Made by a program: the position numbers and the translations under genes
Assembly (NCBI RefSeq): GCF_014397255.1
Contig: NZ_CP060724.1
Span: 1,240,001 to 1,304,000 of the forward strand
Reading direction: 5' to 3'
Length of the DNA: 64,000 bases
Origin: Weissella diestrammenae
GTDB lineage: Bacteria; Bacillota; Bacilli; Lactobacillales; Lactobacillaceae
In this document: piece by piece, positions 1-64,000 of the stretch
How positions within the stretch are numbered: position 1 is the stretch's first letter
Layout of the letters: each line of letters starts with the position of its first letter
Notes under the pieces: model-generated
Database searches by the model: none
What the model was told of the DNA's origin: nothing
Seen by the model: only the letters and a program-made list of their open reading frames with translations

Positions 1-2
1 CT

Positions 3-665
3 CTAGATAATACGGGTGAAAATATCTCAGCCGTTAATTCATTTTATAATGAATTAACGGCAACGTATTGGGCAAAACATAACTTACAATCTCAAGATGT
101 GATTGGTTTGGCACATTATCGTCGTTTTTTAGGGCGCCGAATGGGACATCGTTATCGCGATTTGCTGACTGATAACGACATAACAAAAGCTTTGTCACAA
201 GTCGATGTTTTGCTGCCAAGGCAGCGTAATTATGTGATTGAGACGCAAGAACAACATTATTTAAATGCACACGCGCGTTTGCCATATGATGTGATGTACC
301 AAGTCATTCAAGAAAAATATCCGGATTACATACCGGCTTTTGAGACAATACGCCACGCCAAAAAAGCGCATCTATTTAATATGTTCATTATGAAACAAAG
401 GGCCTTTCAACAGTATACGGACTTTTTATTTGGTGTTTTATTTGAGGTTGAGCAGCGAATCGATTTTTCAGAGTTAACTGGGCAAGATCAACGGGCATTA
501 GGGTTCTTGGGAGAACGTCTCATGGACGTTTGGCTCTTGAAAAATCAGATGACTTATCAGGAGTTTCCCGTAGTTACAACGGAAAAAACGAATTGGTTAG
601 TTAAAGGGTGGCATTTTTTAAAACGGCATTTTGGGCAACGACAACAAGCAAAGACACATTTTTAA
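3..665 (+). CDS. DUF4422 capsular polysaccharide protein, 5' end outside window
   Basis: The frame is open from base 3 and has no start inside the window, so the gene begins upstream. The reading NELTATYWAKHN followed by IGLAHYRRFLGRR matches the DUF4422 family (YWAWKN and GLxHYRR motifs), whose members sit in capsule and exopolysaccharide clusters and are thought to be glycosyltransferases. It lies 12 bp ahead of a family 2 glycosyltransferase and then glf, so it most likely adds a sugar in a surface polysaccharide. An internal GTG at 99 could be mistaken for the start but splits the conserved motif. No membrane segment is visible. Confidence 0.8.
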   Translation, partial: LDNTGENISAVNSFYNELTATYWAKHNLQSQDVIGLAHYRRFLGRRMGHRYRDLLTDNDITKALSQVDVLLPRQRNYVIETQEQHYLNAHARLPYDVMYQVIQEKYPDYIPAFETIRHAKKAHLFNMFIMKQRAFQQYTDFLFGVLFEVEQRIDFSELTGQDQRALGFLGERLMDVWLLKNQMTYQEFPVVTTEKTNWLVKGWHFLKRHFGQRQQAKTHF

Positions 666-677
666 AAGGGGAACAAC

Positions 678-1577
678 ATGACGACAAGCGCAGTTATTGT
701 GACATATAATCGCTTACCGATGTTAAAAGAGGCAATTGCCGCATTACAGAATTCGGCTACACCGGTTGAACATATTATCGTGGTTGATAATCATTCCAAT
801 GCTGATACGCAGGCATATTTGACGAGTTTAGGCGATACGATTGATTATCTTCGTTTGGATGAAAATATTGGTGGTGCAGGTGGCTTTAATCGTGGTATTC
901 GTTATTTTATGACAAATACAGACGATGATTTTGTATGGTTAATGGACGATGATACAATGCCCCATGCGGATACTTTGACTAATTTATTAGCGTTTGCGCA
1001 ACTAGCGCATGATTTTGGTTTTTTGGCTTCAGATGTTCGTTGGACTGATGGTCATCGTGCAAAAATGAATAATCCTGCGCCTAAAAACCGGATGAAAAAA
1101 ATTCCAGAAGACGCAACTCAGCCAGAAGAATTGATGAATGCAACTTTTGTCAGTCTACTCATGTCTCGTAAAATCGTGGCTGAAATTGGATTGCCAATTT
1201 CGGAATTCTTTATTTGGGGCGATGATATCGAGTATACAGAGCGTGCGGCGCGAGTTGCGCCAGGATATTTTATTCCAGCAGCAAAGGTTACACATAAAAT
1301 GGCAAGTAATGTTGGCTCGAATGTTATGACTGATTCTTTAGATCGTTTGCCTAGATATTTTTATTCGTATCGAAATAAAGTGTATTATGGGGCAAAAAGA
1401 CATTTTGTTGGGCATGTGAAGTCAAATGTGCGTATTTTGTTAGAGGCTTTGCAAGTGATGCTCAAACCAGGGATTGATCATCGTGGTCAACGCCTTAAGG
1501 TTTTATTTGCTGGTGTTAAAGCAGGCTGGCATTTTAAGCCGCTAGTGGAACACATTAATAACGAACAAAAAATATGA
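678..1577 (+). CDS. Family 2 glycosyltransferase, galactofuranosyltransferase-like
   Basis: A GT-A fold glycosyltransferase of 299 aa. The N-terminus AVIVTYNRLPMLKEAI is the nucleotide-binding strand of GT2 enzymes. ENIGGAGGFNRG and WLMDDDTMP (DDD metal-binding motif, about residue 90) resemble GlfT2-like galactofuranosyltransferases and rhamnosyltransferases. The C-terminal part is basic. The SD AAAGGGG lies 8 bp before the ATG. The next gene is UDP-galactopyranose mutase, which makes the galactofuranose donor, so transfer of Galf is the simplest role. Acceptor and linkage cannot be read from the sequence. Confidence 0.85.
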   Translation: MTTSAVIVTYNRLPMLKEAIAALQNSATPVEHIIVVDNHSNADTQAYLTSLGDTIDYLRLDENIGGAGGFNRGIRYFMTNTDDDFVWLMDDDTMPHADTLTNLLAFAQLAHDFGFLASDVRWTDGHRAKMNNPAPKNRMKKIPEDATQPEELMNATFVSLLMSRKIVAEIGLPISEFFIWGDDIEYTERAARVAPGYFIPAAKVTHKMASNVGSNVMTDSLDRLPRYFYSYRNKVYYGAKRHFVGHVKSNVRILLEALQVMLKPGIDHRGQRLKVLFAGVKAGWHFKPLVEHINNEQKI

Positions 1578-1624
1578 TAAACTGGTATCAGGTATTTTAG
1601 AACCGATAAGGTGAGGAGAAAATA

Positions 1625-2806
1625 ATGACATTGAACGATAAAAAATATGATTATTTAGTGGTAGGTGCAGGGCCTTATGGTTCAATTTTTGCCTATGAAG
1701 CTGCAAAACGTGGAAAGCGTTCACTGATTATTGAAAAGCGGCCACATATTGGTGGTAACATGTACACACACACTGAACATGGGATTACCGTTCATGATTT
1801 TGGCGCACATATTTTCCATACAGATAATAAAGAGGTCTGGGATTATATTCGTCAGTTCGCTGACTTTAATGGCTACCAAAATCAAGTGGTTGCAAATTAT
1901 AAAGGTACTTTGTACAATTTGCCATTTAATATGAACACTTTTTACGAGATGTGGGGTACAAAAACACCGGCTGAAGCTAAAGCAAAAATTGATGCACAAA
2001 AGGCTGATGCTATGGCAGCTATGGGTGGACGTGCACCTCGTAACCTTGAAGAACAAGCGATTTCGTTGATTGGAACTGAAATTTATGAAAAGTTAATTAA
2101 GGGTTATACGGAAAAGCAATGGGGACGTCAAGCAACGGAACTACCTGCATTCATCATTAAGCGACTTCCAGTTCGATTTATTTACGATAATAATTACTTT
2201 AATCATCGTTACCAAGGAATTCCAGTTGGTGGCTACACACAAATCTTTGAAAACATGATTATGCATAATGATTTAATTGACGTACAAGTTAATGCTGATT
2301 TTTTTGCACACAAGGATGAATACTTGGCTGAATTCCCTAAAATTGTCTACACGGGTATGATTGATCAATTCTTCGATTATAAATTTGGGGAACTTGAGTA
2401 CCGTTCACTTCGTTTTGAACACGAAGTCGTGGCATCAGATAATTATCAAGGAAACGCAGTTATTAACTATACTGATGCAGAAACACCATATACCCGTGTC
2501 ATGGAGTGGAAACACTTTGACGGTTTGGCAGATGACGATGTGACAATTATTACGCGTGAGTACCCACAAACATGGGATCGAACAAAAGAAGCATATTATC
2601 CAGTTAATGATGAAAAAAATATGCAAATCTATAAATCTTATGCTAAAGAAGCGCGTGAACATCAAGATAAAATTCTCTTTGGTGGTCGACTAGGGCAATA
2701 CCGTTATTTTGATATGGACCAAGTTATCAATGCTGCATTAAATGATGTGAGACAAGAATTTGGGGTCTCTGCTGACTTTAATTTTGCACACGATACGGAA
2801 AAATAA
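1625..2806 (+). CDS. glf: UDP-galactopyranose mutase
   Basis: A flavoenzyme that interconverts UDP-galactopyranose and UDP-galactofuranose in the cytoplasm. The N-terminal FAD-binding Rossmann motif DYLVVGAGPYGSIFAYEAAKRG is followed by the family signature HDFGAHIFHT and by GYTEKQWG and IPVGGYTQIFENM. The length (393 aa) is normal. SD GAGGAG lies 6 bp upstream. It ends the polysaccharide cluster and is followed by a strong terminator. Galf is absent from mammals and in lactic acid bacteria goes into cell-wall or exopolysaccharides. Confidence 0.97.
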   Translation: MTLNDKKYDYLVVGAGPYGSIFAYEAAKRGKRSLIIEKRPHIGGNMYTHTEHGITVHDFGAHIFHTDNKEVWDYIRQFADFNGYQNQVVANYKGTLYNLPFNMNTFYEMWGTKTPAEAKAKIDAQKADAMAAMGGRAPRNLEEQAISLIGTEIYEKLIKGYTEKQWGRQATELPAFIIKRLPVRFIYDNNYFNHRYQGIPVGGYTQIFENMIMHNDLIDVQVNADFFAHKDEYLAEFPKIVYTGMIDQFFDYKFGELEYRSLRFEHEVVASDNYQGNAVINYTDAETPYTRVMEWKHFDGLADDDVTIITREYPQTWDRTKEAYYPVNDEKNMQIYKSYAKEAREHQDKILFGGRLGQYRYFDMDQVINAALNDVRQEFGVSADFNFAHDTEK

Positions 2807-2818
2807 TTAGATAGCAAT

Positions 2819-2864
2819 AAAAAGAGTTCACTAATGCCAAAGTACTGGTACAGAACTCTTTTTT
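2819..2864 (+). terminator. Rho-independent terminator after glf
   Basis: AAAAGAGTTC pairs with GAACTCTTTT around a 23-nt loop and runs into a T tract. It closes the polysaccharide operon. Confidence 0.85.
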
Positions 2865-2981
2865 ATTTAAATCGTGTGAATACTAGTGTTAGAACGGTAT
2901 TGATGAGCAACCATTTGAGATAAATGATGTGATGAGTGAGCAATTTTTTTGATTTTAAACTTAAAAGCGGTTATATTTAGT

Positions 2982-3019
2982 GTGTTATCGATAACACCAA
3001 CTAATAATATTGATATAAT
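2982..3019 (+). promoter_or_regulatory. Palindromic operator (cre-like) and promoter of spxH
   Basis: GTGTTATCGATAACAC at 2982-2997 is a perfect 16-bp palindrome. Its core TGTTATCGATAACA differs from the CcpA cre consensus TGWAANCGNTNWCA at one position. A TATAAT box follows at 3014-3019, so the palindrome covers the -35 region. Binding by CcpA or another LacI-type repressor is an inference. Confidence 0.55.
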
Positions 3020-3059
3020 GTATATAAATATATTTGAAGTAACCGAGGTGATGCTTAAA

Positions 3060-3623
3060 ATGCTAGAAATATATTCATTCATCAGTGCATTTTCAAAACG
3101 CAGTTTGGATTTAAACCGGAATATAGTTGATTTACAAGCAGATTTGGCCGTTACATCCCGACTTAATTTAATACCTTTAATGCGTTTTTCAACGTCAACG
3201 TTAGATAAGGATGATTATTTAATTCAAAATATTTCGGCACGTGAGGCAGTATATATTAATGACGCAATGACCAATGTGATGAAGACAGCTCATTTTCAAG
3301 GTAAAAAAGTTGGCCGGCGATTAAGCATCATCTTACAAGAAAAAGTTTTGGCAGCAAAAGCATACAATGATAGTATTGTACGGTGTGCATTGATTGAAGC
3401 AAATGTTGATTTAGAAACATTTAATCAAGACTTGACTAGTGATTTTCTAAAAAAAGCATTACAAATGGATCAACGAATTTCGCATGACATGGGTGTTAAA
3501 AATAGCAATACATTGGTGGTATTTGATTCAAGTCGTGATGATAGCGCAGAACGATATACGGATGTGCAAGTTGATGATTTAAATCGTATTTTTCGCGTAT
3601 CATCAAATGCTTGTCAAGAATGA
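3060..3623 (+). CDS. spxH: SpxH/YjbH-like DsbA-family adaptor
   Basis: A protein of 187 aa beginning MLEIYSFIS, with an all-helical middle (ISAREAVYINDAMTNVMKTAHFQGKK) that fits the DsbA-like thioredoxin fold of YjbH/SpxH. In Bacillus this adaptor feeds the Spx regulator to ClpXP. No N-terminal Cys-x-x-Cys is present, as expected for an adaptor and not an oxidoreductase. Its place directly before relQ and nadK is the usual Firmicutes arrangement. I chose ATG 3060 because GAGGTGAT ends 7 bp before it. An in-frame ATG at 3051 lies inside that SD. Confidence 0.65.
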   Translation: MLEIYSFISAFSKRSLDLNRNIVDLQADLAVTSRLNLIPLMRFSTSTLDKDDYLIQNISAREAVYINDAMTNVMKTAHFQGKKVGRRLSIILQEKVLAAKAYNDSIVRCALIEANVDLETFNQDLTSDFLKKALQMDQRISHDMGVKNSNTLVVFDSSRDDSAERYTDVQVDDLNRIFRVSSNACQE

Positions 3624-3647
3624 GACTGTAAACAGGATTTTATCGGT

Positions 3648-3674
3648 AAGCTGGGGATTGAACCAGCTTTTTTT
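3648..3674 (+). terminator. Terminator between spxH and relQ
   Basis: AAGCTGG and CCAGCTT pair around an 8-nt loop and are followed by seven T. A TATAAT box shortly after it would start the relQ-nadK-rluA transcript. Confidence 0.85.
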
Positions 3675-3754
3675 CTTGGATATTGTATAATGGAAACAAG
3701 ATAACGATGGCCACGAATCTATTTGAGTGGGCATCATGATAAGAGGACGACAAA

Positions 3755-4408
3755 ATGATTGAGAATTGGGAAAAATTTTTACAACCATATATGCAAGCAG
3801 TTGAAGAATTAAAAGTTAAATTTCGCGCCCTCCGCGATCAATACGCACAAAATGGGGTTGAAACGCCAATTGAGTTTGTGACGGGGCGTGTGAAACAGGT
3901 TGAAGCAATTAAAGAAAAAGCTGTGCGAAGGCACGTAGATATGGATCGTCTAGAACAAGATATGCAGGATTTAGCAGGCATCCGGATTATGACCCAATTC
4001 ACAAATGACATCTACCGTGTTGTAGATTTAATTCGCGAGAGAACAGATATGGTGATTTTAGAAGAGCGAGACTATGTGACGAATTCAAAACCGTCGGGGT
4101 ATCGTTCTTACCACATTGTTGTTGAATATCCGATTCAAACAACACAAGGTGAACGGAAAATATTAGTTGAAATTCAAGTGCGCACGATGCAAATGAATGT
4201 TTGGGCAACTATTGAACACGCGATTAATTATAAATATGCTGGTGAATATCCAGATGATATGGCCGATAAACTACATGAAGTTGCTGAATTAACGTTTAAG
4301 GTTGATGCACTCTTTCAGGAAATGCATCAAGAAATTAGTGAATCTCAACATGCACTTCGTAATCATACAAAAAAGGATGACGTGATTGATGAAGGTTTCA
4401 ATTTATAA
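3755..4408 (+). CDS. relQ: Small alarmone synthetase (GTP pyrophosphokinase)
   Basis: Transfers pyrophosphate from ATP to GDP or GTP to make (p)ppGpp. It is a 217-aa single-domain RelA/SpoT synthetase without hydrolase or TGS regions, the usual size for RelQ/YjbM. Visible motifs are DMQDLAGIRIMTQF, SGYRSYHIVVEYP and EIQVRTMQMNVWATIEHAINYKY, which hold the G-loop and nucleotide-contact residues. A C-terminal helix after residue 180 would mediate tetramer formation. It overlaps the nadK start, indicating translational coupling. Confidence 0.95.
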   Translation: MIENWEKFLQPYMQAVEELKVKFRALRDQYAQNGVETPIEFVTGRVKQVEAIKEKAVRRHVDMDRLEQDMQDLAGIRIMTQFTNDIYRVVDLIRERTDMVILEERDYVTNSKPSGYRSYHIVVEYPIQTTQGERKILVEIQVRTMQMNVWATIEHAINYKYAGEYPDDMADKLHEVAELTFKVDALFQEMHQEISESQHALRNHTKKDDVIDEGFNL

Positions 4409-5200
4409 AAATAATAGTACAAAATCGCAAACGATTGGCAATATTTTAAGTAAATTGCTAAGTCGCTATCCAGATACATTTGTCTTTGATGATGCCAAAC
4501 CAGATGTCGTCATTACAGTTGGCGGCGATGGTACACTCCTGTCAGCTTTTCATCATTATGTGGATCAGTTGGATCATACGCGGTTTATTGGTGTCCATAC
4601 CGGGCATCTTGGTTTTTACGCGGATTGGCAAGAATTTGAAATTGATCATCTAGTGGATTCCTTATTAACCTATGAAGGACGAACAATTTCTTATCCATTG
4701 TTAGAAATGACAATTCAGTATACAGATGGGAAAAAGAATAATTTTTTGGCATTAAATGAAGCAGCAATTAAACAACCTGAAGGGACATTGGTTGCTGATG
4801 TCTATTTAGATGGTGAACGGTTTGAACGTTTTAGGGGTGATGGCCTGACAGCTGCGACGCCCACTGGTTCAACTGCTTATAATAAAGCCAACGGGGGGCT
4901 GTTATGCACCCAAGTCTAGCTAGTATTCAATTATCAGAAATTGCATCAATTAATAATCGTGTCTTTCGAACGTTGGGCTCACCATTAGTCATTGGACCGG
5001 ATGAAACGATTCGTGTTGTACCGTTAAATGTCGATAATGGTGTCACATTGACGTACGATCATTTGAGTCAGGCAACGACTGACATTGAGTGGCTGGAGTT
5101 TCGAGTTGCAAAAGAGAAAATTGCTTTTGCTGAACATCGACATACACGTTTTTGGCATCGTGTGAGGGATAGTTTTATTGGGGATGAGGTAATTGATTAA
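4389..5200 (+). pseudogene. nadK: NAD kinase, reading frame broken by a one-base deletion in a G run
   Basis: NAD kinase phosphorylates NAD to NADP. The 5' part shows VVITVGGDGTLLSAF, LALNEAAIK and TPTGSTAYNKANGG. At the six-G run 4893-4898 the frame shifts and hits TAG at 4917. The other frame carries on as VMHPSLASIQLSEIASINNRVFRTLGSP and the rest of the C-terminal domain to 5200. One more G would read NGGAVMHPSL and restore the usual protein of about 270 aa. NAD kinase is normally essential, so a sequencing error or slippage on the G run is more likely than real loss. ATG 4389 follows AAAGGATG. An in-frame TTG lies at 4386. Confidence 0.9.
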
Positions 5201-6105
5201 TGGCTACTTTTAGTTGGGAGAAACAAGAACCAGGGGGACTAAAAATCAAACAATTTTTAGCAGAACGTGGTGTTTCTCATCGCATGTTTAGCATTATTAA
5301 ACGAGGCGGTGGGCATTTATTACTGGACGGTCGCCCCGCTCGAACGATTGATGAGATTAAAATGGGTCAAAAAATTACGATCATTATGCCACATGAAGAA
5401 AGCAATGAGATTTTACCTTTTTCGGACTTACCGATTACGGTTATTTACGAAGATGATAACTATTTGGTTGTTGATAAACCAGCTGGCGTGACGTCGGTTC
5501 CTGGTAAGGCCGATCGTGAAACAACAATGGTCAATCGGGTGAAAGGTCATTTGCAACGTGAAGGCGCTCAGGATTTAGTGCCGCACGTGGTAACGCGTTT
5601 AGACCGTTTTACTTCAGGTGTTGCCCTTTTAGCAAAGCATCGATTTGCACACGGATTGTTAGATAAAGCTTTGAAAACGCACGCAGTTGATAAACGTTAC
5701 TATGCACTAGTTGATGGTGTGTTGGCTGATGAACATCAAATGATTGATCAGCCCATTGGACGAGTACCTGATGATTTCATTCGGCGTGAAGTTCGATCAG
5801 ATGGTAAACCTTCACAAACCGAATACTGGGTGATCAAGCGATTTGATAATCAAACATTGGTTCGTGTGCAATTACATACAGGACGCACACATCAAATTAG
5901 GGTTCATTTTAAAGCACTCGGGCATCCACTAGTCGGCGACGAAATTTACGGTGGACCAATGGACCGGGGTGCAGTGAGACAAATGCTACATGCGTATTGG
6001 ATTAGTTGGTTCGATCCATTTTCACAAATTGTTCAGCAGTTTGAGGCACCAGTTCCAGAAGATATGATCAACGTCATGCAGGGGTATGTGCCACAAGATA
6101 AATAA
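5200..6105 (+). CDS. RluA-family pseudouridine synthase
   Basis: Isomerises uridines in structured RNA to pseudouridine. The 301-aa protein has an N-terminal S4-like segment (residues 15-70) and the catalytic domain with the RluA/RluD signature PHVVTRLDRFTSGVALLAKH, where the Asp in RLDRFTSG is the nucleophile. LHTGRTHQIRVHFKALGHPLVGDEIYGG is the second conserved block. It directly follows nadK, the ATG sharing its A with the nadK stop, which is the standard nadK-rluD-like pair in Firmicutes. Which RNA it modifies cannot be told. Confidence 0.92.
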   Translation: MATFSWEKQEPGGLKIKQFLAERGVSHRMFSIIKRGGGHLLLDGRPARTIDEIKMGQKITIIMPHEESNEILPFSDLPITVIYEDDNYLVVDKPAGVTSVPGKADRETTMVNRVKGHLQREGAQDLVPHVVTRLDRFTSGVALLAKHRFAHGLLDKALKTHAVDKRYYALVDGVLADEHQMIDQPIGRVPDDFIRREVRSDGKPSQTEYWVIKRFDNQTLVRVQLHTGRTHQIRVHFKALGHPLVGDEIYGGPMDRGAVRQMLHAYWISWFDPFSQIVQQFEAPVPEDMINVMQGYVPQDK

Positions 6106-6117
6106 ATGAGGTGATTT

Positions 6118-7491
6118 ATGGCAACTGATTTTGGAAATGTACGTGATGAAATTGTACCGTTGGTGACTCAGATTACTGACGACCTAAAGCAGGGTGCCAT
6201 TGATGCCTTTCGAGAAACATTTCTTGGGTTACATAATTATGATCAGGCTCAAATTTATTTGAATTTAACACCACAATTGAGACAACAAGTGATTGAGTGG
6301 TTAACTTTGGATGAATTAGCTAATGTCTTTGATCATCTGGATTCTGATGAAGTTGATGTGAATCATTTGCTTGAAGAAATGTCACCCAGTTATGCAGCCA
6401 ATATGCTTAACGAAATGTATGTTGACAACGCAGTCGATGTATTGGATGAAATTTCTGAGCCTGAACAAGATATCTACCTTAAGCAGATGTCACGTGAGGA
6501 TGCGGGTGAATTAAGGCATTTACTTGATTATGATGAGGATACTGCTGGTGCCTTGATGACGACCGAGTATATTGAGGTCTCACAAACATCAACAATTGGT
6601 CAGGTTATGAGTTTGGTGAAAAAAGCAGCTTCTGAGTCTGAGCAAATATCGTATATTTATGTGCTTGAGCGTAAACGATTGATTGGTGTTATTTCTTTAC
6701 GTAATCTCATTATCCATCCAGATGATGAGCTGGTTTCAGAGGTAATGACAAGTAATTTAGTCACTGTTTTACCTACTGAGGATCAAGAACAAGTTGCCAG
6801 GTTAATGGCTGATTATAATTTATTGGCTATGCCAGTTGTGGATGAACAAAATGAGATGTTGGGCATTATCATGGTCGACGATATTGTGGATGTTATTGAA
6901 GCTGAAAGTACAGAAGATTATGGTCGCTTGGCTGGTGTGAATGATTTGGATTTGGAAGAAAGTCCAATGATGTCAGTTATTAAGAGAATTCCATGGTTAA
7001 TTATTTTGGTGTTTCTAGGATTGGGAACAGCGTCAATTATTAATAGTTATGATGCGATGGTGCAACAAGCATCAGTTTTGGCAGTATTTATTAGTTTAAT
7101 TACTGGAACGGCTGGAAATGCGGGAACCCAGGCGTTAGCGGTTTCCATTCGTCGAATAACATTGGATGAAAAGCGTAGCGTGATTCGCATGTTCTTTACT
7201 GAATTATTTATTGGCGCATTGATAGGCTTAATTGCCGGCACGACTATTTTTGGAGTGGTTTGGCTATGGAAATCAAACGTTTTATTAGGCTTGGCTGTCG
7301 GGTTAGCCATGGCAATTGCGATTATGGTTGCAAATTTGGCGGGGGCATTTATTCCAATTATTATGGATGCTATGCATGTCGATCCAGCTGTTGCATCAGG
7401 TCCTTTTATATCAACGTTAAGTGATTTGACCTCAGTTATCATTTATTTTAATATCGCTGGGGTGTTTATTACGCATTTTATTGGGCATTGA
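6118..7491 (+). CDS. mgtE: MgtE-family magnesium channel
   Basis: Membrane Mg2+ channel of 457 aa with the full domain order: N-terminal superhelical MgtE_N domain (residues 20-130), two CBS domains (about 140-265) and five membrane helices beginning at PWLIILVFLGLGTASII. GTAGNAGTQALAVSIRRI is the pore-lining family signature, and the conserved Asp before the end of the last helix (STLSDLTSVIIYF) binds Mg2+. The N and CBS domains close the channel when cytosolic Mg2+ is high. SD GAGGTGAT lies just ahead of ATG. Confidence 0.97.
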   Translation: MATDFGNVRDEIVPLVTQITDDLKQGAIDAFRETFLGLHNYDQAQIYLNLTPQLRQQVIEWLTLDELANVFDHLDSDEVDVNHLLEEMSPSYAANMLNEMYVDNAVDVLDEISEPEQDIYLKQMSREDAGELRHLLDYDEDTAGALMTTEYIEVSQTSTIGQVMSLVKKAASESEQISYIYVLERKRLIGVISLRNLIIHPDDELVSEVMTSNLVTVLPTEDQEQVARLMADYNLLAMPVVDEQNEMLGIIMVDDIVDVIEAESTEDYGRLAGVNDLDLEESPMMSVIKRIPWLIILVFLGLGTASIINSYDAMVQQASVLAVFISLITGTAGNAGTQALAVSIRRITLDEKRSVIRMFFTELFIGALIGLIAGTTIFGVVWLWKSNVLLGLAVGLAMAIAIMVANLAGAFIPIIMDAMHVDPAVASGPFISTLSDLTSVIIYFNIAGVFITHFIGH

Positions 7492-7538
7492 TCGTAAATA
7501 AGTGGGTTAGCTCAATGTTAAAAGAGTGAGGAAAGAAT

Positions 7539-8726
7539 TTGACACAGAAGGTTAAATTAAACGCAGCACATATATTTATTTTAGGTGTGTTGAGCGCATT
7601 TGCAGTATTTTCAATGGATTTTTATTTACCTGGACTGCCGCAATTACAAAAGGATTTAAATACCAGTGCATCGCTGGCACAACTGACAATTACTGCCTCA
7701 TTGGTCGGGTTGGGGCTCGGACAATTAGTTATTGGTCCGTGGTCTGATCGCATTGGCCGACGTCGACCGCTTTTGATAGGGACGCTGATTTTTACATTAA
7801 CATCAATTGCAATTGTTCTAACAAGCAATATTTGGATCTTAATTTTAATGCGGTTTTTTCAAGGCTTAGCGGGTTCAGTTGGCATCGTATTGTCGTTGGC
7901 AGTCATTACGGACTCATTTTCTGGTCGTGATTTGACCAACAACGTTATGATTAACCAATCAATTAATGGTATTTTTCCGGTTATTGCACCAGTCCTAGGC
8001 GGAATTGTTGTTGCAATGTTTAATTGGGAGATGACATTTTGGATTTTAGCTGGGTTGGGAATCAGTTTATTTCTTGCGGTTCAATTTTATTTACCTGAAA
8101 CAAGAGAACCAGTTGACCAGTCGACAGCGACAAATGTGGAAATGCGGCATGTGTATCAGCAGTTATTTGCAAATCGTCAGTTTATGGTATATATGCTTCT
8201 CCAAACATTAATGATGGCTGCTTTATTTGCTTATATTTCTGGCTCTTCATTTGTTTTGGAAAACATCTTTCATTTGAATGTCACGACGTTCGGGATTGTT
8301 TATGCGATTAATGGTTTAGGCATCGCGGTCATGACAATTTTTGCTGGTTGGTTAGCTAATCGCTGGCGAGAAGAAAAGACATTAGGCATTTTTATTGGGT
8401 ATGGCTTGTTGGGTGGTATTTTGTTAGCACTGAGTTTATTCATGGCAAAGCCAATGGTCGTTGTATTAATTGCATTTTTTATGATTGTTTCTGCTATTGG
8501 TGGCATTCAGGGGATGACGACGGCATTAGCGATGAAAGATCAGCATGCTAATCCGGGAGCTGCATCAGCACTATTAGGGATGATGCGGTATGCAATTGGT
8601 GGCGTGATGTCACCATTAGTTGGTATTTTTGGGACGCGTTCATATGTTCCGCTAGTTGTGATTATCTTGGTAGTGCAATTACTAGCAATGGTGCTGTATT
8701 TGAATTCAGTCCAGAGAAAAATGTAA
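7539..8726 (+). CDS. Bcr/CflA-family MFS drug exporter
   Basis: A 12-helix major facilitator antiporter of 395 aa. FSMDFYLPGLPQL in helix 1 and GPWSDRIGRRRPLLIG between helices 2 and 3 are typical of the Bcr/CflA (DHA1) group, which exports bicyclomycin, chloramphenicol and similar drugs. The start is a TTG, supported by GAGGAAAG 6 bp upstream and by the absence of another in-frame start before the first helix. Substrate is not predictable. Confidence 0.9.
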   Translation: MTQKVKLNAAHIFILGVLSAFAVFSMDFYLPGLPQLQKDLNTSASLAQLTITASLVGLGLGQLVIGPWSDRIGRRRPLLIGTLIFTLTSIAIVLTSNIWILILMRFFQGLAGSVGIVLSLAVITDSFSGRDLTNNVMINQSINGIFPVIAPVLGGIVVAMFNWEMTFWILAGLGISLFLAVQFYLPETREPVDQSTATNVEMRHVYQQLFANRQFMVYMLLQTLMMAALFAYISGSSFVLENIFHLNVTTFGIVYAINGLGIAVMTIFAGWLANRWREEKTLGIFIGYGLLGGILLALSLFMAKPMVVVLIAFFMIVSAIGGIQGMTTALAMKDQHANPGAASALLGMMRYAIGGVMSPLVGIFGTRSYVPLVVIILVVQLLAMVLYLNSVQRKM

Positions 8727-8774
8727 TATGCTTGAAATACTGCTATATAGGTGGTATATGGTATAATTTCAGTA

Positions 8775-8996
8775 AGGACATGCTAAATGAAAAGCCGTAG
8801 AATTCAGAAACATTGTGGTTGATGCGAACAATGCTACGAAGTATTTAGTGCTACCTGAAATCAGGTGTTAATCTTGTGATCCATATGAGACTAACTTTAA
8901 ACATAATTAAGAGGTAATGATACAGACAATCATTGCAATTAGGGTGGTACCGCGAGTCAGTCGTCCCTAACATGCAGTGGTAGTCTGTTTTTTAGA
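8775..8996 (+). promoter_or_regulatory. T-box leader controlling alaS
   Basis: The T-box core AGGGTGGTACCGCG lies at 8941-8954. A long stem formed by ACAGAC..ATTAGGG (from 8922) with CCCTAA..GTCTGT, ending in a T tract at 8988-8993, is the terminator. Pairing of the T-box with uncharged tRNA would favour the antiterminator. An extended -10 TGGTATAAT sits just upstream. The gene order makes tRNA-Ala the effector. I did not assign the specifier codon with certainty. Confidence 0.92.
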
Positions 8997-9021
8997 AATA
9001 AATAATGGCGAGGTTAACAAA

Positions 9022-11670
9022 ATGAAAGAATTATCTTCAGCTGAAATACGAGATATGTTTCTCCGCTTTTTCCAAAGCAAAGGGCACAGTATTGAACCAT
9101 CACAGTCACTCATCCCAAAAGATGATCCAACACTTCTTTGGATTAATTCCGGTGTGGCTACGTTAAAGAAATACTTTGATGGAACGGTTATCCCAGATAA
9201 CAAGCGGATTACAAATGCACAGAAATCAATTCGAACAAATGATATTGAAAATGTTGGGCATACTGCACGTCATCACACGTTATTTGAAATGATGGGTAAT
9301 TTCTCAATTGGTGATTATTTCAAGCCAGAAGTGATTCCATGGGCTTGGGAGTTATTGACTAGCCCAGAATGGTTTGGTATGGATCCTGATAAGTTATTCG
9401 TAACGGTGTATCCTAATGATCAAGAGGCAAAAAAAATCTGGTTGGAGGTCGTTGGATTACCTAAAGATCATTTGTATGAAGAACCAGATAATTTTTGGGA
9501 TATAGGAGAAGGCCCTTCTGGACCTGACACGGAAATCTTTTATGATCGTGGTAGCGAGTTTGATGCCGAAGATGAAAAAGAAAACTATCCTGGTGGCGAA
9601 AATGAGCGTTACCTTGAAATTTGGAACATTGTGTTCTCACAATATAATCATTTACCAGGTCTTACAGATAACTCAAAGTATCCGGAATTACCGCATAAAA
9701 ACATTGATACGGGAATGGGATTAGAGCGTGTTGTATCAGTATTCCAACATGCAAAAACAAATTTTGAAACAGACTTATTCTTGCCCATTATTCATGCGAC
9801 GGAAGAGATGTCAGACGGTTTCAAATATGGTGAAGATGAACAAAAAGATATTTCGTTTAAGGTGATTGCTGATCATGCGCGTGCGGTAACATTTGCGATT
9901 GGTGACGGTGCCTTACCTTCGAATGAAGGTCGTGGATATATTATTCGACGATTGCTTCGACGTGCCGTTCTACATGGCCGTAAATTAGGTATTCATTCAA
10001 TTTTCTTGGCAAAATTGGTCCCTGTTGTTGGTCAAATTATGGCCTCATATTATCCAGAGATTAATGCCAATGCGGACTATATTGCTTCAATTATCGAAGC
10101 CGAAGAGGTTAGATTTAACAAAACGCTGTCAGACGGCCTTTCATTATTGGACACAGTGATGGCAGAAGCAAAGGCTTCAACAGGTGAAATTGACGGTGCA
10201 GTCGCCTTTAAATTGTATGATACTTATGGCTTCCCATATGAATTAACTGAGGAAGCTGCACTTGAAGCAGGCTTAAAGGTTAATCGTGCAGAATTTGACA
10301 CAGCCATGCAAGCACAACAAGCACGTGCCCGTGCAGCACGGACAAATACTGCTTCAATGGGTGTTCAAAACGAATTATTGACGGATTTGAAAACTGATTC
10401 AAAATATGTTGGTTGGTCAGAGTTATCAGTCCCACAGGCCACGTTAGTGAATATCATTCAAGATAACCAGTTGCTCACAACTGCGCAATCCGGTGAGATT
10501 CAAGCAATCTTTGACGTTACGCCATTTTATGCTGAAATGGGAGGTCAAGTAGCTGATAAAGGGAAGGTCAGTGATCAAAATGGGCAAGTTGTTGCACGGG
10601 TGACTGATGTTCAAGTTGCACCGAATGGTCAACATCTGCACACGTTGACGGTCGAACAGCCATTAAATATTGACACAGTATATCAGCTTGATGTTGATCG
10701 GGCATATCATGTTGCTGTATCAAAAAACCACACTGCAACACATATGCTTGACCAATCTTTACGAAATATTCTGGGTGAGCATACAACTCAAGCTGGATCA
10801 CTCGTAACAGCAGACGGTCTAAGATATGACTTCAGTTATAATGGGCCTGTTCCAGAGGCAAAATTGCAAGCAATTGAAGATTTAATCAATCAAAAAATTA
10901 TTGAGAATTTGCCAATTTCATGGGTGGAAACTGATCTTGAGTCTGCAAAAAAGTTAGGGGCGGTTGCTGTCTTTACTGAAAAGTATGGTGAAGTCGTTCG
11001 AGTTGTCTCAATTGGCGACTATAATGTCGAATTTGATGGTGGGACTCACGCAGACTCAACAGCTGAGTTAGGAATGTTTAAGATTATTGGTGAAAGTGGT
11101 ACTGGAGCAGGTGTTCGACGAATTGAAGCGGTCACTGGACAAGGTACAATGCAATATGTAAAAACGCATGATGCTCTATTAAAGCAATCGGCCTTGTTAG
11201 TTAAAGCGCCACAATTATCAGAGATACCTGATAAAATTGAAGCACTTCAGTCTGATTTAAAAGAAGCAGAGCGGCAGGTAGCTGCGTTAGAAACTAAACT
11301 AGCTAATCAAGCAGCTGCAGATGCCTTTCAAGATGTGAAACATGCCGGCGACTACTCATATATTGTGACAGAAATGTCAGTCGAATCAATGGACGTTTTG
11401 CGGCAAACAGCGGATAATTGGAAACAAGCGACACCATCTGATGTCTTGGTCTTAGCTGCAAATCTTGGTGAGAAAGTTAATTTGTTAGTTGCCGTAGCAC
11501 CAGATGCCATTGCACAGGGTATCAAGGCTGGCGACTTAATCAAGGCGATTGCACCAGCCATTGGCGGTGGCGGTGGCGGTCGACCAGATTTAGCTCAAGC
11601 TGGGGGGAAGAATCCTGCTGGTATTGCTGACGCTTTTGCGCAAGTTAATCAATGGCTATTGAGTAAGTAA
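9022..11670 (+). CDS. alaS: Alanyl-tRNA synthetase
   Basis: Charges tRNA-Ala. At 882 aa it has the normal length and domain order: class II catalytic core ([38 protein letters not shown]), tRNA-recognition helices, the editing domain with [11 protein letters not shown] and [14 protein letters not shown] (zinc-binding His/Cys site, here with GGTHADST in place of the commoner GGTHC), and the C-Ala domain ending [17 protein letters not shown]. The start at ATG 9022 follows GCGAGG. The frame opens earlier inside the T-box terminator, which is not translated. Confidence 0.97.
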
Positions 11671-11703
11671 TTAATTCGCCTTGAAATAGGAAGGAGTTTT
11701 CCC

Positions 11704-11955
11704 ATGAGTTTTAATGATAATACAACGGTATTTAACTTTGAAGATGCTGATGAACAAGATATTCGTCGGACGTTAGAAATTGTGTATGGTGCATTGGAAG
11801 AAAAAGGATATAACCCAATTAATCAAATTGTAGGTTACATTACATCTGGTGACCCGGCCTATATTCCACGAACAAATGATGCGCGTAATTTGATTCGACG
11901 TTATCAACGCGATGAAATTATTGAAGCTTTGGTAAAGGATTATCTACGCAAATGA
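11704..11955 (+). CDS. ireB: IreB-family regulatory phosphoprotein (UPF0297)
   Basis: A protein of 83 aa with the highly conserved core [60 protein letters not shown]. In Enterococcus, IreB is a substrate of the Ser/Thr kinase IreK and affects cephalosporin resistance. That role is known for the family and only inferred here. SD AGGAAGGAG precedes ATG. The gene overlaps ruvX by 4 bp in the usual alaS-ireB-ruvX order. Confidence 0.95.
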
Positions 11956-12410
11956 GCATTTTTGGATTAGATGTTGGATCACGAACGGTTGGCGTTGCGA
12001 TGTCTGATCCAATGGGCTGGACAGCTCAAGGATTAGAAATTATTCGCATTAATGAAGATGAGGGTGAATTTGGAATTGAAAGGATGAAAGCGTTGGTAGA
12101 ACAACATCATCCGACTGGCTTTTTATTGGGCTTGCCAAAGAATATGAATAATTCTTTAGGTCCTCGAGCCGAAGCAGCACAAGCATATGGTGAGCTGTTA
12201 AAAGATACTTTCAATTTGCCTATTGATTTTCAAGATGAACGATTAACCACAGTAGAGGCCGAACGCATGTTGGTGGAGGAAGCTGACACATCACGAGCCA
12301 AACGTAAACAAGTGATTGATAAGTTAGCGGCGGCGCTAATATTGCAAAACTATTTAGATCGAAAAGGAAAACTAGTGAACGCAAGCGGCACTAAGATGAC
12401 CTTTGATTAA
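11952..12410 (+). CDS. ruvX: RuvX/YqgF-family RNase H-like nuclease
   Basis: A 152-aa RNase H-fold protein: [17 protein letters not shown] carries the first catalytic Asp, [17 protein letters not shown] the second strand region, and [15 protein letters not shown] the conserved DERLTT motif. Members are described as Holliday-junction resolvases or as 16S rRNA 5'-end processing enzymes. It overlaps ireB (ATGA) and is followed by DUF1292 genes as in other Firmicutes. Confidence 0.95.
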
Positions 12411-12426
12411 TTATGGAGGAACTACC

Positions 12427-12717
12427 ATGGATGAAGAACAAGATGTCATTACATTGATTGATGAAAAAGGTAACGAAGAATTATTTGATATTTTATTTGC
12501 TTTTGACGAAACTGAAAAATATAATAAGCGTTATATTTATGTGGTTGCGGCTGGCACTGAAGATGAGGATGAGGTTGATATTCAAGCCTTTAGTTCAGAT
12601 ATTGCGGATACAGAAGTTGCGGCTGAAGGTACTCTTGATCAAATCGAAGACGAGGATGAATGGCGTATGGTTGAAGAACGCCTAAATCAATGGCTTGAAG
12701 AAAACGAAGAGGACTAG
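12427..12717 (+). CDS. DUF1292 protein (YrzB type), first copy
   Basis: An acidic 96-aa protein with DVITLIDEKGNEELFDILFAFDETEKYNKRYIYVV, the DUF1292 signature. The function is unknown, and the gene usually follows ruvX. Start ATG 12427 is chosen for GGAGG 8 bp upstream. An in-frame upstream opening lacks an SD. It is followed directly by a paralogue. Confidence 0.9.
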   Translation: MDEEQDVITLIDEKGNEELFDILFAFDETEKYNKRYIYVVAAGTEDEDEVDIQAFSSDIADTEVAAEGTLDQIEDEDEWRMVEERLNQWLEENEED

Positions 12718-12718
12718 A

Positions 12719-13024
12719 ATGGTAGACGATAATCAAGTCTTTTCCTTTGAAGACGAAGGGAACACTTATACGTTTAAAGAGCTATTTCGCTTTGAAGAAG
12801 ATACAAAGTTCAACAAAACGTATATTGTACTTTACAATGATGATGCGGTAGATGAAGAAGATGACGATTTGGATATGGAAGTGCAAGCTTTTATATACGA
12901 TGAAACGTTGATTAAAAGTGCGCCTGAAGAAGCTTTAGTTTCGATTGAGACTGATGATGAATGGGAAATGGTAACTGAGATGATCAATACATTTTTTGAT
13001 GACCCACAAATCAATCCTGAATAA
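12719..13024 (+). CDS. DUF1292 protein, second tandem copy
   Basis: A 101-aa acidic paralogue of the preceding gene, with QVFSFEDEGNTYTFKELFRFEEDTKFNKTYIVLY aligning to the same core. It begins 1 bp after the stop of copy one, with AGAGGA as SD inside the end of that gene, so the two are translationally coupled. It ends the alaS operon before a terminator. Divergence is high, so the duplication is old. Confidence 0.85.
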   Translation: MVDDNQVFSFEDEGNTYTFKELFRFEEDTKFNKTYIVLYNDDAVDEEDDDLDMEVQAFIYDETLIKSAPEEALVSIETDDEWEMVTEMINTFFDDPQINPE

Positions 13025-13027
13025 AAA

Positions 13028-13065
13028 GAAAACCCCGATAAGATTATTTATCAGGGTTTTCTTTT
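13028..13065 (+). terminator. Terminator after the DUF1292 genes
   Basis: GAAAACCCCGATAA pairs with TTATCAGGGTTTTC, with one mismatch and a 6-nt loop, followed by TTTT. Confidence 0.9.
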
Positions 13066-13074
13066 CAGTTTAAG

Positions 13075-13103
13075 TTGACACAATATTATACTTGGTATAA
13101 TAT
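13075..13103 (+). promoter_or_regulatory. Promoter and inverted-repeat operator of the padR operon
   Basis: TTGACA (13075-13080) and TATAAT (13096-13101) are spaced by only 15 bp. ATATTATAC and GTATAATAT form a perfect 9-bp inverted repeat with a 3-bp centre lying over the spacer and -10, where a PadR dimer would block transcription. A close copy precedes the ABC transporter operon at 20030. Confidence 0.75.
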
Positions 13104-13151
13104 ATAAATTATTAAATCAATTATTTTAGAATAATTAAAAAGGAGCTTTTT

Positions 13152-13496
13152 ATGAGCATTCAAGTACCAACAGCATTGCTGGATGGGACAGTCTTGGCAT
13201 TGTTAGATGAACAAGATTTGTATGGCTATGCCATTACAAAACAGGTACAGCAATATCTTGATGTCAGTGAGTCCACAATGTATCCAGTTTTAAGACGCTT
13301 GCAAAAAAATGATTTTTTAGAAACATATGATGAGCCATTTGAAGGACGCAATCGACGTTATTATCAAATTACCGATGCAGGAAAAAAACAATTGGCGTCA
13401 ATCAAAGCCGATTGGCTACAATTTAGTCATGCAATTGAGGCATTATTTACAAATGTGCCTTTAAAAGAAGGGGAAACGGGTGAAATTAATGAATGA
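13152..13496 (+). CDS. PadR-family transcriptional regulator
   Basis: A 114-aa winged-helix repressor. LLDGTVLALLDEQDLYGYAITKQVQ and STMYPVLRRLQKNDFLETY followed by GRNRRYYQITDAGKKQL are the PadR DNA-binding features. The short C-terminal helix fits the PadR-s2 group. SD AAAGGAG precedes ATG. It is cotranscribed with a HAAS-domain membrane protein and a DUF4097 protein, an arrangement usually linked to envelope stress. Autoregulation through the upstream inverted repeat is likely. Confidence 0.93.
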   Translation: MSIQVPTALLDGTVLALLDEQDLYGYAITKQVQQYLDVSESTMYPVLRRLQKNDFLETYDEPFEGRNRRYYQITDAGKKQLASIKADWLQFSHAIEALFTNVPLKEGETGEINE

Positions 13497-14130
13497 GCAA
13501 GTCAAGACGTATTTAACAACACTACGCCGTTATCTTAAACCTTTACCAGTTTCAGAACGTGAAGATACGTATCGTTTTTATGAAGAACTATTCTTGGATG
13601 CTGAGATGTCAAGTGATCAAATTTATGCAGAATTTGGTAACCCTAAAACATTGGCAAGGCAAATCAATGCCAATTATGCAATGGGATGGGTACATGAGAG
13701 TGGAACTGAAAGTGATGAATCTATTCAACAGTCATCGGCTACCACAACCCGTAGCCATTGGCATGCTGCTTGGCTAATCTTACTCGGCGTGCTTGCCTCT
13801 CCTATTTTAATTCCACTTGCTATTGTAATGATCTTAGGTTTCATTTCTGCGATTTTCATGGTGATTGCATTAATTTTCATCATTGCTGGTCTACTTATTG
13901 GTGCTGCGATTTTGGGTGGCGTTGCGATTGTGGCTGGTGTGAATATCCTGGGACAAGGGTTGATGATGGCGCTCTTTATGATTGGTGGTGGTATTCTAAT
14001 TCTTGGTACGGTTGTGTTGAGTATTCCAGTGGTCATTTGGATTGTTTATGGGATTGGTTGGGTAGGTTACCGATTAGTCAAGTGGATTGGGTCACTGACG
14101 TTAAAACGTCGGCCAGAGTTGAAACAATAG
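13480..14130 (+). CDS. HAAS/DUF1700 domain membrane protein
   Basis: A 216-aa protein. Residues 1-65 (LKPLPVSEREDTYRFYEELFLDAEMSSDQIYAEFGNPKTLARQI) form the HAAS domain found next to PadR regulators. A Ser/Thr-rich linker leads to about four membrane helices from WLILLGVLASPILIPLAIVMIL onward. GTG 13480 has GGGG at 6 bp. ATG 13489 is an alternative. It overlaps padR by 17 bp. HAAS proteins are thought to interact with PadR-type partners, which is inference here. Confidence 0.85.
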   Translation: MKLMNEQVKTYLTTLRRYLKPLPVSEREDTYRFYEELFLDAEMSSDQIYAEFGNPKTLARQINANYAMGWVHESGTESDESIQQSSATTTRSHWHAAWLILLGVLASPILIPLAIVMILGFISAIFMVIALIFIIAGLLIGAAILGGVAIVAGVNILGQGLMMALFMIGGGILILGTVVLSIPVVIWIVYGIGWVGYRLVKWIGSLTLKRRPELKQ

Positions 14131-14142
14131 GAGGGCCTAAGG

Positions 14143-15024
14143 ATGAATAAAGGATTAAAAATCACAGCAATTATCGGCCTCGGTGCAATGCTAATTGGTG
14201 CAACGACAATGGGAATTGGTTATTTTGGAAACCATCAAAAAATAAATAATATTACGCTAGATAAAGGGTTTAAGATTCAAAAAATGACGACTAAGTCAAA
14301 TTACGCAATTAAGTCATTTCAGAGTTTAAAGATTGATGTCAAAAATGTTGATTTAGACATTGTTCAAGGTTCAACGCTTAAATTAAAAACGACCCTTGAT
14401 CAAAATGAGAAAGTTAAATTAACACAGACTGGTGACGAACTTCAAATGACGGTGCGCAGTGAACGTGACAATGAGAACGGCTTCGTGATTAATACCGAGC
14501 AACGCCATATCACACTAACGATTCCTAAAGAAATGACTGTCAGGCAATTGGCGATTAATTCAAACGCCAGCGCAATTATGATTCAAAAATTATCGGTACT
14601 AGAAAATACCGATATTAATCAACATGATTCGGGACTTATTTTAGATGATGTGACCTTTAATCATGCAACAATTAATAATACACAAGCTGGAACCCGGGTT
14701 GAGGGTGGTCAATTTACAGATTCGAATTTCGTTAATCAGGACGGACCGTTTAGAAGCATTGGTGGACACTTCTTGGGGAATAGTAAGATTGAGGCTTCAA
14801 ATGACGATATCAATCTTTCAGGTTTGAACTCAGATTTGATGATTACCGCCGATAATCGTGATGGTGAAATTAAATTGAGTGGGATTCAATCAGAAAATAC
14901 GACACGTTCAACCCAAGATGGAAAAATGCAACAACATACAACTTTTGGGGCGTCAGACCAAAATAAATTGCAAATTACTAATTCAGAAGGTAATGTGACC
15001 ATTTCTAATTTATCTGAATCATAA
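14143..15024 (+). CDS. DUF4097 beta-helix surface protein
   Basis: A 293-aa protein with an N-terminal membrane segment (ITAIIGLGAMLIGATTMGIGYFG) and a long repetitive beta-rich domain: KIDVKNVDLDIVQGSTLKLKT, HITLTIPKEMTVRQLAINSNAS and NVTISNLSES. This is the DUF4097 (putative adhesin-like beta-helix) pattern. It is probably anchored outside by the N-terminal helix. The SD GGAGGG lies 10 bp upstream. It is the last gene of the padR operon. Confidence 0.85.
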   Translation: MNKGLKITAIIGLGAMLIGATTMGIGYFGNHQKINNITLDKGFKIQKMTTKSNYAIKSFQSLKIDVKNVDLDIVQGSTLKLKTTLDQNEKVKLTQTGDELQMTVRSERDNENGFVINTEQRHITLTIPKEMTVRQLAINSNASAIMIQKLSVLENTDINQHDSGLILDDVTFNHATINNTQAGTRVEGGQFTDSNFVNQDGPFRSIGGHFLGNSKIEASNDDINLSGLNSDLMITADNRDGEIKLSGIQSENTTRSTQDGKMQQHTTFGASDQNKLQITNSEGNVTISNLSES

Positions 15025-15033
15025 ATAAAAACT

Positions 15034-15057
15034 CGTCGAGCAATCGACGTTTTTTTA
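15034..15057 (+). terminator. Terminator of the padR operon
   Basis: CGTCGA and TCGACG pair around GCAA and are followed by a run of T. Confidence 0.9.
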
Positions 15058-15094
15058 TTGCAATACTGTTCCTTATTAGTGTGGAGGAAATTGT

Positions 15095-15777
15095 ATGCTC
15101 AGATCATGTTTTATTCGTTACCGGCATATTTTTATGCCGGTCATTGTTGCTTGTGTCGTTTTAATCGGACTAATCATTTATTGGTGGTTGGCTCAAAATC
15201 CCATTTCAAAAGGGCCGACGTTGATTACATCAACAAGTGAGCATAAAAAAACGCTGGGTAAACCGTATTCGGATGTCACAACCGTCGTGAAAACAACGAA
15301 TACTTTAGCTAGTAATGATCGAAAAAACGCATTTGGATTGATGTGAAAGGTGCAGTATTGAAACCTGGTGTTTATCAATTAATTGAACCGGTGATTGTGA
15401 ATGATGTGATTAAAGCAGCTGGTGGGTTACAATCCACAAGTGCAACACATCGGGTTAATTTTGCCGCTCGAATGACTGATGGACAAGTATTGTATATTCC
15501 AAATGGAGAAGAAGTGGTACCTGAAATTTTTCCTTTACCTGGTATCAGTAATGAACGGGAGAACGGGGGAGAAAAGCAACAGTCATTAATTAACCTAAAT
15601 CAAGCGACATTAGCTGAATTACAAAACTTACCAGGCATTGGAGCTAAACGAGCGGCCGATATTATTGCAACTCGTGAAGCAAAAGGCGCATTTAAACGAA
15701 TTGAAGATTTAAGAACTGTTTCAGGCATTGGTGATAAAACGTTGGCCAAGATTTCTGAGCTGATTGATGTCCCGTGA
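15095..15777 (+). pseudogene. comEA: Competence DNA receptor ComEA, frameshifted at an A run
   Basis: ComEA binds incoming DNA at the outer face of the membrane during transformation. The first frame has a membrane helix (IFMPVIVACVVLIGLIIYWWLA) and linker and stops at 15344. The second gives VKGAVLKPGVYQLIEPVIVNDVIKAAGGL (SLBB domain) and two helix-hairpin-helix motifs (NLNQATLAELQNLPGIGAKRA and IEDLRTVSGIGDKTLAKI). At the six-A run 15322-15327 one extra A would read DRKKRIWIDVKGAV and restore a 227-aa protein. Either a true loss of competence or a homopolymer read error. SD GGAGG precedes ATG 15095. Confidence 0.88.
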
Positions 15778-18035
15778 GACAAGGTCAGTGGTTAATCATT
15801 GGAATTGTTGCTGTATTGGCCCATAGCATTCTACGATGGCATCAGTGGTGGTGTATTCTACCGTTGCTTTGGTTTAGTTGGGTTGCATACTGTCAGTTGT
15901 CTCGACGGTACTTTCAGATTATGTGCGTTGTGTTATTGCTTGTTTTTGGCGTAGCGATGATACAACGCTACGATGCGTATCAGCAACAACCCGAAAGCAT
16001 CTCACGTGCGATGACGCTGACCGTTCACCCTGATGATTTGAATAGCCGAGACCATCGTGTGACTGGGCGCGTTAGATATTGTCATCGAAATTATTATTTA
16101 ATCTGGCAAATAGATGATCAAGCAGTTTATCAACAGTATCAAAAAATGAAGTCGAGTTTTAAACTACAGGGTATTGGCCAAATTAACGAACCGCAGCGCA
16201 AAAATAATCGCCATAGTATGGACTTTTATCAAATGTTGGCTTATCGCAATATTCAGTATGTGATTCGGCTTAGGTCAGGTGTGATTACTAATTCACAGCC
16301 CAAATTATCGCTTCGAGATTGGATTTTAAGTGGTATTAAAGACTGGCACTTTGGATTAGTTTCTTGGTTTGAGTGCTTACCAGATGGGTTGCGCGATTAT
16401 GGAGAAACCTTGTTGTTAGGCTTTACAAGACCAGATTTTTATGATGATAATCGTGGTATTCGAACAGCGGGACTTGTACATTTGTTTAGTATTTCTGGAT
16501 TTCAAGTTATGTTGGTTTATCGTAGCTGGCGTGCTTTTGGACGTTGGGTAGGAATCGCTCGAGAAACCAATCTCATGATGCTCCAAATTGGACTAGTTGG
16601 TTTATGGTTGTTTGCTGGTGGTGTAATCTCACTCATTCGTCCCATCAGCCTAGCTATATTGAATACTTGGCGAGAAATGCACTGGTTAAAATTATCTCGT
16701 TATGATTTATTTGGCTGGTCATTATTATTTGGCGTTGTCATTGAGCCAGGCGTTTTACAGACTTTGGGCGGACAGTTATCTTATGTTTTAGCGTTTGGAT
16801 TATTATGGGTAGATGATCGGCCGGATTGGCAGGTAAGCCTGCTATTAGGTGTCATGATTGTTCCATATTTGATATATCATACTTATGAATGGCATCCGTT
16901 GGCTTTATTGGTGAATTTGGTTGCTGTCCCCGTTTTCACATGGGTAATTTTACCAGTTTTAGTTATTGGCATTTTAGCCGCTAAATTCAACATGATATTG
17001 ATTGTGACGATTGCGAATCAATTGATACAATGGTGTCAATTCTTAATTGCAAATGTTGGACAAGTACCGGGTAATTTAAATTTTGGCGCAATTTCATTAT
17101 TGAGCGCGGGTATATTGGTGTTTTTGACAGTACGATTATTAGAGATGGTAAATAGGGTCAGAATTTTTCAAATCATCGGTTACTTAATACTACTTACGTG
17201 TCTGGCTGGAAGGACATTTTGTGGGCGTGTTATTTTTATCAATGTCGGTCAAGGTGATTCGACTTTGTTTGTCATGCCATTTAAACGTCAGATAATGCTA
17301 CTAGATACTGGTGGTACGAGGATGATGCCGGATTCGAATAATATTAAAAGGCTGCGTTATCAATCGAAATCAGCACAGGATTTATTACGAAATCTCAGTG
17401 GATTTGGTATTAGCCGGATTGATCAATTGGTATTAACTCATAAGGATTGGGACCACATTGGTAATTTAGGGGCATTAGCTAAGGCGATGCCAATTAACGA
17501 GGTGATTGTCCCTTCAGGCATGGAACATGATAATAATTTCCGTCGTATGACGCGTCCATTAAAATTGAATATTCGAGCTATTACTGACCAAGACCAGAAA
17601 GTGTCACAATTAAAGATTATCCACCCCTTAACACAGGGAACAGGTGAAAACGAACATTCTTTGGCGGGAATTGGGCAATTTGGGCCACTAAAAATGGTAT
17701 TTACGGGTGACTTAGACCAAGCTGGTGAAGAACGAATTTTGCAAAATTATGATGTGCCTCAGATTGACGTGCTGAAATTTGGTCACCATGGGTCACAAAC
17801 GAGCACGTCAGATAAATGGCTATCACAATTGCGTCCTCGAATTGGTATTGTGTCAGCTGGACAGAATAATCGTTATCGTCACCCAAGTCAAATTGTATTA
17901 CAAAAGGCTAGAGATAGAAAAATGCTAGTGTACAATACACAAAAGCATGGTATGGTAGAATATACATGGTTTTTTGGAACAAGTTGGTGGAGGACGCTTT
18001 ATAATGGCAGTGACATTACAGACAATTCAAAATGA
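15774..18035 (+). CDS. comEC: Competence channel ComEC/Rec2
   Basis: A 753-aa polytopic protein that forms the DNA-uptake pore. The N-terminus has membrane helices and a soluble domain, the central competence domain contains LFSISGFQVMLVYR and further helices to about residue 470, and the C-terminal metallo-beta-lactamase-like domain has INVGQGDSTLFVMP, LTHKDWDHIGN and LKFGHHGSQTSTS. GTG 15774 overlaps the comEA stop. The 3' end overlaps holA by 32 bp. Intact, so the broken comEA is the weak point of this operon. Confidence 0.93.
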   Translation: MRQGQWLIIGIVAVLAHSILRWHQWWCILPLLWFSWVAYCQLSRRYFQIMCVVLLLVFGVAMIQRYDAYQQQPESISRAMTLTVHPDDLNSRDHRVTGRVRYCHRNYYLIWQIDDQAVYQQYQKMKSSFKLQGIGQINEPQRKNNRHSMDFYQMLAYRNIQYVIRLRSGVITNSQPKLSLRDWILSGIKDWHFGLVSWFECLPDGLRDYGETLLLGFTRPDFYDDNRGIRTAGLVHLFSISGFQVMLVYRSWRAFGRWVGIARETNLMMLQIGLVGLWLFAGGVISLIRPISLAILNTWREMHWLKLSRYDLFGWSLLFGVVIEPGVLQTLGGQLSYVLAFGLLWVDDRPDWQVSLLLGVMIVPYLIYHTYEWHPLALLVNLVAVPVFTWVILPVLVIGILAAKFNMILIVTIANQLIQWCQFLIANVGQVPGNLNFGAISLLSAGILVFLTVRLLEMVNRVRIFQIIGYLILLTCLAGRTFCGRVIFINVGQGDSTLFVMPFKRQIMLLDTGGTRMMPDSNNIKRLRYQSKSAQDLLRNLSGFGISRIDQLVLTHKDWDHIGNLGALAKAMPINEVIVPSGMEHDNNFRRMTRPLKLNIRAITDQDQKVSQLKIIHPLTQGTGENEHSLAGIGQFGPLKMVFTGDLDQAGEERILQNYDVPQIDVLKFGHHGSQTSTSDKWLSQLRPRIGIVSAGQNNRYRHPSQIVLQKARDRKMLVYNTQKHGMVEYTWFFGTSWWRTLYNGSDITDNSK

Positions 18036-19026
18036 TTTGAGTGACGCACAAACCGCACCTGTGTATCTGATTCAGGGAACTGACCAATATTTATTAGATC
18101 AAGCGCGACAGTTATTTGTCAATTCTGTGCCAAAAGAAGATCAAGCGATGAATTTAGCGCAATTTGATATGCACGAGGTGCCTTTGAGCGTGGCATTAGA
18201 TGATGCGCGGTCAATGCCTTTTTTTGGTGATAAACGAACGGTTCTTATCGATAATGCGTTTTTTTTATCCGGTGAACAAAATCGATACAAAATTGAACAT
18301 CAGGTTGACGAACTATTATTGTATTTGGATCATCCTGAACCACAAACAACGTTAGTTATTTTTGCGCCGTATGATAAGTTAGACCGACGTAAAAAAGTGA
18401 CTAAACGATTGCAAGAGCAGAGTCAACACCTAGCTTTTGGGGAATTAACAGAAAAAGATATTTTAGGAATGATTCAACATCGTTTACGTACGTCGGGTTA
18501 TGACATGACAAATGAGGCCCAGCAACTACTTGGTCGGCTAACAAATTATAATTTAACTGTGATGATGTCAGAACTTGATAAATTAATGTTGTTTGCGGTT
18601 AATGATAAGAAAATTACGGAAACCATGGTTTCGGCTAGCGTGACGAAAACGTTGAATGAGAGTATTTTTGATTTAATTGACTTACTACTGCAAAAAAAGC
18701 TCTCACAAGCAGTTAATTTGTATCATCAATTATTAGTGAGTGGTGAGGAGCCTCTGCGCTTACATGGGGCGATGCTCTCTCAATTCCGATTATTATTACA
18801 GGTTAAAGCAGCGACAACGAGTGAACAAGGGACAGCGACTGCGTTAAAAGTACATCCTTATCGAGTTAAATTAGCGCGCCAAACAGGTCGTAAATTAGCA
18901 TATAAAAATATCGCACAGGCATATTTAGGGCTAGTTGATATGGAAAAGCAACTCAAGCGGACAGCAAGGGACCCAGAACTATTATTTGAATTATTTGTTC
19001 TTCGCTACCAAACCATTACAGCCTAA
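18004..19026 (+). CDS. holA: DNA polymerase III delta subunit
   Basis: Clamp-loader subunit that opens the beta ring. The 340-aa length and AAA-like fold agree with HolA: PVYLIQGTDQYLLDQARQLF at the N-terminus, DDARSMPFFGDKRTVLIDNA, LTNYNLTVMMSELDKLMLF and the C-terminal collar with LRLHGAMLSQFRLLLQVK. ATG 18004 follows GGAGG by 10 bp, although the frame is open further upstream. The comEC-holA-rpsO/rpsT order is typical of Firmicutes. Confidence 0.95.
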   Translation: MAVTLQTIQNDLSDAQTAPVYLIQGTDQYLLDQARQLFVNSVPKEDQAMNLAQFDMHEVPLSVALDDARSMPFFGDKRTVLIDNAFFLSGEQNRYKIEHQVDELLLYLDHPEPQTTLVIFAPYDKLDRRKKVTKRLQEQSQHLAFGELTEKDILGMIQHRLRTSGYDMTNEAQQLLGRLTNYNLTVMMSELDKLMLFAVNDKKITETMVSASVTKTLNESIFDLIDLLLQKKLSQAVNLYHQLLVSGEEPLRLHGAMLSQFRLLLQVKAATTSEQGTATALKVHPYRVKLARQTGRKLAYKNIAQAYLGLVDMEKQLKRTARDPELLFELFVLRYQTITA

Positions 19027-19244
19027 TGACGCGGATAGTTAATGCACTGATCTGGCTATCGGCAAAAGTGATTACGTTGTGTCATATTTTAAAAAAGCGT
19101 TACCGAGCTGCGATACGTCAATGAGATGATGTTTTGCTGCTGGTGTTCAAAAATCGATTTTATTTATCTGATCAAAGTTGGCACTATGGTTAAAAGCCCG
19201 ATGATTAGTTGAATTGGGATTAAAAATACTTGACTGGCTGATGC
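19026..19244 (+). other. Intergenic region after holA with one tiny ORF
   Basis: No conserved gene is visible. A 32-codon ORF (19026-19124) starts in the TAATG overlap with the holA stop and encodes a basic hydrophobic peptide (MTRIVNALIWLSAKV...). No independent support for translation was seen. Confidence 0.4.
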
Positions 19245-19370
19245 TTGCATATTTCATGAAATTCAGTTATTATATTTAAGTGCACTTTTGCACACGACCT
19301 AATGCTGTGTTTTTACGGTTCACCGTCGAATTACTCGGCATTGGGCGACATTTTATTTATGAAAGGTGGA
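19245..19370 (+). promoter_or_regulatory. Promoter and structured 5' leader of rpsO (S15 leader candidate)
   Basis: TTGCAT (19245) and TATTAT (19268) are spaced by 17 bp. The leader pairs CCTAATGC (19298-19305) with GCATTGGG (19338-19345), enclosing a hairpin ACGG-TTCA-CCGT (19315-19326). S15 represses its own mRNA through leader structures in other bacteria. That this leader does so is inference. Confidence 0.6.
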
Positions 19371-19378
19371 TAATTCCA

Positions 19379-19648
19379 ATGGCAATTTCTGCACAACAAA
19401 AGACAGAAATCATGAAGGAGTTCGCACGTCACGAAGGTGATACCGGTTCAGTTGAAGTACAAGTTGCAGTTTTGACTGCTGACATTAACTCATTGAACGG
19501 ACATATGTCTGAACATAAGCATGATTTCCACTCACAACGTGGATTGATGAAGAAAATCGGTCGCCGTCGTAACTTATTACGTTATTTACGTGATAACGAT
19601 GTTGCACGTTACCGTGACTTGATCGCAAAGCTTGGTTTGCGTCGTTAA
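19379..19648 (+). CDS. rpsO: Ribosomal protein S15
   Basis: An 89-aa primary 16S rRNA-binding protein of the 30S subunit. The S15 signature is clear: [59 protein letters not shown] 19379 follows GAAAGGTGG. The frame extends upstream through the leader but lacks an SD there. Confidence 0.98.
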
Positions 19649-19697
19649 TTTTAACACGTAGACACTGTAAGACATATATCATCAAAGGAGAATAGAC

Positions 19698-19952
19698 ATG
19701 CCAATTATTGAAGGATCAATTAAGCGTGCTCGTTTGAACAAAGTACAACGCGAGCGGAATATCGCACAAACTTCAGCCTACCGTACTGAAGTTAAGAAGT
19801 TCCGCAAGGCCGTTGAAGAAGGGGCTGATAACTTGCAAGAGTTATTCGCTGCTGCTTCATCAGCAATCGACAGTGCTGCTTCAAAGGGCTTGATTGCTAA
19901 GAATAAAGCATCACGTGATAAGTCACGTTTGTCAGCTTTATTAAATAAATAA
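19698..19952 (+). CDS. rpsT: Ribosomal protein S20
   Basis: An 84-aa 30S protein with [36 protein letters not shown], the S20 basic helix pattern. AAAGGAG precedes ATG. It lies 49 bp after rpsO with no terminator between them, so both are probably on one mRNA. This differs from the divergent holA/rpsT order of many Bacillales. Confidence 0.97.
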
Positions 19953-19963
19953 ATTTAAAATAG

Positions 19964-20007
19964 AAACCCATGAGTTAGATTTATGTTAGCTCATGGGTTT
20001 TTATTTT
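19964..20007 (+). terminator. Terminator after rpsT
   Basis: AAACCCATGAG pairs with CTCATGGGTTT around a 15-nt loop and is followed by T residues. Confidence 0.9.
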
Positions 20008-20029
20008 GTAGAGAAAAGCTTATTTTTTG

Positions 20030-20056
20030 TTGACACAATATGATATACAGTATAAT
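20030..20056 (+). promoter_or_regulatory. Promoter of the ABC transporter operon with PadR-like operator
   Basis: TTGACA (20030-20035) and TATAAT (20051-20056) have the same unusual 15-bp spacing as the padR promoter, and about 25 of 30 bases agree between them. TATAC-A-GTATA forms the centre of an imperfect inverted repeat. Shared control by the PadR at 13152 is likely. Confidence 0.65.
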
Positions 20057-20121
20057 ATAAATAAGTGTTAATGTTATATATCGTATATCATTGTTTTGAA
20101 AACAATAAAGGGGAATAGATA

Positions 20122-20877
20122 ATGAATATTTTAGAAGTTAAAAATTTAACAAAAGTTTATGGTGAAAAAGAGGGAAACCAACACACTGCTTTAAATAATT
20201 TGAGCTTTACAATGGAAAAAGGCGAATTTGTGGCAATTATGGGTGCATCAGGGTCGGGTAAATCAACATTGCTGAATGCAGTTTCTACTCTAGATGTACC
20301 AACATCTGGCGAAATAAAAATTGGTGGTAAATCAATTGCAAATTTATCTGGTCGCAAACTGTCTGATTTCCGAGCAAAAGAAATTGGATTCATTTTTCAA
20401 GAATTTAATCTATTAGAAAATTTAACTGTTCGTGAAAATATTGCCTTGCCGTTGTCATTACAAAACGTTAAAGCAGCCAATATTAAAGAGGCAGTGGATC
20501 GTGTGGCTTTGATTTTAGACATTGCAGATTTATTGGATAAATACCCAGAACAACTTTCTGGTGGTCAAAAGCAACGAACAGCTGCGGCGCGGGCGTTGGT
20601 ACACAATCCAGCTATTATTTTAGGGGATGAGCCTACTGGAGCATTAGATTCGAAAAACGCACATAGTATGTTAGATGCGATGACAGAGATGAATGTTAAC
20701 CAGGGCGTTTCAATTTTGATGGTCACGCATGATGCGATGAGTGCGAGTTATGCCAATCGTCTGTTGTTGATTAAAGATGGACAAGTTTATAAAGAGTTGA
20801 ATAAGGGTCAAAATGAGAGCAATGAAACGTTCTATCAGGACATTTTGAATGTTGTCGCACAACTTGGACAAGATTAG
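20122..20877 (+). CDS. ABC transporter ATP-binding protein (BceA type)
   Basis: A 251-aa ATPase with Walker A GASGSGKSTLLN, Q-loop FIFQEFNLLENLTVRENI, signature LSGGQKQRTAAARAL and Walker B IILGDEPTGALDSKNA followed by the H-loop VTHD. The sequence fits MacB/BceA-type ATPases that pair with an FtsX-like permease. The usual job is resistance to or sensing of cell-wall peptide antibiotics such as bacitracin. No two-component system is adjacent, so the PadR-like operator may be the control element. Confidence 0.92.
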   Translation: MNILEVKNLTKVYGEKEGNQHTALNNLSFTMEKGEFVAIMGASGSGKSTLLNAVSTLDVPTSGEIKIGGKSIANLSGRKLSDFRAKEIGFIFQEFNLLENLTVRENIALPLSLQNVKAANIKEAVDRVALILDIADLLDKYPEQLSGGQKQRTAAARALVHNPAIILGDEPTGALDSKNAHSMLDAMTEMNVNQGVSILMVTHDAMSASYANRLLLIKDGQVYKELNKGQNESNETFYQDILNVVAQLGQD

Positions 20878-20896
20878 TTTTTTGGGGGAAATTGGT

Positions 20897-22699
20897 ATGT
20901 TAATGAAGTTAGCCTTATCTGGCATGAAAAGTCGGCGTCGTGATTATATCGTTTTATTCTCAGGACTAATCTTTTCCGTTGCTATTTTTTATATGTTTGA
21001 AACGATCGCGATGAATAAGGCGTTTATTCAAAGTACATCGTCAGTTAGTGTTTTGCCCATTATATTTCACCTAGGGTCAGTCTTGTTAGCAATTATTACG
21101 TTAGTATATATTATTTATGCGAATTCATTTTTGCTTTCCTTAAGACAACGTGAATTTGGGATGTATATGATGCTGGGTGCTAGAAAAAACAAAATCACGC
21201 AAATTATGTTTGGTGAGACATTATTAATTGGTGTGGTTGCTATCATGAGTGGCTTAATCTTAGGCACTGGGTTATCAGCGATAGTGAGTCATGTATTAAT
21301 GCAGGCCTTGTCGTTTCAATCGCATGCGTTTACAGCTTTCTATGTCCCTTCGATTGTGATAACAGTTTTATTCTTCACGGTATTGTTCTTTGTTTCATCA
21401 GTTGTCAATGCAGGCATGTTAAGTAAGATGAAACTGATCAACCTATTAAAAGGTGGTAAACAGACCGAACGTAAGCCCGTTAAAAAAGTGTTGAATTGGG
21501 GAATGTTCGGGTTGGCAATTCTCTTATTGGTTGCCGGTTACTTGGCACTGTACCAAGTTGGAACGGGTGATATGAAATTAAATGGCGTTGGAATCGCATT
21601 GGTGACAATTCCGGTTGGAACATATTTGACTTATGCAACGCTTGTGCCCCGTATTATTGCTGGACTTCGTCATCGTCAACATACTATTGAGCGCGGATTA
21701 ACAGGTTTTACTTACGGTCAAATTGAATTTCGAATGACACAATACTCACGCATGTTAGCCGTCGTGACGATGCTATTAGCTTTGGCATTGGGGAGCGTGA
21801 CAGTTGGACTTGGTTTTAAAAGTAACGCAGATTTAATTACTGAAAAAAGTTATTATTATGATGCAGTTCTTCAGAATCCTAATGGTGTTGAAAAAAAGTT
21901 GTTAAGTCAGACAGGGGCGCAAACCAAATATAATAATTATCGGTATAAAGTGGTTGATCATGTTGTCTACTATCAAGTTGATGATTTAATGAAAAATATT
22001 CCGACTTTGACGGCGAATAATAAATATAAAAAACCAGCAGCTGAAAATTTAGTGACGTTAACATTAACGCCACGTTGGGAAGAAACGTTGATGCAACTTT
22101 ATCCCTATTATATGCAAGCTGAACCATTTGAATTTAAATTGGTAGATGTTAATTCGTTTAATCAGTTACAGGCAGAAGTTCAGGTAACACGTACTGTGAA
22201 AAGTGCTGATTTTAATGCTAGTCAGGATATATGGCGAAAAATAGATCAAATTGAAATCAAGAAGAATCACATCGATTCAAATCAGTACTATAGTCGATAT
22301 GCAAATATGAATTTTTTGAATGAATTATCAAAAGGAACAGAATTCATGGGCTTCTTCTTGGGTGTATCATTCTTAGCAATGATGGCAAGTACATTGATGT
22401 TTAAGATTCTTTCTGGTGCATCAGATGATATTCGGCGCTATGAAATGCTTAATAAAATTGGCGCACAACGTTCCGAAATGGCGAAGGCGATTGCAAAGGA
22501 AATTGGTTACTTATTTATTTTGCCAGCTATCCTTGGTTTAATTCATGTCGTATTTGGTCTGCAAATGTTTAAAGTTATCTTGTTACAACCTTATTATCAT
22601 TTTTGGATACCAGTCATGTTATTAGGCGTAATCTATGCGATTTATTACATGATTACAGTTTGGTTATATCGTAGTTTGGTGCTTGGAAAGCAGAAATAA
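20897..22699 (+). CDS. FtsX-like ABC permease (BceB type)
   Basis: A 600-aa membrane partner of the preceding ATPase. Ten membrane helices fit the BceB plan: one plus three at the N-terminus (FSGLIFSVAIFYMF onward, with SLRQREFGMYMMLGARKNKI), a central set, a large extracellular loop (about residues 330-480) that would contact the peptide, and a C-terminal FtsX block (GVSFLAMMASTLMFKILSGASDDIRRYEMLNKIGA). ATG 20897 follows GGGGG. It is slightly shorter than typical BceB, and the terminator follows at once. Confidence 0.9.
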   Translation: MLMKLALSGMKSRRRDYIVLFSGLIFSVAIFYMFETIAMNKAFIQSTSSVSVLPIIFHLGSVLLAIITLVYIIYANSFLLSLRQREFGMYMMLGARKNKITQIMFGETLLIGVVAIMSGLILGTGLSAIVSHVLMQALSFQSHAFTAFYVPSIVITVLFFTVLFFVSSVVNAGMLSKMKLINLLKGGKQTERKPVKKVLNWGMFGLAILLLVAGYLALYQVGTGDMKLNGVGIALVTIPVGTYLTYATLVPRIIAGLRHRQHTIERGLTGFTYGQIEFRMTQYSRMLAVVTMLLALALGSVTVGLGFKSNADLITEKSYYYDAVLQNPNGVEKKLLSQTGAQTKYNNYRYKVVDHVVYYQVDDLMKNIPTLTANNKYKKPAAENLVTLTLTPRWEETLMQLYPYYMQAEPFEFKLVDVNSFNQLQAEVQVTRTVKSADFNASQDIWRKIDQIEIKKNHIDSNQYYSRYANMNFLNELSKGTEFMGFFLGVSFLAMMASTLMFKILSGASDDIRRYEMLNKIGAQRSEMAKAIAKEIGYLFILPAILGLIHVVFGLQMFKVILLQPYYHFWIPVMLLGVIYAIYYMITVWLYRSLVLGKQK

Positions 22700-22707
22700 T
22701 TTGTAAG

Positions 22708-22737
22708 CAACTTTGGCGTAAGCTGAAGTTGTTTTTT
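22708..22737 (+). terminator. Terminator after the ABC permease
   Basis: CAACTT pairs with AAGTTG around a 12-nt loop and is followed by six T. Confidence 0.8.
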
Positions 22738-22804
22738 GTAAAGACTATATTAAGATGAAAAAGATAGTATAATTGTAGTACTAGTAAATATAAAGGAGAA
22801 ATCC

Positions 22805-23263
22805 ATGGCATTAAAGAAGCAAGAACGTCAAGCATTGATTTTAGATGTTTTGGCACATGAGGTCATTGATTCGCAAGAGGATCTGATGAAATACCTACAG
22901 AATGGTGGTTACGATGTAACGCAGGCTACCATTTCACGAGATATTAAAGAACTACGTGTTGTGAGACGAGCTGATAAAACTGGTAAAAGTCGATATCAAG
23001 TTATCCAAGAAGTACCAGTTGTTGAACAATCTGATGTACAGTCAGGGATTGAAAATATGGCACAGAGTATTACTCGTGTGGAATTTATTACATCAATTTC
23101 AACGACACCTGGAAATGGCAATCGATTAGCAGCATTGATTGATAATGCGAATTTAGCAGAAGTCGTTTCAACGGTCGCTGGACACGACACAATCCATATT
23201 TTGAGTCCATCAGTGGCCGCAGCAATTAGTCTAGCGGATCAATTTAGAAATTGGTTAGGGTAA
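22805..23263 (+). CDS. argR: ArgR/AhrC-family arginine regulator
   Basis: A 152-aa regulator with a winged-helix N-terminus (SQEDLMKYLQNGGYDVTQATISRDIKELRVV) and a C-terminal oligomerisation and arginine-binding core (NGNRLAALIDNANLAEVVSTVAGHDTIHIL, near the GTxxGDDT motif of the family). It would repress arginine biosynthesis or activate catabolism in a hexameric complex. No arginine genes are nearby. It shares a base with the PBP start, so the two are coupled. Confidence 0.93.
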   Translation: MALKKQERQALILDVLAHEVIDSQEDLMKYLQNGGYDVTQATISRDIKELRVVRRADKTGKSRYQVIQEVPVVEQSDVQSGIENMAQSITRVEFITSISTTPGNGNRLAALIDNANLAEVVSTVAGHDTIHILSPSVAAAISLADQFRNWLG

Positions 23264-25353
23264 TGAAAAAATTATTGGTTAAGATAAAGCAACAGTGGGC
23301 AAAAAGTTTAGGACCAATCTGGCGACGATTTCAGCTGACCCGCTGGTTCGTTGCTTTTTGTTTAAGTGTTTTTTTAATAATTAGTATCATTGGAACATTT
23401 GAAGCAAAGACGACGGATGTGACTAATTTAAAGGCGCGTTTACGTAATACAACTCAAATCTATGACATTAACGGCAATAAAGCTGGTAGCCTTTCTGGTG
23501 AGAAAGGGACATATGTGTCATATGCTCAAATATCGTCAAATGTTACGGATGCTGTTCTGGCTACTGAAGATCGAAATTTTTATCACGAGTATGGGTTTTC
23601 AATTACGGGTATTGGTAGGGCGTTAATTCTGAATGCCATGCACAAAGTAACAGGTAATGGTGCGGTATCGGGCGGATCAACGCTAACGCAACAATTGGTT
23701 AAAAATGCATTTCTATCACAAGAACAGACAACGATTCGTAAAGTTCGTGAATTGTTCTTAGCAGTTCAAGTTGAAAAAGTTTATTCCAAACATGATATTT
23801 TAGCCATGTATTTAAATAACGCTTATTTTGGTGAGGGTATTTGGGGTATTCAAGATGCCTCACAAAAATATTTTGGTGTTGATGCTAGTCAACTTAGTCA
23901 AACGCAAGGTGCGATGCTGGCTGGAATGTTACAGTCGCCTAATGGGTATAATCCACTAAATTATCCATCGGCTGCAAAAGCCCGACGAGATCAAGTGTTA
24001 CAAAATTTAGTGAGTTATAAAAAAATGACGCAACAGGTTGCTAATCAATTACAAGCTGAACCGATTAATGCGACGAATCATGCAGTTGACAATTCTAGTT
24101 ATGAATATCCTTATTTTTTTGATTCAGTTATTGATGAGGCGGTGAATAAGTACCATCTTAAAGAACAAGATATCATGAAAGATGGTTACAAAATTTATAC
24201 CACCATGAACCAAAAAGATCAGAGTAATCTACAAGATGATTATGCCAATCCATATTTGAATCCAATTGGCAATGATTCACAGGGGGCAACCGTGGTGTTA
24301 GATGCGCGTACGGGTGGTGTTCGCGCTGTGGTTGGCGGTCGTGGTGAACATGTTTTCCGTGGTCTTAATCGCGCCACACAAATTAGAAGACAACCAGGGT
24401 CAACGATTAAACCAATCGTAGACTATGCACCAGCGTTAAGCCGTGGCTTTTCTTATGATTCAAAATTGCCCAATCATGAAATGACTTTTGGTACAAATAA
24501 TTACGCACCTAAAAATTATGGGGATGTAACCACTGATGATGTGGCTATGTATATAGCATTAGAGAAGTCGTACAATATTCCAGCGGTATGGGTGATGGAA
24601 CAAATTGGCCTAAATACTGCTTATCAAGCTGGTATTAAAGCGGGATTACCATTAACAAAAGCTGATAAAAATTATGCGATGGCTATAGGCGGACTTTCTA
24701 AGGGTGTTTCGCCCCTACAGATGGCACAAGCATATACTAGTTTTGCTAATGGCGGACAAATGTCTGATGCACACTTTATTACGAAAATAGTTGATGCAAG
24801 TGGCCGAACAATTGTGGATACCGTAAAACCAAAGCAGACACGCTTATGGTCACAAAAGGTGGCTAATGAAATGACGAGCATGATGTTAGGCGTATATACC
24901 AATGGAACGGGTGTCGCTGCTGATCCGACGGGCTATACCGTTGCTGGTAAGACTGGAACTACAGAAGCGGTTGGAAAAGAAAATAATGCAACGGTAGCGA
25001 CTGACTCGTGGGCAATTGCATATACACCTGATATTGTGAACGTGACATGGACTGGCTATGATAACGCCAGTCAATCAATTTCACCCTATCTTAGTGCGAC
25101 GGCGGGTCCATTAATGAAGAAATCTCTTGAACAGATTATTCCAAACACGGCACAGACTGATTTTGATGTCACAAGTGTTCGCACAAAACAAAAAGAACAA
25201 ACTTCTGAAAGTAATAGTACAAAAGATGGGGTTTCTGGTAATATTAAAGATATCATGGGTAACATTTCCAAAGGTGCAAAAGAGGCAGGTGATACCCTGA
25301 AAAAGGGCGCCCAAACCATTTGGAATGGTATTCAAGGTATTTTAGGTCAATAG
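23263..25353 (+). CDS. Class A penicillin-binding protein (PBP1A family)
   Basis: A 696-aa bifunctional cell-wall synthase. A single N-terminal membrane anchor (WFVAFCLSVFLIISIIGTF) is followed by the GT51 transglycosylase with ATEDRNFYHEYGFSITGIGRALI and GGSTLTQQLVKN, then the transpeptidase with PGSTIKPIVDY (SxxK serine), SYN (EKSYNIPAVW) and KTGTT. The tail is Ser/Lys rich. It acts outside the membrane. ATG 23263 is used; GTG 23251 in frame lacks an SD. Confidence 0.95.
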   Translation: MKKLLVKIKQQWAKSLGPIWRRFQLTRWFVAFCLSVFLIISIIGTFEAKTTDVTNLKARLRNTTQIYDINGNKAGSLSGEKGTYVSYAQISSNVTDAVLATEDRNFYHEYGFSITGIGRALILNAMHKVTGNGAVSGGSTLTQQLVKNAFLSQEQTTIRKVRELFLAVQVEKVYSKHDILAMYLNNAYFGEGIWGIQDASQKYFGVDASQLSQTQGAMLAGMLQSPNGYNPLNYPSAAKARRDQVLQNLVSYKKMTQQVANQLQAEPINATNHAVDNSSYEYPYFFDSVIDEAVNKYHLKEQDIMKDGYKIYTTMNQKDQSNLQDDYANPYLNPIGNDSQGATVVLDARTGGVRAVVGGRGEHVFRGLNRATQIRRQPGSTIKPIVDYAPALSRGFSYDSKLPNHEMTFGTNNYAPKNYGDVTTDDVAMYIALEKSYNIPAVWVMEQIGLNTAYQAGIKAGLPLTKADKNYAMAIGGLSKGVSPLQMAQAYTSFANGGQMSDAHFITKIVDASGRTIVDTVKPKQTRLWSQKVANEMTSMMLGVYTNGTGVAADPTGYTVAGKTGTTEAVGKENNATVATDSWAIAYTPDIVNVTWTGYDNASQSISPYLSATAGPLMKKSLEQIIPNTAQTDFDVTSVRTKQKEQTSESNSTKDGVSGNIKDIMGNISKGAKEAGDTLKKGAQTIWNGIQGILGQ

Positions 25354-25370
25354 AATTTAGGAGAAATATA

Positions 25371-25709
25371 ATGATTAATATTTATGATAATGTTAACGGT
25401 GTCGCAAGCGATTTAGTGGAAACGGCACAATATAAAAATTTACGTGATGCTGTGACTGCTATGCATCAGGATGCTGAGGCTGAAGCAGTATTCACGAAGT
25501 TTCAAACTGAGCAGCAGGCTATTCAAGAGTTAGTACAAACAGGTGCTGAACCGAGTGCTGAACAAATTGAAAGTTGGCAAGCTGTCGCGTCAGAAATGGA
25601 AAAGCATGAAACTTTGACGGCATTGATGCAGGCTGAAAGTGCTTTGAATGCATTGTTACAAGAAATTAATGCCATTATTACAAAGCCAATTGCTGAGTTG
25701 TATAATTAA
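25371..25709 (+). CDS. YlbF/YheA-type (DUF964) helical protein
   Basis: A 112-aa, almost entirely helical cytosolic protein. NVNGVASDLVETAQYKNLRDAVTAMHQDAEAEAVFTKFQTEQQAIQEL is the YlbF/YmcA/YheA (UPF0342) pattern. In Bacillus relatives of this family form the Y-complex that acts on RNase Y. YheA-type members next to yhaO/yhaN/yhaM have no firm function. SD AGGAG is 8 bp before ATG 25371. Confidence 0.85.
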   Translation: MINIYDNVNGVASDLVETAQYKNLRDAVTAMHQDAEAEAVFTKFQTEQQAIQELVQTGAEPSAEQIESWQAVASEMEKHETLTALMQAESALNALLQEINAIITKPIAELYN

Positions 25710-25720
25710 ATTTATGAATG

Positions 25721-25756
25721 AGGAAATGGTTGCAACGCAATCATTTCCTTGTTTTA
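25721..25756 (+). terminator. Terminator between the YlbF-type gene and yhaO
   Basis: AGGAAATG-TTGC pairs with GCAA-CATTTCCT around a short loop, with T-rich sequence after. Confidence 0.8.
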
Positions 25757-25781
25757 TCTAGAGAGAAAGATAGGACAAGAT

Positions 25782-26984
25782 ATGAAATTTATTCATGCAG
25801 GAGATTTACACCTAGGCAACGCGTTTGTTGGATTATCTGATGTACCCGATTGGGTATTGAGTCAATTACAAGTTGCGACATTGACTGCATTTCAAAACCT
25901 TATTAATTGTGCGATTCAAAAACGGGTTGATTTTGTTTTATTGCCGGGTGATATCTACAATACACATCAAGTCAATCCCCAAATTCAGTTATTTTTTATT
26001 GAACAAATGAATCGCTTGAATGACGTAGGCATTCAAGTAGTTCTTAGTTATGGTAATCATGATTATATTACTGATTTTGCGACTCAAATGTCATTGCCTG
26101 AAAATGTGACAGTCTTATCACATGAAGTCCAGACGCTTCACATGGTGACACAACAGGGAGAAACGGTTGCAATTTCGGGGTTTAGTTATGCTAAACAGCA
26201 TATCCATAGCGCAATGGTTACTAACTTTCCTAGTGAAGGGCAAGATAAGTACCATATTGGCATGTATCATGGTGAGCTTGGACAAGATGGTCAGGGTGAC
26301 TATGCACCATTTAGTATAAGTGAGATGAATGAAAAGCATTATGATTACTGGGCACTTGGGCATATTCATATACGAAAAACATTACAAAGTCACCCTTTTA
26401 TTGGTTATTCCGGTAGCTTGCAAGGATTGAATCGCAAAGAAAATGGCGAAAAAGGGTTTTATTTGGTATCAGAGAATTCACAAGGGTGGTTAGTGCCAGA
26501 GTTTATCGCTGCAGCACCAATTGTTTGGGGTGAACAAACTGTGACCATGAATGAAGATTTAACACTGACAGATTTTGTGATGCAAATTCGAGAGCAGATG
26601 ACGAAAGTAGTAAATACTGATTTAACGCTTATTAATTTGACAATCAAGACGGAAAATTGGCAATTGATACAGTTGTTGAGTTCTCCACAATTTCAACATC
26701 AAATGAATGTTGCTTCTAGAAGAGAGGACCAATACTTTGTTTATCAAATACATGTTGAAATGGCTAGGGCTCAAAATGAAATGCCAGTGATTGCTGATGA
26801 ATATTGGGAAAATACATTTAATCAGTTAATATCTTTGGATAGTTTACAAAAAAATGGGTTGAATATTGTACAAAATTTAGCAGTTTTTGATTATTTTAGT
26901 CGGCCTCAAACAATGGATGATATGGGCGAACAGGTTCAAGAAATTATCCGTCAAATTCAAGGAGGCTTGTACCGTGTGGATTAA
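25782..26984 (+). CDS. yhaO: YhaO-like SbcD-type DNA repair nuclease
   Basis: A 400-aa calcineurin-like phosphoesterase. Metal-binding motifs are visible in order: HAGDLHLGN, LLPGDIYNTH, YGNHDYI, YHGELG and WALGHIHIR. The protein is the Mre11/SbcD-like partner of YhaN, forming a Rad50/Mre11-like DNA end-processing pair. It overlaps yhaN by 11 bp. ATG 25782 follows AGGACAAGAT. Confidence 0.92.
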   Translation: MKFIHAGDLHLGNAFVGLSDVPDWVLSQLQVATLTAFQNLINCAIQKRVDFVLLPGDIYNTHQVNPQIQLFFIEQMNRLNDVGIQVVLSYGNHDYITDFATQMSLPENVTVLSHEVQTLHMVTQQGETVAISGFSYAKQHIHSAMVTNFPSEGQDKYHIGMYHGELGQDGQGDYAPFSISEMNEKHYDYWALGHIHIRKTLQSHPFIGYSGSLQGLNRKENGEKGFYLVSENSQGWLVPEFIAAAPIVWGEQTVTMNEDLTLTDFVMQIREQMTKVVNTDLTLINLTIKTENWQLIQLLSSPQFQHQMNVASRREDQYFVYQIHVEMARAQNEMPVIADEYWENTFNQLISLDSLQKNGLNIVQNLAVFDYFSRPQTMDDMGEQVQEIIRQIQGGLYRVD

Positions 26985-29265
26985 ACAGGCAAAGATAAAG
27001 AGTTTTGGTCGGTGGTCGGATGAAACCTTTGAATTTGATTCAGGATTACAGGTTGTTTTTGGATTAAATGAAGCGGGAAAAACGTCATTGCATCAGTTTA
27101 TTAGTGGTGTTCTGTTTGGATATCCACAGGCACGATCAAACAAGATCAAAACCTTTGAGAATCAAGGACACAACATCTATGGCGGTAGTCTGATTATTGA
27201 AACTAATCAGGGCTTTTTTGAAATTGAACGTCTTGGGCGAACCGATTCAAAATTACAAGTGATTGATTGTGCTAATCAAGTACATGAAGATAATCCAGAA
27301 CAAAAATTGACAGAAATCCTAGGCCCATTAACGCGCGAAATATTTTCAGCAATTTATAGTTTTGATCAAGAAAGTCTACTGCAAATTTATAGTTTAAAAC
27401 CGGCTGATTTAAATGATCATTTACGACGTATGGTGATGCCAGGAGCAGAAGCATGGTTGACCGTTGCGACCAGCTTGGAAAAAGAAACTGCATTGCAAAT
27501 GGGAACGACAAAGACTGCCAAACGTCCGATTAATATGGCTTTGTCCCATTTAGAATTAAATGAGACAAATTATTTACAGGCTTTACAGACGGCACCAGAT
27601 ATGGCGCAACTTAATTTGGCAAGGCAGGCCGCTGATGAGCAAGTGAAACAATTATCACGTCAAATTGAGCAAGTGCAAGAACAAAAATTACAAATGAAGC
27701 AGTTAGCTAGTCAGCAGCCGATTTTTCAAAAGAAACAGGCGCTTAAGTCAGAAATGGATCAACGATTGGCGCCACTTGATAAAAGCAAAGTTAATCAAGT
27801 GACGCAATTGTTAGCCCAGCAAAAAAATTTGCAAACTGTGGGTCAACAAACACATGTAGATGATCAACAGTTGACCTATACAAAAACAATAATTTCTGAT
27901 ATTGATCGATTGGTTGATCAAAGACAGAAACTAAATCATCAACGAGAAACAAAGGTCGATCAACAACATTTGATTTTAAGCCATTATCCAATGGATACTT
28001 TACCAGAACCGTTGTCTCAATCAGAATATGTGCGCTTAACAGAACGCCAAAAGCAACAAAATAGTCATTCTCAGCAACGAACAATTGGCCTAGTGATAGG
28101 CTTGATAATGTGTATCGGTGGCATGATTTTGCAGAAATCAGCAATTGCTTTCATTGGCGGTATTATCGGTGTTATTTCTTATTTCAGTGCACAATGGTTG
28201 ATTAAAAAAACAGCAGTACATGTGGATTATCCAGTTGAGGATATTTTAAAAATGCAGCCTGACTTGCGCTTGTTTCAAGATCTGAAGCTACAAATTCTAC
28301 GAGTTGATGAGCAATTGGAACAAATTAATCAAGTAATAACAGATAATATGCAACAGATTCACTGGTTAGATGAATCAAATGATTTATTGCAAATCAAACA
28401 ACGTTTTGCTGAGATTAACGTTTTACGTGAACAGCAGACACGTCAAAAAGTTGAACAATTACAATTGGAGACTAAGATTCAAACGTATTTCACACAATTA
28501 GGAATACAAGATGAGGCAGAATTGTTGGATAGGTTAGCATATGATCAAATAACTGAAAAGTTAAAAAATGAGTATGGCATGATTGAACAACAGCTGGTAG
28601 ACGTAGCACCGGAAGATATGGCAAAGTTAAATCAGACGTCAGTATTAAGCGATGAAACATCAACATTAACAACACAACTACATGCGCAACAGCAACAATT
28701 AGCAGCACTGAATTATCAATGGCAGGAGTTGGGTCGAGATGGGGCACTTGGCCTTGCACAGCAAAAACTTAATAATGAACGAACAGAAGTGATTCAAATG
28801 TTGCAAGATTATTTTGTACATCGTCTTGCAAGCATCTGGATTCAAAAGACATTGGATGTAGCAATTGGTGACCAATTACCGCGTTTAATTCAAATTGCAA
28901 ACCAATTTTTGGCACGATTAACACAGGGTCGGTATACTGAAATTAAATATACAAAAACATTATTGCGTGTTGTCACATCTCAGGGTGAATTGGTTAATCT
29001 GATTGATATATCTAAAGGAACAGCGGAGCAAGTATATGTGGCACTCCGGTTGGCCTTTATCAAGCAATCAGAGTTGAAATTTCAATTCCCAATATTAATT
29101 GATGATGCTTTTGTTGACTTTGATGTGCATCGCCGTGAGAGCATTAATCAAATATTAGATGAGTTTGTGCAAGCAGGTTATCAAGTTGTTTATTTTACTG
29201 CCCATCGCGGTCAATATCAAAGAGTAATTGATCTAAATGTGAGACAGCATGAGAATAGAGTGTAA
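26974..29265 (+). CDS. yhaN: YhaN-like SMC/Rad50-type AAA ATPase
   Basis: A 763-aa ATPase with Walker A FGLNEAGKTSLHQ near the N-terminus and a C-terminal signature region (ISKGTAEQVYVALRLAF) and Walker B PILIDDAFVDFD. Between them lies a long Gln-rich coiled coil interrupted by a hydrophobic hairpin (IGLVIGLIMCIGGMILQKSAIAFIGGIIGVISYF, about residues 366-400), also seen in YhaN, which suggests membrane attachment. GTG 26974 has AAGGAGG 8 bp upstream. Works with YhaO. Confidence 0.93.
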   Translation: MWIKQAKIKSFGRWSDETFEFDSGLQVVFGLNEAGKTSLHQFISGVLFGYPQARSNKIKTFENQGHNIYGGSLIIETNQGFFEIERLGRTDSKLQVIDCANQVHEDNPEQKLTEILGPLTREIFSAIYSFDQESLLQIYSLKPADLNDHLRRMVMPGAEAWLTVATSLEKETALQMGTTKTAKRPINMALSHLELNETNYLQALQTAPDMAQLNLARQAADEQVKQLSRQIEQVQEQKLQMKQLASQQPIFQKKQALKSEMDQRLAPLDKSKVNQVTQLLAQQKNLQTVGQQTHVDDQQLTYTKTIISDIDRLVDQRQKLNHQRETKVDQQHLILSHYPMDTLPEPLSQSEYVRLTERQKQQNSHSQQRTIGLVIGLIMCIGGMILQKSAIAFIGGIIGVISYFSAQWLIKKTAVHVDYPVEDILKMQPDLRLFQDLKLQILRVDEQLEQINQVITDNMQQIHWLDESNDLLQIKQRFAEINVLREQQTRQKVEQLQLETKIQTYFTQLGIQDEAELLDRLAYDQITEKLKNEYGMIEQQLVDVAPEDMAKLNQTSVLSDETSTLTTQLHAQQQQLAALNYQWQELGRDGALGLAQQKLNNERTEVIQMLQDYFVHRLASIWIQKTLDVAIGDQLPRLIQIANQFLARLTQGRYTEIKYTKTLLRVVTSQGELVNLIDISKGTAEQVYVALRLAFIKQSELKFQFPILIDDAFVDFDVHRRESINQILDEFVQAGYQVVYFTAHRGQYQRVIDLNVRQHENRV

Positions 29266-29303
29266 CTAATTGATGATATTAAGTAATAAGGAGCGTGAAT
29301 AAG

Positions 29304-30257
29304 ATGAGTGATTCAAAACAACTTCGAGATTATCAAGTTGATGAAAATATAAACGGGTTTGTATTGCTAAAACAAATTGATACACGGGTTACTAATAGTG
29401 GTAAACCATACTTAGCAATTACGGTTGCAGATCGATCAATGGAAATTTCGGGTATGAAGTGGGATACAACTGAAAACGAAGCTGCAGCTTTAAAGGTGGG
29501 CGAAGTTGTTGCAATTTCGGCTGTTAGACAAGAATATCGTGATAAGCCCCAACTAAAATTCTTTGAAATTCGTCCAACAACTCTAGGCGAGCCGAATAAT
29601 CCGGCAGATTATATGGCTTCAGGTCCAATGAAAGCAAAGGAAATGGAGGAAGAAGTCAATGCACTACTTTTTCAAATTGTAAATCCAACATGGCAAAGAG
29701 TCGTGAGATTTCTTTTGAACCAGTATCATGAACAGTTCTTTACGTATCCGGCAGCGAAATCAAATCATCATGCCTTTGCTGGTGGATTAGGCTTCCATTC
29801 ACTATCGATTGCTAGATTAGCGCAATCTGTCGTTAAACAATACCCAAATGTTGATGGTAGTTTATTACTAGCCAGTGCACTTCTACATGATTTAGGGAAA
29901 GTAATCGAGCTATCCGGACCAATTGCAACGACTTACACAATTCCTGGTAATTTAATTGGTCATATCGTGCTAATTGATGAACAGATTGTTTTGGCAGCAC
30001 AGGAGTTAAACTTGGACTTGTTTAGTGAAGATATGGTAGTCTTACGGCATGTTATCTTGGCGCATCATGGACAGCTAGAATATGGGTCACCAGTACGTCC
30101 GTTGATTAAAGAAGCAAATATCCTACATCAACTTGATGAACTCGATGCCAATATACAAAGTTTTGATAATGCATTGGCGGAGACGAATCCTGGTGAATTT
30201 GGGGCAAAATCATGGGCGTTAGATAATCGATCAATTTATAAACCAACTGAAAAGTGA
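29304..30257 (+). CDS. yhaM: 3'-5' exoribonuclease YhaM
   Basis: A 317-aa nuclease with an N-terminal OB fold (residues 15-90) and an HD domain: HHAFAGGLGFHSLSIARLA, ALLHDLGKVIEL and LAHHGQLEYGSP. YhaM trims RNA 3' ends and can act on ssDNA. The position right behind yhaO-yhaN is conserved. ATG 29304 follows AAGGAG. An in-frame GTG at 29295 is too close to that SD. Confidence 0.95.
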   Translation: MSDSKQLRDYQVDENINGFVLLKQIDTRVTNSGKPYLAITVADRSMEISGMKWDTTENEAAALKVGEVVAISAVRQEYRDKPQLKFFEIRPTTLGEPNNPADYMASGPMKAKEMEEEVNALLFQIVNPTWQRVVRFLLNQYHEQFFTYPAAKSNHHAFAGGLGFHSLSIARLAQSVVKQYPNVDGSLLLASALLHDLGKVIELSGPIATTYTIPGNLIGHIVLIDEQIVLAAQELNLDLFSEDMVVLRHVILAHHGQLEYGSPVRPLIKEANILHQLDELDANIQSFDNALAETNPGEFGAKSWALDNRSIYKPTEK

Positions 30258-30267
30258 GGTTAGATAT

Positions 30268-31788
30268 ATGGCGAAGCAACTGACAGGTGATGATTTACAT
30301 GAATTGTTGAAAGAACAAGCATTGTTGGAAGAAAACATGGCTCTTTTAAGTTGGGATCAGTTGACGGGAATGCCTGTTAAATCTGGCGAATTTCGAGCAG
30401 AATTAATGGCATATTTAACAAAACGTTATTTGAAAGTCACGACAGGTAAGAAAGCGAAAGCGCTATTAGATTATTATCAGTTACCAAACAATCAATCGAC
30501 ACTTAGTATTGATGATCAAGCCTTATTTCAGCGCTTCTCACATGATATTAAGTATGTGATTAACGTACCTGCAGACGATTATATTGCATTTGAACGTCTA
30601 AAAATTATGGCACAAGATGCGTGGGCTGCTGCACGAGAAAAAAATGATTATGCGATTTTTAAGCCGTACCTTGAAAAACTCATTCATATGACAAAACAAC
30701 TGATTCCTTTATGGCAAACGGATGAGCAAACACCCTATGATGTACTATTGGGTCAGTACGAACAGGGCCTAACGACTAAAAAACTAGATTCTATCTTTAA
30801 TCAAGTAAAGCAGGGTCTTGGTGCTTTACAACAAGAACTTCAATTAAATGGGGAAACACCTGATAACCAATTTTTGCATCGCTCAGTGCCTAAAGGCTTG
30901 CAATTGCGATATATTCAGCCGACCATTCAGCGACTCGGTTTTGATTTTGAACGTGGGCGATTAGATGATACGGTACACCCATTTATGCAGGATATGAACC
31001 GTAATGATGCACGTATTACAACACGCTGGTCTGATAGGGACTTCAAAATGGCTGTGCTTGGTTTATTTCATGAAGCTGGTCATGGTATGTTTGCACAGAA
31101 TGTCGATTCAAAATGGGATTATACGCCCTTTAATAAGGGGATTGCGATGAGTATTCACGAATCACAGTCTTTGTTCAATGAAGTGATAATCGGACAGGAT
31201 GAAGCATTCTGGTACCATGAATACCCTAAACTACAGGATATATTTGGTGATGTACTGGCAGATATTTCATTCGAACAATTTTATGATGGTTGGATGAAAA
31301 CAGAACCAACACTCATCCGAACTGAGGCCGATCCACTAACGTATCCATTACACATTATTATTCGCTATGAAATTGAAAAAGCAATTTTTAATGATGACCT
31401 GGATGTATCAGAGTTACCAGCACTATGGCGAGAAAAATATAGAACATATTTAGGTGTTGTACCAGAAGATGATGTCACAGGTATCTTACAAGATATCCAT
31501 TGGGCAGATGCCAGTTTTGGCTATTTTCCATCGTATGCATTGGGACATTTATACGCTGCGCAATTTAGATATGCAATGAATAAGGAGCTGGATATCTCTA
31601 GTTTGTTACAATCAGGTGATTATCAGCCATTAATTGATTGGCGCCGAAATCATATTTGGCAATATGGTGCATCGAAATCGCCAAGTGATATATTATTGAC
31701 AGCGACAGGAGAGCCGCTAAATCCAAATTATTGGCTTGATTTACAACGAAAACGGTATGAAAAAGTTTATCAAGTAAAAGTGGATTGA
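30268..31788 (+). CDS. M32-family metallocarboxypeptidase
   Basis: A 506-aa cytosolic zinc carboxypeptidase (thermostable carboxypeptidase 1/YpwA family). LGLFHEAGHGMFAQN carries the HExxH site, ISIHESQSLFNEVIIGQ supplies the downstream Glu, and IRTEADPLTYPLHIIIRYEIEKAIF is the family-specific block. Length is normal. It removes C-terminal residues from peptides. SD GAGG lies 10 bp before ATG. Confidence 0.95.
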   Translation: MAKQLTGDDLHELLKEQALLEENMALLSWDQLTGMPVKSGEFRAELMAYLTKRYLKVTTGKKAKALLDYYQLPNNQSTLSIDDQALFQRFSHDIKYVINVPADDYIAFERLKIMAQDAWAAAREKNDYAIFKPYLEKLIHMTKQLIPLWQTDEQTPYDVLLGQYEQGLTTKKLDSIFNQVKQGLGALQQELQLNGETPDNQFLHRSVPKGLQLRYIQPTIQRLGFDFERGRLDDTVHPFMQDMNRNDARITTRWSDRDFKMAVLGLFHEAGHGMFAQNVDSKWDYTPFNKGIAMSIHESQSLFNEVIIGQDEAFWYHEYPKLQDIFGDVLADISFEQFYDGWMKTEPTLIRTEADPLTYPLHIIIRYEIEKAIFNDDLDVSELPALWREKYRTYLGVVPEDDVTGILQDIHWADASFGYFPSYALGHLYAAQFRYAMNKELDISSLLQSGDYQPLIDWRRNHIWQYGASKSPSDILLTATGEPLNPNYWLDLQRKRYEKVYQVKVD

Positions 31789-31792
31789 TTAT

Positions 31793-31819
31793 TCTATTTA
31801 CTTTTTGTAAGTAAAATAG
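31793..31819. repeat. Inverted repeat between carboxypeptidase and nitroreductase genes
   Basis: CTATTTACTT and AAGTAAAATAG pair with one bulge around TTTGT. The T tract typical of a terminator is missing, so it may be a weak terminator or an mRNA-stabilising hairpin. Confidence 0.45.
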
Positions 31820-31872
31820 TAATCTTAATGATGTTAGCAATAAACCAATTAAAGAAAGTGGAGATTAATATC

Positions 31873-32481
31873 ATGACATTAGCAGAGAATTTCTTGAATT
31901 TGGAAGCCAAGCGACGTTCAATTTACGCATTGGGAAAGCAAGTAACGGTTGGTGATGATCAATTAGTTTCATTAATTGAAACGGCAATTAAAGAAGCACC
32001 AACATCGTTTAATAATCAAACTGTTCGGGCTGTCATTCTATTTGGTGAGAAGCATGATCAGGCTTGGGATTTGGTTGCTGATCGTTTGAAGTCAGAGGTA
32101 CCAGATGAAGCAGCATGGGAAGCGACCCAAAACAAAGTCAATGGATTTAAAGCAGGTTATGCAACTGTATTGTTCTATACTGATACGGACGTTGTAAAAC
32201 AATTTGAAAATGACTTTGCGTTGTATGCGGATAATTTTTATGATTGGTCAGAACAAGGGCATGGAATTGCAACTTATGCGACGTGGCTTGCCATTACAGA
32301 AGCAGGTTTAGGTGGCACAATTCAGCATTATAATCCACTTATTGACGATAGTTTTGCACAAGCATTTGACATTCCATCTAACTGGCGGTTGCGGTCACAA
32401 TTTGTTATTGGTTCAATTGAAGCACCGGCAGGAGAGAAAACATATTTGGCAGATGACGATCGTTTCAAAGTTTTAAAATAA
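31873..32481 (+). CDS. Nitroreductase-family oxidoreductase
   Basis: A 202-aa FMN-dependent enzyme. RRSIYALGKQV near the N-terminus binds FMN phosphate, APTSFNNQTVRAVILFG is the family's second block, and GLGGTIQHYNPLIDDSFAQAFDIPSNWRLRSQFVIGSIEAP the third. It belongs with the YdgI/hydroperoxide-induced Lactobacillales nitroreductases. The substrate is unknown. ATG 31873 follows GTGGAG. Confidence 0.9.
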   Translation: MTLAENFLNLEAKRRSIYALGKQVTVGDDQLVSLIETAIKEAPTSFNNQTVRAVILFGEKHDQAWDLVADRLKSEVPDEAAWEATQNKVNGFKAGYATVLFYTDTDVVKQFENDFALYADNFYDWSEQGHGIATYATWLAITEAGLGGTIQHYNPLIDDSFAQAFDIPSNWRLRSQFVIGSIEAPAGEKTYLADDDRFKVLK

Positions 32482-32531
32482 TCATTCCTAATTGAATGAC
32501 ATAGTTTTATGGGTTATTTTATACCTTTTAC

Positions 32532-32637
32532 TTGAAATGATGGTTCAAATTTGGTATATTTATATCTGGTTTGAAAAGCCATATTAACGATGTTCCGCTG
32601 GTCGGATGATTAATGAATGTCGATTAGGAGATTTGAT
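32532..32637 (+). promoter_or_regulatory. Promoter and leader of rplS (L19 leader candidate)
   Basis: TTGAAA (32532) and TATATT (32555) are spaced by exactly 17 bp. About 65 nt of 5' UTR follow, with a structured GC-richer part (CGATGTTCCGCTGGTCGG). Firmicutes rplS genes often carry an autoregulatory leader. I did not check it against that model. Confidence 0.6.
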
Positions 32638-32994
32638 ATGCGTCAAAATGCATTGTTAGAAAAGTTGACTGAATCACAATTACGGAGTGATGTCCCTGAT
32701 TTCCGTGCCGGAGATACAGTTAAGGTTTATGCACGTATCGTCGAAGGATCACGTGAACGTATCCAATTGTTTGAAGGTGTTGTAATCAAGCGTAAGGGTG
32801 CTGGTATCCAAGCAACTTACACTGTTCGTAAGATTTCGAGCGGTGTAGGTGTTGAACGTACTTTCCCATTACATTCACCACGTGTTGATAAGATTGAAGT
32901 TGTTCGTTACGGTCGTGTTCGTCGTGCGAAGTTGTACTATTTGCGTGCATTGCACGGTAAAGCAGCTCGTATCAAAGAAGCTCGTCGCGGTTAA
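32638..32994 (+). CDS. rplS: Ribosomal protein L19
   Basis: A 118-aa 50S protein at the subunit interface. The core [76 protein letters not shown] is unmistakable. TAGGAG lies 8 bp before ATG 32638. It stands alone here, away from trmD/rimM. Confidence 0.98.
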
Positions 32995-33010
32995 TTTGAA
33001 CAGCATAAAA

Positions 33011-33040
33011 AACTATCCGATAGTTCGGATAGTTTTTTTG
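33011..33040 (+). terminator. Terminator after rplS
   Basis: AACTATCCGA and TCGGATAGTT form a perfect 10-bp stem around TAGT with a T tract. Confidence 0.93.
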
Positions 33041-33137
33041 TTGCATTAAATAATTTTTGCATTTTGTTAATAGATGCAGAGCGGCATTATTTCACGTATA
33101 ATAGATTAAATATAGAGAATAAATAAAGGAGCGCAAA

Positions 33138-34973
33138 ATGAATATTGAAGAAATGCAGGCGCGCCAAAAACATATCCGTAATTTTAGTATTGTGGCTCAT
33201 ATTGATCATGGGAAATCAACGATTTCTGATCGGATACTAGAGGCCACACATACTGTAGCTGCTCGAGATATGCAGTCTCAGCTTTTAGATACCATGGATT
33301 TAGAACGAGAACGTGGTATTACGATTAAGATGAACGCCGTTGAGGTGCACTATCAGGCAAACGATGGCGAAACTTATATTTTTCATTTAGTCGATACACC
33401 AGGTCACGTAGATTTTTCATACGAAGTCTCACGCTCACTAGCTGCGGCTGATGGCGCAATTTTGGTTGTTGATGCTGCACAAGGGGTTGAAGCCCAAACG
33501 TTAGCGAATGTTTATCTAGCATTGGATAACGATTTGGAGATTTTACCTCTGATTAATAAAATTGATTTGCCTGCAGCTGACCCAGAGGGTGTCCGAAAAG
33601 AAATTGAAGATGTAATCGGTTTAGATGCATCTGATGCTGTGCTCGCCTCAGCGAAGCAAGGCGTTGGTATTCCTGAATTATTAGAACAAATTGTGCATAA
33701 GCTACCTGCACCTATAGGCGACCTAGAAGCACCATTAAAAGCGCTGATTTTTGATTCATCATACGATGCGTACAAAGGGGTTATCTTAACCTTACGCGTA
33801 ATGGATGGTGTTGTACGACCAGGCGATAAAATTCGTTTTATGAATTCGGGTGCTGAGTATGAAGTGACCGAAGTTGGTGTTAATTCACCTTATCCGATTA
33901 AAAGAGATGAGTTGATGGCGGGGGATATTGGTTATTTAGCCGCGTCAATTAAGAACATTCGTGATGCAAGGCCGGGTGATACAATAACTACTGTAACCAA
34001 TGGCGCAAGTGAAGCGCTTGCGGGTTACAAGCCTATGACTCCGATGGTATATTCGGGATTATATCCGTCAGATAACGCAAAATATAATGATTTAAGAGAA
34101 GCGCTTGAGAAATTGCAACTAAATGATGCATCATTAGAATTCGAACCAGAAACGTCCCAGGCGCTCGGATTTGGGTTTAGAACTGGGTTCTTGGGTATGT
34201 TGCATATGGATGTGATTCAAGAACGTCTCGAACGTGAATTTGATATGGATTTGATTACAACTGCACCGTCAGTGACCTATCATGCCTATATGAAAGACGG
34301 AACTAAAGTAGAGGTTGCCAATCCATCAGAACTACCGGATCCGGGACTAATTGATTATATTGAAGAGCCATTTGTTCATGCACAGATTATGGTACCAAAT
34401 GATTATGTTGGCGCAGTAATGGATTTGGCACAACGTAAACGTGGTGAATTTGATACCATGGATTATTTGGATGCAAATCGTGTCAATGTTAAATATTTTC
34501 TACCACTATCAGAAGTTATCTTTGAATTTTTTGATAAGTTAAAATCTTCAACTCGAGGATACGCATCATTAGATTATGAATTAGCTGGCTATCGTCGTTC
34601 TGACTTAGTTAAAATTGATATTCTTTTGAATGGTGAAAAAGTGGATGCGTTAAGTTTTATTGTGCACAAAGATTTTGCACAAGAACGAGGACGCATTATT
34701 ACGGCGAAATTAAAAGAACTTATTCCACGTCGTAATTTTGAAATCCCGGTACAAGCTGCCATTGGTGCAAAAATTATTGCACGTTCAACCATTAAAGCTT
34801 ACCGGAAAGATGTGACATCAAAAATTCATACAGGTGATCCGGATCGACGGGCAAAATTATTGGATAAGCAGAAGCGTGGTAAGGCACGAATGAAGTCTGT
34901 CGGGACTGTTGATGTGCCACAGGAAGCATTTATGGCTGTTTTGAAGACAGGCGATGAAGAAACAAAGAAATAG
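33138..34973 (+). CDS. lepA: Elongation factor 4 (LepA)
   Basis: A 611-aa translational GTPase. G-domain motifs are [23 protein letters not shown] and NKID. The domain order (G, II, III, V and the LepA-specific C-terminal domain with [14 protein letters not shown] and [15 protein letters not shown]) separates it from EF-G and TypA. It acts on stalled or stressed ribosomes. SD AAGGAG is 8 bp before ATG. Confidence 0.97.
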
Positions 34974-35019
34974 GGTAACGATACCTGTTTTAAATCTCAT
35001 GAAATGTTATACAAGCCCA

Positions 35020-35103
35020 ATGAAATGTGGTACAATAATTTAGTTAATAAAACTGACTCTGGTCCAAATCATTGAGAGAGGCCAGGGCTATAAGGAGAAC
35101 ATC
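35020..35103 (+). promoter_or_regulatory. Promoter and leader hairpin of rpmE2
   Basis: An extended -10 TGGTACAAT precedes a leader in which CTCTGG(TCC) pairs with GG(CCAGGG) around an AT-rich loop, ending close to AAGGAG. Autoregulation by L31 is possible but inferred. Confidence 0.45.
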
Positions 35104-35346
35104 ATGCAAGCAGGAATTCACCCAGAATATCGTGACGTTGTATTCGTTGATACAACTACTGGTGCAAAGTTTTTAGCTGGTTCAACAGTTAATACAAATG
35201 AAACAGTTGATTTTGAAGGCGCAACCTACCCAATGGTTCGTATTGAAACATCATCAGATTCACACCCATTCTACACTGGTAAGGCTAAGTTTACTCAAGC
35301 TGACGGTGCAGTTGACAAGTTTAACAAGAAGTACGGTTTGAAATAA
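35104..35346 (+). CDS. rpmE2: Ribosomal protein L31 type B
   Basis: An 80-aa L31 without zinc-binding Cys pairs, therefore type B (zinc-independent form). [29 protein letters not shown] and [13 protein letters not shown] are family blocks. SD AAGGAG. The prophage lies directly downstream, and this 3' region is the probable insertion site. Confidence 0.96.
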
Positions 35347-35360
35347 TTAGAAATCGTTTA

Positions 35361-35412
35361 TAACCCTGTTGTTACGGTACAAACGCCGTTGCAATGGGGC
35401 TTTTCTTTATAT
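35361..35412 (+). terminator. Terminator after rpmE2
   Basis: CCC-GTTG-ACGG pairs with CCGT-CAAT-GGGG over an interrupted stem, followed by CTTTTCTTTAT. Confidence 0.6.
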
Positions 35413-35460
35413 AAAAAGGTTGTGACTGCGCATGATAATTTGTTTTTTGTCGTTAAATTA

Positions 35461-35540
35461 GGGCACCTTTTGGGAACTTTTGAGTGCATTTTTTAAACTT
35501 GGGCACCCTTTTAAAAAAGTTATTTGTTGGGCACCCTTAT
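35461..35540. repeat. GGGCACC direct repeats, probable left phage attachment region
   Basis: GGGCACC(C)TT occurs at 35461, 35501 and 35529, between rpmE2 and the 3' end of the integrase gene. This is where the left attachment site and integrase arm-binding repeats should lie. I could not find the matching core at the other prophage end. Confidence 0.45.
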
Positions 35541-35541
35541 A

Positions 35542-36615
35542 TTATTGACCTAAAATATCTAACGTTCTTCCAGCTTCCAAATCTCTTTTGCTGCTTAAAA
35601 GATGAGTATAGACATTCTGAGTTACTGATATGCTTGAATGTCCTAGGCGAGCGGAAACGTATTTTATATCGACATCATGGTTAAGCAAAATAGACGCATG
35701 AGTATGTCGTAATCCATGTGGTGAAATTATTTTTGATGCTCCAATTGAAGTTAATAGCGAAGATAAATGTTTTCCTACAGCTCTTGTATCACTAGTTTCT
35801 CCAAAAATATGTTCATCAAGTGGAGAACACTCAGAAATATATCTATTCAACTGATCAAAAAATTTATTAGGCATTTCTATATGACGAATAGACGAGTTGG
35901 TCTTTGGTTTAACAAATTCAAAGGGGCGATGAGCCGTCTTGGATTTAGTAACACTAATTGTGTTATTTCTAAAATCAATATCATTCATCGTTAATGCGAA
36001 GGTTTCACTTATACGCATGCCGGATAAAGCAGTAGTGTAAATAATCATTAACCATCGATTTAATGGATAATTCTCAATATGATGAACCATGTTATTAAAA
36101 TCTGATTCTTCTAAAAATTTTTGGCTACTATCTTTTGACGCGTGGCCGTTAATTTTAACCCGAAAAGTAGGGTCTTTGTCTAATATACCCTCTGATACAG
36201 CATCCTTAAGAACCATTCCAACATTTACTGACAAGCCTCTAACAGTAGATTTGGCGTGAGTTTCTGCAAAATCATTTAAGAATTTTTGAAAAACATTCTT
36301 AGTAATATCGGAAATCTTTATACCTTCAAAATATTCACTCACTTCTTTTTGAGCAGAGTAGTGCGTTATGAATGTTTGTCTTGCTACATCTGATTTTTCA
36401 TATTTTGCAATCCACTCATCAAAATAATTAGGGAATAATATTTTTTTATTAATATCATTCTCGCTCATCTTTTGTTTATTTTTAAAATCAATCGTATATT
36501 CTTCTGCTTCTTTTTTTGTTCTAAATCCTGACTTTGTTGCACGTTTCCGTTTTCCTTGATTATCACGATAAGAGATAATGGACCTCCAAGTTTTCCCGCG
36601 TTTTTCGTACGATAT
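35542..36615 (-). CDS. int: Phage tyrosine integrase, normal start codon apparently lost
   Basis: A tyrosine recombinase that would integrate and excise the prophage. Catalytic residues are visible: Arg in SGMRISETFAL, HxxR in HGLRHTHAS, and LGHSSISVTQNVYTHL with His and the nucleophile Tyr. The reading frame continues upstream of the first ATG (36468) through the conserved N-terminal DNA-binding domain (YEKRGKTWRSIISYRDNQ, SGFRTKKEAEE) to an ATA codon at 36613-36615 that stands where ATG is expected, 9 nt after AGG. No ATG, GTG or TTG exists between there and the upstream stop. The 308-aa form from 36468 would lack the arm-binding domain. Confidence 0.85.
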   Translation of the reverse strand: MSYEKRGKTWRSIISYRDNQGKRKRATKSGFRTKKEAEEYTIDFKNKQKMSENDINKKILFPNYFDEWIAKYEKSDVARQTFITHYSAQKEVSEYFEGIKISDITKNVFQKFLNDFAETHAKSTVRGLSVNVGMVLKDAVSEGILDKDPTFRVKINGHASKDSSQKFLEESDFNNMVHHIENYPLNRWLMIIYTTALSGMRISETFALTMNDIDFRNNTISVTKSKTAHRPFEFVKPKTNSSIRHIEMPNKFFDQLNRYISECSPLDEHIFGETSDTRAVGKHLSSLLTSIGASKIISPHGLRHTHASILLNHDVDIKYVSARLGHSSISVTQNVYTHLLSSKRDLEAGRTLDILGQ

Positions 36616-36677
36616 TAGCTTAAACCTAACCTTTCTTTCGTTTTAAGAGCAGTTTAAAGACATGCCCAGGTCTGTGG

Positions 36678-36768
36678 TATAATTTATACAGAAAAGAGCT
36701 AGTGATAGTGCTTTTTACGTGAATCACATCCTACTGTTTGCCGACGGGGGGATGTGATTTTTTTATTA
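36678..36768 (+). ncRNA. Possible small RNA: promoter followed by terminator, no ORF
   Basis: An extended -10 TGGTATAAT (TATAAT at 36678) is followed about 45 nt later by AATCACATCC and GGATGTGATT, a 10-bp stem with a G-rich loop and T7. No open frame fits between. It would give an RNA of about 75 nt. The -35 is weak. Confidence 0.45.
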
Positions 36769-36924
36769 GTCGTTCAAATTATATTGATATGATGAATTCA
36801 ACAATTCGTGTTTTTACCATTCTTCAATTTTTTTACAAGAGAGGATTCAAGAGCAGAAGTAAATAAGAAAAGTGAAAGCATAAGATACATAAAGAAAAAT
36901 TTTTGTTAAACAGATATTTTTATA
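36769..36924. other. AT-rich spacer in prophage
   Basis: No gene or repeat recognised between the possible small RNA and the end of the next minus-strand gene. Confidence 0.5.
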
Positions 36925-37773
36925 TTAATGGCCAACTTCCCAATAATATCCAGCTGGTAATGCGACACCTGGTGCAATAATGTGACTGTGCCCTTTTCGG
37001 GTTGCGCCCAGGTATATCCATTCTCAATTGCCCAACGACTACCAGTAGCGATTAGTTGGCTGAGTTTGAGCAGCATATGCTGCTGCGGATGCTTGAGTTG
37101 AACTCTGATATGCAGCAGCAGATTCAGCAGCTTTTGAGCTTTCAGCTTCGGAACTTGCGATGGACATTGAAACTGATACAGATACAGATTCAGATGCTAT
37201 TGATTCCGATTCAGATATCGAAGACGCAATAGATTCACTTTCATCATCTTCTGTAGTATTACTTGTAGATGATGAGCTTATGGAGTCTAATTTTGTTGGG
37301 GCGGGCGAGTGTTGAGATGAATAGCCAATCGTGCCTACAACGATTAGTGAAATTGAAATAAGCAATATCCAAAACGCGTTTTTATTTTTTTCTTTTTTAA
37401 GTAACCTTGAATTTATAAATATATATCCACTGATGATAAGTAACAAAACACCTAATATGACACTGGTTTGACCCATAAAGTAGCTCGCTAATAAAGATAT
37501 AATACCGACTAGAAACCAGAACCACCAGTTATTGGTATTGCCATTCTTCAATACTCTATTCAGTTGATTCAAATTGTTTGATTTAGAACTCGATGAATCC
37601 TTGACATATGAGATTCCTGTTCCTGGAATTGATGATGTTGTCCTAGTACCGCCACTTGCTTTTTTTGTATAACGAAAATTTTTACTACCAAAACTCCAAC
37701 CGATACCGGATTTACTAAAATTAAGTTTAGCGCCTCCGCCTAGATTAATGCTTTTTCTGAATCTGAATCCCAT
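36925..37773 (-). pseudogene. DUF4236 membrane protein gene with frameshifted 3' end
   Basis: The 5' part encodes 244 aa: an N-terminal DUF4236 domain (GFRFRKSINLGGGAKLNFSKSG...), two or three membrane helices (residues 80-150) and a Ser/Ala-rich tail. The stop at 37039 lies in the middle of a longer coding region. The next frame reads SQLIATGSRWAIENGYTWAQPEK and, after a second shift, GHSHIIAPGVALPAGYYWEVGH up to 36925, a Trp/Tyr-rich end that looks like a surface-protein C-terminus. Two indels therefore removed the tail. SD AAGGAG precedes the ATG. It belongs to the accessory genes between integrase and repressor. Confidence 0.6.
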
Positions 37774-37795
37774 TGATAACTCCTTAAAATAGACC

Positions 37796-37821
37796 TTTTA
37801 ACGTGATTATCTGGCACGTAA
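37796..37821 (-). repeat. ACGTG..CACGT repeat, copy 1
   Basis: Degenerate 26-bp element with ACGTG and CACGT arms, 25 bp ahead of the DUF4236 gene. Most diverged copy (see the finding on this family). Confidence 0.6.
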
Positions 37822-37857
37822 TATGTATTTCCCAATACAAAGAAAGGGGAATGCTTT

Positions 37858-38538
37858 TTATTTGAATGAATCCAATGTTAATGACTTATCTAGCGCAGAA
37901 GAACGACCTATTTCTTTTCCAGATTGATCACAAACAACTGAAAAGGGCAGACTTGGATTATCCTTAGTACTTAAATCAAAAAAATTGACCAGTCTGTAAT
38001 CAATGAATATTTGAGAAGCTGCTGCGAATTGCGCTTGTTTCGCAACTGCAAGAATTCCTGGTTTGTTTAGAACATTTGCAGCGTCAGCGGTTAAATAAAT
38101 TTTAATTCCATTTGTACCACCAGCATCATAGTATGCAATTTTATTGATAGTTGTTGACCACGCAAAATTTGTGTTTGGTTCACGTGTTTCACCTTCTGGC
38201 AATGCTTTTCCGTTTTCGTCGAGTTTACCAGTTGCAAAGCCTTGGTCTTCGCTTAGATGATTAGCTATCAACTCATTGAACTTAGAGATTATCTGTCTAT
38301 CACTTACTTTTTCTCTTTTGTTGATGCTTGGTTTAGTTGCTGATTTGTTTGAATTTGAGCTATCAATTGACACGAATAGTATCCCGATAATCAGGAAGAT
38401 AAGTGCTATCGTTAATGTCCGCTTATCTTGTTTATTCATATCATTCACTTTTTTTACTTTATTCTTATTTAGTTTGACTGCTAATACGATAGACGTAACT
38501 AACGCAATGAGTAGCAGTAAAATACCAAATACTGTCAT
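37858..38538 (-). CDS. Two-helix membrane protein, unknown function
   Basis: A 226-aa protein with two N-terminal membrane helices (ILLLLIALVTSIVLAVKL and LTIALIFLIIGILFVSI) and an extracytoplasmic domain of about 160 aa that is Asn/Ser rich at first (SSNSNKSATKPS). The domain (residues 75-226) has a mixed alpha/beta look with INKIAYYDAGGTNGIKIYLTADAANVL. I do not recognise the family. It lies in the lysogeny module, where superinfection exclusion proteins are common. Confidence 0.7.
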   Translation of the reverse strand: MTVFGILLLLIALVTSIVLAVKLNKNKVKKVNDMNKQDKRTLTIALIFLIIGILFVSIDSSNSNKSATKPSINKREKVSDRQIISKFNELIANHLSEDQGFATGKLDENGKALPEGETREPNTNFAWSTTINKIAYYDAGGTNGIKIYLTADAANVLNKPGILAVAKQAQFAAASQIFIDYRLVNFFDLSTKDNPSLPFSVVCDQSGKEIGRSSALDKSLTLDSFK

Positions 38539-38600
38539 AATTCATAGCTCCTTAAAATAAACTTTTTCGTCGTTTATGATTGGACTTAATTGGGTGAATT

Positions 38601-38948
38601 TTATTTATTATGTTTTCGCGATTTATTATTGGGGAGTTTAATATGTTTGTTATCTTGAATACGTACTGATATTTTTAATGCGTATGCTGTGTATCCTAAT
38701 AAAATTGTAGAAATAAGGGATACTACGAAAATCAACGGGGTAACGTGTTGACCTTGAATTCCAATTTCAAAATAAATTGTTGAGAACGGGACAAACGTCA
38801 AAAATATTAAAATATATCTAAGCCATCTGCATGCACTTATACTTACATTTTTGATTATTTTTTCAATTAACTTATTGATTAATATGAAGATAACGGTGAG
38901 AATTAGAGACCCTGTTAAATATAGATAGAAGTGGTCATATTTTGCCAT
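38601..38948 (-). CDS. Small polytopic membrane protein, unknown
   Basis: A 115-aa protein with three predicted helices (LYLTGSLILTVIFILINKL, WLRYILIFLTFVPFSTIYF, PLIFVVSLISTILLGYTAYAL) and a basic tail KLPNNKSRKHNK. No family recognised. It is oriented with its neighbours toward the integrase. Confidence 0.65.
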   Translation of the reverse strand: MAKYDHFYLYLTGSLILTVIFILINKLIEKIIKNVSISACRWLRYILIFLTFVPFSTIYFEIGIQGQHVTPLIFVVSLISTILLGYTAYALKISVRIQDNKHIKLPNNKSRKHNK

Positions 38949-39067
38949 TTTTGGTACTCCAAATAATTGTTATTAACAAGTAAGAAATTACATATTGATA
39001 GCATCTGCACTCCTTCTTGATGTTTTTTTGTAAGCTATGAAAAAGGATGCTTACTTGTCATTCAATG

Positions 39068-39418
39068 TTAGAAATATATGGGCAGTATTAAAAATTTCAA
39101 GGTAATCGAGACTATCAATATTCCTATGATTGAACCAATTAAAGAGCAGAGCCAAAAAATTGGTTTATTTAAAAATATTTTGAAACGTACAGCTCCGACA
39201 ATAGCACCAACTCCGCCACCTAAAATGCTAAACCAAAAAAGAGATCGATTCAGTGTTGTGTACTGCACATTTCCTGCTAATTTGTCTCTAGAAAATTTTG
39301 AATTAGAGCTAATCTCTACATATGCCAAAAAGTTCAGAACAAGTATTAAAAGAGGAATTGCCTCAGGACCAGAATGTGTTCCTGCTAATAATGTAATCAG
39401 ACCACTAGTTTCTATCAT
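39068..39418 (-). CDS. DUF1294-like membrane protein
   Basis: A 116-aa protein with helices at both ends. The middle, DKLAGN..LNRSLFWFSILGGGVGAIVGAVRFKIF, resembles the DUF1294 pattern (DK..A, GG.GA..G..) but weakly. A repeat copy sits about 20 bp upstream of the ATG. Function unknown. Confidence 0.6.
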   Translation of the reverse strand: MIETSGLITLLAGTHSGPEAIPLLILVLNFLAYVEISSNSKFSRDKLAGNVQYTTLNRSLFWFSILGGGVGAIVGAVRFKIFLNKPIFWLCSLIGSIIGILIVSITLKFLILPIYF

Positions 39419-39437
39419 GTAACTGTCCTAATTAACC

Positions 39438-39463
39438 TTTTAACGTGGATGCCTGGCACGTAT
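39438..39463 (-). repeat. ACGTG..CACGT repeat, copy 2
   Basis: ACGTGGATGCCTGGCACGT core, followed on the + strand by a CCCACA..TGTGGG hairpin. It lies 20 bp ahead of the DUF1294-like gene. Confidence 0.65.
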
Positions 39464-39503
39464 GTATCTATCCCACAGAATTGTGGGTACCGGTGTATAG
39501 AGT

Positions 39504-39665
39504 CTAATGTTGATGAGTTATACGAACGCCAAGAAAAAACAAAGTGACACTGAGTACTAATAATGCCCATTTTACTTGGGGTGACACGCTTAGTTTTTTT
39601 GAATTTTGTACATAGAGCCATAGAAGGAATAAAAATAATCCGATAATTGCAATAATATTACCCAT
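39504..39665 (-). CDS. Small membrane protein (53 aa)
   Basis: Two hydrophobic segments (IIAIIGLFLFLLWLYV and ALLVLSVTLFFLGV) separated by a basic loop. Start ATG 39665 was chosen for TGGAG 7 bp upstream. The longer frame begins inside the repeat element and lacks an SD. Unknown function. Confidence 0.55.
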   Translation of the reverse strand: MGNIIAIIGLFLFLLWLYVQNSKKLSVSPQVKWALLVLSVTLFFLGVRITHQH

Positions 39666-39689
39666 TTGATACTCCATTAAAATGAATAG

Positions 39690-39714
39690 TTTAACGTGGA
39701 TGTTCGGCGTGTAT
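39690..39714 (-). repeat. ACGTG..CACGT repeat, copy 3
   Basis: ACGTGGATGTTCGGCGTGT core, again followed by a CCCAC..GTGGG hairpin. It lies just upstream of the 53-aa membrane protein gene. Confidence 0.65.
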
Positions 39715-39742
39715 GTATCCCACAATAAAGTGGGAATTAAGT

Positions 39743-40108
39743 TTAGTTCCAACGACTAGGCTTAGAAGGTAGAAGCATCAAAATAATTTTCCAGATAGTC
39801 CCGATGAATGGGATAATCGAAATTAAAACCCACCAACCTGAACGGTCAGTATCGTGAAGCCGACGGATTGACACCGTTAGATTTGCGAACCAAAGAACAA
39901 TGATAGCAACGTTTCGAATCATAGAAACTGTCAAATCTTGAACATTATAAATTTCGGTGATTGGGTGTCCTGTGAGTCCTTGAATGAAATTAACAATCAG
40001 AGCTCCCAAAACGAAATTAATAATTACTGGCCACCAATAGTCAGAGCGACTTGCTGTTCCTGAAGCATCCAGAAAGTTATTCCAGAATTTCTTATAAGAT
40101 GTAATCAT
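39743..40108 (-). CDS. DUF805 membrane protein
   Basis: A 121-aa protein with four membrane helices. FLDASGTASRSDYWWPVIINFVLGAL and VSIRRLHDTDRSGWWVLISIIPFIGTIWKIILMLLP are the DUF805 (YhaH-type) signatures. Molecular function unknown in the family. It is often phage- or island-borne. AAGGAG precedes the ATG. Confidence 0.88.
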   Translation of the reverse strand: MITSYKKFWNNFLDASGTASRSDYWWPVIINFVLGALIVNFIQGLTGHPITEIYNVQDLTVSMIRNVAIIVLWFANLTVSIRRLHDTDRSGWWVLISIIPFIGTIWKIILMLLPSKPSRWN

Positions 40109-40126
40109 AAGCTTTCTCCTTAAACC

Positions 40127-40151
40127 TTTTAGCGTGGATATTCAGCACGTA
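40127..40151 (-). repeat. ACGTG..CACGT repeat, copy 4
   Basis: GCGTGGATATTCAGCACGT core, about 20 bp ahead of the DUF805 gene. Confidence 0.65.
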
Positions 40152-40244
40152 TTAGAGTTTGACATCGTTTAAATGCAAGAAATAGAGTTATATGTTATAC
40201 TTTGTGTAGATTATATGGGATAGAAGTTATGTGCCTCTGTCTAT

Positions 40245-40278
40245 AAACCACCAGGAAGTGAAGCGCCTGATGGTTTTT
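40245..40278 (+). terminator. Hairpin with T tract overlapping the start of a small gene
   Basis: AAACCACCAGG pairs with CCTGATGGTTTT. The ATG of the next small gene lies in the 3' arm, so the hairpin would cover SD and start as well as act as a terminator. Confidence 0.6.
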
Positions 40279-40461
40279 ATTTTATACATATTTTTTGTGC
40301 TACACTTATTTGGTGCCAGCTTCACAATAGGCACTAGATTGGAGGCATATAGTAGTAGTATGTTCCATGTAATCGATACGTTGCTTGCAGCGTTATTGTC
40401 ATTGATTGTGGCTGTAATAACACCATTTATCATTGACGCATTAAAGAAGTTATTTAAGTAG
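40270..40461 (+). CDS. Small two-helix membrane protein on the opposite strand
   Basis: A 63-aa protein: VFILYIFFVLHLFGASFTI and TLLAALLSLIVAVITPFII helices with a Lys-rich tail KKLFK. SD AGGAAGTGAAG lies in the loop of the upstream hairpin. It is the only plus-strand gene in this block and is bracketed by two hairpins, an arrangement that recalls type I toxin or holin-like genes. I cannot assign a family. Confidence 0.5.
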   Translation: MVFILYIFFVLHLFGASFTIGTRLEAYSSSMFHVIDTLLAALLSLIVAVITPFIIDALKKLFK

Positions 40462-40468
40462 CTTCTGG

Positions 40469-40492
40469 GCTCTGCTTCGGCAGAGCTTTTTT
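40469..40492 (+). terminator. Terminator after the small plus-strand gene
   Basis: GCTCTGC-TTCG-GCAGAGC with T6. Confidence 0.9.
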
Positions 40493-40618
40493 ATTTTGTT
40501 AATTAATTGGTTGAAAATTTTAATCGGTCAGTGAGCATTGATTCTAAATAATGAGCAGTGTCGAACCAATTCATGAGTATGGAAGAAGTGGGTGACTAAT
40601 TATATTGCTTCAATCAGT

Positions 40619-40644
40619 CTTTTAACGTAGATGTTCAGAACGAT
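40619..40644 (-). repeat. ACGTG..CACGT repeat, copy 5
   Basis: Here the element forms the end of a coding frame (YRSEHLR and stop). Confidence 0.6.
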
Positions 40645-40873
40645 AATCATCTTTTTCTATTTTTTTAGCAGCATTAAACTTAACTATGGACCAGATAGTC
40701 ATAAAGTGTAACGGGATAAATGTCGGTTTCTCTAATTTAAACGTTCCATTGGCTATCTTAAATGAGATCATTTCGCCTCTTGTATAGATAGCTACGAGTA
40801 CGGAAATAGCAGTTAATATCGTCAATACTATGGATAAGACAAGTCAAAATACAGATTTATTCAAAATATTCAT
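40622..40873 (-). pseudogene. Small membrane protein gene with in-frame TGA
   Basis: The frame from ATG 40873 reads MNILNKSVF, stop (TGA at 40844-40846), then LVLSIVLTILTAISVLVAIYTRGEM and on to DDYRSEHLR. A Trp codon changed to TGA would explain it, since FW would fit the start of the helix. Without the stop it is an 83-aa one-helix protein. The ORF could restart at TTG 40825 but would lose half the helix. Confidence 0.6.
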
Positions 40874-40909
40874 CTCTTTTCGTATTAGTAGATTGATTGT
40901 TGTCAATCT

Positions 40910-40933
40910 GTTTACGTGGTTGTTCAGCGCGTA
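40910..40933 (-). repeat. ACGTG..CACGT repeat, copy 6
   Basis: ACGTGGTTGTTCAGCGCGT core between the ImmA-like remnant and the broken membrane protein gene. Confidence 0.6.
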
Positions 40934-40936
40934 AGT

Positions 40937-41316
40937 TTATTTTGCGATACTAGTTTTAAATAAATTGGCAGCAAGATCTAGGTGCTCGTTTGCGCCAGTG
41001 CAGTTTACAAAATCCAACAAGTTATTACTATATTCATAGTAATCCCAACGCTTTTTAAGATATTGAATGGCTAGGGGAGCTGCTTCACGTTCATCTGGAT
41101 TAGTTACATCGTAGTCAGTGAAGGATAGTCTGCGATGATGGTGTAGTGCGTGAATATATTCTTCAGCTAAAGCGTATAGAGAACCATTGATACTACTTAG
41201 ATATATAATGTGCTCATCGGTGTCAGTATATGCTTCATTTTGAAGGGGTAATGAGGTTTCTACCTGATATCCTATGCTCTCAATATCATGTTTTAAATCA
41301 TCAAAAATATACTCAT
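40937..41316 (-). pseudogene. ImmA/IrrE-like metallopeptidase remnant
   Basis: The frame reads DDLKHDIESIGYQVET...DEHIIYLSSINGSLYALAEEYIHALHHHRRLSFTDYD...EREAAPLAIQYLKKRWDYY. LAEEYIHALHHH corresponds to the LAEExGHH zinc site of phage ImmA proteins, which cleave the neighbouring repressor on induction. No start codon exists in this frame. ATG 41316 reaches it only if one T is added to the T5 run behind it. The frame is also continuous with the repressor through a TAG at 41324. Either way ImmA is probably not made. Confidence 0.65.
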
Positions 41317-41323
41317 CTTTGAT

Positions 41324-41668
41324 CTACTCACGACCTTCATACAAGGTATCGAGATATTGTTTAATGAGTTTTGCATCATGATCAGTAACAGGATGACCAC
41401 CATACGAAACGAGTCTTTTTTTGATGCCTTCGATACTATTATCTGTTTCAACATTTGGTTGAATAGTTTTGTCATCAGAATTATTAATTAGTCTATTTGT
41501 AGAGACGTTTAAAACATCTGCAATTTTGGTTAATGTTTCTAAAGATGGATTTTTTCCGTTCTTATATTGATAGATTGCGTTTTTTGATAGACCGGCCCGC
41601 TCGGCTGTTACTTGTAGACTGAGTCCACGTTCTTTTGCAACTGTTTTAATATTATCAAAGACTGACAT
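41324..41668 (-). CDS. Phage repressor (XRE-type HTH)
   Basis: A 115-aa repressor-like protein. Residues 5-60 form an HTH: VAKERGLSLQVTAERAGLSKNAIYQYKNGKNPSLETLTKIADVLNVS. The short C-terminal part (IKKRLVSYGGHPVTDHDAKLIKQYLDTLYEG) is typical of Gram-positive phage CI-like proteins, which lack the LexA-type peptidase and are paired with ImmA. It diverges from the cro-like gene across a 248-bp operator region. Confidence 0.88.
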   Translation of the reverse strand: MSVFDNIKTVAKERGLSLQVTAERAGLSKNAIYQYKNGKNPSLETLTKIADVLNVSTNRLINNSDDKTIQPNVETDNSIEGIKKRLVSYGGHPVTDHDAKLIKQYLDTLYEGRE

Positions 41669-41731
41669 GTAGTTTCCTCACTATGAAATTATGAGAAATT
41701 TACACCAACAGAATAAAAAATGCGCGTTTTT

Positions 41732-41898
41732 TATAACATTGGTATTATAAATTCATCAAGTAATTAGTTAACAAAAAATAAACCATATCAGAAATATACT
41801 TTGGCGAGTGATGACTGGTATAGAGGTATTATTTGTTTCTTTTCTTATGCACTAATTTTATACCATTGTTATAAGTTTTGCAATAACTTGATGAATTT
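41732..41898. promoter_or_regulatory. Lysogeny switch with mirrored operator pairs
   Basis: AAATTCATCAAGT (41749-41761) recurs as its exact reverse complement ACTTGATGAATTT at 41886-41898. TATAACATTGGTATTATA (41732-41749) recurs inverted as TATACCATTGTTATA (41859-41873) with one mismatch. The two sites flank the divergent promoters of repressor and cro. Confidence 0.7.
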
Positions 41899-41916
41899 AA
41901 TACAAGGAGGATAAAA

Positions 41917-42120
41917 ATGAGTGAATTAGAGATGGCAGTAGCTGACTTGCGTATCAAATTCAAAAAAGCATTACTTGAAAACGATATGAAACAAATTGAG
42001 TTAGCACGAATATTAGATGTAGCGCCAGCACAAATTTCAAGAGCATTGGCGGGAAATACGACACCGAAAGACATTGAGATTCAGCGACAGGTAGCCAAGA
42101 TTTTGAAAATTAAGTTATAG
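41917..42120 (+). CDS. Cro-like HTH protein
   Basis: A 67-aa XRE-type regulator: DMKQIELARILDVAPAQISRALAGNTTPKDIEIQRQVAKIL. Strong SD AAGGAGG 8 bp before ATG. It is the first gene of the early (lytic) transcript, opposite the repressor, so the Cro role follows from position. Confidence 0.85.
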   Translation: MSELEMAVADLRIKFKKALLENDMKQIELARILDVAPAQISRALAGNTTPKDIEIQRQVAKILKIKL

Positions 42121-42132
42121 GAGGAGATGAAA

Positions 42133-42909
42133 ATGGAAAGTGTCACAGTATTTAATTTCGAACAAATGAATGTTCGAACAGTAGTAATAGATAACGAACC
42201 GTATTTTGTCGGTAAGGATGTTGCAGATGTTTTGGGATATAAGCGAACTGCGGATGCATTAAAGCAACATGTGGACATTGAAGACAAAGGGGTCGGTGAA
42301 ATACAGACCCCCGGCGGAATTCAAAATATGACTGTTATTAATGAATCTGGTGTATATTCATTAATCTTTGGTTCCAAGCTAGATTCAGCCAAGCGATTTA
42401 AAAAGTGGGTGACAACTGATGTCCTACCATCAATTCGTAAAAACGGTGCTTATTTGACCAACGAGAAGATTGAGGAGGTGCTAACGAATCCTGATACGTT
42501 GATTAGTTTAGCTACTCAATTGAAAGAAGAGCGAAATCAGAAATTAATGTTGCAACAGCAGGTTGCTGAGAGCCGACCAAAAGCAGACTACTATGATCGA
42601 ATTATGAAGTCTAAGTCATTAGTAACCATTAGCCAAATCGCTGAAGATTATGGTTGGTCAGCACAACGGACGAATGCCAAATTACATGAACTGGGAGTTC
42701 AGCATAAAGTTGGCGGTCAGTGGTTGATGTATGCAAAGCACAAAAACCACGGATATACGTTCAGTGAAACGCAGGATATCTCCCAAATAGTCGGGAAAGA
42801 CAAAGTGGTCATGAATACAAAATGGACACAAAAAGGTCGAGTATTCATTTATACATTGTTAAAAAACAAAGGTATATTGCCGACCATCGAACGAGACGAT
42901 GTGGCATAG
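42133..42909 (+). CDS. Phage antirepressor (BRO-N plus KilAC domains)
   Basis: A 258-aa protein with an N-terminal BRO domain (VVIDNEPYFVGKDVADVLGYKRTADALKQHVD...VINESGVYSLIFGSKLDSAKRFKKWVTTDVLPSIRKNGAY) and a C-terminal ANT/KilAC domain (TISQIAEDYGWSAQRTNAKLHELGVQHKVGGQWLMY...QKGRVFIYTLLKNKGILP). Such proteins bind and inactivate the repressor. ATG 42133 follows GGAGGAG at proper spacing. ATG 42127 is too close. Confidence 0.93.
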   Translation: MESVTVFNFEQMNVRTVVIDNEPYFVGKDVADVLGYKRTADALKQHVDIEDKGVGEIQTPGGIQNMTVINESGVYSLIFGSKLDSAKRFKKWVTTDVLPSIRKNGAYLTNEKIEEVLTNPDTLISLATQLKEERNQKLMLQQQVAESRPKADYYDRIMKSKSLVTISQIAEDYGWSAQRTNAKLHELGVQHKVGGQWLMYAKHKNHGYTFSETQDISQIVGKDKVVMNTKWTQKGRVFIYTLLKNKGILPTIERDDVA

Positions 42910-42952
42910 ATATGGTGTGAGAACGTTTAAAAAATGCGGAAGGAGTGGGGAT

Positions 42953-43207
42953 ATGACGGGAAAAACGAATGATATTGAAGTATTCAATAAAATCATTACG
43001 TATTCAGATACCATTAAAAAAATTATTAATGAATACTCTGATGAGATTGTTGATTCACTTTTACAAAACAACAAGACCTATTCTAGTGCTTTAACAGAAT
43101 TAAAGCAGAATAGGCCGATACAAAATGATGATATTCAGATGGATATTTTTAATCAAGTTTCCGAAAAAATTTTGAATGTTGCAACGAATCAGGAAGTTAA
43201 GGCTTAA
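42953..43207 (+). CDS. Hypothetical phage early protein
   Basis: An 84-aa, mostly helical acidic protein (EVFNKIITYSDTIKKIINEYSDEIVDSLLQNN). ATG 42953 has AAGGAG 7 bp upstream. It converges with the next gene on the opposite strand, overlapping by 11 bp. No family recognised. Confidence 0.6.
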   Translation: MTGKTNDIEVFNKIITYSDTIKKIINEYSDEIVDSLLQNNKTYSSALTELKQNRPIQNDDIQMDIFNQVSEKILNVATNQEVKA

Positions 43208-43529
43208 GAATGGATACTATCTCTCGCGCCCAACTAAGAATGTTCTTTATATCATCTGAAAATTTCTTCTCTCCGTATTCTATGCCGGAATTATTTAAGG
43301 TAATGATAAATGGTACATCGCTTCCGTACACAACGGTCAAATAGTTTAAGGTGGAGAGTTCGTTAATAGAGTCTATAGTATCGGCAGTTGACATATTTAA
43401 ATTAAGCGAATCGTGAAGAGTGGAATAGTTACCAAATATTTTAGCTTTTGTTTTATCTGTTCCAGAATTCACTTTAGATTTGTATTGATTATAAATCAAT
43501 ATTAGAAGTTTTTCTGTATCTGAAGTCAT
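43197..43529 (-). CDS. Hypothetical protein, winged-helix-like
   Basis: A 110-aa protein on the minus strand inside the plus-strand early operon. DTEKLLILIYNQYKSKV and DSINELSTLNYLTVVYGSDVPFIITLNNSGIEYGEKKF suggest a small winged-helix fold (helices then a wing hairpin), as in YjcQ-like phage proteins. An upstream ATG at 43547 would add six residues. The antisense orientation hints at its own promoter and a moron-like gene. Confidence 0.55.
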   Translation of the reverse strand: MTSDTEKLLILIYNQYKSKVNSGTDKTKAKIFGNYSTLHDSLNLNMSTADTIDSINELSTLNYLTVVYGSDVPFIITLNNSGIEYGEKKFSDDIKNILSWAREIVSILKP

Positions 43530-43627
43530 AAGTAATTCTCTTTTCATATTCGTTGTAGGACAAAGCAAATGAGCTAGTAAATAAATTTTATCAAAAAATA
43601 AGAAGAAGTAATGAAAGGAAGTGAATC

Positions 43628-43840
43628 ATGTATAAAAAGACATCAGATTTAATGGATCGCGGCTATCAACTTATGAATAGATTTGATGTGAGAGCCATTA
43701 TGGGCTGGAGCGATTATCGTTATTACAAAGAAACGTCCAAATCAGAGTGGTTGCGAAATTGTGTTAATCAAAACCCTGATGGTTTTCCAGAATGGCGGCG
43801 AAGTGATGTGGAGCGATTTTATCGTTTGAATAAATATTAG
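43628..43840 (+). CDS. Small phage DNA-binding-like protein
   Basis: A 70-aa basic protein rich in Tyr, Trp and Arg (FDVRAIMGWSDYRYYKETSKSEWLRNCVNQNPDGFPEWRRSDVERFYRLNK). The pattern recalls excisionase/MerR-like HTH proteins with a C-terminal W/R contact region. SD GAAAGGAAG precedes ATG. Function not assigned. Confidence 0.6.
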   Translation: MYKKTSDLMDRGYQLMNRFDVRAIMGWSDYRYYKETSKSEWLRNCVNQNPDGFPEWRRSDVERFYRLNKY

Positions 43841-43849
43841 GAGGAGTAA

Positions 43850-44041
43850 ATGAGTGGTTATGTATTAGTACCGATGACTACTATCATTGGGTTTCTATCA
43901 GTCATTGGTATTTACGCGGTTATCGAAGAAGTAGCACGTCGGGCCCGCAATAGAAAGATATTCGCGGAGTATGCAGAAGCACGTGAAGCACGATTAAATG
44001 ACACGTTTGTGATGCTTAATGAATTAGGGGAGACAAAATAA
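43850..44041 (+). CDS. Small one-helix membrane protein
   Basis: A 63-aa protein: an N-terminal membrane helix (LVPMTTIIGFLSVIGIYAVIEEV) and a charged cytosolic helix (ARRARNRKIFAEYAEAREARLND). SD GGAGGAG. Its stop overlaps the next gene start (TAATG). Common type in phage early operons, role unknown. Confidence 0.6.
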   Translation: MSGYVLVPMTTIIGFLSVIGIYAVIEEVARRARNRKIFAEYAEAREARLNDTFVMLNELGETK

Positions 44042-44343
44042 TGGTTATATAAATTGTTGGGACACCATATGAAGTGAAAATTGTGAAGGTAGTCGATAAT
44101 GACGAATATATTTGGGGATTAACGGTTTATTCAACAAATACCATTTATTTAAAGGAATCCCTAAATCATGATCGTAAAATTGAAACTTTAGTTCACGAAA
44201 TGACTCACGCGATTTTGTTTGAATCTGGATACAAGGATCATACAGAAGATATGGCTAGAACAATAGGGAAATTATTGTATTTAATTCTAAAAGAAAATGG
44301 TAATCCTAATACATTAGAGTTACCAAATTGGTTAAATATATGA
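44041..44343 (+). pseudogene. Phage metallopeptidase-like gene with stop at codon 4
   Basis: From ATG 44041 the frame reads MVI, TAA (44050-44052), then IVGTPYEVKIVKVVDNDEYIWGLTVYSTNTIYLKESLNHDRKIETLVHEMTHAILFESGY. HEMTH is a zinc-metallopeptidase motif seen in short ImmA-like phage proteins. A Lys codon to TAA change is the simplest explanation. Translation from GTG 44074 would still cover the HExxH region but lose the first strand. Confidence 0.65.
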
Positions 44344-44344
44344 G

Positions 44345-44488
44345 TCATTTCTTATGACTTTTTGCTTGAGAAAGTGCACTAGCAGCTAAAGTTTTGGTTG
44401 TTTTATTTGTCTTTCCACTACGTAGAGCTTTTGAAGCTTTAGTAGCTACTTTTGCGGACGTTGTCTTTCGACTAGATGATTTCGGCAT
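44345..44488 (-). CDS. Small Ser/Thr/Lys-rich basic protein
   Basis: A 47-aa protein starting MPKSSSRKTTSAKVATKASKAL and ending in AASALSQAKSHKK. A very strong SD AAGGAGG lies 7 bp before the ATG. The composition (Lys, Ser, Thr, Ala) and the motif SK.LRSGKTNKTTKTLAASALSQ match a small basic protein type I recall from many bacteria and phages with unknown function, possibly nucleic-acid binding. It is antisense to the early operon. Confidence 0.6.
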   Translation of the reverse strand: MPKSSSRKTTSAKVATKASKALRSGKTNKTTKTLAASALSQAKSHKK

Positions 44489-44614
44489 AATGATCCTCCT
44501 TATTAAAAAATTGAGATTAATTATTATTGAGTGTTATCTGATGCAAATAGGATTAAATCTAGAGTTAATTATAACCTGATTTTATTATAGGTACAACTGA
44601 AGAAAGGAATGAAT

Positions 44615-44848
44615 ATGTATATTTCTGAAATAATCAAAAACAGAATAAATGAGCTTGGTATCACATGGTATAGGCTATGGAAAATCACAGGTATAGGCTG
44701 GGGAACATTTGAGCGACTTAAGGAGAATCCTAACAATAGGGTGTCAAGCATAAACCTGATTAAAATAGCGAATGCGTTAGAAATTGATTTAAATGAATTT
44801 AAAAAAATAGATGGGAGTGAGATTAATGACAGCCGAAATAGCAACTAA
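44615..44848 (+). CDS. XRE-type HTH protein
   Basis: A 77-aa regulator: IIKNRINELGITWYRLWKITGIGWGTFERLKENPNNRVSSINLIKIANALEIDLNEF. ATG 44615 has AAAGG 7 bp ahead. ATG 44609 is too near. It would be a second early regulator in the prophage. It overlaps the next gene by 23 bp. Confidence 0.75.
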   Translation: MYISEIIKNRINELGITWYRLWKITGIGWGTFERLKENPNNRVSSINLIKIANALEIDLNEFKKIDGSEINDSRNSN

Positions 44849-45077
44849 CATTATTGTCACTGCTGCAAAGAATAACTTAGGCGTGTACATTGCACCTGAA
44901 TCATTTATGAAAAATGGTGAACGCCAGCATATTTTGATTTTCAATGGTCGAGTTCAAGGCAATTCTATTATTGGTGGTCAACGTGTGATCAATGCAAACG
45001 ATGCAGTCCGAATGCTATCAGAAATGGTTATTTATGAGGACGAAACAAAAGGACTAGTCGCCTGCCAGCAAAACTAG
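44826..45077 (+). CDS. Hypothetical phage protein
   Basis: An 83-aa protein (MTAEIATNIIVTAAKNNLGVYIAPESFMKNGERQHILIFNGRV..., ending VACQQN). ATG 44826 follows GGGAGTGAG. No motif recognised. It sits ahead of the recombination genes, where small accessory proteins are common in siphophages of lactic acid bacteria. Confidence 0.55.
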   Translation: MTAEIATNIIVTAAKNNLGVYIAPESFMKNGERQHILIFNGRVQGNSIIGGQRVINANDAVRMLSEMVIYEDETKGLVACQQN

Positions 45078-45109
45078 TCCACCCTTAAATACCACGAGGT
45101 AATTATAAC

Positions 45110-45775
45110 ATGAATGAACAAATGATAACGGTTAGTGATGATTTCTTCACACCGGCACAACTATCTGAACAGATTAAAGCGATTAACACATCCGACCAAT
45201 CAAATCTGGATAAAAAGGATGAAGTTAATAAGATTATTACGGCATTAAGCCGATTTAAAAAAGCAGCTCAAACAGAATTTAATAGGCAGATACAGCCAGC
45301 ATTGGACTTGGAAAAATAAGCTAAGTTGTTGAAAGGCAATATTGTAATTGCAATTGAACAGGAATGGCATAGCGAAGAAAACAATAATAAGCGACTAGAT
45401 ATTCTGAATGATAAGTTCGGATTAGAAGCTGATACCGATGGTATGGCAGAACGCTTTGCATCAGATAAGAAGTTATGGACACCTGCGGGTAATCCAAGCT
45501 CAAAGATTAAAGACATGATCATTGATGAGCAACGGCGCGAAAAAGAGCAGCAGGAACTCAAGCGTGCACAAGATGCGCTAGAAGCAATGCAACATGATGA
45601 AATCACAACGACTGAAAATGTTCAACCAGTGGCGCAAGAGCCAGTAATTGCAGTCAGTCAAGACAACTGGCAAGAGTTCGTTGACCGAGTAACGCATCTA
45701 GCAAATCAATATTCTGTTCGTTTGGTAGTTAGTCCATTCGAGAAGAAAGTCATTATTGAAAGCGAGGCTGAATGA
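45110..45775 (+). pseudogene. DUF1351 phage protein with in-frame TAA
   Basis: One continuous frame is interrupted by TAA at 45317-45319. The first 69 codons (MITVSDDFFTPAQLSEQIKAI...FNRQIQPALDLEK) and the next 150 (LLKGNIVIAIEQEWHSEENNNKRLDILNDKF...QDNWQEFVDRVTHLANQY) together match DUF1351, a protein usually placed before ERF or other recombinases in Firmicutes phages. A Lys codon to TAA change fits (EKKAK). The two halves are otherwise well conserved, so the mutation is recent. Confidence 0.75.
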
Positions 45776-46399
45776 TGAATATTTACGAAAAATTATTAGC
45801 GATTCAATTTGACTTGAGAGCACCTAAGAATCAGAAAAATGATTTCGGTAAGTTCAGCTATCGAAGTGTTGAAGATATTTTGGAAGCCGTTAAGCCATTG
45901 TTAAAAGAGCAGGAAGTAACTCTTACGTTGGGAGATGGGTAAGCGTATATACATTAATGCCACAGCAACATTACGAGATGCGAAAGATGAGAAACAGATT
46001 ATTGTTGCGACTGGATATGCACGGGAATCCGATACCAAAAAGGGTATGGATGAGATGCAGATAACAGGTGCAGCAAGTTCGTACGCACGAAAGTATGCAC
46101 TAAATGGTTTGTTTTTGATTGATGACAATAAAGATGCTGATACAAATGAGTATGCAAATCAAAATGAATCGAATAAAACAGAAGCTAAAACTAGTAATCA
46201 AAAACCGCACAATGACCTGAATAGTTATTTCACTTTATGGTTTAAGAGACTTCAAGAGAAAAAAGGCTTAACAGAAGCAGCAGTGTATGTGGAATTGAAT
46301 AATACGTTTAAAGTGCCTGACTTAAAAGCATTTGATGCGTTAGATGATGCTAATAAACAGACCATAATTAAATGGTTAAAGACGATTGCAGAATCATAG
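45775..46399 (+). pseudogene. erf: ERF-family single-strand annealing recombinase, frameshifted
   Basis: ERF anneals single strands in phage recombination. The first frame gives MNIYEKLLAIQFDLRAPKNQKNDFGKFSYRSVEDILEAVKPLLKEQEVTLTLGDG and stops at 45942. The other frame continues MGKRIYINATATLRDAKDEKQIIVATGYARES...ITGAASSYARKYALNGLFLIDD, the ERF core. The residues that normally join them (around DEIV-x-IG) are missing, so a short deletion between GAT repeats near 45933 is likely, not a single-base slip. Confidence 0.75.
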
Positions 46400-46408
46400 G
46401 AGTAGCAA

Positions 46409-47120
46409 ATGGATTTTTGGGGACGAGTGACAAACGTTAGCGGTAATGTAGTTACTTTGTCACTAGAAAGTTTAGAAGAAGCTAGTGAAGTCTCACGGTT
46501 ACTAATGCAAGACAAACCTGAAGCATATATTAATATTCCAGATGGTCGATTGATTAGTAAGACACAGCGTAAAAAAGCATATGCGATTATGGGTGACATT
46601 TCGGATTGGGCAGGATATGGGCCTGAAAAAATAAAAGAATTGATGAAGTTTCATTTTGAATTTGAAACAGGGCATGAATATTTTAGTTTTGCTAGTGTCG
46701 ACATGACGACTGCCAGAGAGTTTATTACATTCCTTCTGGATTTCGCCTTAAAAGAGCACATACAGCTTAAAAAGACAGGTTTGGACTAATCAGGACGATT
46801 TAGACGCTTACATGCATCAGTCACTCAAATATCGCTCCTGCGTGCTATGTGGGAGACATGCAGATGTGCATCACATTGATGTAATTGGAATGGGAAATGA
46901 TAGACGCAAGGTGGACCATCGCGGACGGCTATTAATTGCATTGTGCCGTGAGCATCATCAACATGCTCATCAAATGGGTTGGCTGACATTTAAAGACCAG
47001 TATCACGTAAAAGGCGTGACCTTAAATGCAGAAACATTGAACAGATTAGGAATCATGACATACAAGCGAATGAAGGAGATTGACGATGAACAGAGTAGTA
47101 CTAGTAGGACGATTGGCTAG
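46409..47120 (+). pseudogene. Phage HNHc nuclease-like gene, frameshifted
   Basis: The N-terminal half (MDFWGRVTNVSGNVVTLSLESLEEASEVSRLL..QRKKAYAIMGDISDWAGY, 126 codons) stops at 46789. The other frame reads NQDDLDAYMHQSLKYRSCVLCGRHADVHHIDVIGMGNDRRKVDHRGRLLIALCREHHQHAHQMGW, with a Cys/His zinc site and HNH-like His residues. Removing one T near 46786 joins them as LDNQDDLDAY. The intact family protein is about 235 aa and sits between ERF and SSB in related phages. The 3' end overlaps ssb by 35 bp. Confidence 0.7.
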
Positions 47121-47517
47121 AGACGTTGAATTACGCTATACGCAATCAGGAACAGCAGTAGGATCATTTAGTATCGCAGTAAACCGGCGTAAGAAAGTTG
47201 ATGGGCAACCAGAAGCAGATTTCTTTAATGCAACGATTTGGCAAAAGGCGGCTGAGAACTTTGCTAACTTCACACATAAGGGTGCACGAGTTGCGATTGA
47301 AGGTCGTTTACAAACGAGCAGCTACCAAAATAAAGAAGGACAAAACGTATTCAAGACGGAAGTGATTGTTGAGAGTTTTGATTTGCTAGAAACAAGGGCT
47401 GAATCAGAAAGTTACAAGCAAGGGCAGAATAGCAATGATCCATTCAGCCAACCTGCAAATAATCCATTCTCTGGTGGCAATGAGATGAACATCACAGATG
47501 ATGATCTGCCATTCTAA
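47086..47517 (+). CDS. ssb: Phage single-stranded DNA-binding protein
   Basis: A 143-aa SSB with an OB fold (MNRVVLVGRLARDVELRYTQSGTAVGSFSIAVNRRKK, FFNATIWQKAAENFANFTHKGARVAIEGRLQTSSYQNKEG) and the acidic C-terminal tip DDDLPF that binds partner proteins. ATG 47086 follows AAGGAG. One of the few intact genes of the replication block. Confidence 0.95.
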   Translation: MNRVVLVGRLARDVELRYTQSGTAVGSFSIAVNRRKKVDGQPEADFFNATIWQKAAENFANFTHKGARVAIEGRLQTSSYQNKEGQNVFKTEVIVESFDLLETRAESESYKQGQNSNDPFSQPANNPFSGGNEMNITDDDLPF

Positions 47518-47528
47518 AGGAGAAACAG

Positions 47529-48383
47529 ATGGCTCAACGAAGAATGATAAGCAAGAAAGTAACTGATACAGATGTTTTTCTAGAAATGCACTTATCCACA
47601 CAGGCCTTATATTTTCACTTGAATATGCATGCTGATGACGATGGATTTGTAAGTAATGTTAATACCATCATGCGGATGATCGGCGCATCTGGTGATGATG
47701 CAAAGATTTTAATTGCTAAACAGTTCTTGATTCCATTTGATGATAGCGGCGTAGTAGTGATTAAAGATTGGCGTATTCATAACTACATTCGTAAGGACCC
47801 ATATAACGAAACGATGTATAAGGAAGAACGCAAAAAACTCAGTGTTGACGCTAATGGTGCATACCAAGTCAACGAACCGTCTACGGAACGTGCACGTGTC
47901 GTCAACGAGACGTCACCACAGGTTAGGTTAGGTAAGGATAGGTTAGGTAAGGATAGTAAAGATATACGAGCACCGAAAATTGAATTTTCGGAAGATTTCG
48001 AAAAACTATGGGAAATGTATCCAAATAAAAAAGGGAAGAATGTTGCTCAGAAAGCATTTAATAAAGCAATTAAAGATGGTGACACTGTTGAACAGATAAG
48101 AGCAGGTATTGAAGCATACAAGGCTTATACCAAAGCAGAAGGTACTCCAGTTATGTATATCAAACATGGTTCTACATTCTTTAATCAGCGAAGTTGGAAC
48201 GATGACTATACAATTCAAGCTAAACCATCACAACGACAAGTGCCAGTTCGTGAGACACAGCCTGATTGGGATAACCAACCAGTTGAAATTGTTTCAGCAG
48301 AGAAACAGTTAGAGCTGGATAAAATGCTTGCACATATGTCTGATAGACGACGTGAGGCGGAGGACAAGCATGGTATTTCGTGA
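47529..48383 (+). CDS. Phage replication initiator (replisome organiser)
   Basis: A 284-aa protein. The N-terminus (RRMISKKVTDTDVFLEMHLSTQALYFHLNMHADDDGFVSNVNTIMRMIGAS...FDDSGVVVIKDWRIHNYIRKDPY) is the winged-helix domain of Firmicutes phage initiators. A linker with two near-repeated LGKD units (about residue 139) follows, and the C-terminal helices (FEKLWEMYPNKKGKNVAQKAFNKAI) resemble the DnaD-type helicase-loader contact region. DNA repeats coding for the linker may be the phage origin. Confidence 0.85.
   Translation: MAQRRMISKKVTDTDVFLEMHLSTQALYFHLNMHADDDGFVSNVNTIMRMIGASGDDAKILIAKQFLIPFDDSGVVVIKDWRIHNYIRKDPYNETMYKEERKKLSVDANGAYQVNEPSTERARVVNETSPQVRLGKDRLGKDSKDIRAPKIEFSEDFEKLWEMYPNKKGKNVAQKAFNKAIKDGDTVEQIRAGIEAYKAYTKAEGTPVMYIKHGSTFFNQRSWNDDYTIQAKPSQRQVPVRETQPDWDNQPVEIVSAEKQLELDKMLAHMSDRRREAEDKHGIS
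47921..47955 (+). repeat. Tandem 15-bp repeats, candidate phage origin
   Basis: GGTTAGGTAAGGATA occurs twice in tandem (47926-47940 and 47941-47955) with a partial GGTTA before. They lie inside the initiator gene, the usual place for origin iterons in lactic phages. Confidence 0.55.
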
Positions 48384-48984
48384 AAAATACGTATTTGATA
48401 TCGAACCTCAGCAGCAGGAGCGTCCTAGGTTTGCGAAGCGTGGAAACTATGTTAAAGTCTATGATCCAATTAGAACCGCAAACTATAAAAAACAATTGAG
48501 AATGATTGGCGAGAATATTGGGAATAATATCTCTAATTTTGACGAGAAGGCACCTATAAGACTTGAAATTACGTTCTATCGGCAAATACCTAAGAACGCA
48601 CCTAAGTGGCAGAAACGATTCGTTAAGACGCATGAATGATTCCCGGTAACTAAGCCTGATTTAGCGAATTATATTAAGGCCTTCGAAGATGGATTGAACG
48701 GGATATTGTGGCATGACGATAACCAGATAGTTGATATCTTAGCTAGAAAAAGATATGGACGTCCAAGGATTGAGCTCGAAATAATTGAGCTTGTTCAAGG
48801 AAATAAAGACAGTAGAACAAGCATCTCTGGCTTATACCCTGAAATTGACGAGTTACAGTTGGAAATTTATGAATTGGATATAAACAAAGACGCACAGAAA
48901 CTAATTGATAAAGCTGAAAATTTAAAACAGGCAGCTGAGAAATATATATACCTTGAAAGTAGTGAGAAAACGAAGGATGAATAG
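48370..48984 (+). pseudogene. rusA: RusA-like Holliday-junction resolvase with in-frame TGA
   Basis: One frame is interrupted by TGA at 48637-48639. The part before (VFREKYVFDIEPQQQERPRFAKRGNYVKVYDP...FDEKAPIRLEITFYRQIP) and after ([40 protein letters not shown]) together form a RusA domain. [17 protein letters not shown] and DDNQIV carry the catalytic Asp residues. TGG to TGA would explain the stop. A C-terminal helical extension to 48984 goes beyond the usual RusA. ATG 48370 has GGAGG upstream. Confidence 0.8.
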
Positions 48985-49132
48985 TACAGATTTTAATACT
49001 CGATTGAGACGAGAAGCAATCGGACATGGATTTAACACTTGGGAGGATTTTGAAATGTCAGAACCAAGAAATGCAGCAAATGCAAAGTTACAGGTCATGC
49101 GAAATGATAAAGAAGTGAGCTTACAGTTTTGA
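48977..49132 (+). CDS. Hypothetical small phage protein (51 aa)
   Basis: Frame [20 protein letters not shown], continuing [21 protein letters not shown] and ending KEVSLQF. It overlaps the rusA stop by 8 bp and has GAAGGATG as a weak SD. No family recognised, coding potential moderate. Confidence 0.45.
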
Positions 49133-49143
49133 AAGGAACGAAT

Positions 49144-49488
49144 ATGGCTGAAGTAAAGAATGTTAGTGTGGAAGTTAAAATGACTGAAGATTATAAACAA
49201 GCTAGAAGAGATTATGATGCTGCGTTAAATCGGCTACAGGAATTGTTGAATGCTGGTAAAGCGTTTGAAGCTGTTGGAATAAGGACTGTTAAATTTATTG
49301 TGCGTTCAATTTATGGAGATGCGCCTGAGGAGCATATGTATCTCAATGTGAGTACGTCTAAATTGGAGCAAGTAGTAACTGCCATCAATTCATCATGGGG
49401 TGAAACCTATGCCACTCGTTTTAATGCTCGTGAAGAAGCAAAGAAATATTGCGTACCCGGATATGAAATAGTAGAGGTAGACGGATGA
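49144..49488 (+). CDS. Hypothetical phage protein
   Basis: A 114-aa protein: KMTEDYKQARRDYDAALNRLQELLNAGKAFEAVGIRTVKFIVRSIYGDAPEEHMYLNV and a C-terminus ending VPGYEIVEVDG. AAAGGAACG lies before ATG 49144. No known motif. The gene overlaps the next by 4 bp (ATGA), so it belongs to the same early operon. Confidence 0.6.
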   Translation: MAEVKNVSVEVKMTEDYKQARRDYDAALNRLQELLNAGKAFEAVGIRTVKFIVRSIYGDAPEEHMYLNVSTSKLEQVVTAINSSWGETYATRFNAREEAKKYCVPGYEIVEVDG

Positions 49489-49703
49489 AATATTTAGCAA
49501 TTAAATTGTTGATTGTTGCTTCATGTTTATTTGTATTGGCAATTTATATGACGTTAGTCTATACGCTGCCAGTGTTTGCAAACTTCTTGATTGGCCTAAG
49601 CATAGCAACTGGTGTAATTGGCACATTTCTGTATTTATTTGAGGCAGTACTGGTACTCATAGGGTTCGCTTTAATTGTTGTCCTGATTGATTGGTGGTGG
49701 TAA
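49485..49703 (+). CDS. Two-helix small membrane protein
   Basis: A 72-aa hydrophobic protein (YLAIKLLIVASCLFVLAIYMTLVY, FLIGLSIATGVIGTFLYLFEAVLVLIGFALIVVLIDWWW) with about three membrane segments and no soluble domain. No family recognised. Part of the prophage early operon. Confidence 0.6.
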   Translation: MKYLAIKLLIVASCLFVLAIYMTLVYTLPVFANFLIGLSIATGVIGTFLYLFEAVLVLIGFALIVVLIDWWW

Positions 49704-49705
49704 CC

Positions 49706-49903
49706 ATGAGAACAGCTGATGAAGAAGAGAAAATCAGGCAATCCCTGGAGGATGTCGAGGCGGCACAATCTGACTTGGTGGGTATTCCAGTTGATGAAGA
49801 CAATCTAGCACGGATTGAATCCGCAAGTGAAGAACTGTCGCGTTCGATTGAAAATGTTCAGAGTTTGATTAGTCATATTGATAATAGGGGGTATTCAGAG
49901 TAG
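49706..49903 (+). CDS. Hypothetical acidic phage protein
   Basis: A 65-aa acidic, probably coiled-coil protein (EEEKIRQSLEDVEAAQSDLVGIP..RIESASEELSRSIENVQSLISHID). ATG 49706 is 2 bp after the previous stop with GGTGG as SD. Stop overlaps the next start. Confidence 0.55.
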   Translation: MRTADEEEKIRQSLEDVEAAQSDLVGIPVDEDNLARIESASEELSRSIENVQSLISHIDNRGYSE

Positions 49904-50025
49904 TGGACAGAGTACCGATTTCATATGGCAAAGATAAACAGATAGAAATTCAATCTAAGGAATTAGTTAGGCTGCGTAATGAAAACAGGCTTTTAAAAGT
50001 TGAAATCAACAGATTGAAGGAGTAA
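49903..50025 (+). CDS. Hypothetical 40-aa coiled-coil peptide
   Basis: Starts at GTG 49903 overlapping the preceding TAG, with AGGGGG upstream. Sequence VPISYGKDKQIEIQSKELVRL followed by a Leu/Asn heptad pattern (RNENRLLKVEINRLKE). Small coiled-coil genes of this type are frequent in phage early operons. Confidence 0.5.
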   Translation: MDRVPISYGKDKQIEIQSKELVRLRNENRLLKVEINRLKE

Positions 50026-50029
50026 CTCA

Positions 50030-50545
50030 ATGGCAATTAGATATAGAAATGTATTAGAACTCTACTTCTCTGGACGGCTTAGCATGTTGATAGCGTTGCG
50101 AGAAGTTGAATTAGGTATCAAGGATAGCGTTGATGAAAATGTTGGCGGCAGTAGAACGCAGTTTAAATATAATAAACCAGCAGAAGATACTATGATTGCG
50201 ATTGATGAAGACAAAGATTTAACTCTGATGAAGCATCAAAAACGAGTGTTAGATTTCGTTGCAAGTAATTGGAGTGATGAAAAAGTATCAGCATTGAGAG
50301 AACACTATGGATTTAGACGTGCTACGTGGACAATGATTGCGATGCAACATTCAATGACTGAGAGTGGTATAAGGTTTTGGCGTGACGGATTTATCAAAGA
50401 GATTGAAGAGTTTAATCTCTTAGGTGAAACGAAATATGAATTAGACAAAAGAAAGACGTTGAATTTTATTGAGCAAATGGCTACGGAAAGCGATTTGCGT
50501 GAAATAAAACGAAAAGTTGAAGAACGAATGAAACTATCAAATTAA
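50030..50545 (+). CDS. DUF722-like phage transcription regulator
   Basis: A 171-aa protein. The N-terminus YRNVLELYFSGRLSMLIALREVELGIKD and the helical remainder (KHQKRVLDFVASNWSDEKVSALREHYGFRRATWTMIAMQHSMTESGIRFWRDGFIKEIEEF) fit DUF722-type proteins that sit at the end of early operons and are thought to act on late transcription. AAGGAG precedes ATG. Family match is from memory. Confidence 0.55.
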   Translation: MAIRYRNVLELYFSGRLSMLIALREVELGIKDSVDENVGGSRTQFKYNKPAEDTMIAIDEDKDLTLMKHQKRVLDFVASNWSDEKVSALREHYGFRRATWTMIAMQHSMTESGIRFWRDGFIKEIEEFNLLGETKYELDKRKTLNFIEQMATESDLREIKRKVEERMKLSN

Positions 50546-50726
50546 TTTTTGACATTTTCACTGCGTTTTGGACTAAAATACGGTGCTAATATTGTATTAT
50601 CGAATAGTTAGTTGATTATCAAAATTAATTCCAGGTCGACAAAAAGCTAGCCGGTTGGCAAAGATAATTTCAAGCTTTCTTTATAATAGGTGAACAGGTA
50701 CTACATTACTGGTCGGGTCCCATTTA
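50546..50726. other. Non-coding region before the accessory island
   Basis: No gene seen. TATTGTATTATCGAATAGTTAG resembles part of the 109-bp header repeat at 56286 and 58928. Probable phage promoter or regulatory region. Confidence 0.45.
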
Positions 50727-50781
50727 AAGCAATGACTTAGGTCGTTGCTTTTTTGCTATAATCTATCTTTGGAGGTAGGTT
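50727..50781 (+). promoter_or_regulatory. Cassette header: hairpin, TATAAT, SD
   Basis: AAGCAATGAC and GTCGTTGCTT pair around TTAG, with T run. TG-C-TATAAT follows at 50757-50762 and GGAGG at 50771. Same layout as headers at 55539 and 59008. Confidence 0.65.
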
Positions 50782-51351
50782 ATGAATTATTTAGAACACA
50801 TACTTGATTTTTTAAAACCCGTGGCAACTCAAATCATATCAAGCTTTGTTGTGATTGGAGTTGCGTATGGTACGTTCAAAATGGGCTTCAAAAAAGATGA
50901 GAACATTGAATATATAAAGAATATCAAAAAGAATTCTATTGAACTAAAAATAATTTTTGCTCAATTAAATACCATACGCTTTGAGGACTCGGAGAAGCAA
51001 AGGAACGGACTGTATGCATTTCTCTTTTATGAAAACAATGGCATTTTTGAAATATATAATTATCAAAACATTCGTAAATCATTTAATGAGATTTATAGAG
51101 ATCTATATGTGATTGATAAATTCGAAAAGGCAGAGGATTCAATAAATGATATTAGTGAACTAATATCGACAATGATGAAACTAAATAGTTCAATAGAGGA
51201 GCGGAAAAGCTTTGGGAGAACAGTTGCTTTAGACATAATGTTAGAAACCGATGGGCTAATGAAAATTGATCAGATTTGTTCTGAGATTATAGCTAAAAAT
51301 AATGACGCGATTTCAGCTGTTGAAAGAATACGGAAAATCAAACTCCGATAA
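50782..51351 (+). CDS. Membrane-anchored helical protein, accessory cassette 1
   Basis: A 189-aa protein. One N-terminal membrane helix (ATQIISSFVVIGVAYGTFKMGF) is followed by about 155 aa of charged helices (EYIKNIKKNSIELKIIFAQLNTIRFEDSEKQRNGLYAFLF, SINDISELISTMMKLNSSIEERKSFG). The topology recurs in the genes at 55589, 56620 and 57495, and it has the same header. No enzyme motif seen. In phages such proteins are often superinfection-exclusion or abortive-infection factors. That is inference. Confidence 0.65.
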   Translation: MNYLEHILDFLKPVATQIISSFVVIGVAYGTFKMGFKKDENIEYIKNIKKNSIELKIIFAQLNTIRFEDSEKQRNGLYAFLFYENNGIFEIYNYQNIRKSFNEIYRDLYVIDKFEKAEDSINDISELISTMMKLNSSIEERKSFGRTVALDIMLETDGLMKIDQICSEIIAKNNDAISAVERIRKIKLR

Positions 51352-51375
51352 AAATTGAATTGAAAGGATTTTAAG

Positions 51376-51567
51376 ATGATAATTGGTCAAAATAAAAAAG
51401 TACAAGTGAGCGATAGTAAACTACATACTAAGATTACAGATACAGAAACAATTATCGACTTCGATCTACGAAAAAACGACAAGAAAATTAAAACAACTAA
51501 GGCCACAGCATCAGTCAAAAATGCTAGTGGCTTTTTGTTTGAGTTTGAAGTGGTAAGCGTAGTTTGA
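51376..51567 (+). CDS. Hypothetical 63-aa protein
   Basis: Sequence MIIGQNKKVQVSDSKLHTKI, continuing to an end rich in Lys and Val (TKATASVKNASGFLFEFEVVSVV), probably a small beta-rich protein. AAAGG lies 7 bp before ATG. Cotranscribed with the preceding gene. No family recognised. Confidence 0.5.
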   Translation: MIIGQNKKVQVSDSKLHTKITDTETIIDFDLRKNDKKIKTTKATASVKNASGFLFEFEVVSVV

Positions 51568-51711
51568 ATCCTTAAATGGGCTATTAGTGCTTATCAGAAT
51601 ATATTTTATATTAAAATGCAACGTAGACGGACGTAGCGAGAACAATTTCTGAAGTTTAGAATTTTAACAAAAAATATTTGCAATTTTATATTAATATTGG
51701 AGGCATAAATT

Positions 51712-52125
51712 TTGGCGTTATTACCAGCAATTAACGAACAAGCAACTGTTAGAAATGTAAGACATTTTTTTGATTATGATTTTCTCAGATTACAACAAAT
51801 GGCACATATCTCTTACGTAAGTATAAAGTCCCCGATTATAACCGGAATGCCCACAGGAGAAACGTTTGGTAATTCTAATGATGAAAAGGTAACGAATTAT
51901 GCGTTTGCGAACAAGACGTTAAACGACGTTTTAGAGTCTTGTAAGAGCATGACGTTTCCGCATCGTGATTTTATGGAGTTAAAATATTTTAAAGGTATGT
52001 CGTGGATCGAAATTCAAGAGCTTAAAGGATACTCTGAGAGTAGGGGTTATCAGATAATCAGAGAAGCGTTCTTGCAGTTTGCTGAAGCATTTGCCGATGT
52101 TGAAGATTTTAGAGTTTTCAAATAA
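51712..52125 (+). CDS. ArpU-family phage transcription regulator
   Basis: A 137-aa protein with a sigma-70 region 4-like helix-turn-helix at the end: LESCKSMTFPHRDFMELKYFKGMSWIEIQELKGYSESRGYQIIREAFLQFAEAF. ArpU-type proteins end the early region of many Gram-positive phages and control late genes (packaging, structure, lysis). TTG 51712 follows TGGAGG by 8 bp. No late module follows here. The retron comes next. Confidence 0.8.
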   Translation: MALLPAINEQATVRNVRHFFDYDFLRLQQMAHISYVSIKSPIITGMPTGETFGNSNDEKVTNYAFANKTLNDVLESCKSMTFPHRDFMELKYFKGMSWIEIQELKGYSESRGYQIIREAFLQFAEAFADVEDFRVFK

Positions 52126-52183
52126 TACGAAATATATATAAATATATATTTGATGCATGTAAAATAAAATGTTACAATTTTTC

Positions 52184-52363
52184 AGTCGGGACTGGATCGT
52201 CGTCCTTTGATTCGAAGGATTTGAAAAAAATGGTAGGCCGAACGTTTTGAAGTAACTGGCTAATAGGTCGCAAGTATGTATTTTCAGAGCTTTTAGGCAG
52301 ATAATCGCTTAATTAGTTAATTTGAATAGCGTAAATTTAGTTTGGTAATGAGCTGTCCCGGCT
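52184..52363 (+). ncRNA. Retron msr/msd RNA candidate
   Basis: AGTCGGGAC (52184-52192) can pair with GTCCCGGCT (52355-52363) with one G-U pair, the a1/a2 ends expected of a retron transcript about 180 nt long. Inside, TCCTT-TGATTCG-AAGGA (52203-52219) is an msr-type hairpin. CCGAAC (52238) may pair with GTTTGG (52340) at the base of the msd stem. The RNA ends 18 bp before the reverse transcriptase start. The branching G and exact DNA ends are not determined. Confidence 0.7.
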
Positions 52364-52381
52364 TTTTTTTTGGAGAAAATT

Positions 52382-54214
52382 ATGAATTTGAATGAAGTGA
52401 ATGATGTCGTCGATTTGGCTCGAGTTTTACATTATCCAAGTCGAAAAATTAAAAAAATATTGTACAGAGATAGGGTGGATAATCAATATTTTGAGTTTAG
52501 TTTGGCGAAGAAAAGCGGTGGCAGTAGATTAATCAACGTCCCAAATGAAGTTTTGGCAGATTTACAAAATTGTATTCTTATAGAATTGAAAAGATATATG
52601 AACAATCATGATATTAAATTTTCTAGGGTTTCACAGGCATATCAAAAAGATCGAGAAAAAGGAATATATAGAAACGCTCGTATCCATCGAGGTAGAAAAT
52701 ATGTTATAAATGTTGATTTAGAAGATTTTTTCCCATCTATTCATTTTGGTAGAGTAGTTGGTTTCTTTGAGAAGAATAACAAGTTTAAGTTCACGCATAG
52801 ATGTGCGATATTGCTAGCACAGCTAGTTTGTTACAAAGGTTATCTACCTCAAGGAGCATCTACGTCGCCGCTTATTTCAAATTTAATTTGTCATACATTG
52901 GATATTCATATTCTTAAAATAGCAAAAAAATATCATTTGCGATATTCAAGATTTGCTGATGATTTAACTTTTTCAACTAATGATGATGAAATCTCAACTG
53001 AAGAGCAAATGCATAATTTTATTAAGGAATTAACACGACAAATTGGAAGAGATGGTTTCAAAGTTAATTGGAAAAAGATGCGTATTGCTGGACCGGACGT
53101 AAGACATACTGTGACCGGTCTGGTGAATAATAAAATAGTAAAAGTAAAAAAAGAATATTATAAAAATACGAGAGCAATGGTGAATCAATTGTTTTATACA
53201 CATAGATTCATAATTGATGGAGTCAAGTATAATATTGAAAATGATGAATCAAAAAAAGGCGGCATCAAAAAACTTGAGGGAAGGCTCGCATTCATAGATG
53301 ATATTAATCGAAGAAATAATATTGAATATTTAGACGATATCACAAAGAAAGCGATGACTCGTGTTCAAAATCCGAAAAGATATGACAAATTTTCTGCATT
53401 TGAAAGAATGTATAGACAGTTTCTATTTTTTAAAAATTTTTGGCAACGAAATACACCTTTAATAGTTACAGAAGGAAAGACAGATGTTCTTCATCTAAAA
53501 GAAGCAATAAAAAATTCTGATATTCTATTGCCAAATATCTCTTTCTTCAAACCATCATCTCGATTTGATTTTTTTCTAGGAATAGGGTTTGATGGTGCAT
53601 CGAAGATGGATAAATTCATTAATCTTTACATTAAAGAAAATAGTTTTGAAAATTTATCAATTAAATTTAGAAAAATTGATGATATAAAAAAAGAAAACGA
53701 TCTGTTTGGATTATCTGGAGAATCAAAACCAGTGATTTTATTATTTGATCATGAATTCGCAGACCTGGAAAGTCCAATAAATATGTTTATCAATAATCTG
53801 TCTAAAGACAGAACTTATAGACATATTGAGTCAAAAAAAATTGAGGAATTGGAAAAATATGAGTCGGAAAAACAAAATTCAAATGCGATTAAAAAGTTTC
53901 TGAAGAAAAAATTGAATGAAAATGGATTTATTCATTTAGTAGATAATTTATATGTTTTAGTTATAAAAAAAGATGTTCCGAGTATAAATGAAAAATATGC
54001 AATAGAAGGATTATATCCAATCGAAGTTGTGAATAATGTTTTTGGATTAGGGGTACTTGAAACGTACGCAGATAATAATTTTGAGAATGTGCTAAGTAAG
54101 AACGATTTTTCAAAAATCATTAGACATAAACCTGCTGAAATTTTTAGAGGTTTTAGGCCTACGTTAAGTTGTATTGAAGAAATACTTAAAGATTCAGAAA
54201 ATCGAAATAATTAA
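52382..54214 (+). CDS. Retron reverse transcriptase fused to a TOPRIM domain
   Basis: A 610-aa protein. Residues 1-330 form a retron-type reverse transcriptase: retron motif NARIH (98-102, NAxxH), motif A VDLEDFFPSI (111-120), LPQGASTSPLISN (155-167), catalytic box FADD (191-194, Tyr replaced by Phe) and the retron VTG motif (244-246). Residues about 355-610 carry a TOPRIM-like domain, VTEGKTD (362-368) and LLFDHEFAD (453-461). The RT-TOPRIM fusion is the layout of retron Ec67 (Eco2), where the TOPRIM nuclease is the toxic effector released on phage attack. ATG 52382 follows TGGAGAAAA. The gene is intact amid decayed phage genes. Confidence 0.92.
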   Translation: MNLNEVNDVVDLARVLHYPSRKIKKILYRDRVDNQYFEFSLAKKSGGSRLINVPNEVLADLQNCILIELKRYMNNHDIKFSRVSQAYQKDREKGIYRNARIHRGRKYVINVDLEDFFPSIHFGRVVGFFEKNNKFKFTHRCAILLAQLVCYKGYLPQGASTSPLISNLICHTLDIHILKIAKKYHLRYSRFADDLTFSTNDDEISTEEQMHNFIKELTRQIGRDGFKVNWKKMRIAGPDVRHTVTGLVNNKIVKVKKEYYKNTRAMVNQLFYTHRFIIDGVKYNIENDESKKGGIKKLEGRLAFIDDINRRNNIEYLDDITKKAMTRVQNPKRYDKFSAFERMYRQFLFFKNFWQRNTPLIVTEGKTDVLHLKEAIKNSDILLPNISFFKPSSRFDFFLGIGFDGASKMDKFINLYIKENSFENLSIKFRKIDDIKKENDLFGLSGESKPVILLFDHEFADLESPINMFINNLSKDRTYRHIESKKIEELEKYESEKQNSNAIKKFLKKKLNENGFIHLVDNLYVLVIKKDVPSINEKYAIEGLYPIEVVNNVFGLGVLETYADNNFENVLSKNDFSKIIRHKPAEIFRGFRPTLSCIEEILKDSENRNN

Positions 54215-54302
54215 ATGTATTGACAAAATACATTACGGGTAGCATAGAATTTTAGCATTGGCAAACTTAAAAGATAAATGGACTGAAATCGAGCAAGGAA
54301 GA

Positions 54303-54437
54303 ATGTTTGATGTTGAATGTTGGATTATTGTCAGATTAATGATTTCATTGGATATATATAAAATAAAAAACAGATATTTGGTAGTAGATATGATTCCACA
54401 GGGTAAAAAACAGAGCAAATTAAAGCACGTAGGCTAA
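54303..54437 (+). CDS. Possible 44-aa ORF or gene remnant after the retron
   Basis: Starts with MFDVECWIIVRLMISLDIYK and ends QGKKQSKLKHVG, with GGAAG as SD. The frame is open further upstream (LANLKDKWTEIEQGR) so it could be the tail of a degraded gene. A TTGACA box at 54220 lies ahead. No family recognised. Confidence 0.35.
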   Translation: MFDVECWIIVRLMISLDIYKIKNRYLVVDMIPQGKKQSKLKHVG

Positions 54438-54458
54438 TTGTGTATTTTAAATTAATAA

Positions 54459-54494
54459 AAAGCGTTAGAGCATAAATACTCTAACGCTTTTTTA
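54459..54494. terminator. Bidirectional terminator between retron and McrB-N gene
   Basis: AAAGCGTTAGAG and CTCTAACGCTTT form a 12-bp stem with T runs on both strands. It also contains the stop of the minus-strand gene. Confidence 0.88.
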
Positions 54495-55131
54495 AACTAA
54501 TCTCGAAATTAATAGGAGTTAAATCGAATTCACTAAGAAGCTCGTTACCTCTAATTTCGAAAAATTCAGCACGCTCATTTAACTTAACAATCCTAGTGAT
54601 CGAATAGCTTTCCTTTTTATACTCGATACTGAATATATTACCTAATTCATATCCTTTAGGTAAACGTGTATTAACTAATTCTTGGTTATTAATTAAACTG
54701 ATTGGATCAGCTGAAATGTTTATGTCTAGCCTTGGAGTTGTCAAATTTTCACGCCAGTAATCGGAAACATTACTAACATTGGCTTCAGGATTATCATTTA
54801 ACTCTATATTTTTTTCATAGTAACTCCATCCCTGATTTAGAGAAAGATACACTCTTTTCATGTCAGAAGAGAATAGGTAGACAATATAGAAGCCGCTCGA
54901 AGCACCCAAAGTAATATCTTTATCAAATATTCCTATCCAAGGTATAGTTGCCCAATTTTTAAATTGTCCAACGGAGCCCTTGATTCGATAATTAGTTGAC
55001 CAGTATTCCGTATTAAATGCATTCTTTAGTGATTTAGATTTAATAGATTGAGGTTGATTTTCCTGAAAAGACAAATTTTTCCATGTAGAATAGTTATTCA
55101 TCACGTCCAATAGTGTTTCTTGTATATTCAT
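54481..55131 (-). CDS. Stand-alone McrB N-terminal (DUF3578-like) domain protein
   Basis: A 216-aa protein. The core FKNWATIPWIGIFDKDITLGASSGFYIVYLFSSDMKRVYLSLNQGWSYYEK matches the MrcB_N/DUF3578 domain found at the N-terminus of McrB-like restriction proteins, where it is thought to recognise modified DNA. The AAA+ GTPase of McrB and any nuclease are absent. It may be a separate targeting subunit, an antirestriction factor, or a leftover. SD AGGGAAAAG precedes ATG. It faces the retron across a shared terminator, so it lies in a defence cluster. Confidence 0.75.
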   Translation of the reverse strand: MNIQETLLDVMNNYSTWKNLSFQENQPQSIKSKSLKNAFNTEYWSTNYRIKGSVGQFKNWATIPWIGIFDKDITLGASSGFYIVYLFSSDMKRVYLSLNQGWSYYEKNIELNDNPEANVSNVSDYWRENLTTPRLDINISADPISLINNQELVNTRLPKGYELGNIFSIEYKKESYSITRIVKLNERAEFFEIRGNELLSEFDLTPINFEISLKKR

Positions 55132-55226
55132 TATGCTTTTCCCTATGTTCTATTATTTAATTATATGTATTTTTTAATTTTTGTTGTGTAGACGTAATTT
55201 TGAAAATTTTGGTAGTAGTGATATAC

Positions 55227-55244
55227 TTTAGGGTATACCCTAAA
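55227..55244. promoter_or_regulatory. Perfect 18-bp palindrome upstream of the McrB-N gene
   Basis: TTTAGGGTATACCCTAAA, 96 bp upstream of the minus-strand start. Probably the operator of a dimeric regulator. The regulator is not evident. Confidence 0.55.
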
Positions 55245-55323
55245 AAGTTGACGATGAAGGCAATACACTGCCTGAATCGCCTAGCGTTCTATCCTATCTG
55301 TTCAATTATGAAATTGAAATAAA

Positions 55324-55416
55324 TTAGTGTTTTATATTCTTATATGCTTTTGATAGGTTCAGTATGAACTCACCAAGTACATTTAGAAATAAAACAATGA
55401 ACATCATTTTATCCAT
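55324..55416 (-). CDS. 30-aa hydrophobic peptide, possible small toxin
   Basis: One hydrophobic helix and a basic tail, starting MDKMMFIVLFLNVLGEFILN and ending SKAYKNIKH. AAAAGGATC is the SD. Size, helix and Lys-rich end are like type I toxins and holin-like peptides, but I do not recognise the family. It overlaps a 13-codon leader ORF with a stronger SD (next entry). Confidence 0.45.
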   Translation of the reverse strand: MDKMMFIVLFLNVLGEFILNLSKAYKNIKH

Positions 55417-55445
55417 GTGTGATCCTTTTTATATATTATTTTCAT
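55404..55445 (-). CDS. 13-aa leader ORF overlapping the hydrophobic peptide gene
   Basis: MKIIYKKDHTWIK, with a near-perfect SD AAGGAGGAG 6 bp before ATG. It ends 12 bp inside the next ORF, so its translation could open or limit the downstream SD. Confidence 0.4.
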   Translation of the reverse strand: MKIIYKKDHTWIK

Positions 55446-55538
55446 ATTTTCTCCTCCTTGTCGGTGGCGCGCTAGAAAACACCTACTTCAATTATGCACA
55501 AATTTGGCTAATATAACAATACATAGTTATTTTAAAAG

Positions 55539-55588
55539 GGATGATTTATGTCATCCTTTTTTGATATAATTTTTTCTTGGGGTAAATT
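55539..55588 (+). promoter_or_regulatory. Cassette header: hairpin, TATAAT, SD
   Basis: GGATGA-TTTATG-TCATCC with T6, then TG-A-TATAAT (55565-55570) and TTGGGG, directly before ATG 55589. Confidence 0.65.
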
Positions 55589-56230
55589 ATGAAAAATAAA
55601 AAAATAATTTTGAACAACATAATTGGTAGCATATCAATGGGTATCATGATAGTGATAGGAGCCATTTTTATACCGGATAGATTTGGAAATCTTGCCGATT
55701 GGCTAAGTGCTATAAGTACTCTGGGTGCTGTATTACTGTCTTTTAACCTCTCTAACAAAGCTAATAGAGAGATAAATAATAGAGATAGAAAAAAAGAAAA
55801 GAGGGATGGTTACTATGTTGTTTTTCACCAAATAAGTAATTTGAAGGAAGATATTAGTTTGCATTCAACTGATTACAAACACTGGAAAATGATTGTTGAC
55901 GCTGATATGACCACGCACTTCAATAAACTAGAAAGAAATGAAAATATAACTAATAGTGAATTAAAAAATACACTTTCAAATTCCAAAAATGTAAATTCTT
56001 TACTATCCAGATGGAAAAATAATTGGCAACTTAGTATTTTAGCTGAAAATATATTAGAAAAAGAATATTTGTCAGAGTATAAACAAAAGTACGAAAAAAT
56101 GATCACTGGATTAGGCGATATTATTAAAAGTGTAGAGGATAATCAATATGATGTTAGCCCAGATAAAATTCAATTGATATCTGATTTAGAAAATCTAGTA
56201 TTAAAATCATACAATGATTTTAATAAATAA
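55589..56230 (+). CDS. Membrane-anchored helical protein, accessory cassette 2
   Basis: A 213-aa protein: two N-terminal membrane helices (IILNNIIGSISMGIMIVIGAIF and WLSAISTLGAVLLSFNLS) then about 150 aa of charged helices (NREINNRDRKKEKRDGYYVVFHQISNLKEDI...). Low GC and Asn/Lys-rich compared with core genes. No enzyme motif. The shared header ties it to the other cassettes. Confidence 0.65.
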   Translation: MKNKKIILNNIIGSISMGIMIVIGAIFIPDRFGNLADWLSAISTLGAVLLSFNLSNKANREINNRDRKKEKRDGYYVVFHQISNLKEDISLHSTDYKHWKMIVDADMTTHFNKLERNENITNSELKNTLSNSKNVNSLLSRWKNNWQLSILAENILEKEYLSEYKQKYEKMITGLGDIIKSVEDNQYDVSPDKIQLISDLENLVLKSYNDFNK

Positions 56231-56285
56231 TAGTACAATAGTGCACTCGACACTTTAAGGGGAATTTCAACAGTGTTCAATTTCG

Positions 56286-56394
56286 ATTACAGTTTAACTG
56301 TAGTTTTATTGCAGACGGGCTGTAGGCATTTCGTATTATTATGTTAGTATCGAATAATTCGTAAAGGGGATGACTTAGGTTGTCGCCTTTTTTT
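56286..56394 (+). repeat. 109-bp header repeat, copy A
   Basis: About 88 percent identical by eye to 58928-59035. It contains the palindrome TACAGTTTAACTGTA, GTTAGTATCGAATAATTC, and a terminator-like GGGGATGACTTAGGTTGTCGCC with T7. Confidence 0.75.
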
Positions 56395-56414
56395 ACAGGA
56401 AAGTTGATAATAGT

Positions 56415-56579
56415 ATGAAGAGCAGAATTCGAATAATTTTATTAATAACACTTACATTCGTGATATCAAAAACCAGTATATTATTTGTAATCCATAGTAG
56501 TAACAATATTTGGATCCATTTGTTGTCTTCTATTTTGATTACACTATCTATCATTTTATTATGGTGGTTACTATATTGA
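56415..56579 (+). CDS. Small two-helix membrane protein (54 aa)
   Basis: Helices IRIILLITLTFVISKTSILFVI and HLLSSILITLSIILLWWLLY. AGGAAAG lies about 12 bp before ATG. It follows header copy A and precedes cassette 3. Unknown, could be holin-like or toxin-like. Confidence 0.5.
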   Translation: MKSRIRIILLITLTFVISKTSILFVIHSSNNIWIHLLSSILITLSIILLWWLLY

Positions 56580-56619
56580 TATAGGTACTTTGCTATAATT
56601 TATTCATAAGGAGTAAATT

Positions 56620-57462
56620 ATGAATAAAAAATTTGGCTTTACAATTATCATTTTTCTTGTACTTTCATATGGAATGTTTATTACTATGGAATTAATTGAT
56701 AATAATATTAATTTGATTTCAAAAACTTCACCAATAGGAGCATTAATATCTGTGGTGATAAGTGTAATATTGACAATGATTGTAAACAAGCAAAATAAGG
56801 AAGATCAAGAGAGAAAAATTCGGGAAGAGGTAGGGCGCGAAACAACAAAATTACGGAATGATTTGTGGATAAATAGGTATCGAGATGAAAGAAAAGTTCT
56901 TAAGAACATGCTCGAAATAATTTCGAACCTCTCATCGACTAGTACTTCCTTAATGTCTTCTTTTGAAAAAAATCAGATGGATGAATGGACTGAGATTGAA
57001 ATGAATTTTGGCTCTCTTTTCAATCAACTGATTAAAGAAGGGGCAGATATGATAACGCCACAAAGGATATTAGGTAGTTCATTGAAGAGATGTCAATCGG
57101 AATTTGAGAAAATTAGATCAAGATATAATCTAGAAAACGACAAAAATCAATATAAATGGTTTGTAACATACTGCAAGAATGAATATTTTTATAATAAAAA
57201 AATAGATGATTTCAATGACGCTGGGCAATTAATACATCTCTTAACTAGAACAATTGTTACTTACGATGAATCTGCGAGAAATATCCAACTTAGACAAGAT
57301 GGTCTTAAATTAGATAGAGCTGGCAAAACAAAACAGCAACAAAATCTAAATCAATATAGAGATGATATATTTGCTATTATTGGTGTGTTATTAATGTTGA
57401 AAGCTGTAGTAACTAGCAGAATATCTAAAATGCGTCAATTAGAGGAATTACGAAGGAATTAA
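56620..57462 (+). CDS. Membrane-anchored helical protein, accessory cassette 3
   Basis: A 280-aa protein with two N-terminal helices (FTIIIFLVLSYGMFITMEL, PIGALISVVISVILTMIVN) and a 215-aa charged, mostly helical domain (DQERKIREEVGRETTKLRNDLWINRYRDERKVLKNMLEII...). TGCTATAAT and AAGGAG stand directly upstream. Similar topology to cassettes 1 and 2 but no obvious sequence identity. No known motif. Confidence 0.65.
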   Translation: MNKKFGFTIIIFLVLSYGMFITMELIDNNINLISKTSPIGALISVVISVILTMIVNKQNKEDQERKIREEVGRETTKLRNDLWINRYRDERKVLKNMLEIISNLSSTSTSLMSSFEKNQMDEWTEIEMNFGSLFNQLIKEGADMITPQRILGSSLKRCQSEFEKIRSRYNLENDKNQYKWFVTYCKNEYFYNKKIDDFNDAGQLIHLLTRTIVTYDESARNIQLRQDGLKLDRAGKTKQQQNLNQYRDDIFAIIGVLLMLKAVVTSRISKMRQLEELRRN

Positions 57463-57494
57463 ATACGTGAATGTAAATAGAGGAAGACAAATAA

Positions 57495-58079
57495 ATGACA
57501 TGGTGTGAATTTTTGTTTCAAACGGGAGATCATCATTTTCAATGGGTCGGTATTTCAGCGTTATTGGCTGGAATAGGGTTAATTTTTAACGCAATATGGA
57601 ATAGGAAAAGTTTTAGAGCCGATCTTATTTCTAAGAATCGTATAGAATGGATGAATACAGCCAGGTCACTTATTTCTGATTTGGGAATATATGCAGAAAG
57701 TGCTATTTCCGCGGGCATAGTAGTAGTGTCTGCAAAGACGGGATTCTATAAAAATGAAAAGTTAAATGATTTGACTCAAAAAGCGAACGACGAATTAAGC
57801 AAGTATACAAAGACAGCATTTAACCTACATCTATACATTTCAACGGCAGATGATAATAAAAAATTAAATGATGCGATTGATGGATTAGAGACGGTTTTCA
57901 GTGATTTGAATGAAGAGATTAATGGCAATGAAATAGACAATCAACTAAAAAATTATGATGATTTCTTAAACTACCATAAAAAATCATCGAATAAAATTTT
58001 TGAAGCACGGAATGAGTTAATGACTGTTGCTCGCACATACTTTAAGAACGAATGGGAACGTGCAAAACGTGGAGAGTAA
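57495..58079 (+). CDS. One-helix protein with RIEWMNTARxLISD motif, accessory cassette 4
   Basis: A 194-aa protein: an N-terminal helix (WVGISALLAGIGLIFNAIWNRKSFRADLISKNRIEWMNTARSLISDL) and a soluble helical domain. The pattern of a membrane helix followed by SRIEWxxxxR is common in phage and plasmid proteins of Firmicutes with no known job. SD GAGGAAG. A terminator follows at 58088. Confidence 0.65.
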   Translation: MTWCEFLFQTGDHHFQWVGISALLAGIGLIFNAIWNRKSFRADLISKNRIEWMNTARSLISDLGIYAESAISAGIVVVSAKTGFYKNEKLNDLTQKANDELSKYTKTAFNLHLYISTADDNKKLNDAIDGLETVFSDLNEEINGNEIDNQLKNYDDFLNYHKKSSNKIFEARNELMTVARTYFKNEWERAKRGE

Positions 58080-58211
58080 TAGGCCGTCTGACAAATGTTG
58101 GGCGTTTTTTGTAGAAGAAGTAATTTGAATGAAATGTAAAACTTCTTTTGATATATCACAGTTACCTTATCTTGTTATAATATATGTATCAAAAATAAAG
58201 CAGGTGATAAT

Positions 58212-58757
58212 GTGGATCCAGAAACGAATAAAATAGTGGCACAATTGGCTGATATTACGATTAGAAATACTGCAACTATCATCCATGATAAAATAACGGC
58301 CTCTAAAGCCAAGAAGAATGATAAAGAGACTATAGCCGAGTTAACGGATATTATTTCTGAATTGTTGAGTGATAAGCAAGAACTGCAAAGAATTTCAGGA
58401 TATTTTGAGAATGAACTTATAGCACAAAAAATTTCTGATGAAGATTTAACGTTTATTGCGGAGACTGTCGTTCCTACTATAGAAAAATTATTAGTAGATA
58501 GTGATGATATGATGGATAACTTAAATAAAATAAAACCTCTACTTTCGCGAAGTACGTTTAATGTTTTGCAGATGATTGGTTTTAACTTTAAAAAGGGTAT
58601 AGGAGAACCACTTACAAATTTGTTAAGCGATGCAATTAGTGGAATTAAAGAAAAGCAAAATGATGAGCTTTCTACTGTCATAGCAAATAGAGATATTGAG
58701 TATTTTAAACTATTACAAGATAAAGACGCCTTTGACAGGTGGCGAAGTATTCAATAA
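58212..58757 (+). CDS. Soluble helical protein, accessory cassette 5
   Basis: A 181-aa acidic helical protein without membrane segment (MDPETNKIVAQLADITIRNTATIIHDKI..KISDEDLTFIAETVVPTIEKLLVDSDDMMDNLNKIKPLLSRSTFNVLQMIGFNFKKGIGEPLTNLLSDAI). GTG start with AGGTGAT. The IKPLLSxxTFxxLQxIGFNFKKGIGEPLT block looks like a defined domain that I cannot name. Its own TATAAT lies at about 58174. Confidence 0.6.
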   Translation: MDPETNKIVAQLADITIRNTATIIHDKITASKAKKNDKETIAELTDIISELLSDKQELQRISGYFENELIAQKISDEDLTFIAETVVPTIEKLLVDSDDMMDNLNKIKPLLSRSTFNVLQMIGFNFKKGIGEPLTNLLSDAISGIKEKQNDELSTVIANRDIEYFKLLQDKDAFDRWRSIQ

Positions 58758-58779
58758 TCATTTATTTGTATATAACAGT

Positions 58780-58816
58780 AACGTCTGATAAATCTCAGGC
58801 GTTTTTTATTTCGTGG
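58780..58816 (+). terminator. Cassette tail terminator, copy 1
   Basis: AACGTCTGA..TCAGGCGTT stem with T6, followed by ATTTCGTGG. Nearly identical to 59611-59646. Confidence 0.85.
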
Positions 58817-58927
58817 TGTGAAGAAGCAAAGATGAAATAATCTACTGTAGGCATGACCATACTACGATTACAGATTTAGAAACAATTTGTTTGTGAACAA
58901 CACTTGAGCCAAATAAAATATTTGTGA

Positions 58928-59035
58928 ATTACAGTCTGACTGTAGTTTTATTGTAGGCGGATTGTAGACGTTCTGTATTATCATGTTAGTATCGAATAAT
59001 TCATAAAGGGGATGGCTTAGGTTGTCGCCTTTTTT
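58928..59035 (+). repeat. 109-bp header repeat, copy B
   Basis: Counterpart of 56286-56394, with TACAGTCTGACTGTA as palindrome. It runs directly into TATAAT (59038-59043) and GAGG before cassette 6. Confidence 0.75.
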
Positions 59036-59066
59036 GATATAATCTATCTTTAGAGGTGGATGTACA

Positions 59067-59600
59067 ATGTTGTATTCGAATCTTATTGGAATGAGCGTAT
59101 TTTTATTAATTGTTTTACTAGTAGTATCGATTTATAGAATTAAGGATATTTGGAAAGCAAAGTTAATTAAACCAATCTATGATGTGAATTATTACCGTGA
59201 AATGTTCATGGATTTTAAAGACGGAATTTCAAAAAATGATATTAGCAAAACTAAGCAAACCATGTTAAAAAAGATGTTTGCAAAAGAAAATAAAAAAATA
59301 CAAAAGAATAAAGTCAATAAAGTTAAAAATATTGTCACTGATATCAAAATTACTAGTATAGAAATAGATGATGATTTATATACTGACATGGTGTGTGTAG
59401 TCTACCACGGAAGCTATAGAAATTATTTTGTGTCAGATGTCACAGGCCAGATTGTGGATTCTAAAGGCCATGCACTAAAAAATAAGCGGACACGAATAGA
59501 ACGGTTTTATGAAAAATGGTTTTTAAGAGTAGATGGTGATCAATTGATTTTGAAAAAGATTGATTATGAAGACACATATTACAACGGTTATTATGATTGA
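59067..59600 (+). CDS. Tim44-like domain membrane protein, accessory cassette 6
   Basis: A 177-aa protein: one N-terminal helix (LIGMSVFLLIVLLVVSIYRI) and a domain with KMFAKENKKIQKNKVNKVKNIVTDIKITSIEIDDDLYTDMVCVVYHGSYRNYFVSD...RIERFYEKWFLRVDGDQLILKKID. The layout (helices, beta sheet, FxExWxxxRxG.W-like line near the end) resembles the Tim44-like domain of small bacterial membrane proteins. Function unknown. GAGGTGG before ATG. Confidence 0.6.
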   Translation: MLYSNLIGMSVFLLIVLLVVSIYRIKDIWKAKLIKPIYDVNYYREMFMDFKDGISKNDISKTKQTMLKKMFAKENKKIQKNKVNKVKNIVTDIKITSIEIDDDLYTDMVCVVYHGSYRNYFVSDVTGQIVDSKGHALKNKRTRIERFYEKWFLRVDGDQLILKKIDYEDTYYNGYYD

Positions 59601-59610
59601 ATTTTTTGAA

Positions 59611-59646
59611 AACGTCTGATAAATATCAGGCGTTTTTTATTCGTGG
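59611..59646 (+). terminator. Cassette tail terminator, copy 2, joined to lysin fragment
   Basis: AACGTCTGA..TCAGGCGTT stem with T6 and ATTCGTGG. The lysin remnant begins right after it. Confidence 0.85.
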
Positions 59647-59648
59647 TC

Positions 59649-60441
59649 TACGACAGTAGTTGGTGCGATCGCTGAAGCAGATTATGCAGTTGCAGCTGCA
59701 CAGCAGGCTGGGTTACCTGTTGGTGCCGTATTAGTTGCTGACGTTGAGAATGCCAACCAAATGGCAATGGGTAGCGCCATGCAACCTGTTGTTCAGGCGT
59801 TCAAAGATGAAGTGATGCGCGTCGGTGGGTACCGTTCAACCGGTTATTCTATGGCTTCGCACATCAATGTCACACCAGATGGTGATAAAGCTTGGGTAGC
59901 TTCATATCCATATGAACCAGTAGCAAGTCAAAACTGGTTTAACACCGAGCATGGTTGGCAATGGACATCTAAGGCTGCATTTGCCAGCTCATTAGGTGTG
60001 TTCGACGTCTCACAACTGTATGATGATTTCTTCACTTCTGGTCAAGATGTTAGTGATAAACCTGCGCCATCCGTTCCAAATGATTCAGCAATTCAACAAT
60101 TTAAGAATGTCGGCAATAAGTTTACAACTAACGCCAATATTCGAGTTGACGCTGTGAAATTTGTGAAAGGTATCTGGCAGATGGTTAACTACTCATTAGC
60201 TGGTGCAAAGTCAGACGGTTCTGATTTTGACTGGACTAAGAATGGTATTCCTATGTCATTAGTTACACGTGTAGACGGTGGTGACAATTGGCACACGAAT
60301 GCTGGGGCAGTTGTACGTTTCAACCAACCTATGAACGCTGGAACGATTGATAATTATGATTATGAATCTAATGGCACAGGTATTGGTTATGGAGGGTTTG
60401 GTATGGTTTGGTACGACGCAAATTGTTTATTAGCAGCATAA
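59649..60441 (+). pseudogene. 5'-truncated GH25 phage lysin
   Basis: GH25 lysozymes cut the glycan of peptidoglycan. The open frame starts without a start codon and reads VVGAIAEADYAVAAAQQAGLPVGAVLVADVENANQMAMG, the second half of the GH25 barrel including the catalytic DVE. ASHINVTPDGDKAWVASYPYEP follows, then a C-terminal wall-binding SH3-like region (TNANIRVDAVKFVKGIWQMVNYSLAG...). The first strands with the other conserved Asp are gone. It is the last phage gene and adjoins a cassette tail, so a deletion removed the late module and the lysin start. Confidence 0.85.
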
Positions 60442-60910
60442 AAAAATAAGGCCCAAGAATTGAGTTCTAAAGGGCCATTATACATAAGTACGTTTTTTAA
60501 AACGGAAATTAAATGGCATTTTTTCTATAGATAAAAATTAGGCCGGTGGAGAATTATTAGAACAAAAATTAAAAAAAGCCAAATTTCTTAAGTTTTATAC
60601 TTCATGTTGTTCTTTCAATATATTTTTTTAGATTCCGTAGTATATAATTTAAAGAAGTGAATAAATTTAAGCTAGATTTCTCACGTTTATCTTTCATAAA
60701 TCATCATGTAATCATGGATAAACGGATTGTTATTCGTACAATAGTTCGTGTTTTTTAAAGAAAAAAATATAACGAAAAATTGCCAATTTATAACTGCGTT
60801 AGGTCTCGCTGTTATCATTAAGAATGAAAAATAAGTGGCGAATTAGCAAAAAATTTTAGATGAGTTTGAAGAAATTAAACAAATATTATCTAGCAAACGA
60901 GGATAAAAAA
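60442..60910. other. Non-coding region at the right prophage edge
   Basis: AT-rich, no gene recognised. GGCCC..GGGCC (about 60451-60477) may be the lysin terminator. The right attachment site should be here or beyond, but I found no clear match to the sequence after rpmE2. A second start for mod (ATG 60860) lies at its end. Confidence 0.45.
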
Positions 60911-62602
60911 ATGATTGATTCAAAAATTATGGAGATAACAAAATCTATTTTAAAAGATTTTGGGAATACTTATTTTTCAGAAAAAGGTGCTTTGAGGCGT
61001 AATAAAGTGATAGAAGACCTTGATGCATATACACCAATGTTGATGAAAGTATTATTAGCAGATGAACTAATTCATAGCACATATACAGAAAAACTTACAA
61101 TAAATGGTGAAAGTATAGAAATTTTTAAGCTCAACCAGTTTATTGAAATGTTTACCTATAAAGAGTATTGGCAAGATAGCTACACGAAATTCGAAAACAA
61201 AATTGGACTTACTGCGGGTGGTAAGTTTATTGATGAGACTGCTGATGTTGTGTTAGATTTTCCCTTCAAAGATACCGTTTTAAAAGCTGGTATGACGAAA
61301 GAAGATCAAAAAGATACTGATGAACCTTTTTTGCATGAAACGATCGCTAAAGCTGAAATTGACCAATTATTGGAACCCAAAGTATTTGTTAATGCTACTA
61401 AGTATGACGAAGAACATTTAGATGGTGAAGCTATCAGTGACTTTGATGATGATAATTTAATTATCAAAGGAAATAACTTGATCACTCTTCATAGTTTGAA
61501 CGCGATTTATGCGGGTAAAGTCCAATTAATATATTTGGACCCACCCTATAACACAGGTCAAGATGGCTTTGCATATAATGATAAATATAATCGCTCAAGC
61601 TGGTTAACTTTTATGTTTAATCGTCTACAAATTGCAAAAAAGCTACTTTCTGATGACGGAAGTATATTTATTAACATTGACTATCACGAAGTTCATTATT
61701 TAAAAGTATTAATGGACAACATTTTCGGAGAACAGTATTTTAAGAATAATATTGTTTGGAATTATACAGGACCATCTGGTTCCAATAAATTTCTTCCACG
61801 TAAACATGATGATATTTTGTATTATGGCAAAGGTTATAATACTAAATATCATATTCAATTTATCAAACATAAAAGTGGAATTCATAATTCTGGGCAAGTT
61901 TTTGGGAATAAGGACAGTTCTGAAAGTTACAAATCAGAAACTGAGGCTAAAGGCAAGAAATTAGAAGATTGGTGGGATGATATATACTCCACTGACCGTT
62001 ATAGAAAAGAATTATTAAATTTTTCTGGACAAAAACCAGAAAAATTAATTCAAAGAATTATAAATATTGCCACTGATGAGAATGATATAGTGTTAGATTT
62101 TTTTATGGGTACTGCAACAACACAGGCAGTCGCCATGAAGATGAACCGTCGCTTTATCGGGATTGAACAGATGGATTACATTAAGACTGTTTCTGTGGAG
62201 CGCCTCAAAAAGGTGATTGCTGGAGAACAAGGTGGGATCTCTAAAGATGTTAATTGGCAAGGTGGTGGCGCATTTATCTATGCTGAATTGATGGAAAAGA
62301 ATCAAGGATATCTCAAAGATGTCCAACATACAGAAACGGCTAAACAATTAGATGCAGTCATTAATCGCATGATTGCTGGTAGTGCTGACTTTGACTTCCG
62401 AGTTGATGTTGAAAAGATGATGCAAGATCCTGAATTCCAAGTGATGACATTAGTCGAAAAAAAGCAGCTGATGATCAAAGTCATTGATAAGAATCAGTTG
62501 TATTACGCTTATAGTGATATGGAAGACCGTGACGTACAAGATTTGATGTCTAAGAGTGACATTTCTTTCAACAAGAGTTTCTATAAGGAGCGTGATCTGT
62601 AA
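60911..62602 (+). CDS. mod: Type III restriction-modification methyltransferase (Mod)
   Basis: A 563-aa beta-class N6-adenine-type methyltransferase that also supplies target recognition. LIYLDPPYNTGQDGFAYND carries the DPPY catalytic motif, and motif I (AdoMet binding) DIVLDFFMGTATTQAVAMKMNRRFIGIEQ follows later, the order expected for type III Mod. The middle variable region is the target-recognition part. The end with GGGAFIYAEL is a Mod hallmark. ATG 60911 has GAGG 8 bp ahead. ATG 60860 lacks an SD. It overlaps res. Confidence 0.93.
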   Translation: MIDSKIMEITKSILKDFGNTYFSEKGALRRNKVIEDLDAYTPMLMKVLLADELIHSTYTEKLTINGESIEIFKLNQFIEMFTYKEYWQDSYTKFENKIGLTAGGKFIDETADVVLDFPFKDTVLKAGMTKEDQKDTDEPFLHETIAKAEIDQLLEPKVFVNATKYDEEHLDGEAISDFDDDNLIIKGNNLITLHSLNAIYAGKVQLIYLDPPYNTGQDGFAYNDKYNRSSWLTFMFNRLQIAKKLLSDDGSIFINIDYHEVHYLKVLMDNIFGEQYFKNNIVWNYTGPSGSNKFLPRKHDDILYYGKGYNTKYHIQFIKHKSGIHNSGQVFGNKDSSESYKSETEAKGKKLEDWWDDIYSTDRYRKELLNFSGQKPEKLIQRIINIATDENDIVLDFFMGTATTQAVAMKMNRRFIGIEQMDYIKTVSVERLKKVIAGEQGGISKDVNWQGGGAFIYAELMEKNQGYLKDVQHTETAKQLDAVINRMIAGSADFDFRVDVEKMMQDPEFQVMTLVEKKQLMIKVIDKNQLYYAYSDMEDRDVQDLMSKSDISFNKSFYKERDL

Positions 62603-64000
62603 TGGCGAAAAAGAAAGCACGAGAACTCGTCTTACCAATTATTCATGAGATTCGAGATTATAGCAGTGACTTTTTAAAAAATGATGAACATAGACATTCA
62701 TTTATTTATCCAGACTATATTAAACGCAATCTTAAGCATCAGTTACGTGATTATCAAAAGCATTCCCTATACAATTTGAATTACACACAAAAGGATGACA
62801 ATGTTGCTAGTCGTTTTAGTCAATTGTTATTCCATATGGCAACCGGGTCCGGAAAAACAGATGTGATGGCAGCTGACATATTGTATTTTTATCAGGAATT
62901 TGGCTATCAGAATTTTCTATTTGTCGTTAATACAAATGCGGTTATTGCTAAGACGCGCGAAAATATGCTTAATGCGCAATCACCGAAATATCTTTTTGCG
63001 CAGCCCTTAAGCATTGATGGCGTAATAATTGAGTTACGTGAGGTTACACGTTTCCCAACGAAGAGTGAACCAGGGGTGATTTACTTACGTTTGACGACCA
63101 TTCAAACTTTAGCAAATGAGTTAAATACACCGCGAGAAAACGGATTGACGTATGAAGACTTGGCGAAACAGAAACTTATTATATTAGCTGATGAAGCACA
63201 CCATTTTTCAGCAGGTACAAAAAGTAAGACTGATCAAAAAAATAAAGCGTGGGAGTACGTTTTAGACCGTATTCGGCAATCTAATAAGGAAAATCGTCAG
63301 TTAGAGTTTACAGCTACAATCGATTTAAACAATGATTTCATATACGAGAAATATCGCGACAAAGTGGCTTTTCAGTATGACCTACAACAGTTTCAGGATG
63401 CCGGTTATTCTAAAAAAATTGCGAGGTTACAAGCCAATGCTGCTGATGATGAAAAAATGCTTAATGCTGTGCTATTATCTCAATATCGTAAGCATATGGC
63501 TCGTCAAGCTGGCGTTCCAGATTTTAAACCAGTAATTTTATTTAAATCGAACAAAATTGATATATCAAAAGCAGCTCGCGATCAATTTTTAACCATTATT
63601 GATCAATTAACTGTTGAATCCTTATCTCTATTTATTACTAATCAAATAAAAACCACGCAATCATCGACATTGCGGCAAGCATTCAAATACTATCAAACGA
63701 CTGATTTGGGAAGCTTAGTACGGGAATTACAACGTGATTTTCAGTCATTAAATACGATTAATGTCAATGATACAAGTAGTAATGGTATTTTGGGAGATCT
63801 TAATGATTTGCGTAATTTGAATACTTTAGAGGAACTAAACAATCCATTTAGAGTTATTTTTGCGGTGGCTAAGCTTTCTGAAGGTTGGGATGTGTTGAAT
63901 CTTTATGATATCGTCAGGATTGGTGAACAACCAATTACAACTACACAGACCAATAGCGAAGCGCAATTAATCGGTCGAGGTGCACGATATAATCCCTTTG
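62602..64000 (+). CDS. res: Type III restriction subunit (Res), 3' end outside window
   Basis: The frame is open for 466 codons to the window edge. It is a superfamily 2 helicase: Walker A HMATGSGKTDVMAAD, DEAH box ILADEAHHFSAGTKSKTD, motif III EFTATIDLNNDF, motif V VAKLSEGWDVLNLYDIVR and motif VI QLIGRGARYNPF. The C-terminal endonuclease domain (PD-ExK) would lie beyond base 64000. It starts in the TAATG overlap with mod, so both are coupled. No stop or frameshift is seen in the visible part. Confidence 0.93.
   Translation, partial: MAKKKARELVLPIIHEIRDYSSDFLKNDEHRHSFIYPDYIKRNLKHQLRDYQKHSLYNLNYTQKDDNVASRFSQLLFHMATGSGKTDVMAADILYFYQEFGYQNFLFVVNTNAVIAKTRENMLNAQSPKYLFAQPLSIDGVIIELREVTRFPTKSEPGVIYLRLTTIQTLANELNTPRENGLTYEDLAKQKLIILADEAHHFSAGTKSKTDQKNKAWEYVLDRIRQSNKENRQLEFTATIDLNNDFIYEKYRDKVAFQYDLQQFQDAGYSKKIARLQANAADDEKMLNAVLLSQYRKHMARQAGVPDFKPVILFKSNKIDISKAARDQFLTIIDQLTVESLSLFITNQIKTTQSSTLRQAFKYYQTTDLGSLVRELQRDFQSLNTINVNDTSSNGILGDLNDLRNLNTLEELNNPFRVIFAVAKLSEGWDVLNLYDIVRIGEQPITTTQTNSEAQLIGRGARYNPF

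Follow-up and report, generated by a model that had tools for sequence, protein, structure and literature searches.

Among retron fusions, those of a reverse transcriptase (RT) with a Toprim domain are the most frequent (PMC12405507), and Eco2 (Ec67) of E. coli, of type I-C, is the only RT-Toprim retron for which a solved structure and a tested mechanism were found in the literature. For Eco2 there are a structure, an autoinhibited msDNA-RT trimer, and a free Toprim domain with RNase activity and toxicity; denB mutants escape, and activation has been linked to DenB (PMC12405507). The same work gives the anatomy of the system: in the non-coding RNA (ncRNA), a branching guanosine at G15, a hairpin at positions 20–42 and an msd of 67 nt from G52; in the protein, a Y199 that touches msDNA bases, a catalytic lysine named K562, and the residues E374, D378, D460 and E515, at each of which a change to alanine abolishes defence (PMC12405507). 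The Toprim nuclease fold is also shared by the nucleases of the OLD family (6nk8, 6njx) and by AriB of PARIS (8v46), which differ from the retron in being ATPase-coupled and in having neither RT nor msDNA.

The locus considered here lies at 52184–54214 of a stretch of 64,000 nucleotides from Weissella diestrammenae (contig NZ_CP060724.1, positions 1,240,001 to 1,304,000), called the window in what follows and numbered from its first letter. Very probably it is an intact, apparently working retron of the canonical type I-C (Ec67/Eco2-like), which a decayed prophage carries as cargo in a member of the Lactobacillaceae; it is a further member of a well-known family and not a new kind of system. 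The architecture, the intact coding sequence, the ncRNA with its covarying stems, the invariant residues and the Toprim fold are all computed here (Table 1).

Table 1. Coordinates in the window of the retron, its parts and its surroundings
Feature	Position	Strand	Basis or remark
Left 45-bp direct repeat (putative attL)	35322..35366	+	3′ end of L31-like ribosomal protein gene
Tyrosine-type phage integrase of the element	35542..36468	-	
ArpU-type late regulator of the prophage	51712..52125	+	58 bp upstream of the ncRNA
Promoter-like TTGATG-17-TACAAT, TG before the -10	52150..52178	+	9/12 matches; predicted +1 roughly at the start of a1
Retron ncRNA (msr-msd), 180 nt	52184..52363	+	Covariance model from other species
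a1 arm (AGTCGGGACTG)	52184..52194	+	Paired with a2 at 10/11 positions, the other a U-U mismatch; stem covaries in relatives
Predicted branching guanosine, 2′-5′ priming site, equivalent of Eco2 G15	52195	+	Relatives' alignment and Eco2 anatomy (PMC12405507)
msr hairpin, AUU triloop (GUCCUUUG-AUU-CGAAGGAU)	52202..52220	+	Alignment, covariation
Predicted msd template, ~120 nt	52232..52351	+	Alignment to Eco2 and relatives
a2 arm (CTGTCCCGGCT)	52353..52363	+	Pairs with a1
GGAG ribosome-binding site	52372..52375	+	6 bases 5′ of ATG 52382; read from sequence
RT-Toprim fusion protein, 610 aa	52382..54214	+	ORF, profile matches, fold
Retron RT domain, ~residues 1–352	52382..53437	+	Profile and structure matches
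FADD catalytic box, residues 191–194	52952..52963	+	Y at 191 in 79/80 family members
Toprim domain, ~residues 353–610	53438..54211	+	Residue alignment, separate structure model
Strong terminator-like hairpin 3′ of the retron, bordered on each side by A and T runs	54457..54492	-	T run on plus strand too

The RT-Toprim Protein

The RT-Toprim frame opens with ATG and contains no internal stop; as a single polypeptide with RT and Toprim its product falls inside the type I-C range of ~550–690 aa, and the gene is present in one copy in the 1.66-Mb host genome. The PADLOC model RT-Toprim_I-C matches residues 1–606 with 508 bits, far above the other retron types, and NCBIfam NF038237 (retron_Ec67_fus) gives 455.0 bits in the protein search and 453.4 in the genome search, which passes the curated cut-off of 450 bits narrowly. 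By sequence, the best match in the PDB is Ec67/Eco2 (E 8.8e-70), and the structural evidence leads to the same protein: the closest solved structure to the full-length AlphaFold model (pLDDT 89.6, pTM 0.88) is Eco2, with Z 31.2 and 533 residues aligned, and its resting and activated states are the top structure matches along the whole length of the model. When the C-terminal 259 residues are predicted separately (AlphaFold pLDDT 87), the domain on its own is modelled as an OLD-type Toprim, closest to the Toprim of Eco2 (Z 17.8, 2.4 Å, 202 residues, 23% identity), followed by that of the OLD nucleases 6nk8 and 6njx (Z ~8) and by AriB (8v46, Z 5.5), with the Toprim of RNase M5 lower.

The residues were compared in an alignment of 80 family proteins with 29–40% identity to the 610-aa protein, and all those that are invariant in it are kept here: in the RT domain N98 and H102 of the NAxxH motif, D112, D193, D194, and T245 and G246 of the VTG motif (244–246); in the Toprim domain, whose motifs are E364GKTD368 and D456HE458, the residues E364, D368, G405, D456, E542 and K573. 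The Toprim signature (Glu, Gly, D-x-D/E and the second-metal Glu) is thus complete in the C-terminal domain, and the invariant set includes the counterparts of the four acidic residues of Eco2 needed for defence. Where Eco2 has Ser513 the family has differing residues (Glu, Asp, Ala and others), and the present protein has Ala there (residue 540). The equivalence of K573 to the catalytic lysine of Eco2 is unproven at the level of the alignment, because the K562 named in PMC12405507 is not a lysine by our own count and the invariant K573 aligns with K546 of Eco2.

Two positions were singled out as unusual in the preliminary description, and they have fared differently. The Phe in the YADD box is indeed rare, as FADD appears in 1 of the 80 aligned proteins and F191 is the sole residue other than Tyr at its position, with both catalytic Asp, D193 and D194, present. 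Tyr is usual in the type I-C criterion, [Y/F]xDD, and does not by itself define it, so F191 is a departure within the type; it could lower RT activity, the Y199 of Eco2 being in contact with msDNA bases. The DHE in place of DxD, on the other hand, had been taken as a mark of divergence, and this part must be abandoned: every one of the examined members from Bacillota genomes has Glu following D-x, and those from other phyla have Asp, a split of 40:40 with virus contigs included. Judged from this alignment, DHE is a clade character, the Bacillota DxE form, and no oddity, because DxE is the rule in Bacillota and DxD elsewhere; the idea that DHE marks a divergent or dead Toprim is rejected on the same split.

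The msr-msd RNA

A covariance model was built from the RNAs of 19 relatives, leaving out the locus itself, and against the window it matches 52184–52363 with 53.8 bits and E 3.2e-11, the next match having 19.9 bits; against the whole genome the same segment is found with E 8.3e-10. Applied to 72 further loci from many phyla, the model gives one match, directly upstream of the RT, in 71. In the alignment of the relatives, the a1/a2 stem and the msr hairpin together show 71 two-sided changes, compared with 16.6 ± 3.6 in shuffles, and 96.7% of stem cells are paired, against 24–51% when the alignment is slid. It was this covariation across species that settled the structure, single-sequence folding being uninformative as evidence (z -1.3 for the ncRNA, 0.07 for the msr and 0.09 for the msd).

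By alignment, the 5′ end of the msDNA would be templated near A52351 and its 3′ end near G52232, where the predicted end of reverse transcription, AAU/GG, is the same in relatives. The whole ncRNA is larger than most in the family (median 131 nt, range 120–191, in relatives), and its msd is long for the family. The predicted msDNA of 120 nt reaches -3.3 kcal/mol, no better than shuffles, and under the same approximate boundary rule the msDNAs of the family generally fold weakly or no more than averagely (median z -0.25); a stable msDNA hairpin was dropped as a criterion because most relatives also fold no better than shuffles. The promoter-like element in front of a1 is supported only by its position, since the promoter scan overall finds sites no more numerous than in shuffles. 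Rfam 15 contains no family that reaches its gathering score on the window or on the type I-C ncRNAs of five relatives (L034, L067, L046, L083, L002), so that the covariance model, together with the DxE/DxD split, could help to annotate the family.

Put side by side with Eco2, the locus has the same plan: a single RT-Toprim protein with the same catalytic acids, and directly upstream of it an ncRNA in which a1/a2, one triloop msr hairpin, the branch G and the msd are found in the same order. The triloop is AAU in Eco2 (PMC12405507) and AUU here, with a closing G-C pair common to both. The differences lie in the overall identity of ~32% (23% in the Toprim), in FADD versus YADD, in DxE versus DxD, in Ala versus Ser513, and in an msd of ~120 nt versus 67 nt. 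The preliminary description, which had proposed from the letters alone a complete RT-TOPRIM retron with the layout of Ec67/Eco2, was in this respect right almost to the base: the covariance match, obtained with other species, begins exactly at its left boundary, and the msr/msd-like RNA that it had placed directly upstream has the stem covariation described above. Its retron-type RT with NAxxH and VTG agrees with the motifs, with the PADLOC and NCBIfam scores, and with the fold search, and its fused TOPRIM-like domain is borne out by the separate C-terminal model, which speaks for a Toprim fold.

The Prophage Setting

The retron had also been placed in a prophage, and the location stands; the state of this prophage is another matter. 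The right copy of the 45-bp repeat lies beyond the window, at the window-equivalent position 68325, which gives an element of 33.0 kb that contains integrase, repressor, anti-repressor, SSB, a DnaD-like loader and ArpU. A 14-bp deletion has put its Erf out of frame, as comparison with the undamaged Erf of another prophage in this genome shows; its RusA is split and its endolysin is cut to a remnant. Terminase, portal and capsid have no family match among the ORFs of the element that were examined, and no gene for packaging or structure was recognised in the stretch from ArpU to the right repeat; the element does not have the packaging, structural and intact recombination genes of a complete, inducible prophage. 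Because of the broken Erf and RusA, the truncated endolysin and the unrecognised packaging and structural genes, the best reading of the element is a prophage in decay, in which the retron and a type III restriction-modification pair have stayed intact.

The second prophage, at C1:1360000-1379900 of the genome (L220), is apparently fuller, with intact Erf, terminase, portal and capsid genes, and it is 89% identical over 2.9 kb to window positions 45443–48362. A remnant of a baseplate protein at 51376–51567 is 90% identical to part of this fuller prophage. In a sister prophage of another genome (G366), from which the retron is absent, the genes that come after ArpU are of the baseplate, HNH and terminase types.

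Other genes of the element deserve mention. The type III pair (Mod, Res) is found intact at 60860–62602 and at the window-equivalent 62602–65214 (L036:3603-6215), with a GNAT acetyltransferase and then a Fic/Doc protein downstream; the Mod region shares 84.5% identity with Lactobacillus phage JNU_P5. No close phage relative with the retron was found, the sole long megablast match being the one that covers the type III methyltransferase. Adjoining the retron, at 54481–55131 on the minus strand, there is a stand-alone McrB N-terminal-like domain (PF12102, E 1.5e-36) without the AAA+ motor. Between the retron and the endolysin remnant, at 55589–58757, lies a row of small ORFs that look like membrane or coiled-coil proteins (213, 280, 194 and 181 aa), with no matches in Pfam and almost none in PHROG or PADLOC; they are possible further cargo.

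Proposed Mechanism and Alternative Explanations

If we accept the analogy with Eco2, the ncRNA would probably be transcribed from a promoter of its own, immediately after the ArpU-like gene, and the a1/a2 stem would present the branching G (~52195), from which the RT domain would prime and copy the msd from ~52351 back to 52232. The product, an msDNA of ~120 nt, would remain bound, and the complex of msDNA, RT and Toprim would keep the Toprim nuclease inactive, as in Eco2, until damage to the msDNA, or its disturbance, by a phage factor frees the Toprim domain; this domain would then cut RNA and halt the growth of cell and phage. In this form the retron would be an msDNA-gated, RNase-based abortive defence. 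The Toprim toxin is a well-founded reading by reference to Eco2 (PMC12405507), and from the same source we infer for this copy the production of msDNA, the assembly of the complex, the RNase activity, the trigger and the protection. The Bacillota branch, with its DxE and, here, also with FADD and a 120-nt msd, might differ from Eco2 in its substrate or trigger, for example in acting on another class of RNA or in being released by something not like DenB, which we regard as unlikely.

The main doubts concern the function of the retron, and they come from F191 and from the decay of the neighbourhood. A retron of type I-C structure could have stopped working as a passenger of a decaying prophage, the change from YADD to FADD being an early lesion; the broken Erf and RusA, the truncated endolysin, the terminase, portal and capsid genes not found in the element and the uniqueness of F191 among 80 relatives would all fit such a history. 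However, in a passenger of this kind one has to account for a 610-aa frame that is open, for every invariant residue and both ncRNA stems being kept, for promoter-like and ribosome-binding elements in place, and for neighbouring type III restriction genes that are intact too; moreover, FADD boxes exist in active RTs such as LINE-1 ORF2p. A loss of function is, on balance, improbable, even if the working type I-C retron has to carry, besides its decaying surroundings and its F191, a weakly folding predicted msDNA, an NF038237 score barely above the cut-off and a Toprim identity to Eco2 that is low.

The element itself could be understood in another way, as a phage-inducible satellite with the retron as its defence cargo against other phages, given that integrase, repressor, anti-repressor and replication genes stand between direct repeats without packaging or structural genes, and that defence cargo is typical of such islands. 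The broken Erf and RusA, the truncated endolysin and the baseplate remnant so similar to the fuller prophage of the same genome point instead to deletion from a full prophage, and a satellite origin has a correspondingly low probability. The nature of the RT leaves far less room for debate. For a group II intron, DGR or other defence RT with a fortuitous resemblance to Toprim, the one argument is the generic RT fold that it has in common with these enzymes (47.8 bits with the group II RT model, Z 16.9 with a DGR RT). The group II score stands against a cut-off of 300, the RT-Toprim I-C family score is ten times higher, the match to Eco2 is full-length, retron structures outrank all those of group II and DGR enzymes, and retron-specific motifs and an ncRNA are present; a group II intron or DGR enzyme, an outcome that would have contradicted the preliminary description, is refuted, and the probability of any RT of these kinds is close to nil. 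The type I-C retron in a decayed prophage is the reading retained.

Relatives and Distribution

The nearest relative in the tree (support 0.997, 44% identity) is the RT-Toprim retron of Leuconostoc (L002, genome G085; L041, L. inhae KCTC 3774, where AEMJ01000007.1 carries the gene). It resembles the present locus in its DHE motif, in the same U-U mismatch of a1/a2 and in TGGTAG at the start of the msd, and differs in having YADD and an ncRNA of 134 nt instead of 180. The proteins of Enterococcus, Staphylococcus and Lactiplantibacillus annotated as 'retron Ec67 family RNA-directed DNA polymerase/endonuclease' share family and layout at 35–40% identity, and differ in being plasmid-borne, in having YADD and, where the upstream region is readable, in a shorter msd. 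Family members are annotated in numerous genomes besides these. The novelty that had been implied is less well supported, since relatives from Lactobacillaceae are annotated in public records; this copy itself is probably untested so far. A query with the single protein found no relatives in the genome and viral collections, and a query with the alignment found hundreds, some of them in Lactobacillaceae. At the level of genomes, an RT-Toprim match is present in 1 of 28 from the genus and in 6 of 397 from the family; in the order, 14 of 395 lie above the NF038237 cut-off.

As a complete member from a lactic acid bacterium, with the ends of its ncRNA predicted to the base, this retron offers a test case for the Bacillota form, and it is a possible tool for DNA production in food bacteria. 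Editing has already been done with Lna1, a retron from Lactobacillus nantensis whose type is not stated there (PMC12262390).

Follow-up and report, generated by a model that had tools for sequence, protein, structure and literature searches.

The retron locus

The locus described here raises the question of whether the a1/a2 pairing at the ends of a retron non-coding RNA (ncRNA) could serve both reverse transcription and the termination of transcription in front of the reverse transcriptase (RT) gene. The host genome, of 1.66 Mb, is from the Lactobacillaceae, and the retron is situated in a prophage region, with an ArpU-family regulator encoded directly upstream. The window referred to below is the whole stretch of 64,000 nucleotides that was analysed. 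The following features were assigned (window coordinates, strand).

52150..52178, plus: predicted sigma-70-type promoter TTGATG-17-TACAAT with extended TG; 9/12 consensus matches; start expected at about 52184-52186
52184..52192, plus: a1 arm AGTCGGGAC; 5' end of the ncRNA and 5' half of the proposed terminator stem; 9/9 pairs covary; the covariance-model match begins here
52195..52195, plus: predicted branching (priming) guanosine, equivalent to Eco2 rG15; invariant column in alignment A2
52203..52219, plus: msr stem-loop TCCTTTGATTCGAAGGA; 5/5 tested pairs covary
52232..52351, plus: predicted msd template of 120 nt, placed by alignment in register with Eco2 G52 and A118
52350..52364, plus: weak local hairpin GAGCTG-TCC-CGGCTT, -4.4 kcal/mol, competing with a1/a2
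52355..52363, plus: a2 arm GTCCCGGCT; 3' end of the ncRNA and 3' half of the proposed terminator stem; pairs covary
52363..52371, plus: T-tract of nine T, the first shared with a2; read from the sequence
52372..52378, plus: Shine-Dalgarno sequence GGAGAAA of the RT gene; read from the sequence
52382..54214, plus: RT-Toprim fusion, 610 aa, retron type I-C / Ec67 family; PADLOC, NCBIfam and alignments

The two arms form nine pairs, one of them G-U, and are separated by 162 nt. Eight T follow a2 directly at 52364-52371 (nine with the last base of a2), and both the GGAG at 52372 and the ATG at 52382 lie 3' of this run. The sequence-only reading of this DNA had described 9-bp arms with one G-U, then eight T, then the Shine-Dalgarno sequence of the RT gene, and all of these were found where it had placed them.

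RT-Toprim gene and register with Retron-Eco2

The RT gene product matches the PADLOC model RT-Toprim_I-C over residues 1-606 (E 7e-153) and the NCBIfam family NF038237 (retron Ec67 family) with 455 bits at a cut-off of 450. RT motifs NAxxH (as NARIH), FADD (Y to F) and VTG are present, FADD (window 52952-52963) replacing the YADD that Eco2 has in the RT active site. The Toprim motifs EGKTD and DxE are present as well, the latter being DxD in Eco2. By alignment, the Toprim metal-binding residues are E364, D368, D456, E458 and E542, with E374, D378, D460, D462 and E515 as the Eco2 counterparts, E458 replacing D462; the position of the Toprim catalytic lysine was not confirmed in the alignment with the Eco2-like homologue L118. 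A C-terminal Toprim domain, RT motifs, an upstream ncRNA with a1/a2 and an msr stem-loop, and the conserved G were all found, and these tested features place the retron in type I-C as a new member that deviates slightly, in FADD and DxE. In a Bacillus type I-C retron (L020/L056) the ncRNA looks intact and the RT frame contains stop codons, the mark of a decayed RT.

Shared with Retron-Eco2 (Ec67) are the RT-Toprim fusion, the a1/a2 arms, an AGAT/GGAT priming motif, a single msr stem-loop and an AATGG stop region. L118 fits the published Eco2 numbering both of the RNA (rG15, rU51 and a 67-nt msd starting opposite A118) and of the protein (F46, Y199, D201/D202, E374, D378, D460, D462, S513 and E515) (PMC12405507). 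In the alignment the conserved G next to a1 is present at 52195 and is predicted to be the priming G, and a 120-nt msDNA is predicted for the window retron from the Eco2 register, compared to the 67-nt msd of Eco2 itself. A further difference lies at the 3' end, where a T-tract adjoins a2 in the window retron but not in L118 (TTTCTCCTT).

Comparative evidence for the RNA

RNA folding, a check suggested along with the sequence-only reading, was not significant when run on the single sequence of the element (z -0.6 to -1.0) and was not used as evidence; comparative evidence was therefore needed. In a search of 48000-60000 no Rfam retron family was matched, even at E up to 1. Loci of RT-Toprim homologues were gathered from whole genomes, plasmids, phages, genome contigs and viral contigs; in the genome contigs and viral contigs, single-sequence protein scans yielded no homologues, while alignment-based scans found them. 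The window-derived locus (L001) was counted among Lactobacillales, the arms of L006 were assigned by hand, and the near-duplicate L031 was left out of the tests.

Most homologues have the same order of elements upstream of the RT gene: a1, [A/G]GAT, a stem-loop, AATGG, a variable msd, TAATGAG or TAAGAG, a2 and RT. Among 49 aligned homologues, double-sided compensatory changes occur in 9/9 a1/a2 pairs, with 98.6% of cells paired, and all five tested pairs of the msr stem have changed on both sides (49 sequences). For the whole structure, 14/14 tested pairs covary, and 97.9% of cells are paired, compared to 79.4% in shuffled and 22-54% in slid controls. A covariance model (R1) trained on 35 homologues, a set that excluded the window locus, its two Leuconostoc relatives and L006, gave a single match in the 64-kb window, at 52184-52373 (44.6 bits, E 7.7e-10); R1 also recovers Ec67-type loci. 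Given this match and the covariation, the element is not due to chance. On this evidence, the msr-msd RNA occupies 52184-52371 and belongs to a retron of type I-C (Ec67/Eco2); the locus is the RNA part of a putative anti-phage retron of that kind, carried by a prophage in a Lactobacillaceae genome. The earlier proposal of an Ec67-type retron RNA with these arms as a1 and a2 thus gains support from a model blind to the locus and from pairing that is conserved in the homologous loci.

Predicted promoter and transcript start

The predicted -10 element ends 5 nt upstream of a1. Taken singly, the promoter match at the locus is within chance for the region. In 18/22 Lactobacillales, 14/14 Bacillales and 15/17 Clostridia/Negativicutes homologues, the stem's outermost G-C pair follows the best promoter-like site at a distance of 2-12 nt. 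Because this spacing recurs, a start at a1 is the most likely one, and the ncRNA transcript probably begins there. The sequence-only reading had named a start inside the region as an outcome that would count against it; such a start was rejected, the sigma-70-type -10 predicting one at a1 instead. A separate RT promoter 3' of a2 was also rejected, as only 18 nt lie between a2 and the ATG.

T-tract after a2

In Lactobacillales, T has a frequency of 0.68-0.95 over the nine positions that follow the stem's outermost G-C pair, and then falls to background; the excess of T is accompanied by almost no A. At the same nine positions T reaches 0.45-0.71 in other Firmicutes and 0.35-0.55 in the remaining loci. 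A run of at least five T within 16 nt of a2 was found in 21/22 type I-C retrons of Lactobacillales versus 8/31 of other Firmicutes (Bacillales together with Clostridia/Negativicutes; Fisher p 2e-7, relatedness being ignored), and in 10 of the 64 non-Firmicutes and viral-contig loci. The terminator-like arrangement of stem and T that had been noticed at one locus is thus recurrent. In 17 of these 21 Lactobacillales the run begins exactly where the stem ends, and its distance to the ATG varies from 18 to 38 nt; the T-tract is anchored to the stem end and not to the start codon.

Of 272 genes, sampled across 400 kb of host sequence, none has at least seven T at positions -45 to -10 of the start codon, and such a run occurs within 80 nt downstream of the stop codon in 31. 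The T-tract trait requires at least 20 changes on the RT tree, compared to a shuffled mean of 29, and is therefore clustered yet not restricted to one clade. Most type I-C retrons outside Lactobacillales have no T-tract, so it is not required for retron function. Three Lactobacillales retrons of other types (L211, L219 and L220) also have, in a putative ncRNA, long end-pairing arms with an adjoining T-tract before the RT gene.

The a1/a2 stem as a candidate terminator

In our view the a1/a2 stem probably serves as an intrinsic terminator too, so that ncRNA would be abundant and RT-Toprim would be made by read-through. Transcription would start at the predicted a1 start; once a2 is synthesized, a1/a2 would close the RNA and present the priming G for reverse transcription, and the closed stem, abutting the U-tract, would act as the terminator. 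Most transcripts would then stop within the U-tract and be released as free ncRNA, and a minority of read-through transcripts would carry the RT-Toprim reading frame, for which no promoter of its own fits into the 18 nt between a2 and the ATG. If the stem terminates most transcripts in this way, the template RNA would be kept in fixed excess over the potentially toxic RT-Toprim.

Across homologues the a1/a2 duplex has a predicted stability of -10 to -17 kcal/mol and a predicted pairing probability of 0.95-1.0 in the whole RNA. In the window, nine base pairs (about -13.5 kcal/mol) followed by eight T correspond to the GC-containing stem and U-tract of an intrinsic terminator. The short-loop hairpin of such a terminator is absent, the arms being 162 nt apart and the local hairpin weak. 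Long-range pairing during an RNA polymerase pause would consequently be needed, and a1 must stay free through 162 nt of transcription, a kinetic hurdle for termination by a1/a2 according to the folding predictions, in which about 37% of a1 is unpaired in the nascent RNA at the window locus.

This hurdle is the core of the view that ncRNA and RT form one polycistronic transcript, the stem with its 162-nt loop being too slow and the T-tract terminating little. Reviews do model a single msr-msd-RT transcript (PMC6868368, PMC8867640), a1 is predicted to pair in part with other segments of the nascent RNA, and most homologues outside Lactobacillales have no T-tract. We nevertheless regard this view as unlikely, since a T-tract located exactly at the a2 end in 17/21 Lactobacillales is hard to explain without termination, and the leaders of the 272 sampled host genes have nothing like it.

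Termination at a1/a2 could also be regulated, in a self-sensing attenuator in which closure of a1/a2 is shifted either by RT-Toprim bound to the msr during its synthesis or by an RNA polymerase that a phage has altered. RNA folding would then feed back on RT-Toprim synthesis, and retron assembly or phage infection would be coupled to the dose of the effector. We hold such regulation to be improbable as a hypothesis; a fixed partial terminator setting the RNA-to-protein ratio accounts for the observations on fewer assumptions.

The local hairpin GAGCTG-TCC-CGGCTT (52350-52364), sitting on the T-tract, is one of four terminator-like sites found in a scan of 51600-54600 and might be the terminator at the window locus in place of a1/a2. 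Yet at -4.4 kcal/mol it is weak and contains two G-U pairs, and apart from the window locus a similar hairpin is present only in L003/L031, local hairpins being absent or at most -3.1 kcal/mol in other Lactobacillales homologues. Other homologues with a long T-tract likewise have no or weak local hairpins while all of them have a1/a2, which is therefore the only stem common to all. The local hairpin is thus a very doubtful terminator in its own right, and may help termination at the window locus. That the T-tract is merely a U-rich unstructured translation leader or an AT-rich spacer is hardly credible: the region is AT-rich and a mild T bias after a2 occurs in other Firmicutes too, but the T excess with almost no A is tied to a2 rather than to the ATG, and no sampled host gene has such a run before its start codon.

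Relation to known systems

Within the known type I-C, the variant part, as we infer it, would be the use of a1/a2 as a terminator; no description of such use was found in the open-access literature searched, and the reviews among these papers do not address the balance of RNA and RT dose. Comparable gene arrangements, in which a terminator likewise keeps the RNA in excess over the effector, are known elsewhere. In type III toxin-antitoxin loci (ToxIN, AbiQ) an RNA element, a terminator and an effector gene are read from one promoter (PMC5086642). The RNA of these loci is a repeat array and the terminator a separate palindrome, whereas in the window the end-closing stem of the ncRNA would itself terminate. 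In Clostridioides difficile, the prophage-borne defence gene abiF is located behind the ncRNA RCd22, which ends in a terminator; the short RNA is dominant, and a read-through mRNA has been mapped (PMC12373285). Unlike the window retron, AbiF/RCd22 has a separate hairpin terminator and no reverse transcriptase. The retrons L211, L219 and L220 differ from type I-C in being of other, unassigned types.

If the stem for reverse transcription is also the terminator, the balance of RNA and RT dose would be explained for lactic acid bacteria, two functions would be tied to the same nine base pairs, and retrons would be regulatory analogues of type III toxin-antitoxin systems. Lengthening of a1/a2 is a common step in retron engineering (PMC12262390), and in constructs that keep such native leaders it could alter expression of the RT.

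Genomic surroundings

The prophage region (35542-60441) encodes an integrase (35542, minus strand), an anti-repressor, an Erf-like annealing protein, a DnaD-like loader, two ArpU/Alt-like regulators and an endolysin-like fragment at 59761. The proteins scanned gave no match to a capsid, terminase or tail family, and the region may therefore be a remnant or a satellite. Behind the retron, at 54481-58757, are a stand-alone MrcB_N-domain protein (54481-55131, minus strand) and several proteins of unknown family that have membrane-like stretches (55589, 56620, 57495 and 58212), all of which are possible cargo. Just past the prophage region, a 580-aa DNA methyltransferase-like protein (phrog_67) is encoded at 60860-62602.
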